Positions 1 to 49,971 of a stretch of DNA of 49,971 bases are shown one piece after another. Numbering within the stretch: the stretch's first letter is position 1; every line of letters starts with the position of its first letter. A program made the translations under genes and the position numbers. Origin of the DNA: a virus. The DNA lies in the IMG/VR virus record IMGVR_UViG_3300021091_000118, positions 1 to 49,971 of that record; one strand, written 5' to 3'. The notes under the pieces were generated by a model. The model did no database searches, was not told where the DNA came from, and saw nothing but the letters and a program-made list of their open reading frames with translations.

Positions 1-1500
1 ATCAATAATAAAATTTTTATTAATATAACTTTTCATTGAAATCAGATTTTCTTCGAATAGATGAAAACATGGAAAATAAGGAAAACCATATTGCATTGAT
101 GGTAAACTTAAGTTGTTTTGAATATTTGTTACTAACACACCATTTGTAAATGAAGTATCAATTGGTAACGAATCATAATATTGCATCTTTAAATCATTGA
201 TAGGTGTATTTGTTAATGTAAAATTATGGTTTTTTAAATTATTTCTTAACGCGTCCCTAAATGACTCAAATGAAGTGATTGTGGGATATGTCGCAGGTAT
301 CAGATAAAAATTTAAATCAGGAATTTTTTTTATTGGATTACCTTCATAGATTAATTGATTATTTTGATCAGTGCCTGTAACACGCGACCAACCTCTGCTT
401 TCAAAACATTTCTCCTTAAAATTATAAAGTAAAAAAGGCGAGTTTGTTCGATTTTTAGATAAATATATGTTACTTAAAAAACCTGAAATGTTTCTAAAAT
501 AATGTGGAGAATTTGGCCATGATGTAAAAAGATATAAAGTATCATCATCTTGATCTTGATCTTGCATTTTGCTAGTATATTCCAATAGAGAATCGACAGG
601 AACATCAAGTTCTATTTCAATAACAGTTTCTTTTTTCATATTTGTTTCAATAAAAAAGAAATCATTATCACCTGTTATAAAATCAGAAATTAAATCTTCT
701 TTAATATTATAATCTTTAAAAGGCTTTATACAATTTTCTAAATAATTTTTATGTTCAATAAAATTTTCAACTTTTTTAGTGATAGAGTTATCTTTTATTA
801 AAAAATCCATTTTTGATGGTGAAGCCATTGATTTTTCAATATTTATACGATTATTACCTATTAACTTTGTTGATAAAGATGATGCATAGTGTTTTATTTC
901 AGAATTTGTTTGTTGATTAACATTTAACCTTTTATCGATAAATAAAATATTTTCATCATTCCATGTATTTTTCTTATTTTTTAATGCACCTTCGTATCTA
1001 ATCCATTTGTAACCGTCCCAGTAAAAAGTATAAGTAGAAAATGCATTTCCTCTTTGGAAAGAAACAACACCAGTTAAATCAATATTATATCTATCTATTA
1101 CGTAGACAATTTTAAAAATGTTTGAATCGTAAACATGTTGACTTGAGTGCATATTTTTATCTAATACAACGCAAAAGAAATCATCTATTTTTGGGTTAAT
1201 AGGTGTTAATAGTGTGACAAGTTGTGAATGATTAGGAGAGAAAAAATACTTCTTTTTTGCTTCAAGCTGATAAACATTCGCTATTTCTAAATTTTCTATT
1301 AAATTGCTGTCAATGTTACTTGTCGATACATAATTAAATGTCTTATCATTATAGGAAATATCTTTGCCATTAATTGCAATATAAGTTTCTTTATTCTGCA
1401 TTGAATCTTTTGCTTTTAATTGCGTTTTTGTATTAATTAAAATATTGCCTGATCTAGGTGTATTTAATATTGATGTTTTCTTTTGACTAATTCTTGACAT
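1..1500 (-). CDS. Large unknown tail-region protein, C-terminus cut by window edge
   Basis: An open frame starts at the ATG at 1500 and runs without a stop to position 1, so at least 500 residues are present and the C-terminus is missing. The start follows an AGGAATAAAT ribosome binding site, and the stop of the upstream gene lies only two bases away, so the two are probably translated together. I do not recognise a family. The protein is rich in Asn, Lys, Ile, Phe and Tyr like its neighbours, with no signal peptide or membrane segment. One short stretch (FYWDGYKWIRYEG) recalls beta-sandwich surface proteins, but this is weak. Lying last in the baseplate run suggests a virion structural role, perhaps a peripheral baseplate or short-fibre component (inference). 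Confidence 0.75.
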   Translation of the reverse strand, partial: MSRISQKKTSILNTPRSGNILINTKTQLKAKDSMQNKETYIAINGKDISYNDKTFNYVSTSNIDSNLIENLEIANVYQLEAKKKYFFSPNHSQLVTLLTPINPKIDDFFCVVLDKNMHSSQHVYDSNIFKIVYVIDRYNIDLTGVVSFQRGNAFSTYTFYWDGYKWIRYEGALKNKKNTWNDENILFIDKRLNVNQQTNSEIKHYASSLSTKLIGNNRINIEKSMASPSKMDFLIKDNSITKKVENFIEHKNYLENCIKPFKDYNIKEDLISDFITGDNDFFFIETNMKKETVIEIELDVPVDSLLEYTSKMQDQDQDDDTLYLFTSWPNSPHYFRNISGFLSNIYLSKNRTNSPFLLYNFKEKCFESRGWSRVTGTDQNNQLIYEGNPIKKIPDLNFYLIPATYPTITSFESFRDALRNNLKNHNFTLTNTPINDLKMQYYDSLPIDTSFTNGVLVTNIQNNLSLPSMQYGFPYFPCFHLFEENLISMKSYINKNFIID

Positions 1501-1502
1501 AT

Positions 1503-2963
1503 TTATTCCTTTATTCCTGTGTATACTCTTGAATCTAAACCTAATTCATTTTCAGTAATAAATCCAGCGCTAGCAAATCTTGTATCTTTTTTTAATACTG
1601 AAACAATACGCTTTTTATCTTGTAGAGTTCTTGCTCTTATTATATGTTGCTGACAAATATCGTTTAAAGTGTTAGGAATATTATTCCAAAAAGATTCTTT
1701 AATGATATGTCTTTCTATCAATGTATCGTTTTCGTTATTTAAAATTTCAACAGATTCAATAGTATCAGATTCATAGTTAATCGAAGAAATTATACCTTTT
1801 TCTGTGACTTTAATAATTTTCTTTAAATAAACATTTTTTAAATAAAAAATTTCTTCTTGTATTGTTGGAAAGTCATAAAAGGGTTTAATCTTATCGTTAT
1901 TGTCAATATTTATGTAACCTAGGTTTATTTGTCTTCTTTTAATTATTTTCTTTTGTTGCAAACTCCGAATTCTTCTTAACATGCGCAGTCTTTCAACTCT
2001 TTCAGTCACTGTGCTATTTGTGTTAATATTAATGTTTACTGTTTCAAATTTATTTGATAAAACTGTTGCGGGTATTTGAATACCTGAAAATGTTTGAGGT
2101 GAATCAAAAAACGAGTTATTTTGTACATTTATCACATCGCTTTCAAAAACATTTATAAACATTTTTTTTGATTTAATACCCGTAAAGACTTTTTCTTCTT
2201 TATCTTCGATTATTTTTCGAAATTCTAATGGATCAAGATATGCGCCATTAAAATATTTAACATTTGAGTTATATTTTAATGGATAATTAATTTTTTGAAT
2301 ATAATTTTTCCGAATATTTGAATCTAGACTTAATAAAACTCTTTCGTAATAATTGTTTAATAATTTTATAGTACCCGATTCTTCAAATCGATTTTCAACT
2401 TGATTAAAAATTGTAGGTTTAGGATAATCATCGGAATATTCATTAAAAGGTGTAAAAACGATAGGTTTTTGAAAATCAGGGGATGAAAAGTTATTAAGAT
2501 TGTAATTTATATCAAATTGATTCTTTTTTCGAATGTTTTTTATTGTCGTTGAAGATTTTAATAGATGCATATTTTTATATTCAGATAATTGTTTTCGAAA
2601 AAAATTTGTTAATTCAAGATTATCATCTATTTGTTCTTTTGAAAAAGAAAATATTATACTTTCATTATTAAAACGTACATCATCAATTGGTAAAGAGCTA
2701 ATATCTTCTATTCTTTTATTAAATTTACCTGTATCTATTAAATTACTAAACTTATTTGATTGTCCCTGGCTATTCACACTTATCACAGGATTAACATTTA
2801 ATGTCGTGTTATAAATATTTATTGCATTTGATGCACGATTAATCTCGGATGATCCTGTTGCTGCATTAATTAATTCATTTTCATCCAAAATAAAATCAAC
2901 ACCGATTTTAGATTCGATAAAAGGTGTAATTTTGTCTCTTTTGACTGTTGCTGTAATATTCAT
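1503..2963 (-). CDS. Unknown structural-type protein in baseplate cluster (486 aa)
   Basis: The start codon at 2963 has a strong AAAAAGG ribosome binding site and an intergenic gap of 57 bases to the gene upstream, which holds a candidate promoter element. I recognise no domain. The protein is hydrophilic, without membrane segments or a signal peptide. A basic stretch near residues 325-345 (RVERLRMLRRIRSLQQKKIIKRR) divides an N-terminal Asn/Ser-rich part from a C-terminal part predicted by eye to be mostly beta. The position after the tail-protein-I-like gene suggests a tail-tip or baseplate-attached protein, but this is inference from context only. Confidence 0.75.
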   Translation of the reverse strand: MNITATVKRDKITPFIESKIGVDFILDENELINAATGSSEINRASNAINIYNTTLNVNPVISVNSQGQSNKFSNLIDTGKFNKRIEDISSLPIDDVRFNNESIIFSFSKEQIDDNLELTNFFRKQLSEYKNMHLLKSSTTIKNIRKKNQFDINYNLNNFSSPDFQKPIVFTPFNEYSDDYPKPTIFNQVENRFEESGTIKLLNNYYERVLLSLDSNIRKNYIQKINYPLKYNSNVKYFNGAYLDPLEFRKIIEDKEEKVFTGIKSKKMFINVFESDVINVQNNSFFDSPQTFSGIQIPATVLSNKFETVNININTNSTVTERVERLRMLRRIRSLQQKKIIKRRQINLGYINIDNNDKIKPFYDFPTIQEEIFYLKNVYLKKIIKVTEKGIISSINYESDTIESVEILNNENDTLIERHIIKESFWNNIPNTLNDICQQHIIRARTLQDKKRIVSVLKKDTRFASAGFITENELGLDSRVYTGIKE

Positions 2964-2980
2964 TAATATTTACCTTTTTG

Positions 2981-2994
2981 ATTAATAAATATTA
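2981..2994 (-). promoter_or_regulatory. Candidate ATATTTA-type promoter element
   Basis: On the minus strand this reads TAATATTTATTAAT and ends 18 bases before the ATG at 2963, upstream of the ribosome binding site. The same core recurs before several other genes in this window at comparable spacing. The DNA is AT-rich, so a single copy means little; the recurrence is the evidence. Confidence 0.3.
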
Positions 2995-3020
2995 AAAAAA
3001 ATTTATCAAAAGATAATTTT

Positions 3021-6000
3021 TCATTGTTTTCTCATATCTAAATATTGACGAGATTTTTTTGAATTATGAATTGATGATATTGACATATCACCTGACATTT
3101 TTAAATGACTTTCTGCGAATTTGTAATAATATTTATGACGCTCTAATACATGTGATTCAATGACATACACATTGTTATTAAATTTAACACGACTTGAAAC
3201 AAATTCAGACAACATTTCTGTTAAAATATTATCAAAAATTTGATAAATTTCATAAAGAGGTGTTATTTGAATTTTATCACTTTTAATACGTTTGAAGTAA
3301 AAATCAGAAAACTTTTCAAATGTATTATATATTGGCTCATTCATTGATCCGAAATCAGATAAGTTGTTAGTTTGAAAGAAAATATCACTAAAAAGCTTTG
3401 CAATATCTTCATTTAAGTGTTTAACGTTTGACATTTCAATTGAAAATCTAATGTCATTTCTTTTCTGATTAAAATAATTAACTTCATGTACGGGGACTAA
3501 TGCTTTCTTATTTTTTAAAGCCAAGTCTAAATCCTGATAACTTGCGATATTTACTTTGTTTTCAATGTTTTGTTCGTCAAATTTTACATTTATTTCGTTA
3601 TTAATGATTTCTTTTTCGATAATACAACTTTCAACTAAATTAATAGTGTTGTATAAAAAAGTTTTTATTCTAAAAGGGTATGTAGACTGATTTGAAAAAT
3701 TTGGTAAAGCGTTATATTTTTCACTAAAATCTATTAATAAAATCCTTTTTTCAAGACTGCTATTATACGTATACACTGAATCATCTTGACATGACAAATG
3801 AAATAATAACAAATCAGATATTTTGCTATACGATAAATACAAGTTATTTGAGATTGAAAAAAAGTCCAAACAGTGCATTTCTATATCGTCATCACTTAAA
3901 TTACAATTCCATAGTCTAATATCCGAAATATTGCCTGTAAATTGTCTCGATATACTAGAGGGACTTCCTACTAAAATTGTTTTCGTTGTATTTTCAATAA
4001 ATATTTTAGGTTGAGAAGGATCACTTGATTTAAAATTTAAAAAAGAGCTTTTTGAATATCTATTTATTCCACATTCACTACAAATTAGACTGATACGGTT
4101 GTTTATATTACTTGGACTTGAAAAGTTTTCAATTTTTATAAAAATTTTAAACATTTTATTAATTAAATTAATTTCATCAATTATTATATCAGAATTCGTA
4201 GAGTTATAGTTTTTTACGCGTAACGTTAATGTCCCAAGTTCATCTTGCACATTTTTTATATAAAACAATTCAAAATAAACAGAACTTTGATTTGATTGAT
4301 TAACTAATTTAAAAATAGAATTATCAGTCGAGCTATATCGATTTAAATTATTTGAAAAATCAATTAAAAATTCAAATGTATACTGTTTATTATTCAGTGT
4401 AGGCTTAAAATCATTAATTAAATGAGATAAATCAGCTTCCAAAAAAAAGTTATTCTCAACTGTATTATTTGAAAACTTTAAAAGTTTAAAATTTCTTGAA
4501 CGTTTTATATATCTTTTATTTTCAACAGCCGCACTTATTTGTTTTCCAAATTCACGGAAAGTATAAAAGTTGTCATAATTAATACCAATTGAGTTAAAAA
4601 TTGATTTAATTGCGCTCTTAGTACCTTTTGACATCAAAATATCTCTTGAATTTACTAAAATTCTTTTCCACATTTCGTTTTGAATATATCTTAGTGTTAA
4701 TTGACTTTTATCAATTCCATCTTGCCCAAGAATATAACCATCTAATATTTTATTTGTAGGATTTGAAATAATTTCTTTAAATTCAAAACCTGACTTTTTA
4801 GCCATTAGCGGTAAAAAGAAATTAATAGTAGATTCATTTGATGAAATATCGTTATAATCAATATCAATTAATTTAGGCATAATATCTAAATATAATTTAA
4901 TTTCATCAAAGAATCTAGCCCAAATTATAAGTAAATTAGCGAAAGTTTGAATTGCTTCTGTTCTTTGTTCACCTGGTAATGTTTCATCATCGATATAATA
5001 TGTTTTTGCATTTTGATTATTGAATCTTTCTCCCAAACCTTCAAATAAAGATCCATCATCAAAATAATGTTTTGGAAATAATTTAAAAATTAAATTTGAA
5101 TTATTTAAGTCCCATTCCTTAGCTTTTTCAATATATGCATCGTTTAATAACTTATTTTTTGTAAATGTCGGGAAAAGAACAGGATTATAATCATCTTTTT
5201 CAAATTTTAAAGACGGTTTTATTTTAATATTATTTTTATCGACAAAAGGACTTGCACCATTGTATCTAAGAGAATCAATATAATTTCTTAAATTGCCGCC
5301 TGACAAATTAACGTTGTTATCAATAACAACAATTTTTGAATGTAACGAATTTCCACTTGAATCAAAACAAATTGAATTGTTAGAGTAAACGCCTGCTGGT
5401 TCGTTAAATTTAAAATACAATTTTAAAAAGTTATTTGCATATTCATTTTCTTCTCTCTTGAAAATGATATAATCAATATCTAGTTCTTTATGATAAAACC
5501 TAAACTCATCAATATATGCGGATTTTAATTTATTTCCTGATATAAAGTTTAAATCACTATTAAAATTATTCTGATGATTTAAGACTGCGTTACCTATTAA
5601 AAAATTTGCAGAAGTGTCAATATCGAAATTTAAATTATTTACAGCACTTTCAACTTTAAAGTAATTATCAACAGAACTATCAATATTAGTATTTTTCAGA
5701 TTCAATTTTATTGAGTTTACATAAACATTAATTTCTTTATTATTCTGACTTTCGCTATTTGAAATAGATATACATATATGTTGCCATTCATTGATATTAA
5801 CTAAAAATACAGCAATCATTTCGTTATTTTTATATTTTGAAATATTAAATAAAAAAACGCATTTTGCGAAAAGTTTTGAACCAACATTTGTAATTTCTTT
5901 AATAAAAAAAGTAAATCCATTAATTTGATTATCAGCATTAAAATCAGGAATTGCATATTGGAAAACAGGTAAATTTTCTAATATCCCTTCATTATTAATA

Positions 6001-6536
6001 AATAATCTAAAATCAAATGAAAAGTTTTTATTTGCAGGATTTAAAACTTGAGTTGATATTTTTTGAATAATTTGTTCATTTCTTTTTAAAGCAAATAAAT
6101 ATCCTGATCTATTTGTAACTTCAATATAATTATTACCATCAAATTTTAAATAACCGATATTCTTGTCAATATTATTATATATAAATTTTCCAAAACCGTC
6201 CATGTTTCTTAAGAAATCATTTAATTCTGATTCTACACCGTCTAATGGAAAATTATCATAAATATTATTAAATGAATATTCAACTTTCGAAACAGCAGAA
6301 TCAAAAAAACAATGATTTCTAAACTCTGAAAAATCTACAGATCCAATCAATTGTTGTGTATTAAATAAACCTGAATACGTATCAAATCTTTCAAATTGAT
6401 TTTTATTCGTTGATTTAATATTATTTTCATCCAACAATATATTTTCATTTTCCTGATTAAATCGATTATTCTTTTTTTTATTATCGTCTTTATTGGCGTC
6501 AATAAAATTTTTATATCTAAATAAATTACCCATCAT
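3021..6536 (-). CDS. Tail-protein-I-like baseplate protein with two LamG-like domains
   Basis: At 1171 residues this is far longer than the classical tail protein I. Residues about 535-655 carry the I-like core: 'FFLPLMAKKSGFEF', then a conserved W and 'SRDILMSKGTKSAIKSIFNS', matching the LP.(L/M)A...G and KGT..A(I/L)...F pattern of P2 gpI and its relatives. Flanking it are two concanavalin/LamG-like beta-sandwich regions: residues about 130-355 (W251 in 'EWQHICISIS', ending 'SAYIDEFRFYHKEL') and about 700-890 (ending 'GNISDIRLWNCNL'). The gene overlaps the upstream gene by 11 bases. In contractile tails, I and J proteins make the baseplate wedge; T4 gp7 and gp6 are the equivalents. The LamG parts probably sit on the surface and bind glycans (inference). 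The ATG pair at 6536/6533 leaves the start uncertain by one codon. Confidence 0.6.
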   Translation of the reverse strand: MMGNLFRYKNFIDANKDDNKKKNNRFNQENENILLDENNIKSTNKNQFERFDTYSGLFNTQQLIGSVDFSEFRNHCFFDSAVSKVEYSFNNIYDNFPLDGVESELNDFLRNMDGFGKFIYNNIDKNIGYLKFDGNNYIEVTNRSGYLFALKRNEQIIQKISTQVLNPANKNFSFDFRLFINNEGILENLPVFQYAIPDFNADNQINGFTFFIKEITNVGSKLFAKCVFLFNISKYKNNEMIAVFLVNINEWQHICISISNSESQNNKEINVYVNSIKLNLKNTNIDSSVDNYFKVESAVNNLNFDIDTSANFLIGNAVLNHQNNFNSDLNFISGNKLKSAYIDEFRFYHKELDIDYIIFKREENEYANNFLKLYFKFNEPAGVYSNNSICFDSSGNSLHSKIVVIDNNVNLSGGNLRNYIDSLRYNGASPFVDKNNIKIKPSLKFEKDDYNPVLFPTFTKNKLLNDAYIEKAKEWDLNNSNLIFKLFPKHYFDDGSLFEGLGERFNNQNAKTYYIDDETLPGEQRTEAIQTFANLLIIWARFFDEIKLYLDIMPKLIDIDYNDISSNESTINFFLPLMAKKSGFEFKEIISNPTNKILDGYILGQDGIDKSQLTLRYIQNEMWKRILVNSRDILMSKGTKSAIKSIFNSIGINYDNFYTFREFGKQISAAVENKRYIKRSRNFKLLKFSNNTVENNFFLEADLSHLINDFKPTLNNKQYTFEFLIDFSNNLNRYSSTDNSIFKLVNQSNQSSVYFELFYIKNVQDELGTLTLRVKNYNSTNSDIIIDEINLINKMFKIFIKIENFSSPSNINNRISLICSECGINRYSKSSFLNFKSSDPSQPKIFIENTTKTILVGSPSSISRQFTGNISDIRLWNCNLSDDDIEMHCLDFFSISNNLYLSYSKISDLLLFHLSCQDDSVYTYNSSLEKRILLIDFSEKYNALPNFSNQSTYPFRIKTFLYNTINLVESCIIEKEIINNEINVKFDEQNIENKVNIASYQDLDLALKNKKALVPVHEVNYFNQKRNDIRFSIEMSNVKHLNEDIAKLFSDIFFQTNNLSDFGSMNEPIYNTFEKFSDFYFKRIKSDKIQITPLYEIYQIFDNILTEMLSEFVSSRVKFNNNVYVIESHVLERHKYYYKFAESHLKMSGDMSISSIHNSKKSRQYLDMRKQ

Positions 6537-8478
6537 TACCTACCCTGAATACTTCATTTGCATTCACAATTAAATTATTTTGTTCTTGCTGCATCAGTCT
6601 AAATATAAATTGTAAACGACGCCCGTAAAAAATAGAAGAATTAAAAAAAGGAAACCAATAATAATCACTTTCTTTTAAACACTTTGTCGCATTTTTTTCA
6701 TAAGTTGCAGGAATTAAAACTTCATTTGTGTCATAATCAATCACTTCATAAAAAACTTCACCCACATCTAATCCTTCAAGCTTTTGCTTAACCTTTACAA
6801 AGTCATATTGCACGTCAATATCAAAAAATGTTACAGAAATTTTATGTAAATCATTCATAATACCTAAATCAGGTGAATATAATTTAACAGAAGCCCGCAA
6901 TCTTTTAAAAGTATTTATAGTTGTCAATGAATCTTTGTATATCTTTTGAATATCATTATAAATTAATTGTCCATGATTATCAAACCAAGAAAAATTAAAA
7001 TCCATTGATTCATGAGTTAATAAATAATTTGAAATTGTATTATTTCCAAAAGATAATACTTCCCAATTTGCATAATAAATACCTTTTAACTGATTATTCT
7101 TTATATCATTCATTTGAAAACAAGGAATATTATTTTCAATATATAAAGGCAAAGAATTATTACCTGTTATAACTGAAGATACTGTCAGATTCAAATCAGT
7201 CAATGGATCAATATCAACAATTTCACTTGTGTTACCTAATTTTTGAATATTTCTTAACGTTCCACCTTTTTTATTATATAAAAATATTTTATTTATTTCA
7301 TTAAAATAAAAAAATCTGTTAACAGGTATATTATATGATACATCATCAATTAATATTTTTAAACAAGGACTAAGATGTTTGTTTCTAATATTTTTAGAAC
7401 CTAATCTTTTCGCAAAATACGTTTCATTATCAAAAAAAGATGAATCTGCAAATTTTACAGCTAAACCTCTATTAATTAATGTTGAATTTTCTTGCCAATA
7501 TTTTTCATATATAGGCGTAACATCAATAATAATATTTTCATTACCTTCTTTAATATAAGTATTACATAATTGCTTAAAATTATAATCATCATATTTAGTA
7601 ATAATATCACAAAAATCAGGATTTTCTCCTTCAATTAATCTCATATCACCCATAGAATCCCAGTTGATTTTTTCATTTGTATTACCGTTATAATTACAAT
7701 AAATCCAATTAGCCGTATCAACATCAGTTAAAGAATATACATCCCTACCCAAACCCTCATTAAAATCTTTTGCTAACGGTAATGCTTCAACTGTATAATC
7801 CATTGGTTTACTTAAAGATGTTGTAATATCGTGTAACTCTAGATAAATTTTTAAATTATCAATACCAATCATATCATATGAAAAAAAATCATTATCAGCA
7901 GTTAAATCTGATTTTAGCAAAATTACAGATTCTTCAATTCTCGAGAATTCTTGTAAAATTTCAAAAATATTTACATTTCCGTTATAATCAATTAAAAAAT
8001 TATCTTTATTTAAAATATCACCTTTTTCACCTGACTCATTTAGCTCAATTACAATTAATCCAGATTTTATATGCGTAAAAAGTTTAAAACTTACAGATTG
8101 AGCGAAAAACTCATCAAATATACTTTGAATTAAGAATAAAAAATCATCAAGATCTGTCATATCAGCTGTACAAAAAGTATATTCATAATTATTAATATTG
8201 CCATTTGAAGGATCATCAGCGTTTTTTGTATTATCAAATTTTAAGACAATATTATTATTTTTTGTATCCTTAAAATAAATATTTCCACTTTGATACTCTT
8301 GAATATTGTCACCGTTTACTTTAATTAAACAACGCGCTTTAATCGAATTATTTTCATTATAAGTTTTAAATAAATCTAAAGTACTTGATTTTCCAAAATT
8401 TGCATTTTTTCCATCAATATTGTTTAACTTTTTATTAGTAATATAAGTATCTTTTTCTATTGGATAGATAATATACAT
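6526..8478 (-). CDS. DNRLRE-like baseplate or tail-tip protein
   Basis: The open frame extends to 8646, but I place the start at the ATG at 8478 because AAAAGGAT lies just upstream, the extra 56 residues are low-complexity, and the longer form would overlap the upstream gene by over 100 bases. The 650-residue product begins 'MYIIYPIEKDTYITNK' and has 'NFGKSSTLDLF', a pattern I associate with DNRLRE-type beta-sandwich domains (proteins reporting attachment to extended polymers). Later features fit the same family: 'FNEGLGRDVYSLTD' with a following W, 'IDVTPIYEKYWQ', and an 'FAKRLGSKN' segment. It lies between the J-like and I-like genes, so a wedge-associated or receptor-contacting role is likely (inference). 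Confidence 0.6.
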   Translation of the reverse strand: MYIIYPIEKDTYITNKKLNNIDGKNANFGKSSTLDLFKTYNENNSIKARCLIKVNGDNIQEYQSGNIYFKDTKNNNIVLKFDNTKNADDPSNGNINNYEYTFCTADMTDLDDFLFLIQSIFDEFFAQSVSFKLFTHIKSGLIVIELNESGEKGDILNKDNFLIDYNGNVNIFEILQEFSRIEESVILLKSDLTADNDFFSYDMIGIDNLKIYLELHDITTSLSKPMDYTVEALPLAKDFNEGLGRDVYSLTDVDTANWIYCNYNGNTNEKINWDSMGDMRLIEGENPDFCDIITKYDDYNFKQLCNTYIKEGNENIIIDVTPIYEKYWQENSTLINRGLAVKFADSSFFDNETYFAKRLGSKNIRNKHLSPCLKILIDDVSYNIPVNRFFYFNEINKIFLYNKKGGTLRNIQKLGNTSEIVDIDPLTDLNLTVSSVITGNNSLPLYIENNIPCFQMNDIKNNQLKGIYYANWEVLSFGNNTISNYLLTHESMDFNFSWFDNHGQLIYNDIQKIYKDSLTTINTFKRLRASVKLYSPDLGIMNDLHKISVTFFDIDVQYDFVKVKQKLEGLDVGEVFYEVIDYDTNEVLIPATYEKNATKCLKESDYYWFPFFNSSIFYGRRLQFIFRLMQQEQNNLIVNANEVFRVGNDG

Positions 8479-8527
8479 AATATCTAAGATCCTTTTTATT
8501 TTATTATTAATTATAAAAAGAAAAGAT

Positions 8528-10393
8528 TTATGAAGAGACAACTTTTGCGACAATATCAACGACAGGATATTTAATTTCAAAAATTCCACCTTTAGTAGGA
8601 TATAGAATATCTTTATAAATTTGTTGTTGAATATTAATAATATCATTTGAATATTGAAAACCTGAAGGATAACTTGATCTTAGTTGCGCAGGGGCTGAAT
8701 AACGTCCTCTCTTTTGTGAAATTAATTCATGTTTTTTACTTACGACACTTCCTACACCATAAGTATTTAAAACAACGTTATAAATCGAATCAAGTTCAAT
8801 TGGTTGATTAATTTCAAACCCCTTAAAGTAAAAAATTAAATTATTTTTTACGTTTCTTTCAACTTGGTCAACAGTAATTGATGAATTTTTTAAATCCATT
8901 CTTATATTGACATTAATGGTAATATTAAATATTTTTGCGTCAAGTATAGTAAAACTGTCGCCTATTAAACGATATTCATTTAAATACTGCATTAAATTTT
9001 GTTTTAAAACGTCAGATGCATAAGTTAATTTTTTCGAAATATCTTCACATAAAACATAAATATTTTTCGAATAAATATTATTTGCGTCATCTTCCAACGC
9101 GATTTTAGATACTTTACCGAATGGTGATGGCATTGAATATATTTTGCCTAATAAGTCTTGATAATTAACAATTCTGTTTTGCATTTTCATTGCATTTGGT
9201 ATTTGCGCTTTTAATTCATTAAAGTTTAAAGCACTTCTGCCACCTTTTGCAGGTTCTTCATTAGTAATAAAAACAGAATTTAAAATAATTTCACGCTTTA
9301 ATTGATCAGTTAATTCTTGTTTAAAAATAATATTTCTATTATCATCAATTTTATTAATATTGTAAGATGGAATATTATGATTTAATCCGCCGCCATATGA
9401 ATATGTTACATATACCACTGTATTTCTTGGCGCAATACCCAAACTATTTGTTTTTAATAAATCGCCTGGATCAAAACTAAATTTTGGAAAATAATCTCTT
9501 CCATATAAAGATACTGCACTTTTCGTAGGATCCTGAATTAAAGATTTTTCCATAAAAGAATCTTGATTTGATGTACCAAAGCGAATTGATGTTTGTCCTG
9601 TGTCAAAATTATCTTCTCTGACAAATCGATAAGGTGCAGGAACTATTTCATAGTATTTATCACCCTGTTTATTTATTTTTGTTGCTTTATATATTGTGTC
9701 TTGACTTAAATATTCAACTTCATAATAAATATTATCATTTGTGTCAACAACATTTTCAATCATCGTAATATTTGAGTTTGAAAGAAAAATGTTTGGAAAT
9801 TGTCGATATGTATTGTCAAAAGAAAAAGTTTCAGTTGTTCTATTTCCAGATATGGCTAAACCATATTTTTTAATTACAACAGTTGTGTTCGTTGTTCTTT
9901 CAATTTCATACGACCCATCAGTAAAATCAACATCATGTAATAAATAAAAAGAAATATTATTTAAAGATGATAATTTTAAATTTTTTAAGATCTTTGGTAA
10001 TTGATTTGGGTTAGGTCCGTCTCCTGTATCATTTAAATCAACTTCTACTTTTACGACAACTTTAACAACAGCAGGCGACGCAGGTGATACTTTAATGCCA
10101 GCATTTTTAATATGTTTAATAATATTTTCATTTTCAACAGCAGTTGAAGGATCTAACTCGTTATATTGATGATCCATATAAAAAGATAATGAATCACCTA
10201 CAATTGCTGCAAAATCAAGCAACATACCGCCTAAAGATGCTTCTGAAAAATCGTTGATTTTAGTTGGAAAATAATTTCTGGCGTGATTTAACAATTCTTC
10301 TCTAAACTGTTCAAATCCTTTCGTCAAATAATTTCTTTTTAACTTTTTCTCATCGTTTATACTTTTTTTAAGATCCAAATTATCGATAGCCAT
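8528..10393 (-). CDS. Baseplate wedge protein, gp6/J-like
   Basis: The 621-residue product carries the N-terminal signature of J-like and T4 gp6-like baseplate proteins: 'FREELLNHARNYFP', 'DFSEASLGGMLLDFAAIVGD' and 'LSFYMDHQYNELDPSTAVE', which form the helical region joining neighbouring wedges. The middle is beta-rich, and the C-terminal third (around 'MQNRIVNYQDLLGKIYSMP' and 'INVNIRMDLKNSSITVDQVE') matches the conserved J ring domains. The ribosome binding site AAAAAAGGAATATAA precedes the ATG at 10393. The W-like gene lies 13 bases upstream and the DNRLRE-like gene directly downstream. In contractile tails this protein dimerises and, with the I-like protein, forms the ring that triggers sheath contraction. 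Confidence 0.8.
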   Translation of the reverse strand: MAIDNLDLKKSINDEKKLKRNYLTKGFEQFREELLNHARNYFPTKINDFSEASLGGMLLDFAAIVGDSLSFYMDHQYNELDPSTAVENENIIKHIKNAGIKVSPASPAVVKVVVKVEVDLNDTGDGPNPNQLPKILKNLKLSSLNNISFYLLHDVDFTDGSYEIERTTNTTVVIKKYGLAISGNRTTETFSFDNTYRQFPNIFLSNSNITMIENVVDTNDNIYYEVEYLSQDTIYKATKINKQGDKYYEIVPAPYRFVREDNFDTGQTSIRFGTSNQDSFMEKSLIQDPTKSAVSLYGRDYFPKFSFDPGDLLKTNSLGIAPRNTVVYVTYSYGGGLNHNIPSYNINKIDDNRNIIFKQELTDQLKREIILNSVFITNEEPAKGGRSALNFNELKAQIPNAMKMQNRIVNYQDLLGKIYSMPSPFGKVSKIALEDDANNIYSKNIYVLCEDISKKLTYASDVLKQNLMQYLNEYRLIGDSFTILDAKIFNITINVNIRMDLKNSSITVDQVERNVKNNLIFYFKGFEINQPIELDSIYNVVLNTYGVGSVVSKKHELISQKRGRYSAPAQLRSSYPSGFQYSNDIINIQQQIYKDILYPTKGGIFEIKYPVVDIVAKVVSS

Positions 10394-10406
10394 TTATATT
10401 CCTTTT

Positions 10407-10910
10407 TTAGTTGTTCATTCCTAATTTAATTATTAACTTTTTTTGTTGATTTGATACGACAGGTATCGTGTACACAATTTCAACTCTTAAAACAGACACG
10501 GCACTCTTTTCTGATTCTATTTCATCACGAAAAGATGTAAAAGAAACCAAATTAATTAAGGGTGATGGATAATAAATATTAATAACACGTGTAATCTCTT
10601 GCATCGCTAAATCATCAACATTGTCAATATCGGTTCTTGTCAAAATATTTTTTAAAACTGTTCCAAATGTTGGAAAACACAGTCTTTCACCCGGCTCTGT
10701 TCGAATTAAATTTTTTAAATTATCTTCTATCACATTTTCTAAATTATAATGCATTTTAAATAAATCATCTTTTGTTGATAATTGTAAAGGTGTTGCAATA
10801 CCTAATGGCACAGGAACATTATTAGCTCTAATGTTTTCATTTCTCTTATAAACATCATTTAAACTATTTCCACTTTTTTTATATAAAATATTTTTTGTTT
10901 CATTTGCCAT
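10407..10910 (-). CDS. Baseplate wedge protein, gp25/W-like
   Basis: This 167-residue protein has the hallmark of the gp25-like family: 'NVIEDNLKNLIRTEPGERL' followed by 'FPTFGTVLKNIL', i.e. N(I/L)..L(I/L).T..GER...P.(F/Y)G. Family members are about 120-170 residues and connect the first sheath ring to the wedge through a handshake strand. The C-terminal half ('VLRVEIVYTIP') is the conserved closing strand of the fold. The start has AAAAAGG upstream. Its place immediately before the J-like gene repeats the usual W-J-I order of contractile phages, which strengthens the call. Confidence 0.85.
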   Translation of the reverse strand: MANETKNILYKKSGNSLNDVYKRNENIRANNVPVPLGIATPLQLSTKDDLFKMHYNLENVIEDNLKNLIRTEPGERLCFPTFGTVLKNILTRTDIDNVDDLAMQEITRVINIYYPSPLINLVSFTSFRDEIESEKSAVSVLRVEIVYTIPVVSNQQKKLIIKLGMNN

Positions 10911-10966
10911 TTATAATAATAACCTTTTTATCTTTTATTTAATTATAGTTAATATTTAAATCAAAT

Positions 10967-11734
10967 TTAAAAGAGAAAGATATTATTAGCGTCAAAACGA
11001 TTTAATTCCCGAAATACTAAATTAACATTGTTTTTATCATTAAAGAAATCGTCAATTGCTTTTTCAAAATCTGCAATATTTTTTTCTAAAATGACGTCTA
11101 TTACATCCTGCGTCAACACAGGTTTATCACTATTTGCATTTAATAATATTACAACACCTGTTGCAACAATTGTAACCTGAATGTAGAGACAATCAGCCAT
11201 TAAATTTAATATAAAATAAAAACACAACGCGTTTAAACGAGCGAAATCTGCTTTTTGTAACTGAACACTTTTATTATTCTCTAATTTGCTCTTTATCTTA
11301 CTATAAAACTTTTCATTTATAAATGAATCAAAAGAAGTATCATCATCAGGCCCTCTGCTTACTATTTCAAAATTTTGTTGTATTACAACTTGGGCACCCG
11401 CTGCAAGTAAAGGATTTGAAAAAGTCATTAAATTTGAAGGTGCAGGTGGCGAAGTATCAAAATTTGCAAAAGCTGCAGAGAATATACTTTCAATTTCCTT
11501 TTCAGGAATTTCCTCTAATTTACCTAAAATATAAGGGTCATCAGCTGAAAACACGAAAGAAATTTGTAATGTTTCAAAAATAGCATTTTTAAATATATCA
11601 CAACGTTCAATACATTTAACTACAACTGCTAAATAATCTTTTTTTGTTTTATCAATTAAATCTTGCATAAAAAAAGGTAATAAATCATTATCAATTACTT
11701 TATCCATATCTTTTAATGAATATTCTTCTGCCAT
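10967..11734 (-). CDS. Unknown protein between spike and wedge genes (255 aa)
   Basis: I recognise no family. The product is acidic, with mainly helical character by eye. It contains a hydrophobic segment around residues 178-200 ('ADCLYIQVTIVATGVVILL') that could be a membrane helix or a buried strand pair. The start at 11734 is preceded by AAAAGGATTATAAA, a good ribosome binding site. It sits 12 bases after the spike-like gene and before the W-like gene, in a cluster with consistent orientation, so a baseplate or tail-assembly role is likely. A chaperone-like assembly factor would also fit. No catalytic motif is visible. Confidence 0.7.
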   Translation of the reverse strand: MAEEYSLKDMDKVIDNDLLPFFMQDLIDKTKKDYLAVVVKCIERCDIFKNAIFETLQISFVFSADDPYILGKLEEIPEKEIESIFSAAFANFDTSPPAPSNLMTFSNPLLAAGAQVVIQQNFEIVSRGPDDDTSFDSFINEKFYSKIKSKLENNKSVQLQKADFARLNALCFYFILNLMADCLYIQVTIVATGVVILLNANSDKPVLTQDVIDVILEKNIADFEKAIDDFFNDKNNVNLVFRELNRFDANNIFLF

Positions 11735-11746
11735 TTTATAATCCTT

Positions 11747-13486
11747 TTAATTTGTTTTAACTAAAGTGCTTAAAATCTGATTCAATTCAGTTTTCAAAGT
11801 TTGAATATTACCTAAAATTTTACCTAAATCTGTCGCATCGAAAGTGCGTGCTGTTTGTTCACCTGACACGTTTGTTTTGGGTGATAAAGTAAAATTATCT
11901 TTTGCTGTTCCAATAGTTCCTTGATTTGTAAGTTGTAAATTGGTTGACACCGACACCCCCTGTTCAGGTGGTAATGTAATACCTGTTGGACCTGCATATT
12001 GATGTTGATGTTTGCTTAATTCATCCAAAGATTTACCAATATTATTAAAAGCTAATACCACTTGATCCATAAACTGTTCCAAACGTTCTTTTAATTGAAA
12101 TCCTAACACAGCAGGTTCTTTAGCATCATGTCCTAAATAGATATTGTCACCTAAACCATTGACCTTTTTACGTTGACTATCACCTAATACTATTTTAGGC
12201 CCATCAATTGAAACAACACCGTCATGATCTAAACTGATATATGCACGATCATCATCAAATAACCCTTCTTTAATTATTTTAATAGAACCTGATTGAGGTG
12301 TATCAAGTAACTCAAAGATGTCGTCTGATTGGTTATTTTGAAATTTACTTTCCAAATCTCTTTTAAAAATTTGACCTCTTGCAACAAGACGAATCTCGTC
12401 AGATTTACCAATAATAAATCCTCTTCTCTTTACATTTGTAATTTTCTTTTTGATACCCGTTGAATCAATTTTTAATAAATTACGATTATTTAATAAACCG
12501 TCACCATCACAACGTTCAGAAATGTAAAGACGACTAATATCGGTATAAAAGTCAGCGTCACCTTCAGCAATATTTTGATTATCAAGCCCTAAGTAAAATC
12601 TATTGTCTTTCATGTTCTCTAGATAATTTTTTTCATTATAAATTGAAAACATTGCATTTTTATATACATCATTTGCAACTAAAGTTGTAAAACTTTGACC
12701 ACCAAAAATCTGCGTTTTTATTTCTTTTTGTGTTAATAAAGTATGTGTAATTCCACAACGACCCGCTACAATATCAATTGTGCCAGAATTATTCTCTATG
12801 TCATTATATGCCAATGAATTATAATATTTTTCAATTCTTTCTTCTTTTTTTCGTGCCTTATCAGTCCCTAATTTTATTAATGTATTATTTGATCCTTGAA
12901 TTACATAATCGCCAGGATCTTTTGTAAAGCGTGGTACACTTTCAAGCAACCACTTTCCTGAAATATTTAATGTTGGTTTTTGTTTAATATCTTTTTCACG
13001 TAATAATTTATCATTTGATGATAAATTGCTATTATTACGAACCGGTCCGTTATTAAACATAGGCGTTGGAATTTCTATTTCTCTAGGTAAAGCTATATTC
13101 GCAGCGTTATAATTTTTTAAAAATTTTCGATCTGCATGCGTATAATTCACATCTTCAATAAAATTAATATTGTGAATTCTAGATAACCAGAAAAACTCAA
13201 TATCTGATTGTGCAGTTTTTGTTGTATCTTCATATATCCAAACTTCCTCATTAGGTTTAATAGGCAGAGACATATGTGAAGAGAAAAAAGGAATTGCAAC
13301 AAATAACTGTTGTTCAGCATTATCAAATGTTGCAACAATAGAATTTCTAGGCAAATCTTTTAATAATTCTTTGGTTTTAACTCGATATAAAGAAATATTT
13401 TTATTATTTAATATTCTTTCAATCAGTTCATTATTTAAAATAATAGGATGCGTAATAACATCTAAAACTATTGCCCTTCGAAACAT
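11747..13486 (-). CDS. Probable baseplate spike/hub protein, gpV/gp5-like
   Basis: Residues about 30-110 look like an oligonucleotide-binding-fold domain ('YRVKTKELLKDLPRNSIVA', 'LFVAIPFFSSHMSLPIKPNEEVWIYED') as found at the start of spike proteins, where it controls threading through the hub. The centre is repetitive in charge, and the C-terminal third has short beta repeats ('AYISLDHDGVVSIDGPKIVLGD', 'NIYLGHDAKEPAVLG') typical of a triple-beta-helix shaft. Next come 'LKERLEQFMDQVV' and an H-x-H-containing 'KHQHQYAGPTGI' segment, seen in many spike-like proteins. No lysozyme domain is evident, unlike T4 gp5. The gene begins the baseplate run with a two-base gap from the upstream gene. A separate membrane-piercing tip protein is not visible. 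Confidence 0.55.
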   Translation of the reverse strand: MFRRAIVLDVITHPIILNNELIERILNNKNISLYRVKTKELLKDLPRNSIVATFDNAEQQLFVAIPFFSSHMSLPIKPNEEVWIYEDTTKTAQSDIEFFWLSRIHNINFIEDVNYTHADRKFLKNYNAANIALPREIEIPTPMFNNGPVRNNSNLSSNDKLLREKDIKQKPTLNISGKWLLESVPRFTKDPGDYVIQGSNNTLIKLGTDKARKKEERIEKYYNSLAYNDIENNSGTIDIVAGRCGITHTLLTQKEIKTQIFGGQSFTTLVANDVYKNAMFSIYNEKNYLENMKDNRFYLGLDNQNIAEGDADFYTDISRLYISERCDGDGLLNNRNLLKIDSTGIKKKITNVKRRGFIIGKSDEIRLVARGQIFKRDLESKFQNNQSDDIFELLDTPQSGSIKIIKEGLFDDDRAYISLDHDGVVSIDGPKIVLGDSQRKKVNGLGDNIYLGHDAKEPAVLGFQLKERLEQFMDQVVLAFNNIGKSLDELSKHQHQYAGPTGITLPPEQGVSVSTNLQLTNQGTIGTAKDNFTLSPKTNVSGEQTARTFDATDLGKILGNIQTLKTELNQILSTLVKTN

Positions 13487-13488
13487 AT

Positions 13489-13878
13489 TTATCTACCACC
13501 TTGGATTTTTAAAAACAACTCATCTTCTGATAACTCTTCGCTATTTTCTGTTTCTTCTTTTGCAATTAATTCTGCTAATTTTAAAATTTGATCATTTGAT
13601 TTTGACATTCTTTCAAGATATTTCGACATTATTTGACCGACACTAATATGATCGGCAATATCAGTCCCGCTCATTATTTGATAACAATCGTTAAATAATA
13701 TTTTTGCTTTTTCTCTATCCTCTAAAGCATTTTCATAAATTTCTTTCCACAATGTCTTTTTCTTGTCTTCTGTTGATGTTAAACCATCAAGAAGTTCAAC
13801 AAAATTATTAATTTTTTTTTCTTTTTTTTGATTTTCGTCAATTTTTTTGCTAAGTAATTCAATATTTTTATCTTGCAT
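13489..13878 (-). CDS. Small helical protein of unknown function (129 aa)
   Basis: The product is charged and almost wholly helical by eye, with a Lys/Glu-rich N-terminus, a central 'LWKEIYENALEDREKAK' and 'YLERMSKSNDQILKLAELI' near residue 90. That last segment recalls small helical phage proteins, including some small terminase subunits, that end a folded core with a leucine-rich helix, but I cannot assign it. The start has AAAGGAATAGT upstream. It lies 16 bases downstream of the sigma factor and two bases upstream of the spike-like gene, so it is co-transcribed with both. Small terminase subunit, tail chaperone or transcription accessory factor are all possible. Confidence 0.7.
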   Translation of the reverse strand: MQDKNIELLSKKIDENQKKEKKINNFVELLDGLTSTEDKKKTLWKEIYENALEDREKAKILFNDCYQIMSGTDIADHISVGQIMSKYLERMSKSNDQILKLAELIAKEETENSEELSEDELFLKIQGGR

Positions 13879-13894
13879 TATACTATTCCTTTAT

Positions 13895-14749
13895 TTAAAT
13901 TAGTGAAAAAAGATCATCATCTATATCTTTATTTATTTGCCGAAATGTTTTTCGAATTGAAGAGAGAGCTGAACTTAATTCTGCATTATTTAAACCTGAA
14001 ATCTCTCTCAAGTACACCAATAAAGCCCTCTTATTTAAAAATTCTAAATTGTCAATATTTTGAAATAACATTCGAATTGCTTCAACACACTTTTTTTCAC
14101 GAATATCTGTGATAACACCGCATAAATGATCAATAATATCGTGAACACGTTGCATACGCTCATCAGCAATCATCTGTTCCTCAGGATTGTTTGATTCATC
14201 AATCATATATGTTGATAAATTAATCCTAGGATATTTCTTTTGTTGATTTCTTTCTTCTTTTGGTTGAGTATTTGGGGTATAATTCATATTACCATCATCA
14301 ATTACAACTGTTCTTTTAAACTGCAAATAATTTTTTCGAGATCTTGCAATTAACCAATTTTTTGCAACAACATTAAAATATGAAAAAGCTTTTTTACCTT
14401 TAGATCCATCCCATTTTTGAATGGTTTCCCATAAAAAAAAGACACAATCTCTTTTCATTGTTTCAATATCACCATCAAATGATTTAAAACTGTAAACAGA
14501 TACAAGCTTATCAACTAACATTTCAAACGCAGGAAGAATATCATTTAAATAAATCTTTCCTCTTTCCTCATCAGATGTCGCTGTTTTATAATCTTCCAAC
14601 TTTTGTTGAGTATCTTTATTGAAATATTGATCGTCTTTTTTCTCGCCTTTTTCTTTAACAGACTTTTTTCGAACTTTTCTCGATTCTGATCCATTTTCAA
14701 TTAAATTTTTTGAACTTTCATCTTCTATAATTCGTTTAGTTATCGCCAT
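13895..14749 (-). CDS. RNA polymerase sigma factor, T4 gp55-like late type
   Basis: The central part matches region 2 of compact phage sigma factors: 'DGDIETMKRDCVFFLWETIQKWD' followed by 'KKAFSYFNVVAKNWLIARSRK' (residues about 92-140). The F-(A/S)-Y-F...(A/I)...N pattern is characteristic of the gp55 group that recognises late promoters. Residues about 193-273 contain an acidic stretch and a C-terminal helix-turn-helix-like segment ('FLNKRALLVYLREISGLNNAELSSAL' region). The first 50 residues are basic and probably disordered. At 284 residues it is longer than T4 gp55 (185). The start has AGAGGATG upstream and overlaps the preceding gene by 14 bases. It probably redirects host RNA polymerase to structural genes (family knowledge plus inference). 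Confidence 0.7.
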   Translation of the reverse strand: MAITKRIIEDESSKNLIENGSESRKVRKKSVKEKGEKKDDQYFNKDTQQKLEDYKTATSDEERGKIYLNDILPAFEMLVDKLVSVYSFKSFDGDIETMKRDCVFFLWETIQKWDGSKGKKAFSYFNVVAKNWLIARSRKNYLQFKRTVVIDDGNMNYTPNTQPKEERNQQKKYPRINLSTYMIDESNNPEEQMIADERMQRVHDIIDHLCGVITDIREKKCVEAIRMLFQNIDNLEFLNKRALLVYLREISGLNNAELSSALSSIRKTFRQINKDIDDDLFSLI

Positions 14750-15047
14750 TTATATCATCATCCTCTTCTAAATCATCTCGATTTGTTAGTTTTTGTGCTA
14801 TATTTAAAATTGAATCCCTAACGCCATTTATTTCTTTTAAGACGTCCCTTATTTCTCTTGAATCAAAAAAAATCGGAATATTCAATATTTCTGAAATTTT
14901 TGCATACTTTTCATCTAATACATCTAAACTATCTTCAATCACATCTTGCATCTTTAAAATAATCAACGCAAATTTAATACAGAAGAAAATAGAAATACTC
15001 AATAAGATTAATATAAAAAATATTATATATATCAATTTATTACCCAT
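14736..15047 (-). CDS. Small single-pass membrane protein
   Basis: I place the start at the ATG at 15047, giving 103 residues; a longer reading would need a TTG at 15062. Residues about 5-30 ('LIYIIFFILILLSISIFFCI') form one clear membrane helix. The rest is a charged, helical soluble domain ('EILNIPIFFDSREIRDVLKEI') ending in an acidic tail. I recall similar membrane-anchored small proteins beside the late sigma gene in marine T4-like phages, but no function is known to me. It overlaps the sigma gene by 14 bases, which implies coupled translation. A strong ribosome binding site is not evident. Confidence 0.65.
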   Translation of the reverse strand: MGNKLIYIIFFILILLSISIFFCIKFALIILKMQDVIEDSLDVLDEKYAKISEILNIPIFFDSREIRDVLKEINGVRDSILNIAQKLTNRDDLEEDDDINGDN

Positions 15048-15090
15048 TTTTATATTAAGCAATATTAAAAATAAAAAAAAATAAATAAAA

Positions 15091-15930
15091 TTATTTACAA
15101 TGAAGTGTATTAAAAAACGGACAATACTGGCATGATGTTCTATTTTTCAACGTCATTGGATTCTCCTTAGTAATTCCTTTTACCATCGATCTTACAATTT
15201 TTACAGCATCCTCCATACTCTTCGGTCCGGAACTTATTGAAATCATCTGACATACTTTTTCAACTTTATCAACTTTCTTCAACAACACAAACGCACACTG
15301 CACATCTCTAGATGCTAAATTATTCTTACCCATCCAAAAATGTTTATATAACAATAATTGCATTTGCGTTAAAAAATCCTGCTGCTTTTCACGATCCCAA
15401 CCCCGGGCTGACGCCGTCTTCCAATCAAGTATATAATACTTCCACTTTCCTGCCACTTTCTGCGGCACCTTTATAATGCAATCAATGTATCCCTTAAACT
15501 TTAAAGGTAAATCTTGCATCTCCTCATACAACATCTCTTCAGCAGAAACAGTTTCCCAATTAGGAAAATTTAAATCCATCCAACCAGGTAAAGCTTTTAA
15601 ACTATTTTCAGCCCATTTTTGCCACTTTTCAAAAACAATATGGGTATAATCTTTATTCTTTGTCTCTTGCATCTCTTTCCACTTACCATCAAAATCAACA
15701 CGTAACCACTCAGCTTTTAAATTATTTACCATCTCCTCAAATTTTAACTCTTTGGTCTTTAAAAAATGCTCCACAGCATCATGTACAATTGAGCCATAAT
15801 ACAAATGAGGACTTTCTTCAAAGACATCAACCTTGTCTAAATATAACAATTTGTGTTTCCAAGAACACTCTTTCCATGTTCGAACTTCTGAATACGAAAC
15901 ATGTTCTTTTAGAACTTTCTCTTGCATCAT
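15091..15930 (-). CDS. Cas4/RecB-like PD-(D/E)XK exonuclease with Fe-S cysteines
   Basis: The 279-residue protein has the RecB-nuclease layout. It starts with 'SYSEVRTWKECSWKHK' (C22), then 'YGSIVHDAVE' (H50), 'FKGYIDCII' (D150), 'YILDWKTA' (D169, K171) and a conserved Q in 'DFLTQMQLLLY'. It ends with the cysteine cluster C267, C270 and C278, which together with C22 form the four-cysteine iron-sulphur site of Cas4 and AddB. Such enzymes trim DNA ends in repair, recombination or genome processing. The gene stands apart: its G+C, counted on sample lines, is about 33-42% against about 27% next door, and it has clear spacers on both sides. No cas1 or CRISPR array is nearby, so a phage DNA-metabolism role is more likely than adaptation. 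Confidence 0.8.
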   Translation of the reverse strand: MMQEKVLKEHVSYSEVRTWKECSWKHKLLYLDKVDVFEESPHLYYGSIVHDAVEHFLKTKELKFEEMVNNLKAEWLRVDFDGKWKEMQETKNKDYTHIVFEKWQKWAENSLKALPGWMDLNFPNWETVSAEEMLYEEMQDLPLKFKGYIDCIIKVPQKVAGKWKYYILDWKTASARGWDREKQQDFLTQMQLLLYKHFWMGKNNLASRDVQCAFVLLKKVDKVEKVCQMISISSGPKSMEDAVKIVRSMVKGITKENPMTLKNRTSCQYCPFFNTLHCK

Positions 15931-15991
15931 TTACTCGCTTTTAAAACGTTAAATAAAATAATTATAATAAAAATTTAAGTATATACAAAAA

Positions 15992-17197
15992 TTAATAAAA
16001 CGGATGAGTAATAGATGAAAAAGTACAATTACTATTTGTTACTATTTTTCCTAATCCACTATTATCAGTAACTAAATTTGAAGAATTATGAACATTTAAT
16101 AATAAACATGTATTTGCCACAGGCGAAATAGAATTATAATTAGGCGTAAAAGTTGATGTATATAACGCAGTACCTTTTACCCAATGAAAACCTTTTAAAT
16201 TTCCACCAAATGCTGCATTAGTTGTCAATGATTGTTCATTACCAATTCTTAAATTATTAGTTGTATCATTAAAATCATAAGATGATGTTAAATTAGAACC
16301 TAATTGAGTACCATTTTTAAAAACCCTTATCGTAGTACCAGAACGTGTTACAGCAAAATGTGTAAATACATTTTTATAAGTTCCTACACTACCAAAAGAA
16401 TTTGCAGCGCCATCAATCCATAAATAAAAAGTTCCACCTTCTATCGAAACGCCAAACGTTGCTGTAGGATATGTTCCAAATGAAAAAATACGAGGTGCAC
16501 CATTCGAATCTGTTTGATATTGCCACCATTCTACTGTAAAATCATCTGTTCTAAATAATAATTGATTATCATTTGCAGCTAATGTTAAATAAGTTGTTCC
16601 TGTACCATTAAATAAAATACTACCATTTGAAGAAGTAATATTTAAAGATGATTCATTTACAACATGCCAAATCTCTGCTGTTGTATCAACACTACCATTA
16701 TTTGTATATCCTGAAGTATACATTAACTGAATTGCTTGTGTACTACTATTAGATAAAATATAACTTTTATTTGATGTTGTATTAATTCCTCTTACTCTTA
16801 CACCTGCACTATCTGCAGGCGTTTGAATTGTTAAAGTCCCTGAACCTGTTTTTTTAATATATAATTTAAAAGTCCCTGTTATCCAAGTTGATGTTCCTCC
16901 TCCCGGTCCTAAAGGTAAAGTTAATGTCCAGTTATTTGTTCCATTATTAACAATTACTTGATTCGCATAAGTTCCATTAAAAGAACTTACAAGGCTAGGC
17001 AAAGTTGTTGAATTTGAATTAATATATTTAGGTTTAGGCAAAAATGTTTGAACATAACTAGGTGTTGTAGTATTTGCAAGAAGAACAAGATAACTTGTTG
17101 AATTATTATAATTTATAATAGAATTTGAAATTCTAGACGGGAAAAAAGAGCTAGCAGTATTTTTATTAGCTAAATAATTTTTTGATGAAAATGTCAT
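15992..17197 (-). CDS. LamG-domain tail-fibre or adhesin protein
   Basis: The C-terminal half (residues about 190-375) is a concanavalin/LamG-like lectin domain. It shows 'FNGTGTTYLTL', 'FTVEWWQY' and 'FTHFAVTRSGTTIRVFKNGTQLG', then 'LRIGNEQ' and 'GGNLKGFHWVKGTALYTSTFTP'. This is the classic LamG progression ending in an 'I..(V/I).G.A.Y..(T/N)FTP' strand. The N-terminal half is shared with the next gene upstream and contains a beta module ('TLPLGPGGGTSTWITGTFK', 'TGSGTLTIQTPADSAGV'), almost identical at DNA level over 97 bases. AGAAAGG precedes the ATG at 17197. LamG domains bind carbohydrates, so this is a likely receptor-binding protein. It is the last gene of the fibre block. Confidence 0.7.
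   Translation of the reverse strand: MTFSSKNYLANKNTASSFFPSRISNSIINYNNSTSYLVLLANTTTPSYVQTFLPKPKYINSNSTTLPSLVSSFNGTYANQVIVNNGTNNWTLTLPLGPGGGTSTWITGTFKLYIKKTGSGTLTIQTPADSAGVRVRGINTTSNKSYILSNSSTQAIQLMYTSGYTNNGSVDTTAEIWHVVNESSLNITSSNGSILFNGTGTTYLTLAANDNQLLFRTDDFTVEWWQYQTDSNGAPRIFSFGTYPTATFGVSIEGGTFYLWIDGAANSFGSVGTYKNVFTHFAVTRSGTTIRVFKNGTQLGSNLTSSYDFNDTTNNLRIGNEQSLTTNAAFGGNLKGFHWVKGTALYTSTFTPNYNSISPVANTCLLLNVHNSSNLVTDNSGLGKIVTNSNCTFSSITHPFY
16764..16860. repeat. 97-bp near-identical direct repeat, copy 1
   Basis: These 97 bases match 17328-17424 with only three mismatches (16776, plus one A/G and one C/T change), in the same orientation and frame. They encode the 'TGSGTLTIQTPADSAGVRV' region of two adjacent fibre genes. 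The flanking parts of the two genes are much less similar. Confidence 0.9.
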
Positions 17198-17215
17198 TTT
17201 AAAATCAACCTTTCT

Positions 17216-17740
17216 TTAAGATATAACATGCCAAATTTCAAAAGATGCATCTACTGAACCTGTATCACTTAAAGTCGCAGTATATACTACTGCAATTGAT
17301 TGAGCGCTAGCATTTGCCAAAGTATAGCTTTTATTTGATATTGTATTAATTCCTCTTACTCTTACACCTGCACTATCTGCGGGCGTTTGAATTGTTAAAG
17401 TTCCTGAACCTGTTTTTTTAATATGTAACATAAAAGTTCCTGTTCTCCAAGCACTATTAACACCTCCAGCTGCGCCTAAAGGCAATGTTAATACCCAATT
17501 ATTTGTGCTATTATTAACAATTATATAATTTGCATAATCGCCTGTATAAGAATTAGCATTGTTAGGTAGAATACTATTATTACTGTTAATGAATATAGGT
17601 GTATATACGTTATCAGAAATAAAAAAATCAGCGCCTGTAGGACTAATTGAAATATAATTACTTGCAGTAGTATAATTTTTTGATGTTGCATGTGCTGAAT
17701 TTTGAGTTGTAAGATATGTAAAACCTGCGTAAAAAGTCAT
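17216..17740 (-). CDS. Small fibre protein, paralogue of the LamG gene's N-terminus
   Basis: The start is the ATG at 17740, preceded by an excellent AGGAGG; a longer reading from a TTG at 17797 is not credible. The 174-residue product resembles the N-terminal half of the LamG gene downstream: both begin MTF, have an Asn/Ser/Thr-rich lead, then 'ANYIIVNNSTNNWVLTLPLG', 'TGSGTLTIQTPADSAGVRV' and a closing 'EIWHV'. It lacks the LamG domain. It looks like the stand-alone form of a beta module that recurs across this fibre block. It may be a co-assembled fibre subunit, or the leftover of a duplication that lost its lectin domain (inference). Confidence 0.75.
   Translation of the reverse strand: MTFYAGFTYLTTQNSAHATSKNYTTASNYISISPTGADFFISDNVYTPIFINSNNSILPNNANSYTGDYANYIIVNNSTNNWVLTLPLGAAGGVNSAWRTGTFMLHIKKTGSGTLTIQTPADSAGVRVRGINTISNKSYTLANASAQSIAVVYTATLSDTGSVDASFEIWHVIS
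17328..17424. repeat. 97-bp near-identical direct repeat, copy 2
   Basis: Partner of 16764-16860, offset by 564 bases, with 94 of 97 positions identical. Mismatches are transitions in both directions, so no A-directed mutagenesis pattern is present. Confidence 0.9.
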
Positions 17741-17754
17741 TTGTTTTCTCCTCC

Positions 17755-18300
17755 TTAAATAACATCCCAACCTGATGAATGTGCTATTAATGTCCAAGTT
17801 TGACCGGTTGATAATAAACTTAATTTTGTTGTTGTACCAATTAAAGTTGTTGAATCTAAAAATATCTGTGTTGTTGATGTACCAATATCAACTTGTCCAT
17901 TTGCACATCTTTTTAAAGTAACTTGATAACCAGGCACAGTTGATCCATTAGGTAAAGTTAAAGTTATAGTTGTAGAATTTGTACATCTAATCAATGTAAG
18001 TGGAGATGATAATGTAATATTTGAAGTTGTTGAAACTGTTTGAATACTTGTTGTTGCACTAGACCCACCTCCACCACTAACAGCAGAAACAGCAGTTGTA
18101 ACATAAGCTGTTGTTGCAACTTTTGTCGAATTATCATTAGATGATTGAGTTGTTGCTGTAGCTGACGAACCTAAACCAATTGAACCTGAAACTGTTGTTG
18201 TACCACTAAATGTTTTATTACCTGTAATTGTTTGTGTACCTGCTATTTCAACCAATTGTGTTGTTTTGTCAGATATTTGCTTAACTTTTATCTGAGTCAT
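17755..18300 (-). CDS. Small tail-fibre protein with N-terminal anchor motif
   Basis: The 181-residue product starts 'MTQIKVKQISDKTTQL', the same lead as the 417-residue fibre protein upstream, which suggests a shared attachment or trimerisation segment. It continues with 'TITGNKTFSG' and 'KVATTAYV', both recurring in tail-fibre shafts, then a Gly-rich hinge and a C-terminal beta module ending 'SSGWDVI'. The composition is strongly Ser/Thr-rich, as in fibre shafts. AAAGGG precedes the ATG at 18300, and a candidate promoter element lies 27 bases upstream. It is followed within 14 bases by the 174-residue paralogue. Confidence 0.75.
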   Translation of the reverse strand: MTQIKVKQISDKTTQLVEIAGTQTITGNKTFSGTTTVSGSIGLGSSATATTQSSNDNSTKVATTAYVTTAVSAVSGGGGSSATTSIQTVSTTSNITLSSPLTLIRCTNSTTITLTLPNGSTVPGYQVTLKRCANGQVDIGTSTTQIFLDSTTLIGTTTKLSLLSTGQTWTLIAHSSGWDVI

Positions 18301-18326
18301 TTAGAAACCCTTTATTTAAAATACTT

Positions 18327-18338
18327 ATTAATAAATAT
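18327..18338 (-). promoter_or_regulatory. Candidate ATATTTA-type promoter element
   Basis: Minus-strand ATATTTATTAAT, 27 bases before the ATG at 18300, in a 79-base gap between two fibre genes. It shares core and spacing with elements upstream of other fibre genes. Confidence 0.3.
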
Positions 18339-18379
18339 CATAAAAGAAAGATTAAATTTTTAAAAAATAAATTATAATA

Positions 18380-19633
18380 TTACTTCATTCCAACAATTGT
18401 TACAATGTCACCTGATTCAATTGGAAAACTAGAATTTGACTCAGACCATCTTAAACGTGATGTTGATGTTAATGATGAATATGCTTGCTGATCAGCATTT
18501 GCTGAGCCATCAGCAGTAAACCAACAATCACCAGATTTATCAGTAAATGAAACTCTTTGTTTAACACCATTTACAAATACTTGAATTGTTGCACCAGTTG
18601 CTGGTGTTTGACCAATTGTTAATGTAGTATCTGTACCATTACCACCACCACCAGAAGCAGTAAGAGATGAAGATGTTGTTTCAAAATTAACAAATGAACC
18701 AGCGCCAGCAGACACTGATAATTGGCCATTTGATGCACTCAAACCTGAACCTGCCATTGCAGATACAATACTAGAAATTGTAGACTTTCTTGATAAATTT
18801 GAATCTGATGCATCAATAATTGCGACAGAATCATTTGCTACACTTACACCGCCAGTAGGTGCAGATAATTCACTTAATTCTAAACTAAATGACTGACCTG
18901 TTAACAAGATACCTTCACCTGCTGTATATGCTGCACCGGCTGAGAATTGTGTAAAACTTAAAGCTGTTTCTCCTAAAGTAATTGTACCTGTTGTTGACAA
19001 TACCCAACCTGTTGCAGCATTTGTGTTACCTTGTTCAACAAATGTAAACATACCAGGTGTTACTTCACCAGCAGGTGAATTATCAGCATCAGTAGCACGA
19101 GTCAATGCAAAATTAGGTGAAGCGCCTACAACATAGATACCATTTTGTGAACCAGTACCTTGATTTTTAACAAGAACTCTATTTCCTTCAACAACTGTTA
19201 TACCATCAATTTCTAAAGCATAGGAACCATTCAAAGTAGGTGTAGCAAGTGTACCAACATCAGCTGTTGTGGCAACTCTTACACTCTTCTTGACATCAAG
19301 ACCTGTCGCAACACTGTCAACATAAGTTCTAACAGCTTGTACTGTAGGCAATTTTGAGTTATCGCCTGAAGGCAATGTAGTATCTGTGCTATATACATCT
19401 GAATTTAATTTTGCAAGTGTTACAGCTGTGTCATTAATTTTAACACTTGTAATCGCGCTATTTGCAATTGTAAGTGCACCATTAGCAGCAAGTGTTGCAT
19501 CTGATGATAACGCGACATAAGCTGGCACACCATTTGTTGTGACAATTAATTTGCCATTATCTGTGGAGGATGATTCAAGTTTTGTTAAAGCAACTGTACC
19601 TGCAGAGATTTGCTTACCTTTAATTTGAGACAT
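18380..19633 (-). CDS. Tail-fibre protein with repetitive shaft domain
   Basis: The 417-residue product opens with the 'MSQIKGKQISAGTVALTKL' lead, followed by fibre-shaft phrases such as 'ITSVKINDTAVTLAKLNSDV' and 'LPTVQAVRTYVD'. Residues about 110-235 carry a domain I know from many phage fibres: 'DVKKSVRVATTADVG', 'VVEGNRVLVKNQ', 'NGIYVV', 'ALTRATDAD' and 'GMFTFVEQG'. The C-terminal end ('TIQVFVNGVKQRV', 'IESGDIVTIVGMK') is a beta domain with a terminal cap. G+C is a little higher than neighbouring genes, as expected for a Gly/Ala/Ser-rich shaft. It lacks an obvious intramolecular chaperone, so the C-terminal cap may be the receptor-contacting or assembly end (inference). Confidence 0.8.
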   Translation of the reverse strand: MSQIKGKQISAGTVALTKLESSSTDNGKLIVTTNGVPAYVALSSDATLAANGALTIANSAITSVKINDTAVTLAKLNSDVYSTDTTLPSGDNSKLPTVQAVRTYVDSVATGLDVKKSVRVATTADVGTLATPTLNGSYALEIDGITVVEGNRVLVKNQGTGSQNGIYVVGASPNFALTRATDADNSPAGEVTPGMFTFVEQGNTNAATGWVLSTTGTITLGETALSFTQFSAGAAYTAGEGILLTGQSFSLELSELSAPTGGVSVANDSVAIIDASDSNLSRKSTISSIVSAMAGSGLSASNGQLSVSAGAGSFVNFETTSSSLTASGGGGNGTDTTLTIGQTPATGATIQVFVNGVKQRVSFTDKSGDCWFTADGSANADQQAYSSLTSTSRLRWSESNSSFPIESGDIVTIVGMK

Positions 19634-19676
19634 AATTTAGTTCCTTATAATATGTTTTATTTATTATATATGCTTT

Positions 19677-21317
19677 TTAAACGTTTTTAATATACCAAAC
19701 TTTAATAATATCACCATTTTCTATAACACCTTCAACAAGATTAAAATTAATTCTATTAGCAGGAAGAACAGCTACAGAATATTCAGAATCATTTAATTCA
19801 ATACCATTTAATAATATTTTTACTTGAGGAATATTATTCAATTTTTTAATTGAATTTGTTACAGTAATATATTGAGATCCATTTTCCAATTGAATATTAC
19901 TAAATGTAAATGTTTCATGTAACCAGTTAATTTGATTTAACAAAGTATCTTTTGATAACCAAGAAACATTTACATTTGCACCGCCAGATACCAAAATATC
20001 ACCTTCATTACCTGTTTGATATTGATATTCCTGAGTATTAATATCAAATGTTGTTTGGGTTGATAAAGCCCCTGAATTTGTTACAGATATCGCTTTTACA
20101 CCATTTTCATATGTTAAATGAACAGAACCGCCATCAACATCTGCAAGAAAATTAGGCATTATGGTAACATCACCATTAGAATTACCGAGATATAAAGTTT
20201 TAGCTTTTTCGCTCAAATAATCTGATCCTGAATTATAAGATTTACCGCCTAACCCTAATACTGAATAATCAGATACTTCACTATTTCCCTCATTTTTTAG
20301 ATATAAATTAACAGATGCTGATGAACCGGTTGACTTATTTTGCATTGTTAAACCGCTATATGTTCCATTATATGAATCTGCTGTTACAATACTTGTTTTA
20401 ACTGTTGTGTTATAGTTTGGATCACCCCCTATAACTAAAGTTTTATCACTTAATCCTGTTCCTGAATAATTTTTAAAGGCAAAATCACTGCTACCTGCAA
20501 AATCTTGACCTGTTGTTGTGTATAATATTTGATTTGCCGAGAGATTTAAATTTGTATTTACGCCTGTTTTAATTTCAACCCAACTAGAACCACTCCAAAC
20601 ATATGTTTTATTATCGCCTGTAACAATTACAAAATCGCCCTGTTGTACATCAAGAGCATCACGTTCTGCATTATCTGCGACAACATACGTATCTGTAACT
20701 GCAATTGCAGGTAATTGAGATTCAGGTATTTTGCCTGATTCATCAAGAGATGCAACACCTCCAGCTGCACCAACATCAATAATATCAACTTTATTTAATA
20801 TTGATTGTTGATTATTGTAAATTATTTTACCTAATGTATTATTCGCAGAATTTGCAAGATTTAAAACTAAACTGCCATCTACATTCTGTAATTGCTGAAA
20901 TCCCAAATTTGTAATTAACGTATTATATCTTGTTAAATTTATTAAATCTTGGTTTAAAACTTGCCCAATTGACGAACCTAATGTTTGCAAATTAATAAAT
21001 GTATCGATTACTATTTGATTATCTTCAAAATTAGTTGTAATATCACCTGATATTGCGCCTTGCAATACTATATTTTTATCTGTATCAAATTTATGGGCTT
21101 TATTTGAAATAATATCAAATATAGTAGGTGTCGCATTACCATCGATTAATTGATTAACAGTCAATGTATTAATTGTTAAACCGTCAACAAGTTGATCACT
21201 TACCTCAATATTATCAGCAAATATATTCTGCACATAAATATTCTCAAATTTATCATTAGATGCACCTAAATCCTGAATATTGTACATGCTAGGTGTAACT
21301 CTTCTTCTAATTGTCAT
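19677..21317 (-). CDS. Tail-fibre protein with LG...Y anchor and KIP.SQLP module
   Basis: The N-terminus has the fibre-anchor pattern 'YNIQDLGASNDKFENIYVQNI', in which LG, an aromatic residue and N-I-Y recur; three further proteins in this block share it. The middle carries the widely distributed fibre module 'ESGKIPESQLPAIAVTDTYVV' region, followed by 'AERDALDVQQGDFVIV' and 'KTYVWSGSSWVEI'. The C-terminus ('KILLNGIELNDSEYSVAVLP', then 'GDIIKVWYI') is a beta domain also seen as the fibre end in other phages. Of 546 residues, nearly all are beta-prone and rich in Asn/Ser/Thr. A promoter-like element lies 28 bases upstream of the ATG at 21317. Confidence 0.8.
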   Translation of the reverse strand: MTIRRRVTPSMYNIQDLGASNDKFENIYVQNIFADNIEVSDQLVDGLTINTLTVNQLIDGNATPTIFDIISNKAHKFDTDKNIVLQGAISGDITTNFEDNQIVIDTFINLQTLGSSIGQVLNQDLINLTRYNTLITNLGFQQLQNVDGSLVLNLANSANNTLGKIIYNNQQSILNKVDIIDVGAAGGVASLDESGKIPESQLPAIAVTDTYVVADNAERDALDVQQGDFVIVTGDNKTYVWSGSSWVEIKTGVNTNLNLSANQILYTTTGQDFAGSSDFAFKNYSGTGLSDKTLVIGGDPNYNTTVKTSIVTADSYNGTYSGLTMQNKSTGSSASVNLYLKNEGNSEVSDYSVLGLGGKSYNSGSDYLSEKAKTLYLGNSNGDVTIMPNFLADVDGGSVHLTYENGVKAISVTNSGALSTQTTFDINTQEYQYQTGNEGDILVSGGANVNVSWLSKDTLLNQINWLHETFTFSNIQLENGSQYITVTNSIKKLNNIPQVKILLNGIELNDSEYSVAVLPANRINFNLVEGVIENGDIIKVWYIKNV

Positions 21318-21344
21318 TTAATATATTAATCCTGTTTCATAATA

Positions 21345-21354
21345 TACTAAATAT
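21345..21354 (-). promoter_or_regulatory. Candidate ATATTTA-type promoter element
   Basis: Minus-strand ATATTTAGTA, 28 bases before the ATG at 21317. It is identical over ten bases to the element at 25761-25770. Confidence 0.35.
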
Positions 21355-21364
21355 ATTCAGTTTT

Positions 21365-24300
21365 TCACTGCTCTATCAAAATTTTTCCAATTAATTTTAC
21401 ATATCCACTCGAATTTATTTTTAAATAATGCGTCGTTGTTGAACCCGAATAAGTCTGATTATCAAGATATCTTAAATCATTTTCAAAAGTAATATTATCT
21501 CCACTCTCATTTAAATATAAAGCGTAATTAATATTGTTAACTTTTTCATTTTCTTCATCAAAAATATCAACTGTAATTGTATCAATCAATTCTGTTCCAT
21601 CATATGAATATTGAAAATTTAATGAAGAATTAACAATCATTCTATACTTTTTTATATGAGCAGATTTGTCGATTATCTTATACAAAGAAAATGTGATAGG
21701 TTGTGTCCAATTGTTAAAAGAATTTACTGTCCAATCACTTATAAATGATTTATCGAGATCAATACTACATGTACAAGCCCAAATATTTTTTTGATTATCC
21801 AAAGCAATTTGAACAAAATTACCTGTCTCGCTTTGCTTTAAAATCCATTCAAATTTATTAGATATACTATTTACTCTTCCAGTTAAAATCTGAACTGAAT
21901 TCTTTAAATTAACTAAAATCTTTGTAAAATTATCTTCATCTAATGATAATAATCCAATTTGGGTTTCATTAAATTCATAATAACCTTGATAAGTTAAATT
22001 GCGCCAATTTGTTGTATCAATTTCATAAGTAATAATTCTACGACATTTTGATTTTTGATCTGTCGTCAAAGAAGAATTATCGATTAGTAAATTAGCATTG
22101 CGATTTGTACCATAGAAAATACAATGATTTAAGAAATATCTATTTGCAATTTTTGTAATAAAATTATGATTCATGTATTTATATAACTGACCATTATCAT
22201 GTTTAGATGCTGTTGATAAAGCTAAAGTTGTGCCAGCAATACTTGTTTTTGAACTATAAATTTCGTCATGTAAACATCCATATGTAAACCAGTCAGTGTC
22301 TGCAGGATATGTAATATTGCAATCCAATAATTCAAATTGATTTGTGTCATAGATAGATTTATTCCAATTATATACAATTGGGGAAAAATAATTTGTTGTC
22401 TTTAAAAAATCATGCGTCGTATTCCCTGTCGAATAAGTTGGAACATAAAAATGATATAAATCTGCAACGTTAGGATTAAGCTCAACTTTGCTTGGCACAT
22501 TAAAATATACCATACTATTACCACATGCAGAATTTGTCCAGTTTTTAAGTATTTTAAAATCAGCATTTGCCCAGTTATTACCCGGAATATCATTTAAATC
22601 AGTTACTTCTCTCCAACGACTTCCTCTCCACTCAAAAACGTAACTTTTTTGTGCAGATGCTGAATTAATGACAGGTGTTAAATCAAAAGTTTGTGCCGTA
22701 TTTGTAATATTTCTATACTGAATTTTAAAATTACCAACACCTGATATATGTGATACCTTAAATCGATCACCTACATTTGGATTTAAAGGTGTATAATATA
22801 CATAACCTGTATTACTTCGATTATACGTGTAATTTTTCCATACAATTAATTGCGCATTTGTTGATAATATAGTCTCAACTCCTGTAATAGATGGATTATC
22901 ATATGTCTGTAAACAATTATAATTTAAATTAACACAGTTACTGACATTATTCATATTGTATATGTCAGCTTGATTTACTCCTGTAACAATTAATTCGAAT
23001 GAATATGTACCTAAACCTGTTAATATACCATGATAATTTTGAATAGTATCAACTGTTACATGTTGATATGGATATATTTGTTTATTATCGCGCGAAGTAT
23101 TATAAAAATCATATCCACTTGTTGTCATTGCCATTACAAAATTATCAAATCTAATATTTAAATTAGGATGAAACATAACTCCAAAACTGTTATGATTACC
23201 TACAGTTTTTGTTAAATTAATTCGAATAATTTTACCTATATCTGATAATGCAAAACTTTGTGCAATTGCAATCCACATAAAGTCAGTTGATCCCGTATTT
23301 GTGATATTATATTCTGTAATGTTGGATGAACTTATTGTCATTGTGTAGTTGTCTGATGTAGTTGCAATAGTTCTATTCACCGTCGTTGTCGTGGGATTAA
23401 CTGGATATATTGATTTAAAATTTAAAGATCGATTAAAATCTCGAATAATATTAGTTGAAAAATATTGTTTAATATCTGTTACAAGTGTTCCTGATTTAAG
23501 ACATGAATTTGAAACATTTAAATAGTAATGCTGACCTAAGGTATCTTGCCCTAAATAACCCATATAATTAATTCCAACTCTAGAATCTGTTCGTGCATAC
23601 CCTAATAATCCGTCACCTACTCGTTGTTGCATAACATTTGAATTACCAAATATTTGTGCTCTTTGACTGTCAGATTCGCCTGCTAATGCGACATTATATG
23701 GTATTTTAATATCTGTAAAAAGATCAGTATTAAAGTTTAAAGAGACAGGAGTATTATAATTATTATTCCATAATGAATTATCAGTTATTTCAGAAGTATA
23801 TGCAGGAGAATAAATCTGTTGTTTCCCTAATTCAGATCTTGAACCAGGCATGTCATGTTTAATACAAATCATTTTTTTATTTACGAAATCAGTAGAGATA
23901 TAACTAAGATTTGAAAACAACAAAGTATTTACTTCATTAGCGGGATTTGTTGTTGAATCTTTATATAAATTTGTGATATTATACCAACCGCCATTTGCAA
24001 ATTCAAATAATACTATTTTTGTTAATGATGTAGAAGTAATTGTATCACATAATCTTACAGCGTTATAAGTAACAAAAAAAGATCCCGTCGCAGAAGAAGA
24101 TAATTCAAATAATATCTTTACACCATTTGCAGATCCAGCGTTTAATTGAAATTCTTTATTCAGCGTTGATCCTGTATAAGTCAATTTTCTACTTTGCGCA
24201 AAAGAAGAAGATAATCCTGACGCAGTATTAACAGCATCAGGATTTGTTGCTGTTGCGATATTTGTATTAATATATTGTGTATTACCTGCAACAAAATAGT

Positions 24301-25036
24301 TGTTTGATTCAATTGGAATAACTTTTACTAATTGTTGATTTGATGCATCAATATCAAGACTAGAACCTTTATATAAAACGAGTGAATTATCAGAGTTTAT
24401 ATTTAATGTATTTCCTGTGCCTGTTACACTTGAAAAACCTCTTGACATATTTGATGTTTGTTCATTTAGAAGAATATAACTCTGATTTGAGATATTATCA
24501 TTAATCGTATTAATAAGTCCTAAATTTTTAGAAAGATTTTTGTCAAGGCAAAATAAATGAGAATAATCGTTATTTGAATTTTTATGATAATACGTGACGA
24601 TATAAGGCGTTGTGCCGTTACTATATGGTATTGCATATGTCGAAATCTTATTAATAGATTTTCCATTTGTTAAAATTTTATTAGAAAAAATGCTGCTAGA
24701 TAAATTAAATAAATCTGGATAAGCTACAAAGTTATATATAAAGTTCTGAATCGGTGATAAACTTTTCTTATAATTTAAGAATTTGCAAGAATCTGCTGTT
24801 TTTACTACTTTCGTGAAAGTTTTATCTTTTTTTGAAATTTTTGTATTTCTAGAAATAAATAATTCGTTATTTCCCGGGTTTTCAATTAATATATTTCCTA
24901 ATAAATTTGTTTCATTAAAAAATAACGGCCCAGCGTTAGGTGCTGATATAGTGTATGCAGGCGTATCAACACTTTCACTTCTATTGGCAAGTAAAAATTC
25001 AAAATCATCTATTTTTATTAAATTGCTGATTGACAT
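21365..25036 (-). CDS. Giant adhesin-like fibre protein, paralogue A (1223 aa)
   Basis: This is the largest of three linked paralogues. Shared landmarks are the N-terminal 'LIENPGNNELFISRN', 'GYLGQDTLGQHYYLNVSN' (about 493-510), 'YPADTDWFTYG' (about 920), 'HNFITKIANRYFLNHCIFYGTN' (about 960-980), then 'KCRRIITYEIDTTNWRNLTY' and 'LSLDEDNFTKILVNLKNSV'. The last 80 residues resemble an Ig-like (Big-type) domain ('VDIFDEENEKVNNINYALYL'). Extra length relative to the paralogues comes partly from inserted beta modules near residues 298-355 and 740-800. I know no function for the family. The repeated Y/N-rich blocks and the terminal Ig-like domain suggest a long cell-surface adhesin on the tail (inference). 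Confidence 0.75.
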   Translation of the reverse strand: MSISNLIKIDDFEFLLANRSESVDTPAYTISAPNAGPLFFNETNLLGNILIENPGNNELFISRNTKISKKDKTFTKVVKTADSCKFLNYKKSLSPIQNFIYNFVAYPDLFNLSSSIFSNKILTNGKSINKISTYAIPYSNGTTPYIVTYYHKNSNNDYSHLFCLDKNLSKNLGLINTINDNISNQSYILLNEQTSNMSRGFSSVTGTGNTLNINSDNSLVLYKGSSLDIDASNQQLVKVIPIESNNYFVAGNTQYINTNIATATNPDAVNTASGLSSSFAQSRKLTYTGSTLNKEFQLNAGSANGVKILFELSSSATGSFFVTYNAVRLCDTITSTSLTKIVLFEFANGGWYNITNLYKDSTTNPANEVNTLLFSNLSYISTDFVNKKMICIKHDMPGSRSELGKQQIYSPAYTSEITDNSLWNNNYNTPVSLNFNTDLFTDIKIPYNVALAGESDSQRAQIFGNSNVMQQRVGDGLLGYARTDSRVGINYMGYLGQDTLGQHYYLNVSNSCLKSGTLVTDIKQYFSTNIIRDFNRSLNFKSIYPVNPTTTTVNRTIATTSDNYTMTISSSNITEYNITNTGSTDFMWIAIAQSFALSDIGKIIRINLTKTVGNHNSFGVMFHPNLNIRFDNFVMAMTTSGYDFYNTSRDNKQIYPYQHVTVDTIQNYHGILTGLGTYSFELIVTGVNQADIYNMNNVSNCVNLNYNCLQTYDNPSITGVETILSTNAQLIVWKNYTYNRSNTGYVYYTPLNPNVGDRFKVSHISGVGNFKIQYRNITNTAQTFDLTPVINSASAQKSYVFEWRGSRWREVTDLNDIPGNNWANADFKILKNWTNSACGNSMVYFNVPSKVELNPNVADLYHFYVPTYSTGNTTHDFLKTTNYFSPIVYNWNKSIYDTNQFELLDCNITYPADTDWFTYGCLHDEIYSSKTSIAGTTLALSTASKHDNGQLYKYMNHNFITKIANRYFLNHCIFYGTNRNANLLIDNSSLTTDQKSKCRRIITYEIDTTNWRNLTYQGYYEFNETQIGLLSLDEDNFTKILVNLKNSVQILTGRVNSISNKFEWILKQSETGNFVQIALDNQKNIWACTCSIDLDKSFISDWTVNSFNNWTQPITFSLYKIIDKSAHIKKYRMIVNSSLNFQYSYDGTELIDTITVDIFDEENEKVNNINYALYLNESGDNITFENDLRYLDNQTYSGSTTTHYLKINSSGYVKLIGKILIEQ

Positions 25037-25063
25037 ATTTTATTTAAATTCTTTCATTTACAT

Positions 25064-25080
25064 TCTAAATATTATTTATA
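25064..25080 (-). promoter_or_regulatory. Candidate late-promoter elements (TATAAATA next to AATATTTAGA)
   Basis: On the minus strand this segment contains an exact TATAAATA (25073-25080), the T4 late-promoter octamer, directly followed by AATATTTAGA (25064-25073), the element that recurs in this block. The latter lies 28 bases before the ATG at 25036. Confidence 0.35.
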
Positions 25081-25089
25081 AAACATATT

Positions 25090-25728
25090 TTAAGCCCAAA
25101 ATTCTTTATACTGTCCTCCTGATGAATTATTTCCACCGTTTCCATCATTATTTGTAACTGTTACTTTTTCATTAATAACATAACTTACACTGCCATCATT
25201 CACAACTTTCAAATTTAAACTATCTGTTTTGTCATGTGTATACAAATAATCAGATTTCACGATCGTATTTCCAACATTTACATATTGATCAATTGATGAT
25301 TGCACCTGCGAATTATCTATTATTAGGACGATAAAAGCGTCAGTACTAAAATTCGTAACATCAATATCGAAGATACCTTCATTTTGCAGTAAAACAGGTA
25401 TATCTTCGACAGACATAAAATCCAGCACCTTTATTACCTGTTGAGGATTTACAAAATTATTGTTATTTATATCCAATGTTTCATTTAAAACATTTAAAAT
25501 GTCATATGAAGTATTAATTTTTTCAAGATCTGTTGAATAGACATCACTTTCAAAAGTTACATTATTAATATTTGTCACGTTTGATACACGTAAAAAGTCT
25601 TTATTGCTTGTCTGAAATTGACTTATTTGATGATATTTTTCTTTTTTTTGAAAAATTTTTCCGTCTTTTGTTTCAAGCTGCGTTGTATTTTTAACTTGAA
25701 AATATTTAAAAGGTAAATTGGGTAACAT
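25090..25728 (-). CDS. Unknown protein between two giant fibre paralogues (212 aa)
   Basis: The product has no recognised domain. It is Asn/Val/Ile-rich with a beta-prone character and ends in a Gly/Asn-rich flexible tail ('NNDGNGGNNSSGGQYKEFW'). No membrane segment or signal peptide is visible. It has its own promoter-like element upstream (25761-25770). Its position between paralogues A and B suggests a fibre connector, capping subunit or fibre-specific chaperone. These are contextual guesses. Confidence 0.65.
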   Translation of the reverse strand: MLPNLPFKYFQVKNTTQLETKDGKIFQKKEKYHQISQFQTSNKDFLRVSNVTNINNVTFESDVYSTDLEKINTSYDILNVLNETLDINNNNFVNPQQVIKVLDFMSVEDIPVLLQNEGIFDIDVTNFSTDAFIVLIIDNSQVQSSIDQYVNVGNTIVKSDYLYTHDKTDSLNLKVVNDGSVSYVINEKVTVTNNDGNGGNNSSGGQYKEFWA

Positions 25729-25760
25729 CTTTGAATATAACCTGATTTTTATTGTATTAA

Positions 25761-25770
25761 TACTAAATAT
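25761..25770 (-). promoter_or_regulatory. Candidate ATATTTA-type promoter element
   Basis: Minus-strand ATATTTAGTA, 33 bases before the ATG at 25728, identical to the element before the gene starting at 21317. Confidence 0.35.
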
Positions 25771-25777
25771 CTAATTC

Positions 25778-28627
25778 TTATAGTATGTCGATACTCGCAA
25801 CAATATAAAAATGTCGTGATTCCTGTATCAAAACTTCAATATTGACATCATCGCCATAATCAGATGTGACAGAAATATAATCTAAACCATTATCATTAAA
25901 TAAAACTTTACCATCACCATTTTGAATTTGTAAATTAACCTGTATAGATTGTCTAATATTATTAATGTCATAAACAGACAATTTTAAATTTTTAATAATT
26001 GAATTTGTGGCATCATCTATCGTCGATTGATAAAATATATTTTCTTTATTTTCTTCATTCAATTCAACTCGATATGATAAATTTAATAAACCCCCAGAAT
26101 CAACTTCTGATAATTTATGTAATTCAAATATAACTTTTTGTGAAACCAAATTCGTTAATAAATTACCATATAATTTTTCAGATAAATTAATATTACATTT
26201 TACAGCCCAAATTGTATCATTACTATCACGTGAAATTTGTATAAAATTACCTTCATGCAGTGCAGACAACGTCCAGCCTGTCGTTGTATCAAAATTTAAA
26301 ATACTTACAGAATTTTTCTGATTTATTAAGATTTTTGTAAAGTTTGTTTCATCTAACGGCAAAAAGCCAAGTTGCGTATCATTAAATCCATAAGAACTAT
26401 GATAAGTTAAACTACGCCAATTGCTTGTATTAATTTCATATGTAATAATTTTTCTACATTTTTCTTTTTGTAATGTACTTAAACCATTATTTGAATTATT
26501 AACTAAAATATTTGCATTATGATCTGTTCCATAAAAAATGCAATGATTTAAAAAATAGCGACTTCCTACTTTCGTAATAAAATTATGATGAAAAAACTTA
26601 TATAATTGCGAATTATCATGAGATTCTCGAGTTTTACCTGCTGTTTCATGATTATAATAAAATTCAGTACCCTCAGCAAACCCTGTACCCTTATTGTACC
26701 CCTCTGTATGTGTATTTGCATACGTTAACCACGTATCAGACCCGGGATATGTAATACTTGTATCAAGAATTGTAATCGCGTCAGACGTCGTTAATGATTT
26801 ATCCCAAGTATATAAAATAGGTGTATATATCGATAAACCCGCAGTTACTTTTGATGATGAAAAGTTAGTGTTTGTATATGCAGGTGCATAAAAATAATAT
26901 ATATTTGAATTGTTAGGACTTACAATTGCTTTTGAAGGAACAGGTAAATATGTTGAAACCAAACCTGTTCTAGGTTCATTCCATAAATGAGTTCCTGGTA
27001 TTGGAAAATAACCTAAATCGGTCTGCAATTCCCAAGTCGTATTTGATGAATTATATTTAAAATAATATATTTTTATCACAGAGGCCGATGTTGTTAATGG
27101 CACTAAAACTGTCGAATTTGTCGCCGAAACATTTACTTTAAATGAACCTGTGGAGCCTAAATGTTGTACTCTAAAAATATCATTATTCGCAGGACTTACA
27201 GGTGCGTAATAAGTAACGTTAGTAGTTGTTAAATTAAATGTATTATTTTTATTTAATGTTAATGCAACTGATGTTGTAGATGTAATCGCTACATTTCGAT
27301 TCGTATTTCCTATTTCATAATATTGAGATACGTATGTATAATTAATATTTTTTAGATTTGTTGTAGTCCCATTTGTTGGATTTTCTTTTATAATTGCTGT
27401 TGTCCATGAATTTTTTAAAGTTGTTTCAAGATTAGAAATTACATTTTCAACATTTGTTGATGCTGTGTCTGTATCTCTTGTTGCTCCTTCATTAATATAC
27501 AAAAAATAATTTTGTCCTGCGAAGTCTTGACCCATATACCCTAGATATTTTGTAAAATAACGAGCGTCGGCGTGGGAACCTGCTTGACCTAAAACCCCAA
27601 AGCTAGACGCCTGAAAATTTGCTAATGTTGTTATATTTTCAAAATTTTGTATTGTATTTGCTGCAAATTTTGCATTTAAAATTGTTTCATTAACACCCCA
27701 GGTTGCTTTAAGAATTGTGGTAAATGTAAAATGTCTATAAGCCTTTAAAGCCCCAGATGATTTAAATTGCGATGTCTTTAAAAAGTATATTGATCTATTT
27801 GTAAAATCTGTAAATAAATATGTTAATTGATTATTTGGAATAGCATTTGTTGTCAATAAGGTATTTTTTAAAATATCGCCTGTATTTTGAGTATTAGCTG
27901 CGAATGTTGATGAATAAGTTTCAATATTAATATCATCACCTTTATATATAAATAAACTTTGAAAATTGTACTGTGGAAAGTCGTTCCATACGCCTTGAGA
28001 ACATGAAGCGTCTGTAAATAATATATACTTCTGTGAATTATTAGTATCATTTAAAACAGACAATAAACCAGCAGATTTATAAGAAGAATCCAATGAAAAA
28101 AGATAATGATTATCGCATGTCATGTCTCTATTTACTTCCATTGCCCTATATTCTGATAAAGCACCTGTAATACCTGTGCTACCCGATGACATATCTATCA
28201 TACTTTTTACATTATTAAAATATCTTTTAAACATCACGTTTGATTTACTTGTTGATAATCGTGTTGTTAGTAATTTATTTGAAAATATTGCATTAAATCT
28301 AGCCCACTCATCAGCTAAATAATTTAAAGATGTCGTAAACGATGAAGATGTATTCTTTGTAAAATTAAATCCTAAAAATTTTTGTGAGTGTTTATAAACA
28401 AGTGTATCTTTATCACGAATATCATTTCTTGCAAAAATCAATTCGTTTTTTGACAAACTAGGATTTTCTACCATTACATTCGATAATATTCTTTCATTAT
28501 TTGTAAATAAAAACCCAGATGAAGATGCGTTAAAAGCAATAGGACTATTTGTATATACATAATAATTTTGTTGATTATATAAATTAATATGTTGAAAAAC
28601 GAATTCTGATTCTTTTATTTTTGTCAT
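25778..28627 (-). CDS. Giant adhesin-like fibre protein, paralogue B (949 aa)
   Basis: Second member of the tandem family. It matches paralogue A at 'MVENPSLSKNELIFARNDI', 'YLGYMGQDFAGQNYFLYIN', 'ITYPGSDTWLTYAN', 'HNFITKVGSRYFLNHCIFYGTD', 'KCRKIITYEINTSNWRSLTY' and 'LPLDETNFTKILINQKNSV'. Residues about 470-540 hold the inserted beta module ('VSPANNDIFRVQHLGSTGSFK', then 'TWELQTDLGYFPIPG'). The C-terminus is Ig-like ('LSVYDINNIRQSIQVNLQI'). There is no signal peptide. Conservation is highest in the middle-to-C-terminal third and weak at the N-terminus, as expected if one end binds the virion or a partner and the other diverges for receptor choice (inference). Confidence 0.75.
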   Translation of the reverse strand: MTKIKESEFVFQHINLYNQQNYYVYTNSPIAFNASSSGFLFTNNERILSNVMVENPSLSKNELIFARNDIRDKDTLVYKHSQKFLGFNFTKNTSSSFTTSLNYLADEWARFNAIFSNKLLTTRLSTSKSNVMFKRYFNNVKSMIDMSSGSTGITGALSEYRAMEVNRDMTCDNHYLFSLDSSYKSAGLLSVLNDTNNSQKYILFTDASCSQGVWNDFPQYNFQSLFIYKGDDINIETYSSTFAANTQNTGDILKNTLLTTNAIPNNQLTYLFTDFTNRSIYFLKTSQFKSSGALKAYRHFTFTTILKATWGVNETILNAKFAANTIQNFENITTLANFQASSFGVLGQAGSHADARYFTKYLGYMGQDFAGQNYFLYINEGATRDTDTASTNVENVISNLETTLKNSWTTAIIKENPTNGTTTNLKNINYTYVSQYYEIGNTNRNVAITSTTSVALTLNKNNTFNLTTTNVTYYAPVSPANNDIFRVQHLGSTGSFKVNVSATNSTVLVPLTTSASVIKIYYFKYNSSNTTWELQTDLGYFPIPGTHLWNEPRTGLVSTYLPVPSKAIVSPNNSNIYYFYAPAYTNTNFSSSKVTAGLSIYTPILYTWDKSLTTSDAITILDTSITYPGSDTWLTYANTHTEGYNKGTGFAEGTEFYYNHETAGKTRESHDNSQLYKFFHHNFITKVGSRYFLNHCIFYGTDHNANILVNNSNNGLSTLQKEKCRKIITYEINTSNWRSLTYHSSYGFNDTQLGFLPLDETNFTKILINQKNSVSILNFDTTTGWTLSALHEGNFIQISRDSNDTIWAVKCNINLSEKLYGNLLTNLVSQKVIFELHKLSEVDSGGLLNLSYRVELNEENKENIFYQSTIDDATNSIIKNLKLSVYDINNIRQSIQVNLQIQNGDGKVLFNDNGLDYISVTSDYGDDVNIEVLIQESRHFYIVASIDIL

Positions 28628-28689
28628 AATTTTCTCTTAATTAAAATATCTTTATAACTAATTATAGAAAAACTTATGTTGTGATTAAA

Positions 28690-30993
28690 TTAAAAAATGA
28701 CATTCGCATAAACATTTGCATAACCTGGACCAACAATTTTAATAGGCACAGCTAAATCACTAGCTTGTAGTGTTGTAACATTGGTTGTATATGTTGTTGA
28801 GCTATTTTGTAATACAAACAATGTATTTGCGCCTTCAAGCGTTAACTGAACATTCGCTGCGATTCTTGAACCATTTTCGTCAAATACTGAAACATAAACA
28901 TTACTACTAATATCAACGCCTGTATAATTTTGAGTATTTTCTTCGAAGCGAACCTGAATGACATTATTTAACGATTCAGATATTAGATGCAATGAAACAT
29001 TAAATTCTGCTTGTACATCTGTCTGATTTTGACTTGTTCCAGAAGTTACGTAACTTGATATATTACTATCTAACACACTGTCATTTGTAACTGTATAAGC
29101 CCAAACTCTATTTAATTGATCTCTTGTTACTTGTCTAAAAGATCCAACTTCTTTATAACTTAAATTCCATCCTACGCTTGTAAAAGTGTAAAAGCAAAGT
29201 GAATTATTATGTAAACACATGATTTTAGTAAACAAAGTTTCATCAATAGGTAAGAAACTTAACACATCATCATCTAATTGTGAGCTGCTATGAAAAGTTA
29301 AGTTTTCCCAATTTGTGTTTCCAATTGTATAAGTAACAATTCTATATTTTAAGTTATTTCCTGATCCAAAATCATAAGATCCTTTATATCCTAAACATTG
29401 AATAAAGTTTAAATAATATGTGTTGTTTAGTTTTGTTACAAAACATTGACTATTTCTTCTAACATGTGAAGAATTTAGAGGAATATTTGCACCTGTTGCA
29501 GTATTATATACATTGGCGTATGTAAACCAGTTTTTTGTAGGATCACCTGCATCATATACAATATTACAATCTTTAATTGTAATTGCATTTGTTCCAGGGG
29601 GTACACCAAATGGGTTTATAGATTTATTCCATTTTACCAAAATCGGTGTGAAATATGTTGTCGTATCAGTTGAAGTATATTTAACACCACCTGAAGCCGT
29701 TGTAGTATCAGCAAACGCAGGAATATAAGAATAATATATATTACTTTCGCCAGTTAATGGTGAATTTTCAAATTTTGATGGAATATTACAATAAGTGAAA
29801 CATGACCCGGCTTTTGCATCATACCAACCTGTTCTATTAATCCTGCCTGATCCTGTATATGACCCTGTATCAAAAATATATTGAGGTGCATCTGTGGCAG
29901 ATGAGACTTTTATACCTGTTACAATAATATTAAAATCTGATGGATTTACAGAAGAGTTCCATGTTGTTCTCATGTGATTAAATGTTGATAAAAAGTATAA
30001 ATTACTTGTATTGTCTTTTCCCATATAAGATGAGTGATTTGTTCCGTACGCTGTTGATGCTGCGTGTTTATTAAAAACACCATGCACACCTACTCCAGCT
30101 AAAGAAAAGTCTTTTTGCCCAGCTGTTCCAAGATACGCTTGATTTAGTAAATTAGTACCCCAATTGGTAGGGGTTTGTAATGACAAAGATACTGAACCGT
30201 CGTTTAAGAAATCGTAATTAAACACTTTCAATTGTGATGTTGATAAAAAGGGCTGAGATGTTGACGCTGATGAATTCGTATAAGCTTCAAAAATGCAATA
30301 TATTTTCTTCAAAGTTTCATTATATGCAACAGGGATATATGAATTAAACACATCAGGACTTGCATTTGTTGATTTTCCAATAGAAGAAGTATTTATATTA
30401 TTATATAACTCATATCCTTTTGTAAGTATAAAATTAGATGCTTTAAATCCACCGTTTGCATTAAGAATATTAGGGCTAGAACAATCGATTAATGTGCATT
30501 GATTACTACTTAAATAAAGTTTTGAAATAATCGCATTTTTATAATAAGTCGATTTATCAAGAGAATAAAAATATCCTTCAAGGTTTGTAGGTGAAGGTGA
30601 ATACGTAGCAATACCTACAAACTGCCCAGGTATTGGATTTAAATTTTTTGACATACTAAGACGTGTTGTCATTAAAAGGCTTTGTTGTAATGAATGATAC
30701 AAAGGAAAATGATAATTATCTGTTGAGATCATTCCTCTTTCTGGAACAAACCATCGTCGAGAGGCGTCTGAATTGATACGTAAATTATTAATAACAGTCG
30801 GTTCAGCTTGCCAGTCATTGACAAAAGTTAAATAATCGTAGGCTTGATTATTAATATATAGATAATCTTGATTTGGACTTTCTATTAAAAGTTTATTATT
30901 TGAAGAATTTAATAAAAAAGCCCTTGTGACATAGTTACCTGCAGGTTCCGTTTGTGTAATAGCAGAAGTTTTAAAAGTTTTTAAAATTGTCAT
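28690..30993 (-). CDS. Giant adhesin-like fibre protein, paralogue C (767 aa)
   Basis: Third and shortest member. Matching landmarks are 'LLIESPNQDYLYINN', 'TTRLSMSKN', 'SSYMGKDNTSNLYFLSTFNH', 'IVYDAGDPTKNWFTYANV', 'CFVTKLNNTYYLNFIQCLGYKG', 'RIVTYTIGNTNWENLTF' and 'LPIDETLFTKIMCLHNNSL'. It lacks the beta insertions found in A and B, so it may be nearer the ancestral layout. Its C-terminal domain is the clearest Ig-like (invasin/Big-type) of the three: 'YVSVFDENGSRIAANVQLTLEG', ending 'PIKIVGPGYANVYANV'. The gene ends 62 bases upstream of paralogue B. The family function is unknown to me; cell-surface binding is inferred. Confidence 0.75.
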   Translation of the reverse strand: MTILKTFKTSAITQTEPAGNYVTRAFLLNSSNNKLLIESPNQDYLYINNQAYDYLTFVNDWQAEPTVINNLRINSDASRRWFVPERGMISTDNYHFPLYHSLQQSLLMTTRLSMSKNLNPIPGQFVGIATYSPSPTNLEGYFYSLDKSTYYKNAIISKLYLSSNQCTLIDCSSPNILNANGGFKASNFILTKGYELYNNINTSSIGKSTNASPDVFNSYIPVAYNETLKKIYCIFEAYTNSSASTSQPFLSTSQLKVFNYDFLNDGSVSLSLQTPTNWGTNLLNQAYLGTAGQKDFSLAGVGVHGVFNKHAASTAYGTNHSSYMGKDNTSNLYFLSTFNHMRTTWNSSVNPSDFNIIVTGIKVSSATDAPQYIFDTGSYTGSGRINRTGWYDAKAGSCFTYCNIPSKFENSPLTGESNIYYSYIPAFADTTTASGGVKYTSTDTTTYFTPILVKWNKSINPFGVPPGTNAITIKDCNIVYDAGDPTKNWFTYANVYNTATGANIPLNSSHVRRNSQCFVTKLNNTYYLNFIQCLGYKGSYDFGSGNNLKYRIVTYTIGNTNWENLTFHSSSQLDDDVLSFLPIDETLFTKIMCLHNNSLCFYTFTSVGWNLSYKEVGSFRQVTRDQLNRVWAYTVTNDSVLDSNISSYVTSGTSQNQTDVQAEFNVSLHLISESLNNVIQVRFEENTQNYTGVDISSNVYVSVFDENGSRIAANVQLTLEGANTLFVLQNSSTTYTTNVTTLQASDLAVPIKIVGPGYANVYANVIF

Positions 30994-30995
30994 CT

Positions 30996-31280
30996 TTAAA
31001 TATTCCCATCAATATTATTACTTATTTCATCAATTTGCAAACTGAAATCGACAAATTGAATACCATCTAAAATATAGTTAAAAGCTTCATCTGCGTTTTG
31101 CCAGTGCATGTTTGTAATAGGATTATAGTATTGAACTAAATGATCATTCTCGTTATTATTTATTTTAATTCTAATAAAATATAAATTTGTGACTTCATCT
31201 AACTCGTAAGTAATATTATAATAAAATTCATTTTTATCTTTATCGATTAAAAATAAAATGTCTCTTCTTTCAATAATCAT
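30996..31280 (-). CDS. Small unknown protein before paralogue C (94 aa)
   Basis: The 94-residue product is acidic and soluble, with no recognised domain ('DILFLIDKDKNEFYYNITYEL', 'MHWQNADEAFNYILDGI'). The start at 31280 has AAAAAAGG upstream and a promoter-like element at 31308-31317. Its stop lies two bases from the ATG of paralogue C, so the two are probably translated together. A fibre-assembly chaperone or small connector would fit this arrangement, as small genes beside fibres often play that role, but nothing in the sequence proves it. Confidence 0.65.
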   Translation of the reverse strand: MIIERRDILFLIDKDKNEFYYNITYELDEVTNLYFIRIKINNNENDHLVQYYNPITNMHWQNADEAFNYILDGIQFVDFSLQIDEISNNIDGNI

Positions 31281-31307
31281 ATTTATAAAACCTTTTTTAA
31301 TTTATTT

Positions 31308-31317
31308 TATAAATATT
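31308..31317 (-). promoter_or_regulatory. Candidate ATATTTA-type promoter element
   Basis: Minus-strand AATATTTATA, 28 bases before the ATG at 31280. The other strand reads TATAAATATT here, so direction cannot be fixed from this copy alone. Confidence 0.28.
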
Positions 31318-31326
31318 GTTATGCTT

Positions 31327-31842
31327 TTAAATGCCTGTTGAAAAATATTTAAAAGAGACAACTAAATCACTACCTTTGACTATTGACCCAATAACAGACA
31401 CTTCAATACCTACAGAATCTAGTTCATCAAACGTAAATTCTTCGTCATTTCCTGTTTGAGCAGTTGTTTGATTTTGTAAAATTGTTAAAGTTTTAATCGT
31501 AGTATTTGTAATTGTTCCATTATCATTTCTCTTTTGTTTAATATTCAATACAATATTATCGCCTGTTGGTGCTGTTGAAACTTGTGCTGAAATTTTTATA
31601 ACTTTTGTAGGATATAAAATTTTCCAATACAATAGATTTGTTGTTTTAACAGCCAATTCACCGACAGTATAAAAATGTTTGTCTTGATACGAAGGATTTG
31701 AAGTAAATCTTTCTTCTGTAATAATTGGCTCAACTCTAGCATAAGTTGCGTAAGGATGAGTAGTGGAATCATTTATATCATCGGTTGTTAATGTAATATT
31801 AGTTCCAAATTTTCCATTAACTTTAGTTTCATTAAAAGCCAT
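31327..31842 (-). CDS. Small beta-rich fibre-associated protein (171 aa)
   Basis: The product follows the 1692-residue fibre gene after only one base, so it is translated together with it. The N-terminal part ('ATYARVEPIITEERFTSNP') is followed by a beta-sandwich-like domain ('KIYYP/TKVIKIS' strand, 'NIVLNIKQKRNDNG', 'SDLVVSFKYFSTGI' end). This resembles small receptor-binding or head-domain proteins encoded after fibre shafts in other phages, but I cannot assign a family. No membrane segment is visible. It probably binds the fibre tip or assists its folding (inference). Confidence 0.65.
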   Translation of the reverse strand: MAFNETKVNGKFGTNITLTTDDINDSTTHPYATYARVEPIITEERFTSNPSYQDKHFYTVGELAVKTTNLLYWKILYPTKVIKISAQVSTAPTGDNIVLNIKQKRNDNGTITNTTIKTLTILQNQTTAQTGNDEEFTFDELDSVGIEVSVIGSIVKGSDLVVSFKYFSTGI

Positions 31843-31843
31843 T

Positions 31844-34800
31844 TTAGTTTATCTCCCATTCGCTTATGCCGTCAGACACAAGTGTTATTGATTGTCCTTT
31901 ATATTCTAATATCCATTGATTTAAAGTATCGATTTTGTCAGATCCGTTAGGTTTAATTTTAATATTAAAACCGCTTAAGTTTTCTTTAAACTTAAATCGA
32001 ATAATTGAACCTGCTGCAGCGCTAGTACTAATTGAAGGTAAATTTAAAGTTATTTGTCCAGAATTATCTGTTGTAATTGCGTAATATTTTCCTGCGACAA
32101 TATTAAATTCTGGGCTAGCGGGAGGTGCGGTACTTGATGCAGATCCTACTAATGACTCGTAAGAATATGTTGCAGAAGTTGATTGAATTATTGTTTGTCT
32201 TATTGTTGTATTTCCTGTAATTGCATTAAGCAATTTTGCAGGTGTAACAGCGTCATTACCCGAGCCTGTATCGACTTCATTCTGTGTAGCAAGTTGAATA
32301 AGACCTAAAGACGTTTCTGAAGCTGTGATAGCGCCTGTTTTTAATTTACTATCACCGTCAGTAATTACAAAACTATTGCTTGCAAAATTTGACCCAATTT
32401 CAGGTATATTACCTGTTAAAATTCCAACATCTTTATACGCTGCTGTTTTTAAATTAATTTTATCTTCTTTTCCAGATATCTGACTAGATATTTTAGTTGT
32501 TAATGTCGTGCTACTTCCAACGTTTGTATCAAATAAACTGCTAAAATCGTCAGTTAAAACATACGCAGATAAAGAATCTGACAATTTTGTATTTAAAGTA
32601 TCAGGCGCAATAGGTTTATTTGTTATAGTACCTTCATTAACCTCTTCTTGCGTAGCGAAGTTTATTTTTGCAATAATTCTATCATTCGCATCTGCAACTG
32701 CGTCATATTCAAAAGAAATTGCAGGATCATGTGTCACAGGTTCAATAGGGTCATGTATAAAAAGTGGAGCGATGATCTGATCCTGAATTATTTCTCGATT
32801 TGAATTTACGTCAAATCCTACACCGCCATTACCAAAAAATCCTTCAACAATCCAGTAAGGATCAGCAGGATTACCATTTGACATAAATTTAATGACTTGA
32901 CCCATATTGTCAATATCAATTTGAACGAAACCAGTTAATTGATCCTGAGATATTGTTACTCCGTCTTGCAATAAAAAGCGCTCAGAATTTGGTATTTTTG
33001 TCCAAATTAATAATTTTCCTAATGCGTTTTCTTTCTTGACAACGATTGAATGGCCAATTGAATCAGCAGTAATTTCGGGAAGAATAATTAAATTTTTTTC
33101 ATTCACATTCGTAGAACATGTAACAAAATAATATCGATTTAATTTAGCATTAATGGGATTCCATGGTAAAGAAGCATCATCTAATCCACTATTAACAACG
33201 CCACTTATCTCGTCTGCAGGTTGTATTTGTAAATAATCATAATACTGAAATGTTGCATCAACTGATTTATATTCATCGCTATTTCTATCATATTTTAAAT
33301 AAACTTTATCGCTATTTATATCAAAATCTGTAATAAAACCTAAATTCCATCTTGCATAATTTACTTCATCTTCATGTCGTAATATTCTATTTCCAGATGT
33401 TGCCCCTAATGTTGCCCTTGTTAAGTTTGTCATATCACGACGTGCATATGCAGCAAATAAATCGTCAGGTTTAACTGCATATCCTACACTTGTTGGTGTG
33501 GCATGATTATCTGTAACAGTAGTAGGAAAACCAGCTCTATTTCGAGTATTATAAGTATATGAACCTGAATTATTACCAAATTTAGTTTCATTGGCTTTTG
33601 CTATATATACTTTACCTGCGCCATCATGTCGTAATGATGCGTCTGTTGTATGATACGTATAATTTTTAGCTAATCTAATTTTATTTTGTATTGCAACTGG
33701 TTCATATCCCCCGGCCCCATCAAACTCCTGTGCCGTATGAACAGGTTCGTCATTTTGAAGATCAGGATGAATTTTATTCTTTAATACGTCAAGTTGATTT
33801 GTAATTTGATTATTCCAAAATAAAGAATACTCATCAGCACTCCAATAATCACTTACCCCCGCTAAAGACCCATCGATACCATTTTCAATATGATCTGTTG
33901 TTGTAGTATCTAATGGTAGAACACCTCTTAGACGAAATAAAGAATCTGTATTATATACAATATCATACCAATCTTGTGTATTAATAAAATTATATGTATT
34001 TTTTACATTATCTAACTCATAAACGCCTTCAAACGGTGTATTATTAATCGATTGTAAAACTTCATTTGGGTCGCTATCTGCATAAAAATTAAAACTAGGT
34101 CTAACATTAATAAATTTAGGATGCCAGTCTTCTATCTTTCCAGGATTATAATCTAAATCATTCGTCTCGTGAGGTCCATATGATAAAATCATCCCGTCTT
34201 GTGTAGTTGATTTTAATTTGTCCCCAGTATTAACATCTGTTAAAATATTTCCCAATGCATCTCTTTGCCAGCCTGTTGTATTAACATCAGTAACATCATC
34301 TAATTTTATATTATTTAAAGCACTAAATACAGCAGCGATTTCTGTATCAACATAATTTTTATTTGCAATATTACTGTTATATACAGGATCTTTGACAGAT
34401 GTCCAAATATTATCATCAAATTTAAATGTAGGCAAATAAATATATTCAGGCGGGTCAGCAAGTGGATTTGAATTAATCGTATCAAAAATCAAAGTATCTG
34501 TTGTAAGAGCTTCTTGAAAAATATAATCGTTTAAAACGTCAGTGTTTCTTTTTATTTCAATATAATCTCCACGAAGTTCAAATAAACTAGGTAAACCATC
34601 TACTGTTAAACCTTGAGATTTTAATGAAAGATTTGTGTCAAAATATACATCAGGATCCACAGTCTTAATATCATAATTACCGATACTTACATTTTCATAA
34701 GCCTTAACACCTGCTATTAAATTTTGATTTGCTGTAAAGAAGTTCATTTCGTCTTTAAAAGCAACTTTGTTACCATCTGTTAAATCATGAACATTCACAC

Positions 34801-36922
34801 CTGAAATATCAAGACCAATTAAATTTATATCGTCATAATGTTTAAATTCTATACCTTTTGGATTATGAGGATAATTTTCATAACCTTCATCTTCAAAAAA
34901 AGGCAAAGATGTTCCATCTTGTTGCTGGGAGGCTGTTAAAGCATTTGCAATTGTATCTCGAGCTCTCTCGTCATCATAAAAAAACAAATTATAACCAAGT
35001 GGTTTATAGAAAAATTCTGTTGTGATACCTTTACCATTATTTATTGATGGTTCAAAACCTACTTCGCGAGCAATTGGTTTTTCACCATCTAAAATTATAT
35101 TTCCACTACCGTCTAAACGAAAAGATAATTCATAAATATTATGATCAACATAACAATTACCAGTACCTGCAATGTGTGTATCAGTTGTTTGTGTATTTTC
35201 TTTTTTATAAAAATGTACAGTTTGTAAATCTAACGTTGTATTAACATCTGTTGCATATAATAAAGGACCGTTATATGTATCTGAAGAGTTTAAAATAATT
35301 GAGTTTCTTATTTTTAATTTTGCGTTATCATTTATTTGAGATACACCATATATTTTTGAATTATTAATTTCACAATAAGTTTTTAAATCTGTTAATGTAT
35401 TAAAATTATTTTGACTTTGCCATAAACTAATAACATCAATTCCTAAATTTTCATTCAAATAAGAAATTTCAGATTCTTCAATAAATATTTGACCTTTTTT
35501 TAAATAGATCGCATTATTATTAAAATTATTTTTAACTTTTGAATTTCTTATTTCAATTTTAACATTTGGATTACCAGAATCATCATTAATAATTAATCTA
35601 GAATCTGAAGAATTTGTAATTAAACAATTGATTATTCGAATAGTATATGGTATTTTTGAATTCTGTGAATCTAATATTTTTATTTGTTCAATTTGAACAT
35701 TTTCAAATGTAATAATACCATTCGAATAAATAGCACTTGAAACATCAACTTCTATTTTTTTAAATTTCACATAATCGTCAGCATTTTTATATAATGATTG
35801 TTGATATATATTTGCAATACTAAGTTGTAAGATATTTGTATTCTGATTATATAATCCTGTTGCATCAGGTTTGATTAAAAGTGTTTTAGGTATAGATTTC
35901 TGAGGATTTTGTGCAAGATTATTCTGGTTGATTTGTGTATATACATCAGCGATATTATTAATTTCACCCCGAGCAGTGTCTGAACCTATAAAATAATCCC
36001 ACGGTTTTTTAGAAGAAGTCGCAGATAAATTATTGATCAATGTATCTACTTCGGTTTTGTTGTATGTTTCATCCTTGCGATATGTATTATTTGCTAAAGT
36101 ATCAATAAGCGTTTGTAAAGTATTAAAAACTTCAGGATCATTATTTATAGCGTCTGCTATTTCTTTTAATGTATCTAAAATATCAGGCGCGCCGTTAATT
36201 AAATCAGCGATTGCTGTATCGACAGTGCTATTTACAAATACTTTTGTTGCAAAATCGTCTTTATTAAACCCTAACGATAATGTTAAAAATCCTTCAAGTC
36301 TGTTTGCATCAATCCAATCTTGAGGTTGTTCATACGAGTAATAGTTAGGAATATTTGCAGGGTCAATTTCTGGGTTATTAATTGAAAATTGTCGAGCATT
36401 TTTATAAACAGTAATATCAGGAACGAAGAATAATAAATTTTTATTATCTAAATCTAAAAAAACTTCACCTTGTTTCAAAGGATATGTAATATCAGGATCA
36501 CGGGTTTGATGAAAAGTTTCAGGATCAATTCCATTAAAATTATCTATTGTATAAGGATCATTCCAATAAGGATCTTCTATTTTTTTAAAGAGCAAAGTGC
36601 ATAATATTTTAAAACTATTAAAATCATTTGAAACGTATTCTAAATCATTATCAATATTATCTAATATAGAATTTAATTCATTTCCTCCATTATTGATACC
36701 AAATTTATTATTACGATTATATCGAATGTAAAGATTGTTATTTCCAAAATTTGCTGCATTTAATCCTGGGTTAGTATCAGGCGAATTAACAATATTTAAT
36801 CCACCTCCTTTTATTTCGACAAAGTCTGAATAAATATTCCCAATATAGATATTTCTCCATTTTCTATCAATTTTTCCTAAATCGTTTCCCATATTAAAAC
36901 TAGGGTTAAATGAAGCGACCAT
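31844..36922 (-). CDS. Very long tail-fibre protein (1692 aa), multidomain
   Basis: The N-terminus carries the block's anchor motif ('LGKIDRKWRNIYIGNIYSD'). Residues about 225-270 contain the common fibre phrase 'DTAIADLINGAPDILDTLKEI'. Residues about 390-600 read as a right-handed beta-helix, with short coils ending in I.(N/D)S or I.NS ('KIEIRNSKVKNN', 'QIFIEESEIS', 'KLKIRNSIILNSSD'). Two fibre-shaft phrases of the 'ATQ.EV..G......(T/A)P..L' type occur near the C-terminus, followed by the beta module that also ends other proteins here ('IIRFKFKENLSGFNIKIKP' to 'GISEWEIN'). The beta-helix may bind or cleave surface polysaccharide, but I see no proven catalytic residues. It is by far the longest gene in the window. 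Confidence 0.8.
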   Translation of the reverse strand: MVASFNPSFNMGNDLGKIDRKWRNIYIGNIYSDFVEIKGGGLNIVNSPDTNPGLNAANFGNNNLYIRYNRNNKFGINNGGNELNSILDNIDNDLEYVSNDFNSFKILCTLLFKKIEDPYWNDPYTIDNFNGIDPETFHQTRDPDITYPLKQGEVFLDLDNKNLLFFVPDITVYKNARQFSINNPEIDPANIPNYYSYEQPQDWIDANRLEGFLTLSLGFNKDDFATKVFVNSTVDTAIADLINGAPDILDTLKEIADAINNDPEVFNTLQTLIDTLANNTYRKDETYNKTEVDTLINNLSATSSKKPWDYFIGSDTARGEINNIADVYTQINQNNLAQNPQKSIPKTLLIKPDATGLYNQNTNILQLSIANIYQQSLYKNADDYVKFKKIEVDVSSAIYSNGIITFENVQIEQIKILDSQNSKIPYTIRIINCLITNSSDSRLIINDDSGNPNVKIEIRNSKVKNNFNNNAIYLKKGQIFIEESEISYLNENLGIDVISLWQSQNNFNTLTDLKTYCEINNSKIYGVSQINDNAKLKIRNSIILNSSDTYNGPLLYATDVNTTLDLQTVHFYKKENTQTTDTHIAGTGNCYVDHNIYELSFRLDGSGNIILDGEKPIAREVGFEPSINNGKGITTEFFYKPLGYNLFFYDDERARDTIANALTASQQQDGTSLPFFEDEGYENYPHNPKGIEFKHYDDINLIGLDISGVNVHDLTDGNKVAFKDEMNFFTANQNLIAGVKAYENVSIGNYDIKTVDPDVYFDTNLSLKSQGLTVDGLPSLFELRGDYIEIKRNTDVLNDYIFQEALTTDTLIFDTINSNPLADPPEYIYLPTFKFDDNIWTSVKDPVYNSNIANKNYVDTEIAAVFSALNNIKLDDVTDVNTTGWQRDALGNILTDVNTGDKLKSTTQDGMILSYGPHETNDLDYNPGKIEDWHPKFINVRPSFNFYADSDPNEVLQSINNTPFEGVYELDNVKNTYNFINTQDWYDIVYNTDSLFRLRGVLPLDTTTTDHIENGIDGSLAGVSDYWSADEYSLFWNNQITNQLDVLKNKIHPDLQNDEPVHTAQEFDGAGGYEPVAIQNKIRLAKNYTYHTTDASLRHDGAGKVYIAKANETKFGNNSGSYTYNTRNRAGFPTTVTDNHATPTSVGYAVKPDDLFAAYARRDMTNLTRATLGATSGNRILRHEDEVNYARWNLGFITDFDINSDKVYLKYDRNSDEYKSVDATFQYYDYLQIQPADEISGVVNSGLDDASLPWNPINAKLNRYYFVTCSTNVNEKNLIILPEITADSIGHSIVVKKENALGKLLIWTKIPNSERFLLQDGVTISQDQLTGFVQIDIDNMGQVIKFMSNGNPADPYWIVEGFFGNGGVGFDVNSNREIIQDQIIAPLFIHDPIEPVTHDPAISFEYDAVADANDRIIAKINFATQEEVNEGTITNKPIAPDTLNTKLSDSLSAYVLTDDFSSLFDTNVGSSTTLTTKISSQISGKEDKINLKTAAYKDVGILTGNIPEIGSNFASNSFVITDGDSKLKTGAITASETSLGLIQLATQNEVDTGSGNDAVTPAKLLNAITGNTTIRQTIIQSTSATYSYESLVGSASSTAPPASPEFNIVAGKYYAITTDNSGQITLNLPSISTSAAAGSIIRFKFKENLSGFNIKIKPNGSDKIDTLNQWILEYKGQSITLVSDGISEWEIN

Positions 36923-36943
36923 TATATTTCCTTTAATTTTCTA

Positions 36944-36960
36944 ATTAATAAATAAATATT
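36944..36960 (-). promoter_or_regulatory. Candidate ATATTTA-type promoter element
   Basis: Minus-strand AATATTTATTTATTAAT, beginning 22 bases before the ATG at 36922, in a 78-base gap with no other evident feature. Confidence 0.3.
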
Positions 36961-37000
36961 TCAAAGTATATAAAAACCGATAAATCTAACAAAAAGAAAA

Positions 37001-38698
37001 TTATAGTACTCTATCCCATCTAGGTTGATTCGCTACGATTTGATATCGATAAACATGTGCAGAATCAGTGCCGTTTATTTGTAAAATATTAGTACTTATA
37101 ATATTTGAGCCAGAACCATAAACACGTTGTTTTACTGTAATTGAGCCATTAATAGTGTCAGGTTTTAATACTAACATTGTTCCTACGTTAGCATTATGTG
37201 CGGCATCATCTGCTAAAATAACTGATGACCCGCTTTTTACCTTACAAAATATATAAGAATTAGGTGCAGGTGTAATAAATTTGCTAATATCATAATCTGT
37301 AATAAGATTTGATATAGATTTAGTAGTTGTCATAGAATTAATAACTTGCGTTTTTAAACTATTAATATTAACCTCAAATTTAATAGCATCTTGACCTGCA
37401 GCCGCTAAAGTAGGATTAGGATTAGGCGAAACAAGAGTAGGTGTAATAACAGAACCTGACCCTGTGAATAATTTAAAAAAGTTACTTGAGTCTAATTTAA
37501 TATCAATTTTTTGTGTTTGTGAGTTAAATGATTTTTTTAAAAGCACACCGTCAACTGTTATTGCATTATAAACATCCTGTATAGTAATATTAGAGTTTTG
37601 CAATAAAGTTGTATCAAATGACAATTTTATTTTTTTTGTTAATTGATCCTGCTGTACCTTTATATATTGATCAGTCGATGTTATTGAAGAAAAGACACGA
37701 TCTCTTGAAAAATACATTAAGTCAGTCGCGGCATTTAAGCCAGCAGGTTCAGGAATATTTTTTGTTTCAAGAACAACATTACCTACAGGATTTCCTAAAG
37801 ATGGTAAATTAGGTCTAACAAAAGTAGCGTCTGAAGCTGGTAAATTTTGATTAATCGATTTAATGTAATCAAAATTTGTAGGCTGCGTTAATTGAAGCCA
37901 TGTACTAGGTTTCCAAATATATGTTAATTGCGAACCATCAGTCACTTTCCAAATATCACCTTCAACTAATAAAGTAGTATTAAATTGTAATCTCTGTTGA
38001 TTTGTTCCGGAATAAACTTTTGATACTTGTACAGGCGGATTTACTATATTATCTGGCAATAAAGACAAAGGAATTTGCATATTTTCATCTAGTTTAGGAA
38101 TAATTCGGGTAAGATCTGTTAACTGCTGTTGTGAGCCGTTATTTAGTTGAGAAATACGAAGAAGATTAGAACTATCAGCTAAGGTTGTGGAATTCTTTAA
38201 AGAAAAAGATGTATCAAATCTACCTTGTGTCCACCACAAGTGAGGTAAACCTGGATCATTTGCTACTTCATCAATATCGTCAGTGTATAATGTTAGTTTT
38301 TTTGTATTTGAATCATATTGCTGCTCATTATTAATATCGATTAAATTTATACCTTCAATAACACCAGTTAACTGATTATTTGTTGTAAAATTTGTCAACG
38401 AATCCTTGATATTCTTTATTTCTTCAGCGACATTTATCAAATTAGATCGATTTAACCATTCAGGAATAAATAAATAACCGTCTGTTTGTCTGATATTGCC
38501 TATCGCTGAAATTGCATCTAAAGTTAATTCACTGTTTTCATTTGGGAGTTCATTTGTATTTATATTAATTTTTTCATCCGCATCAATTGCACCAATCCAT
38601 AATTCATTCCAACGAATCGCAGTCGATAAATCATTTAAATCTGTAGGCGGTTTACCTAAAATATGTTGTTTATTAAAATCAGGTCGAAAATTGCTCAT
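37001..38698 (-). CDS. Tail-fibre protein, paralogue of the 477-aa fibre upstream
   Basis: The 565-residue protein begins 'MSNFRPDFNKQHILGK' and has the anchor motif 'AIRWNELWIGAIDADEKI'. It shares with the upstream fibre 'LNDSTT/LLRIS'-type blocks and a nearly invariant segment 'LTLYTDDIDEVANDPGLPHL' then 'WWTQGRFD'. The middle holds the 'IPLSLLPDNIV' and 'EGDIWKVTDGSQLTYIWK' modules, also present in the 546-residue fibre. The C-terminal module ('SYIFCKVKSGSSVILADD' to 'PRWDRVL') is the recurring beta cap. A promoter-like element lies 30 bases upstream. It is a likely fibre subunit; the two paralogues may form alternative or joined segments (inference). Confidence 0.8.
   Translation of the reverse strand: MSNFRPDFNKQHILGKPPTDLNDLSTAIRWNELWIGAIDADEKININTNELPNENSELTLDAISAIGNIRQTDGYLFIPEWLNRSNLINVAEEIKNIKDSLTNFTTNNQLTGVIEGINLIDINNEQQYDSNTKKLTLYTDDIDEVANDPGLPHLWWTQGRFDTSFSLKNSTTLADSSNLLRISQLNNGSQQQLTDLTRIIPKLDENMQIPLSLLPDNIVNPPVQVSKVYSGTNQQRLQFNTTLLVEGDIWKVTDGSQLTYIWKPSTWLQLTQPTNFDYIKSINQNLPASDATFVRPNLPSLGNPVGNVVLETKNIPEPAGLNAATDLMYFSRDRVFSSITSTDQYIKVQQDQLTKKIKLSFDTTLLQNSNITIQDVYNAITVDGVLLKKSFNSQTQKIDIKLDSSNFFKLFTGSGSVITPTLVSPNPNPTLAAAGQDAIKFEVNINSLKTQVINSMTTTKSISNLITDYDISKFITPAPNSYIFCKVKSGSSVILADDAAHNANVGTMLVLKPDTINGSITVKQRVYGSGSNIISTNILQINGTDSAHVYRYQIVANQPRWDRVL
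38226..38295. repeat. 70-bp near-identical direct repeat, copy 1
   Basis: Matches 39727-39796 with three mismatches in 70 bases. It encodes the 'DEVANDPGLPHLWWTQ' segment shared by the two fibre paralogues; one mismatch changes D to N, and at least one other is silent. Confidence 0.9.
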
Positions 38699-38727
38699 AA
38701 AATATCCTTAGCTTTTTATTTAATTGA

Positions 38728-38739
38728 TACTATAAATTT
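38728..38739 (-). promoter_or_regulatory. Candidate promoter element (variant)
   Basis: Minus-strand AAATTTATAGTA, 30 bases before the ATG at 38698. It is a looser match to the ATATTTAGTA element, with two extra bases inside. Confidence 0.22.
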
Positions 38740-38756
38740 AATTATCAATAAGATAA

Positions 38757-40190
38757 CTAAAAAGAAGTAATCAGATTTAGAATTTCATTTCGAACTTCAT
38801 TTATAATTTTTGAGATCAATCCCGCTGTTTCTTTTACTTGAAACGCTTGCGTACCGCCTGTTTTTCTAGAAAATTGAAGATAATTTGTATCAACAAAAAA
38901 TAAAGGCTTTAAAAAATTAAATGTATTTGCAACATATGATCCTCCTGCAAAACTAAGTCTGATTTGCCCAGCCATCGCAGATGCTGTGCCGCTTGTGCCA
39001 CGAAAGTTAAAAGATTTATAAAGATCGGTCGGAATATTCGAATTTGAATTAAAATATTGTCCTGAATGGTTTGGCACAAATGAAAAGCCTAACGAATTAT
39101 AAACTTGTTCAATAGATGAAACAGGCGTATAACCTACCAATGAAAGAGTTGTCTGATTTTCTGCGTTTTTTGTAATTAAAATTGTATTATCTGGTGAATA
39201 AATTGAATCATTTAATCTTTGTCTTGAAAAATATACATTTCGTGCAGAGTCAAAATTAATATTTTGATATTCATTAATATATTGTGTTGTGAAATTTGTA
39301 AGATTTTTTGAGTTATCGATTTGTAAAGAATTTGAATTATTAATTTTTGTTATAATATTATTTTGAGTAATAACATTGCCTATTACTTCAAGCCATTCTG
39401 TGCCATTATATACGTATAGTAAATCATTATCGATCGGATTTGTATTGTCTAATATTTTCCAAAACAAACCTTCAAAAGGTGTTAGATACGTATCCCGTTC
39501 AGCCAAAGTACCAACAACTAATGATTTATTACTAGACATATTATTAACATTTACAATATTAGGAGGCAATAATGACGGATCAATCTTCATAGTTTGCTGA
39601 TTAATTCCTGGAACAGTGCCTGTTGAACCTTCAACTCCAAAATTTAAATCACTAAATCTTAATAAATTATTACTATCATTTAAATCTGTTGAATTCTTTT
39701 GTGAAAAAGCAAGATCAAATCGATCCTGTGTCCACCATAAGTGAGGTAAACCTGGATCATTTGCTACTTCATTAATATCGTCGGTGTATAATGTTAAAAT
39801 TTTATTATTCGGATTATATCTAATAGAATTATTTACACCTATTTCATTAATTTGTCTGATATAATTTAAATCATTATTCTGATTCATTGATGTAACAGTA
39901 TTTGATAAATTTTTTAATTCTTCAGCGATATTCAATATTACAAATTTATCGACAAAATCTCTAATAAAAAAATCGCCCTCTAATAATGAAATATGACCTC
40001 TTGTCTGTAACGCATCATATATTGGGTTTGTTAAATCTAAATCTGCCTGTGAAATGTTAGGAATTCTAACTGATACTCCTACATCTGTATCAATTAAACC
40101 GACCCATAATTCGTTCCATCGAATTATCTCTCCACCGACATTTTTTCCTAATGAATGAACCTTATTACCATCTGGTATTACATTACTCAT
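38757..40190 (-). CDS. Tail-fibre protein, paralogue of the 565-aa fibre
   Basis: The 477-residue product begins 'MSNVIPDGNKVHSLGK' with anchor motif 'IIRWNELWVGLIDTDVGV'. It follows the same order as its paralogue: a helical 'NIAEELKNL' segment, the shared 'LTLYTDDINEVANDPGLPHL' block, 'KIDPSLLPPNIV' and 'AERDTYLTPFEGLFWKILD', then 'LYVYNGTEWLEV'. The C-terminal part differs and ends in a short helix ('KIINEVRNEILNLITSF'), so the receptor-facing end has diverged or been exchanged. The start at 40190 lies inside the end region of an overlapping frame but follows the upstream gene by 25 bases. A coding role is well supported by the paralogy. Confidence 0.8.
   Translation of the reverse strand: MSNVIPDGNKVHSLGKNVGGEIIRWNELWVGLIDTDVGVSVRIPNISQADLDLTNPIYDALQTRGHISLLEGDFFIRDFVDKFVILNIAEELKNLSNTVTSMNQNNDLNYIRQINEIGVNNSIRYNPNNKILTLYTDDINEVANDPGLPHLWWTQDRFDLAFSQKNSTDLNDSNNLLRFSDLNFGVEGSTGTVPGINQQTMKIDPSLLPPNIVNVNNMSSNKSLVVGTLAERDTYLTPFEGLFWKILDNTNPIDNDLLYVYNGTEWLEVIGNVITQNNIITKINNSNSLQIDNSKNLTNFTTQYINEYQNINFDSARNVYFSRQRLNDSIYSPDNTILITKNAENQTTLSLVGYTPVSSIEQVYNSLGFSFVPNHSGQYFNSNSNIPTDLYKSFNFRGTSGTASAMAGQIRLSFAGGSYVANTFNFLKPLFFVDTNYLQFSRKTGGTQAFQVKETAGLISKIINEVRNEILNLITSF
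39727..39796. repeat. 70-bp near-identical direct repeat, copy 2
   Basis: Partner of 38226-38295, 1501 bases away, with 67 of 70 positions identical. Confidence 0.9.
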
Positions 40191-40215
40191 TTATTTTATT
40201 CTTCTTTCTTGTATT

Positions 40216-40680
40216 CTAATATACATCATCCGGAAATATTCCCTTGAAAACAATATCAAATGTATTATAATTAATATCCCAATGTCTATCTGGGTATAAA
40301 AATTTGCCACTTTTAAATACAATATCTTTTCGAGAATTGTTAAAAAAGAGATGAGATTCATTAAAATTAATATCAATATTATAAGGCATCAGTTGTTCAC
40401 TTGGGATTGTATTTAATTCAACAAAAAAAGGTCCAGTATTAACAGCATGATTAATTAATTCAGGATAAATAACATCATTATTTGATTGTTTAAACAAACC
40501 ATAATGAAAACCATCTTCCACTCTACCTAAACGTGTATTTAAATTATCGACATTATCTTGTAAATCTGCAACTTGATCACAACAATCAACACCTGTATTT
40601 CCGCTTGTTGTTGCATATCTAGGTTGTAATCTAACTAATGGATAATTTCTAGCATATCTATTTAAATCGACAACTGGCAT
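40216..40680 (-). CDS. Small coiled-coil protein at start of fibre block (154 aa)
   Basis: The product has a short coiled coil (residues about 33-57, 'CDQVADLQDNVDNLNTRLGRV') followed by a beta-rich domain ('TGPFFVELNTIPSEQLMP', 'NIDINFNESHLFF', 'FLYPDRHWDINYNTFDIVF'). A cysteine pair (C33-C34) sits at the start of the coiled coil. It is the first gene of the fibre block in the reading direction. Such a protein could be a fibre adaptor, hinge or trimerising connector. I do not recognise a family. Confidence 0.65.
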   Translation of the reverse strand: MPVVDLNRYARNYPLVRLQPRYATTSGNTGVDCCDQVADLQDNVDNLNTRLGRVEDGFHYGLFKQSNNDVIYPELINHAVNTGPFFVELNTIPSEQLMPYNIDINFNESHLFFNNSRKDIVFKSGKFLYPDRHWDINYNTFDIVFKGIFPDDVY

Positions 40681-40726
40681 AATTAATTTCTTTCATTTTA
40701 AATTAATTATTTCACTTAAATAAAAA

Positions 40727-42178
40727 TTACAATAAGTTAGCTGCTAAACTTGCCAAATCTGAACGATAACCTCTATCTAAATGAATATGACCGTGTAATG
40801 AAGTATCTTTCATTTTTTCAATGACAATAGTTAAACCATTACTGAATTTATCAACGTATGGTAAATCAACCTGATCAGTGTCACCTAACAAAACGATTTT
40901 ACTATTTTGTCCTGTTCTAGTAATGATAGTTTTTAATTCATGAATTGTAGCATTTTGTGATTCATCAACAATAATAATTGCATCATTGAAAGAACGACCA
41001 CGAATATAACTTAATGGTGCTACATCAATTACTCCGTTATCCATTAATGTTTCAAAGTAAGTTAATGAACCAAATTTATTTCGAAAGTTATCAACGATTG
41101 GAGATAACCATGGAGCCATTTTTTCATTAATATCTCCGGGTAAGAAACCAATATCTTTACCAACAGGTTGAATAGGACGTGTAAAGATAATACGCTTATA
41201 TTTCTTTTTTTCGATTAAGTGTAAAGCAGCCATTAATGTAATATATGTTTTACCAGAACCTGGCATACCTGTCATAGTAACAAGAGGTAATTCAGGATTT
41301 GATAACATCCATAGCGCGTGTAATTGTTCTTTGTTTTTACCTTCGACACTTGTTAAGTTGATTAAATTTTCACGTGTAGGTAAAAGATGTAATTGATTTT
41401 TAAAATAGAAAGTTAAAGCAGATGAACCCCCGAAGCTCTTGGCGACAACGAGCTGATTATCATGTAGTTTAATACTAGAATCGATTTCGGTTAAATCTGA
41501 GATGCTCCCGTTTTTATATAATTGAGATAGTGATTCATCTGAAATGGATACTTCGCTTTGACCGTTATAGAGTAAGTCGGATTCTTTAGTGATGAATTCG
41601 TAATCAGCATAATAGTCGTTGGCTCTTAAACCTAGGGCGTCGCATTTAACTCTGAGATTAATATCTTTTGTGATTAAAATTACTTCAAAGTCATCTCCGA
41701 AATTTTTATCGATGTTTGCTAGGGCGTGTACAATTAAATTATCGTTGGTGTTAGGTAGGACGATATCTTTGATTTCGTTATCGATTTGTGTTAGCCAGAC
41801 TTTTATAAAAATGTCTTTGTCTTCAATGTAAACACCTTCGTTTAGTCCGTCGTTTTCTCTGAGTGAGTCAAGAAAGCGATTGTGTTGTCGGGCTGCGTCG
41901 CCTAATAAACCTGATTTGTCTTTAAATTTATCTAATTCTTCCAACACGACAAATGGAATAAACAGATTATTGCCTTTGAGTTTGAACATGCTGTCTTTGT
42001 CATATAGTAAGACTGACGTGTCTAATACAAAAATTTTTCGAGCGTGTTCTTTTTCTTCTTCGATTTCATCTTCGACATCGATTGCAGATTGCAGAAGATG
42101 AGATGACTCAGGAATATCTTTCTCTAACATACTCATTTTTTGATTAATAAAATGTTTGTTTTCCTTTTGCTGCGACAT
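40727..42178 (-). CDS. phoH: PIN-PhoH protein (PhoH2-type)
   Basis: The 483-residue product has an N-terminal PIN-type ribonuclease domain and a C-terminal PhoH ATPase. PIN features are 'FVLDTSVLL' (D53), an acidic 'LEELDKFK', 'NTNDNLIVHAL' (D146) and 'LITKDINLRVKCDALG' (D172). The ATPase has Walker A 'GMPGSGKT' (304-311), Walker B 'IIIVDESQ' (401-408) and 'LLGDTDQVDLP' (sensor region, about 430-440). Homologues have RNA helicase and RNase activity. The genes are common in marine phages and often tied to stress or phosphate limitation, though their role in infection is not settled. The PIN part seems richer in G+C than the surroundings. It is transcribed divergently from the next gene. Confidence 0.9.
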   Translation of the reverse strand: MSQQKENKHFINQKMSMLEKDIPESSHLLQSAIDVEDEIEEEKEHARKIFVLDTSVLLYDKDSMFKLKGNNLFIPFVVLEELDKFKDKSGLLGDAARQHNRFLDSLRENDGLNEGVYIEDKDIFIKVWLTQIDNEIKDIVLPNTNDNLIVHALANIDKNFGDDFEVILITKDINLRVKCDALGLRANDYYADYEFITKESDLLYNGQSEVSISDESLSQLYKNGSISDLTEIDSSIKLHDNQLVVAKSFGGSSALTFYFKNQLHLLPTRENLINLTSVEGKNKEQLHALWMLSNPELPLVTMTGMPGSGKTYITLMAALHLIEKKKYKRIIFTRPIQPVGKDIGFLPGDINEKMAPWLSPIVDNFRNKFGSLTYFETLMDNGVIDVAPLSYIRGRSFNDAIIIVDESQNATIHELKTIITRTGQNSKIVLLGDTDQVDLPYVDKFSNGLTIVIEKMKDTSLHGHIHLDRGYRSDLASLAANLL

Positions 42179-42263
42179 TTTGTAAAATTAGCCTTTTCTT
42201 GATACCATTTAATTTATGGTAACTAAATTTTAAATAGGAAATTTAGAAAGGTAAAATTTAAAA
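42179..42263. promoter_or_regulatory. Divergent intergenic region between phoH and the sigma-4-like gene
   Basis: This 85-base gap must hold both start regions. On the plus strand AGAAAGG precedes the ATG at 42264. AAATTTAG-type elements occur on both strands (plus 42239-42246, minus 42221-42230), looser versions of the element seen before the fibre genes. No operator or hairpin is evident. Confidence 0.4.
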
Positions 42264-42530
42264 ATGTCCAATAAATCACAACTCGCAGAAAAAACATGTT
42301 TTTATTATCATCAAAAGCTGAATAAGTGTTGTCAAAAAAAAGAATGTCGTTATTTTCAAAATAATATTCCAGAATCTCAAAATTGTATTATTAATAAATC
42401 AAATGAAAAAGAACATACCCTTGAAGAAATAGGAAATATTTTCGAAATTTCCCGAATGAGAATATGTCAATTAGAAAAACAAATTATTTTAAAAATTAAA
42501 GAAACTGTTACAAATCAATTTTTCTCTTAA
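42264..42530 (+). CDS. Small cysteine-cluster protein with sigma-70 region-4-like HTH
   Basis: The 88-residue product is one of only three genes on the plus strand. The N-terminus has a probable metal site: C12, H16, C22, C23, C28 and C41 in 'CFYYHQKLNKCCQKKECRYF' and 'NC'. The C-terminus (about 50-80) is a clear sigma-region-4-like helix-turn-helix, 'HTLEEIGNIFEISRMRICQLEK', matching the T.(E/Q)EIG..(F/L).(V/I)SR.RI.Q(I/L)E pattern that reads the -35 element. There is no region 2, so it is not a full sigma factor. It may be a DNA-binding regulator or partner of the gp55-like sigma factor (inference). Expression opposite to almost all neighbours suggests a separate, perhaps early, promoter. 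Confidence 0.75.
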   Translation: MSNKSQLAEKTCFYYHQKLNKCCQKKECRYFQNNIPESQNCIINKSNEKEHTLEEIGNIFEISRMRICQLEKQIILKIKETVTNQFFS

Positions 42531-42538
42531 ATTAAGAG
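42524..42538. other. Perfect 15-base palindrome spanning two convergent stop codons
   Basis: CTCTTAAATTAAGAG is a perfect inverted repeat around 42531. It contains the TAA stop of the plus-strand gene (42528-42530) and, on the other strand, the TAA stop of the minus-strand gene (42532-42534). No uridine tract follows on either strand, so it is at best a weak bidirectional terminator. Confidence 0.5.
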
Positions 42539-42777
42539 CCTGATGAATCGTCTGATGAAGAAGGACGATATGCATCTGACCATGTTACAGTTGTCTTAAC
42601 TGCGTCTGAAACCTTTGTTCTTAATAATCTTAAATCTTTTCGTACTCTAACACCTGCTGCTGCATTACCTGACGCGCATTTTAGTAAATCTGCATGTAAT
42701 GATTCAAGCAGAATTTGTAATTGTCTATAAGTGTCTTCACATTGTGATACTAGTTCTTGTCTAACTTCTTTTGCCAT
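42532..42777 (-). CDS. Histone H1/Hc1-like small DNA-binding protein
   Basis: The 81-residue product matches the helical core of bacterial histone-H1-like proteins: a helical N-terminus ('YRQLQILLESLHADLLKCASG') followed by 'NAAAGVRVRKDLRLLRTKV'. The N-A-A-A-G-x-R-x-R-K-x-L motif is the family signature. Family proteins bind and compact DNA or act as general nucleoid regulators. Unlike chlamydial Hc1, the C-terminal tail is short and acidic/Ser-rich ('SSSDDSSGS'), not Lys-rich. It is convergent with the sigma-4-like gene, the stops being one base apart. It might coat phage DNA or modulate host nucleoid structure (inference). G+C is higher than in its neighbours. Confidence 0.65.
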   Translation of the reverse strand: MAKEVRQELVSQCEDTYRQLQILLESLHADLLKCASGNAAAGVRVRKDLRLLRTKVSDAVKTTVTWSDAYRPSSSDDSSGS

Positions 42778-42794
42778 TTTTAAAGCTCTTTCTA

Positions 42795-43070
42795 TTATAC
42801 TATAATTTTTTTTGTTGTATTGTCTACAATTTCTTTTGTAGCGTCTGTGTCATTATTTTTATTACTTTTTAAACTTTGTAAACTATTAATTTTGTTTTTT
42901 GTTAAAATAATGACACTTTTCGAAAAGTCAGTGTCTTCAGAGTTTAGTGCAAGACCTTGAATTATTCGTGCAATACACTGTTCTGTAACGCCATAACTTA
43001 AAATATCTTGAACAATTTTTCTAGAACGTTCAATTGAGTTTAAAGTTTCTTCTACACTTTTTTCTTTCAT
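42795..43070 (-). CDS. Small unknown helical protein (91 aa)
   Basis: The product is soluble and helical by eye: 'VEETLNSIERSRKIVQDIL' and 'CIARIIQGLALNSEDTDFSK', then a charged C-terminal tail rich in Asp/Thr/Lys. I recognise no family. Its ATG overlaps the TGA stop of the upstream gene as ATGA (43067-43070), a classic coupled start. It belongs to a run of small genes between phoH and the helicase that probably act in DNA or RNA metabolism. Confidence 0.7.
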   Translation of the reverse strand: MKEKSVEETLNSIERSRKIVQDILSYGVTEQCIARIIQGLALNSEDTDFSKSVIILTKNKINSLQSLKSNKNNDTDATKEIVDNTTKKIIV

Positions 43071-43555
43071 TTTAAATCCCTTTGATATGAATCTTGTCGA
43101 ACTGTAAATTTACCATCTTCAAAAATTAAAAATTTACAAACAATATTGTCGCCTATCACTTTTTTATTTAACATAATCGTGTCTGATGCTTTTTTACTAT
43201 ACAGATATGCTGCTTTTTCAAAATCAGAAATATCTGCATTATTTTTACTCAAGACATCAATCAGTTCAGATGTTAATGAAAATTTTAAATCGTCTAATGT
43301 CGTGACTAAATCAACGTAATCATCACTTTTCTTTAACAATTCTGATTTACAAATATCATATACTCTATGCACACAATCACAATTATTACATTTTACATAT
43401 TTTTCAATAACACTTCCCACAGCAAAATCGTCTGTTTCGTTTTTCTCGTCTTTAAACAAAGTAAAAACAGGAAATTTATGAAAAACAGGTCGATTATGAT
43501 TTTTATATTGAGGTAAAATACATTGACACTCAACTAAATGTGTAAGATATTTCAT
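43067..43555 (-). CDS. Conserved-type protein with Cys-rich metal site (162 aa)
   Basis: The product begins 'MKYLTHLVECQCILPQYKN' and continues with 'VFHKFPVFTLF' and 'YVKCNNCDCVHRVYDICKSEL'. C55, C58, C60 and C68 (approximate numbering) with nearby His could bind zinc, together with C10 and C12. I associate this pattern with a small conserved protein of marine T4-like phages whose function is unknown to me; I am giving that from memory, not a search. The C-terminal half is helical, then beta ('NIVCKFLIFEDGKFTVRQD'). It overlaps the next gene by four bases. Confidence 0.7.
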   Translation of the reverse strand: MKYLTHLVECQCILPQYKNHNRPVFHKFPVFTLFKDEKNETDDFAVGSVIEKYVKCNNCDCVHRVYDICKSELLKKSDDYVDLVTTLDDLKFSLTSELIDVLSKNNADISDFEKAAYLYSKKASDTIMLNKKVIGDNIVCKFLIFEDGKFTVRQDSYQRDLK

Positions 43556-43582
43556 CTTTAAAATTATTCCTTAAACTAAAAT

Positions 43583-43978
43583 TTATTTTTTATCAATATC
43601 ATGTTTTTTAATTTCTGTAGCAACTGTTTTCAGGACATTATCTACAACAAGTTGCTTCGATACAAGCAATTCCTCAGTAATTATTCTATTTAAATCGTTA
43701 ACAAACTCTGTTGATAAATTGTACTTTTTAACCATATCTGTTTTAACTTTGCTTAGAATTTTATCATGAATAACATCAAATAATGAATACACTGTTTTTC
43801 CTAGTAATGTTGAATTACCTAATTTTTGACTTAATTGATCTCTTAATGTCGTTAATTGTTCTAATAACATATCTTTTCCTTCTTCTTCAATTTCATTTAG
43901 TGTTTTATTAACATCGTTTTTAACAGTTGCTAATACATTTTTAACAACACTTACTGTTGTGCTGCTTCTCTTTGCCAT
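43583..43978 (-). CDS. Small helical unknown protein (131 aa)
   Basis: I take the ATG at 43978 ('MAKRSSTTVSVVKNVLATV'); an extension to 44053 would add a hydrophobic lead made from the overlapping upstream gene and is less likely. The product is almost wholly helical with a basic start and coiled-coil-like heptads ('EEEGKDMLLEQLTTLRDQLSQ'). No family is recognised. It overlaps the 3' end of the GroEL-apical-like gene by 38 bases in another frame, so translation of the two is probably linked. Confidence 0.65.
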   Translation of the reverse strand: MAKRSSTTVSVVKNVLATVKNDVNKTLNEIEEEGKDMLLEQLTTLRDQLSQKLGNSTLLGKTVYSLFDVIHDKILSKVKTDMVKKYNLSTEFVNDLNRIITEELLVSKQLVVDNVLKTVATEIKKHDIDKK

Positions 43979-45209
43979 AATTATTTTCACTTTCTTTATT
44001 ATCTTTAAAACAGATAATAGTGTTAATTTGTATAAGTTTATTATAAAATTCATTTGCGAATTTTTCCGTTACATCTAGTAATTGTGCAGGAAATATTTCA
44101 TTGTTTTTTTCTATAATTCCGTACTTAGATAAGGAATTATAAATAAAAAGTGAAGTTTTTACATCATTTAATATATTTTTTTTATTTTTAGGTATTAAAA
44201 TATCAACTTTTTTACTCTTTATTCTTTTTTTTCTAAACTTTAAATACTCTTTAAATTCTTCTTTTTCAATTAATAATGTGTTTATTTCATTCATCAAATC
44301 TTCCCGATTATGACAAAACTCAATTGACGATGAAGTTAAAACAATATTTTGCAATAATTTTAATTTATTTTTAATCTGTATAATCGTTGGATTTCCATCT
44401 TCTATTTTTACACTGTCGACACCTAAACAACGACATAAATCGTCAAATTTAGAAGGATCTTCATTTGTAAAAGGACACTCGTATATTAGAACAGGACATT
44501 TAGTATATAAAATATTTCTTTTAATATTTTGTACACAAGGTATATTGGTGCCTCTACATAATACAACAATCATTTTATTCTGATTTTGTTGACTTTCAAT
44601 ATATGCATATTGTAAATCAGTATCTCTTTCTAAAAATCCATCAATTGCAACAAAAATAATATCTCGATGACTTTTTAAATTGTCAGAAAATAGAATATTA
44701 TTTAACTCTTCGTGACAAAATATCTTTTCAAATCTTGTAAAATTTTCTTTCTTAATTTGAATTTTATTATTTGCAGTAAAATCTAAATTAATTAAAACAT
44801 CAGGACCTACAACTGAAAATATCGTTAAAATTAAATCAATATTCTCTTTATCAACATAATTTAACAATATTTGATATAAATCTTGTTTTTGCGCTTTTCT
44901 TCTTTTATATAAAAATTTTTTATCTGTTCTTTCTTTCAAAAATAAATCACATAAATTTTGTAATAATAACTCAGAACTATTCGGAAATATCTTTTCAGAT
45001 TCTATTAACCAATCAATAAATAAAGAATGATACGGTGTTTTATTTAAATTTTCAGCGCTTTTTAGTAAATATTTATATAAAAAATTATTGTTTTTTGAAT
45101 AAACATTACCAATAGAATCAATGATTCTATATTTCCCAAGATTAAAATCTTTAATAAATTTTTGAATTCTTAATAATTCTTTTAATAAAGTATTATTGAT
45201 CTTTGTCAT
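43941..45209 (-). CDS. GroEL apical-domain-like phage protein
   Basis: I start at the ATG at 45209 (GGGAAGAAGAAA upstream), giving 422 residues; a longer reading would use a TTG at 45278. The central part (about 150-310) resembles the GroEL apical domain: 'INLDFTANNKIQIKKENF', a 'F(L/I)ERDTDLQ' analogue of the helical turn, 'KMIVVLCRGTNIPCVQNI' corresponding to P(L/I)(L/V)I(I/V)AE.V.G.AL, 'CPVLIYECPF' for VKAPGFG, and 'FDDLCRCLGVDSV' for L.DIA.LTGG. ATP-site motifs of the equatorial domain (GDGTTT, DGT) are not visible. It may be a substrate-binding protein derived from a chaperonin, or an ancient look-alike. The N-terminal 130 and C-terminal 100 residues are helical and unrecognised. Confidence 0.55.
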   Translation of the reverse strand: MTKINNTLLKELLRIQKFIKDFNLGKYRIIDSIGNVYSKNNNFLYKYLLKSAENLNKTPYHSLFIDWLIESEKIFPNSSELLLQNLCDLFLKERTDKKFLYKRRKAQKQDLYQILLNYVDKENIDLILTIFSVVGPDVLINLDFTANNKIQIKKENFTRFEKIFCHEELNNILFSDNLKSHRDIIFVAIDGFLERDTDLQYAYIESQQNQNKMIVVLCRGTNIPCVQNIKRNILYTKCPVLIYECPFTNEDPSKFDDLCRCLGVDSVKIEDGNPTIIQIKNKLKLLQNIVLTSSSIEFCHNREDLMNEINTLLIEKEEFKEYLKFRKKRIKSKKVDILIPKNKKNILNDVKTSLFIYNSLSKYGIIEKNNEIFPAQLLDVTEKFANEFYNKLIQINTIICFKDNKESENNYGKEKQHNSKCC

Positions 45210-45465
45210 TTTCTTCTTCCCGTTTCCAGTCTTTTGAAAATTCTTTTTTACGTTTTTCAGATAATTTAAAATTTTCAAATAATGATACTACAGAATTTTC
45301 ACGTCTAGCATCAAAAATATTTTTTTGTTCAAAATATACTTCAGCAGTATGACTTAATATTGCAATAACAAAAAGCAAATAAGCGTAGTTATACGCTATT
45401 TCAGAAAAACCAAATAAAATAATTGATGACAATATACAAACCGATTGAAATTGTAAAAAATACAT
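45193..45465 (-). CDS. Small two-helix membrane protein
   Basis: The 90-residue product has two hydrophobic segments in residues about 5-50 ('CILSSIILFGFSEIAYNYAYLL' to 'FVIAILSHTAEV'), then a charged, basic-acidic cytoplasmic tail ('EKRKKEFSKDWKREEENDKD'). It overlaps the GroEL-apical-like gene by 17 bases. Two close hydrophobic segments and a charged tail would fit a holin- or membrane-remodelling-type protein. However, nothing specific marks it as a holin and no lysin lies beside it, so the role is left open. Confidence 0.6.
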   Translation of the reverse strand: MYFLQFQSVCILSSIILFGFSEIAYNYAYLLFVIAILSHTAEVYFEQKNIFDARRENSVVSLFENFKLSEKRKKEFSKDWKREEENDKDQ

Positions 45466-45537
45466 AATTTTAAAATACTCTTTTTAAAAATATTATATTA
45501 AAATAAAAGAAATTGTGTATTATATTTTCTATTTTAT

Positions 45538-45873
45538 TTAAAAATCTTCATCTTCCATTGACAAAGGACCAACACCTGTTAAGTCTGAATCATAAGAATC
45601 ATCGATAGGTACACCATATGTTGTTTCATCTGATGGAGGAATATATGCATCTTCTATTGATGGATCACTTTCGCTTGCGTAATCTTCATAATCACCGTAT
45701 AGTTCTTCTTGATCATCATAAGCAGATACTTCACCAGGATAGCTGCTGTCATCAACATATTCAGACATCATTGGATCACTTTCACGTAAGTTTCTTCTTT
45801 TTGCTGTGGGCTGAATTGATTCTTTAACAATCCCTCTAATAATTGCTCGTAATCTATTTTCAGAAATTCTCAT
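45538..45873 (-). CDS. Acidic protein with N-terminal helical leader; possible internal head protein
   Basis: The first 20 residues, 'MRISENRLRAIIRGIVKES', form a basic amphipathic helix followed by a VKE-S site. The rest is an acidic, Tyr/Ser/Asp-rich, disordered tail of about 90 residues. Short basic leaders of this R(L/I)R.II(R/K) kind, ending in a (L/I/V)-x-E cleavage-like site, recall the capsid-targeting peptides that T4 removes with its prohead protease. The family is one I have noticed in marine phages but cannot name. Scaffold-like, internal head or regulatory roles are possible. It lies 33 bases upstream of the helicase gene in the other reading sense, in the same operon direction. 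Confidence 0.6.
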   Translation of the reverse strand: MRISENRLRAIIRGIVKESIQPTAKRRNLRESDPMMSEYVDDSSYPGEVSAYDDQEELYGDYEDYASESDPSIEDAYIPPSDETTYGVPIDDSYDSDLTGVGPLSMEDEDF

Positions 45874-45905
45874 TTTATATTTCCTTTTTTAATTTTTAAT
45901 AATAA

Positions 45906-47540
45906 TTATAACTTTACATATGATTCGTGAAAATCTTCAGAAAATAAATCTTTATTTTTGTTATATACTCTTTCCCAATCAGCATCTAAAATATACGTTA
46001 CTGCATAATCTTTTTCATTTCTAATTGAACGACCAATTGACTGAATTACTGTTCTTATAGTTTGCGTATCATACCACCACTTCCATTTGTTCATTTTCTT
46101 TTTTACAACTTTATCACCTAAATACGGAAATGGCACTTTACATACGATCTGAAAACGACTTAAATCATCTTTCAAATCAACACCTTCAGCCATCGATGGT
46201 GACAGTAATATCGTAGGTTTTTCCGACATCATATGTTGCTTTAATATAGCATCTCGATCGCTCCCGTGCGCAATCAATAAACGACCACTTTTAACATGAT
46301 TTTTAAGATATTCAGCGACTTTAGTTGAATGAGTGTGAATAATGCCTTTTTCATTTTTATGTTCTTCCATTATCTTTTTAACATAAGCTGCTAAATTAGG
46401 TAACGTTTTATCGATATTTCCAGTAGACATACTACCTGCAGGGCTGAATATCGTAGGTTTGTTCTTTGCATCAAATGGCGAAGCTTCCTTAACACATACA
46501 ACTTCAGCAGGATTTAAACCTAAAGTTTCCATATAACCTTCTAACGAAACAATAGTTGCTGACATGAAAATGATCTTATCTGCGTATTCTAACAAATATT
46601 CCTGTGCATATTGAGAGACATCAATAGGTTTAAAATTAAATTTAATATAACCCATTTTTTCAGTCGATTCAACTTCACATACCCAATTTTCTTTATTATA
46701 AATCGATAAAAACTTTTCTATTTTTCCATAATGACTTTTCATCATATCAACTTGTTTTAGTAAAGATAGATGTTCTTGCAATTTATCGCCTAAACCCATA
46801 TTGTTAATTTGCTTTTCCATAAATTCTTTTCGAGACTTTAACGCTGGAAAATATGTTGTTTCAATCCAATTAAAAATACGCAATTGAGTATTAAGATCAT
46901 CAATATTAGGTAAATTTAATTTTAAAACACGCTCAGCAAAAAAAGTTGAAACAGAAATTTCAATAAATCGACTTAACTCATTTTCTAAATTGTGTGCCTC
47001 ATCAATAATAATTACTTTACGTTTAGGTAACTTCTTTGAATAATTAATCTCAGTCAAAAAATAACTAAAATTGGTAATACCAAATTCTGCATTTATAAAT
47101 GCTGCCTTTTTAATTTTATACACACAATCAAATTTGCAAGATTCATTTTGTGTATCACCAGCTTTAATTTCTGTTTGTGTGTCAGCGCATGTATTACCTT
47201 TCTTTCTTTGACACTTGTAATTTGATGAAGAGTAAATTGATTCTAAACCTTTTTCGAAAAAATCCTTTTCATATTGATCTTGTAAAATCTTTTGTGTCGT
47301 TAAAAAATATGAGGCATTGGAAAATTCAGCATTTTCAGATACAGTTAAATTTTTATTTAAATACCCGGCCAATGTTAAACCAATTGCACTTTTTCCAATA
47401 CCAGTCCCTGCTTCAATAATTGCATATTTTTTATTTTCATTTTCAAAAGCATTTAATACTTTATTAATAATTCGACTTTGGGCATCACGAGATTTAGAAA
47501 AAGGAAAATATTTTAACCACATTTGATCATTAATTTCCAT
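45906..47540 (-). CDS. XPD/DinG-type Fe-S DNA helicase
   Basis: This 544-residue superfamily-2 helicase has Walker A 'EAGTGIGKS' (43-51) and a probable four-cysteine Fe-S cluster (C110, C118, C135, C139) between motifs I and II. It also has the DEAH box 'VIIIDEAHNLENE' (180-183), 'KIIFMSATI' (motif III), 'GIIHTHSTKVAEYL' (motif IV region), 'LLSPSMAEGVDL' (motif V) and 'VIQSIGRSIRNEKD' (motif VI, Q..GR.(I/L)R). XPD/DinG enzymes unwind DNA 5' to 3' and act on forks, R-loops or bubbles. A phage version could work in replication or recombination (inference). It ends just before the acidic leader-peptide gene and is complete. Confidence 0.9.
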   Translation of the reverse strand: MEINDQMWLKYFPFSKSRDAQSRIINKVLNAFENENKKYAIIEAGTGIGKSAIGLTLAGYLNKNLTVSENAEFSNASYFLTTQKILQDQYEKDFFEKGLESIYSSSNYKCQRKKGNTCADTQTEIKAGDTQNESCKFDCVYKIKKAAFINAEFGITNFSYFLTEINYSKKLPKRKVIIIDEAHNLENELSRFIEISVSTFFAERVLKLNLPNIDDLNTQLRIFNWIETTYFPALKSRKEFMEKQINNMGLGDKLQEHLSLLKQVDMMKSHYGKIEKFLSIYNKENWVCEVESTEKMGYIKFNFKPIDVSQYAQEYLLEYADKIIFMSATIVSLEGYMETLGLNPAEVVCVKEASPFDAKNKPTIFSPAGSMSTGNIDKTLPNLAAYVKKIMEEHKNEKGIIHTHSTKVAEYLKNHVKSGRLLIAHGSDRDAILKQHMMSEKPTILLSPSMAEGVDLKDDLSRFQIVCKVPFPYLGDKVVKKKMNKWKWWYDTQTIRTVIQSIGRSIRNEKDYAVTYILDADWERVYNKNKDLFSEDFHESYVKL

Positions 47541-47618
47541 AATAGACTTCTTTCTTTAAAAAGAGTAAAACAACAGTAATTAAATTATAATAAAAAATTA
47601 ACAACTTTACAAATTATT

Positions 47619-48092
47619 TTACCAAGACTGACTTTTCTTTTTACCGTCATAATTATATACATTATCGCTATCTAAATGTTGATTATTATTAATCGCTGAA
47701 TCAATTTTCGTTTTAATCATTAAATAAAACTGTTTGATTTTATTATTAATTTCAACATCTGCATCAACACCTTTGGCATAAATTTTATAATTCATTAGAG
47801 AAGAATCAAATAAATCTTTAAACTTTTTATCTATTTTACAAATTGCAAAAGTTTCGCCAGTATATTGATCCTGATTAGGTCCATCAACTTGCATATACTG
47901 ATAATAAAAACCATCATCAGGTGATTGAATTCTTTGATCTTTTATTTGTACATTAACTTTTCCACCTGCGATGTTTGGCGTTTGTTGATTCTTTGAAAAA
48001 CCTGATCGACCTGTTGTTATCCCATTAGCTGAAGGTGGTAACTTTGATTCAAATATTAATTTAATATAGTTTTTAAGAAGTTTATATGACAT
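47619..48092 (-). CDS. Small protein with helical leader (157 aa)
   Basis: I use the ATG at 48092 ('MSYKLLKNYIKLIFESKL'); a longer reading needs a TTG at 48122 with no gain. Residues 3-16 form an amphipathic basic helix ending 'IFES', an I-x-E-S pattern like a prohead-protease site and similar in design to the leader of the gene at 45538-45873. The rest is Gly/Asn/Gln-rich at first ('GITTGRSGFSKNQQ'), then a soluble domain ('YYQYMQVDGPNQDQYTGETF', 'IDKKFKDLFDSSLMNYKIYA'). I recognise no family. A packaged internal protein is possible (inference). It follows its upstream neighbour by 36 bases. Confidence 0.6.
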   Translation of the reverse strand: MSYKLLKNYIKLIFESKLPPSANGITTGRSGFSKNQQTPNIAGGKVNVQIKDQRIQSPDDGFYYQYMQVDGPNQDQYTGETFAICKIDKKFKDLFDSSLMNYKIYAKGVDADVEINNKIKQFYLMIKTKIDSAINNNQHLDSDNVYNYDGKKKSQSW

Positions 48093-48128
48093 TTTACTTT
48101 GACTTTTAATTATAATTAGCAAAAAAAT

Positions 48129-48773
48129 CTATTTTTCTTCAAGATTTTCTTCTTTTAAATCTTTTACAGCATCATCAAAATTAATTTCATTATTTAAATT
48201 ATTCTGCTCTTCAAAAACTTGATTTGAATTCTCGTTTAACATCGAAAGAAAATTCGAATACTGTTTGGTAACTTCTTGCACTTTTAATAAATTTTCATCA
48301 TTAAATTTTTCAGCAAATTTTTCAATCCACTCCTCTTGTTGCAAAGCATATGAAAGATATGAAACAAAAAACATAGCTTGCGAATGATTTTCAGTTATCT
48401 CTTCACTCTCTGAGATTTGAGGGAAAACCATACCCATATTCAAAGTAACGCTATCAATAATAATACCACAATCAGTCTTTTTTAAATGAATTGTATCACG
48501 ATCAGAAGAATCAAATTGATCCATCTTTAAATTTTCTTGTTCATGATTTTGAATATTCATAAAATCTTGTAACTTTGAAGCAAAATCAAATATCCTTTCA
48601 TTGGAATTTTCTGACTTTTCAACATTCATTCCACCCTCAAAATTTTTCATTAATTCACCAAAAAAATCTTCAAATTGAGAAAATTCACCACCCTTACCCG
48701 ATTTCTTTAAACGCCCTTTTACACCCTTAAAATTTCTGGTTGTTTTTCGATTTTTAACTGACATGTTAATCAT
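48129..48773 (-). CDS. Unknown acidic protein with basic N-terminus (214 aa)
   Basis: The first 28 residues are strongly basic ('KNRKTTRNFKGVKGRLKKSG') and probably bind nucleic acid or are disordered. The remainder is acidic and helical, with one more ordered stretch ('DCGIIIDSVTLNMGMVFPQ', residues about 99-117) and a long Glu/Asn-rich tail. The start may be 48773 or the ATG at 48764. I recognise no family. It is divergent from the plus-strand head-type gene. Scaffolding proteins can combine acidic helices with charged tails, but I cannot claim that here. Confidence 0.6.
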   Translation of the reverse strand: MINMSVKNRKTTRNFKGVKGRLKKSGKGGEFSQFEDFFGELMKNFEGGMNVEKSENSNERIFDFASKLQDFMNIQNHEQENLKMDQFDSSDRDTIHLKKTDCGIIIDSVTLNMGMVFPQISESEEITENHSQAMFFVSYLSYALQQEEWIEKFAEKFNDENLLKVQEVTKQYSNFLSMLNENSNQVFEEQNNLNNEINFDDAVKDLKEENLEEK

Positions 48774-48852
48774 AAACTTTCTTAAATAATAATGTTTTAA
48801 GAATTATAATTAAATTTATACTATATTTACAAGAAAAAGTGGGAATACTTTT
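48774..48852. promoter_or_regulatory. Divergent intergenic region with plus-strand ATATTTA element
   Basis: A 79-base gap between divergent genes. On the plus strand ATATTTA (48823-48829) ends 24 bases before the ATG at 48853, the same element and spacing found before minus-strand fibre genes, with GTGGGAA as a weak ribosome binding site. No hairpin is visible. Confidence 0.35.
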
Positions 48853-49497
48853 ATGATATATACAAATATTAAAAAACTAATTGAAAGATCAGAAGTTTTA
48901 TCTGACGCTCCTTTACTAACTATGACAGAGTCCTCTCAAAAATTAACAAAATTATCTGAGGGGCTTCAATATCATATCACCAATAAATTACCTCTTTACG
49001 ATAATATTTTTCGAGTGCATTCAAATGAATATTATCATTTATATCAAGAAGCGCGTCAACTATACAAATCAGGTCAAATGATTCTAGGTCAATTAGATGA
49101 AGGGTTAATAACTGAAACAGATATCGGCGAATTTGGATTTTATGAAGGTGAACGTGTTCCATTAGATTCACCTATCGAAGAAGAAGATGACGAATTTAAA
49201 AAAGAATCATCAATCAATGAAGCTGAATATCATGGTAAAACTGTAAAATTAAACTCACCTCAACGCGGCGGTCAAAAAAAGTTCTACGTCTATACCAAAA
49301 ACGATAAAGGTAATGTCGTTAAGGTCTCATTTGGTCAACCAGGCGCCAAAATCGCCAAAAGCGCAGCAGCCCGTAAATCATTTCTAGCTCGACATAAATG
49401 TGATAATCCTGGCCCTAAATGGAAAGCAAATTATTGGGCCTGTAATATTGGACGTTATAAAAAACAATTAGGTCTAAAATTTCCAGGGAGATGGTAA
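48853..49497 (+). CDS. Probable head-associated phage protein with a T4-type cleavage-like site
   Basis: Residues about 124-214 form a conserved basic domain I know from marine phages: 'AEYHGKTVKLNSPQRGGQKK', 'FYVYTKNDKGNVVKVSFG', 'ARKSFLARHKCDNPGPKWKA' and 'YWACNIGRYKKQLGL'. It has C183 and C197 in a compact Lys/Arg/Trp-rich module. Just before it stands 'SSINE|AEYHG': I-N-E|A fits the (L/I)-x-E cleavage rule of T4-like prohead proteases. The first 120 residues are acidic and helical and could be a removable scaffold-like part. The mature domain would then be a DNA-binding internal or head protein (inference). G+C is high over the conserved part. It is followed within two bases by a second plus-strand gene. 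Confidence 0.7.
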   Translation: MIYTNIKKLIERSEVLSDAPLLTMTESSQKLTKLSEGLQYHITNKLPLYDNIFRVHSNEYYHLYQEARQLYKSGQMILGQLDEGLITETDIGEFGFYEGERVPLDSPIEEEDDEFKKESSINEAEYHGKTVKLNSPQRGGQKKFYVYTKNDKGNVVKVSFGQPGAKIAKSAAARKSFLARHKCDNPGPKWKANYWACNIGRYKKQLGLKFPGRW

Positions 49498-49498
49498 A

Positions 49499-49834
49499 AT
49501 GCCAGTTTATAAGAAAAAAAAACCCTGTAAAAAACCCGACGGTACAAAAGGCACATATACACTTTATCACAAAACTAAAAGTGGTAAAGAAGAAAAAGTA
49601 GGTTGTTCTACATCTAAAGAAAAAGCACAAAATTATGTACAAGGTTCTTACGCTAAATGGGACTGGAAAGATATTGATAAGAAAAAGAAAAAGAGCATGA
49701 CAGAAAGCTTAGCAGAAATAGTTACAAAAAAGCTATTAGAATATATCCAAAAACATAATGAAAATGAAATTCTAGACGAAGATGAATTCTCAGAAATCGA
49801 TGATCAATTTGATCAAAACTGGGGAAAATACTAA
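49499..49834 (+). CDS. Small basic protein, partner of the preceding head-type gene
   Basis: The first 50 residues are Lys/Gly-rich with two cysteines ('PCKKPDGTKGTYTLYHKTKS', 'EEKVGCSTSKEKAQNYV'). I recall this pattern of P(C)K..DG.KG....(K/H)...G....GC..S...A in small marine phage proteins of unknown function. The C-terminal half has a helix ('MTESLAEIVTKKLLEYI') and an acidic tail. It starts one base after the stop of the upstream plus-strand gene, so the pair is probably translated together and belongs to the same complex. DNA binding in the head is a guess from charge and context. Confidence 0.65.
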   Translation: MPVYKKKKPCKKPDGTKGTYTLYHKTKSGKEEKVGCSTSKEKAQNYVQGSYAKWDWKDIDKKKKKSMTESLAEIVTKKLLEYIQKHNENEILDEDEFSEIDDQFDQNWGKY

Positions 49835-49840
49835 AAACAC

Positions 49841-49971
49841 TTATCTTCGAGCACGTTGGGCTTGCTGTGGGTTTTCTGTCACAGAAATAACTACATTCCC
49901 TTTAAACATCTCAAACATTATATCAATAACTTTTCGCATTTTAGGAATAATATTATTTACAAAATCAAAAA
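49841..49971 (-). CDS. C-terminal fragment of a minus-strand gene cut by the right edge
   Basis: An open frame enters from the right edge and stops at TAA (49841-49843), giving 42 residues with no start inside the window ('IIPKMRKVIDIMFEMFKGN' then 'VISVTENPQQAQRAR'). It is convergent with the plus-strand gene ending at 49834, with six bases between. The ending is helical and then basic. There is too little to assign a family. Confidence 0.5.
   Translation of the reverse strand, partial: FDFVNNIIPKMRKVIDIMFEMFKGNVVISVTENPQQAQRARR

Follow-up and report, generated by a model that had tools for sequence, protein, structure and literature searches.

Chaperonins are textbook ATP machines. The locus described here raises the question of what a phage could do with a chaperonin relative in which the ATPase is no longer recognizable, and of what kind of protein such a relative is. 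The gene lies on a 49,971-base IMG/VR virus record, itself a fragment, with a GC content of 24-31%; the whole stretch was analysed and is called the window below. It encodes T4-type baseplate proteins, long tail and fibre proteins, a PhoH and a helicase, which indicates that the record is a piece of a T4-like phage. Amid its tail genes lies a Cas4/PD-(D/E)XK-type exonuclease (15091-15930, minus strand). The gene in question, for which we use the name pseudochaperonin, is the following.

43941..45209, minus strand: pseudochaperonin gene, 422 amino acids, with the ATG at 45209 and the stop at 43941

A protein search of the virus collection retrieved one close relative, L001, with 62% identity. 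Further relatives were reached via the conserved neighbours, that is the helicase and a Cys-motif protein, F1, and in locus after locus the open reading frame at the same place proved to be a member. The alignment used here, A5, comprises 31 members. Longer members, of 472, 466, 464, 464, 440 and 428 residues, came from a virus scan with the F1 of a diverged clade, and the members of 472, 466, 464, 440, 428 and about 400 residues represent a natural reduction series.

The gene product is, with near certainty, homologous to the group I chaperonins (GroEL/Hsp60). Taken alone, the window protein has no Pfam match (the curated cut-off of PF00118 was not reached) and no NCBIfam match, and its single relevant PHROG match is 5725, "chaperonin groEL" (E 6e-5, residues 119-332 against profile positions 155-377). 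The same PHROG matched the true GroELs in 14 of 14 control genomes, and is matched by 11 of the 31 family members, at best with 2.8e-11. A profile of all 31 members found group I chaperonins in the PDB (E 4.1e-11), with profile positions 102-333 aligned to chaperonin residues 142-379, and the profile of the diverged clade alone found the same PDB chain (E 7e-4). Profile-profile comparison, suggested as a check by the first-pass annotation of this DNA, also led to GroEL: hhalign matched the family to a GroEL alignment with a probability of 98.2 (E 5e-14, GroEL 154-419), and the apical slice with a probability of 98.4. With the longer relatives included, the profile reached an E-value of 2.2e-24 against the PDB. 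One longer relative, L099, matched PDB chaperonins on its own in phmmer (1.8e-17), and the six longer relatives matched a GroEL profile with E-values from 5e-30 to 1e-13. Furthermore, L094 matches GroEL 73-411 and 496-522, and L096 matches 117-380 and 495-524, so that equatorial residues are visible by sequence in those longer relatives. Equatorial slices of the window's own clade gave no significant sequence match; the C-terminal slice was not significant, yet it landed at the right place (GroEL 492-522). For the window's own protein, the equatorial homology is suggested by the predicted model. Every significant sequence match in the PDB, and every structure match among those listed, belongs to group I. 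The prospect of chance similarity or an AlphaFold artefact in a protein unrelated to chaperonins is negligible. It could draw on the window protein reaching just 6e-5 in one library when taken alone, and on its close relative L001 scoring nothing, but profile, profile-profile, single-sequence (for the longer relatives) and structure searches are concordant, with E-values down to 2e-24, and two clades match chaperonins independently.

AlphaFold2, run on the GroEL-free alignment A5, produced a model with a pLDDT of 85 and a pTM of 0.67; a model made from two sequences (pLDDT 35) was discarded. The top Foldseek matches in the PDB were all chaperonins (E 1e-15), and phage GroELs were matched in the viral library, where weak matches to glycosyltransferases and others were rejected as unrelated. 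According to VIA-align, the model superposes on an isolated apical domain (5cdk) with a Z-score of 17.8 and an rmsd of 2.6 A over 171 residues. Profile, hhalign and structure matches thus bear out the first-pass annotation, which had read the central part as following the order of the GroEL apical elements and had regarded a fold unlike that domain as fatal to the idea. Against whole GroEL chains, Z was about 17 over 381-400 residues, with model residues 1-404 lying on GroEL 8-526; the rmsd of 7-10 A is as expected from rigid-body rotation of the domains. This alignment indicates that each of the three domains has a counterpart in the model, with a reduction of the equatorial one. On the DNA, the parts are arranged as follows.

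44889..45209, minus strand: residues 1-107, reduced N-terminal equatorial segment, placed by AlphaFold2 secondary structure, structural alignment and residue table (not significant as a sequence-only slice)
44760..44888, minus strand: residues 108-150, first intermediate-domain segment, placed by profile, hhalign and AlphaFold2 model
44217..44759, minus strand: residues 151-331, forming the apical domain, which is conserved better than any other part (73% identity to L001), placed by hhalign and VIA-align
43998..44216, minus strand: residues 332-404, return intermediate helix and shortened C-terminal equatorial part, placed by model and merged alignment
43941..43997, minus strand: residues 405-422 and stop, a tail past the end of the family, low confidence

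In the N-terminal segment, helices stand where GroEL has helices A-D, while the phosphate-binding loop and D52/D87 are lost and GroEL 135-150 is missing. The intermediate domain is present as two segments flanking the apical domain, the second being partly missing in L028-L035. Within residues 332-404, a helix corresponds to GroEL 377-410 with the invariant G410, and an equatorial helix and strand correspond to GroEL ~495-524; GroEL 418-467 is missing. A free apical-type domain, as initially envisaged, or a natural mini-chaperone was therefore rejected, since model residues 1-404 align to GroEL 8-526. As judged from the model, the protein is a degenerate whole chaperonin subunit, in which the two intermediate segments are retained along with a curtailed equatorial part.

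The size drops from about 545 residues in a GroEL/Hsp60 subunit to about 400. In the merged alignment, at least 80% of the members lack GroEL 29-33, 42-46, 135-150, 418-455, 460-467 and 477-493. The missing 418-455 and 460-467 make inter-ring contacts in GroEL, and the inter-ring residues E434, D435, R452, E461, S463 and V464 have no counterpart in the family. Asp is found at the position of D52 in none of the 31 members, at D87 likewise in none, and at D398 in a single one (L027). The motifs GDG[TS]T, [KR]DG[VA][TS]V, [TS][LM]GP and GGG are absent from all 31, compared with 8-11 of 12 true GroELs in which the glycine and phosphate motifs were present. Alignment columns could be assigned only approximately in the N-terminal equatorial part; the absence of the motifs is independent of these assignments. 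The six longer relatives have lost the ATPase residues too, with K, S or N at the D398 position as counted from the invariant G410. With both the ATP site and the inter-ring segment gone, the GroEL cycle cannot run. The earlier remark that the nucleotide-binding equatorial motifs are not visible was thus right about the motifs; the domain itself is reduced and degenerate, not absent.

The substrate groove presents a mixed picture. Positions Y199, Y203, F204 and L237 are hydrophobic in 30-31 of the 31 members, and L234 and L259 in 21-22. At the helix-I positions V263 and V264, hydrophobic residues occur in just 6 of 31, and the window protein has K and R. Hydrophobicity is retained there in the L028-L035 clade and in some longer relatives, suggesting that the change took place mainly in the window's branch. 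In GroEL, one substitution at either V263 or V264 is enough to abolish the binding of polypeptides and of GroES. The replacement of both valines by mostly non-hydrophobic residues, K and R in the window, makes canonical binding of unfolded peptides or of GroES by this protein doubtful. The hydrophobic groove that the first-pass annotation had proposed to test for is kept in its aromatic and L237 positions and altered in helix I.

The gene is under purifying selection. Close pairs have a dN/dS of 0.05-0.13, and the pair of window protein and L001 (P0001/L001), which is near saturation, has 0.34. Among cultured phages, tblastn with P0001, L033 and L019 revealed no orthologues, and the matches listed for L099 and L089 were annotated or evident GroELs only, with 22-27% identity and none covering 80%. 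In all, the 50,697 phage records contained no orthologue, their matches being true GroELs only; a GroEL match is carried by 251 phage records. One pattern scan of 84,980 cellular genomes, which is weak evidence, gave no cellular orthologue. A recent duplication of a co-resident phage GroEL was considered and found unsupported: in a FastTree phylogeny built from the intermediate and apical regions (rooted at the midpoint, no formal test), the members share a single long branch, separate from every GroEL, the co-resident ones of two large relatives (G002/G003) included. What the window reveals is an ATPase-dead family of group I chaperonins, fixed in an uncultured lineage of T4-like phages. Ordinary chaperonin genes are reported from marine virus genomes (PMC5332604), and the literature searched describes no ATPase-dead group I chaperonin in phages.

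The surroundings of the gene are strongly conserved. In the window, the block and its flanks read as follows.

45906..47540, minus strand: helicase (PHROG 2488), which bounds the conserved block upstream
45193..45465, minus strand: open reading frame of 90 amino acids, overlapping the pseudochaperonin start, hydrophobic and membrane-like as judged from its sequence
43583..43978, minus strand: gene for a 131-amino-acid protein between pseudochaperonin and F1, its start overlapping the 3' end of the pseudochaperonin gene
43067..43555, minus strand: F1, Cys-motif protein (ECQCILPQY..FHKF..CNNC..H), partner gene of the pseudochaperonin in every locus
42795..43070, minus strand: F8, small conserved gene, block member
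42532..42777, minus strand: F5, histone H1-like Hc1 match (PF07432, above cut-off), conserved in 27 mapped loci
42264..42530, plus strand: F3, 88 amino acids, on the opposite strand, conserved in 30 loci
40727..42178, minus strand: PhoH-like ATPase (PHROG 2765), downstream border of the block
31844..40190 (31844-36922, 37001-38698, 38757-40190), minus strand: long, probably tail-fibre proteins downstream of PhoH, with fibre PHROG matches in 31844-36922 only

Gene order was mapped in 32 loci, some of which overlap on one contig: helicase (replaced by PrkA in the diverged clade), in some a NUDIX gene, pseudochaperonin, in some a small gene, F1, F8, F5, F3 on the opposite strand, PhoH, small genes, and then long, probably fibre proteins. 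The pseudochaperonin stands beside F1 in all 32, and does so wherever an IMG/VR locus extends far enough for this to be seen. In later, distant loci it is again found upstream of F1, L012 and L030 being truncated ends. F1 itself has no Pfam or PHROG match and was not found in cultured phages. Nearly all loci that extend far enough have the probable fibre genes after PhoH, at some 3 kb downstream from the pseudochaperonin. The linkage to a fibre locus, which the first-pass annotation had proposed to look for in relatives, does exist, yet it is not tight: PhoH comes in between, as do four to five small genes, of which one has the opposite orientation, and the fibres are no closer than PhoH or the helicase.

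Directly upstream of the pseudochaperonin, the diverged clade (L028:670-5073, L029, L031-L035, L089-L096) has genes for DUF444 (YeaH), SpoVR and the PrkA kinase in a row, which amounts to a stress operon of bacteria on phage genomes. Both distant clades also encode, directly upstream, a short protein that is hydrophobic and membrane-like (window 45193-45465, minus strand; L028:5076-5312), and these two proteins do not cluster together.

Two large relatives (211 kb and 239 kb) have, in addition, a gene for a GroEL with intact motifs and a length of 543 amino acids (546-codon open frame); the window record and the other records are fragments. A search for Cpn10 in 20 records, which would not detect a gp31-like cochaperonin, found none. 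The capsid protein of the lineage belongs to the T4 gp23 family. In T4, the folding of gp23 needs GroEL together with gp31.

What remains of the subunit, as seen in the secondary structure of the model, is an apical module, an intermediate hinge and a small base with a hairpin and a C-terminal strand. The pseudochaperonin probably helps a particular phage protein to fold or assemble, in a way unlike any described phage system. We see about an even chance that this reduced, ATPase-dead group I subunit, devoid of the inter-ring segment, serves as a client-specific adaptor or assembly chaperone, working without an ATP cycle. With its diverged apical face, the protein would bind a single specific client. 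Neighbourhood and lineage point to a virion protein as the likeliest class, for example the gp23-type capsid protein or a fibre, the former because T4 gp23 needs a chaperonin, the latter because of the downstream fibre locus. The client would then be stabilised directly, or presented to an active chaperonin, which could be the GroEL of the host or, in phages that encode one, their own; that the protein docks there by what is left of its equatorial edge would be a further guess. Tentatively, one may imagine a two-gene system of catalytic and non-catalytic group I proteins, in which the dead subunit docks on an active GroEL of host or phage and delivers a specific viral client. Against the adaptor reading, most members have polar or charged residues at V263/V264 (K/R in the window), which speaks against a general binding of unfolded peptides, and PhoH, the helicase and genes without assigned function are nearer than the fibres.

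A holdase or assembly chaperone that serves the long tail fibres on its own, as the first-pass annotation had in mind, binding fibre chains directly with its apical face and without GroEL, would profit from the confirmed apical fold, from the retained aromatic positions F204 and Y203, and from probable fibre genes following PhoH some 3 kb downstream in nearly all loci reaching that far. It is rather unlikely, given the genes in between (PhoH and the four to five small ones, not all on the same strand), the polar or charged groove residues of helix I, and the established knowledge that T4-like fibres mostly use small unrelated chaperones. Unlikely as well is a subunit that joins GroEL rings of host or phage to retune or poison them, for instance by enlarging the cage for a gp23-type capsid protein or by diverting the machine from host clients. 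The intra-ring beta-hairpin and C-terminal strand of GroEL do appear to have counterparts in the model, an intact GroEL is co-encoded in two genomes and the capsid protein is of the gp23 family; however, the equatorial domain is heavily shortened and lacks the inter-ring segment, and the family branches far from the co-resident GroEL. Still more improbable would be a chaperonin fold reused outside folding, in replication, transcription or host takeover. The altered groove and the fixed neighbours (helicase, NUDIX, Cys-motif protein and PhoH, with PrkA-DUF444-SpoVR in the diverged clade) fit such a job, and this neighbourhood is conserved more strictly than the distance to the fibres, but phage gene order often mixes functions and no domain has been gained.

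Comparison with known systems places the client-specific adaptor reading in context. With GroEL/Hsp60, including the phage proteins (Pseudomonas phage EL gp146, Bacillus phage AR9, and those of Flavobacterium and Vibrio phages), the pseudochaperonin shares homology by sequence in the intermediate and apical parts and, in the model, domain order and fold. It differs in length (about 400 residues against 520-550), in lacking the ATP-site Asp, the glycine loops and GroEL 418-467, and in the changed V263/V264. Mini-chaperones, that is the isolated GroEL apical domain (~191-376), superpose on its apical domain at 2.8-2.9 A (1kid, 1la1); they consist of the apical domain alone, whereas here it sits within a whole reduced subunit and has changed peptide-binding residues in helix I. 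Another second chaperonin paralogue beside a working one may be seen in the mycobacterial Cpn60.1 and other atypical type I chaperonins, reported to be purified as lower-order oligomers and to be full-length and near GroEL in sequence (PMC10952152); the pseudochaperonin, in contrast, is without much of the equatorial domain. In BBS6 and BBS12, the chaperonin architecture is kept while the ATP-hydrolysis motif is degenerate, and the view is that neither folds proteins itself and that their role is to connect the client BBS7 with the active chaperonin CCT (PMC5534436). The likeness of the BBS proteins (MKKS/BBS6, BBS10, BBS12) to the pseudochaperonin would be one of working principle, not of kinship: they are eukaryotic, derive from the group II CCT8, carry insertions and have a known client, whereas the pseudochaperonin belongs to group I and carries deletions. 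With T4 gp31/GroES, the purpose of adapting a chaperonin to a phage capsid protein may be shared; the fold is unrelated, gp31/GroES being a small beta barrel that caps the ring and the pseudochaperonin a descendant of the ring subunit.

A family that has done away with the ATPase, with the inter-ring segment and with a large part of the equatorial domain, and has kept its apical domain under purifying selection, indicates that the remainder of a chaperonin subunit can be useful without the machine. The family may also be relevant to the folding of gp23-type capsid proteins in a T4-like lineage without a Cpn10 match in the 20 records searched. The idea of a catalytic and non-catalytic pair is directly testable in the two genomes with both an intact GroEL and a pseudochaperonin. 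The intact phage GroEL genes are located at L078:4898-6529 and L079:4981-6612, with no neighbouring GroES, and adjoin genes for two proteins recognized from sequence only, one resembling sigma-70 factors and the other a 5'-3' exonuclease.
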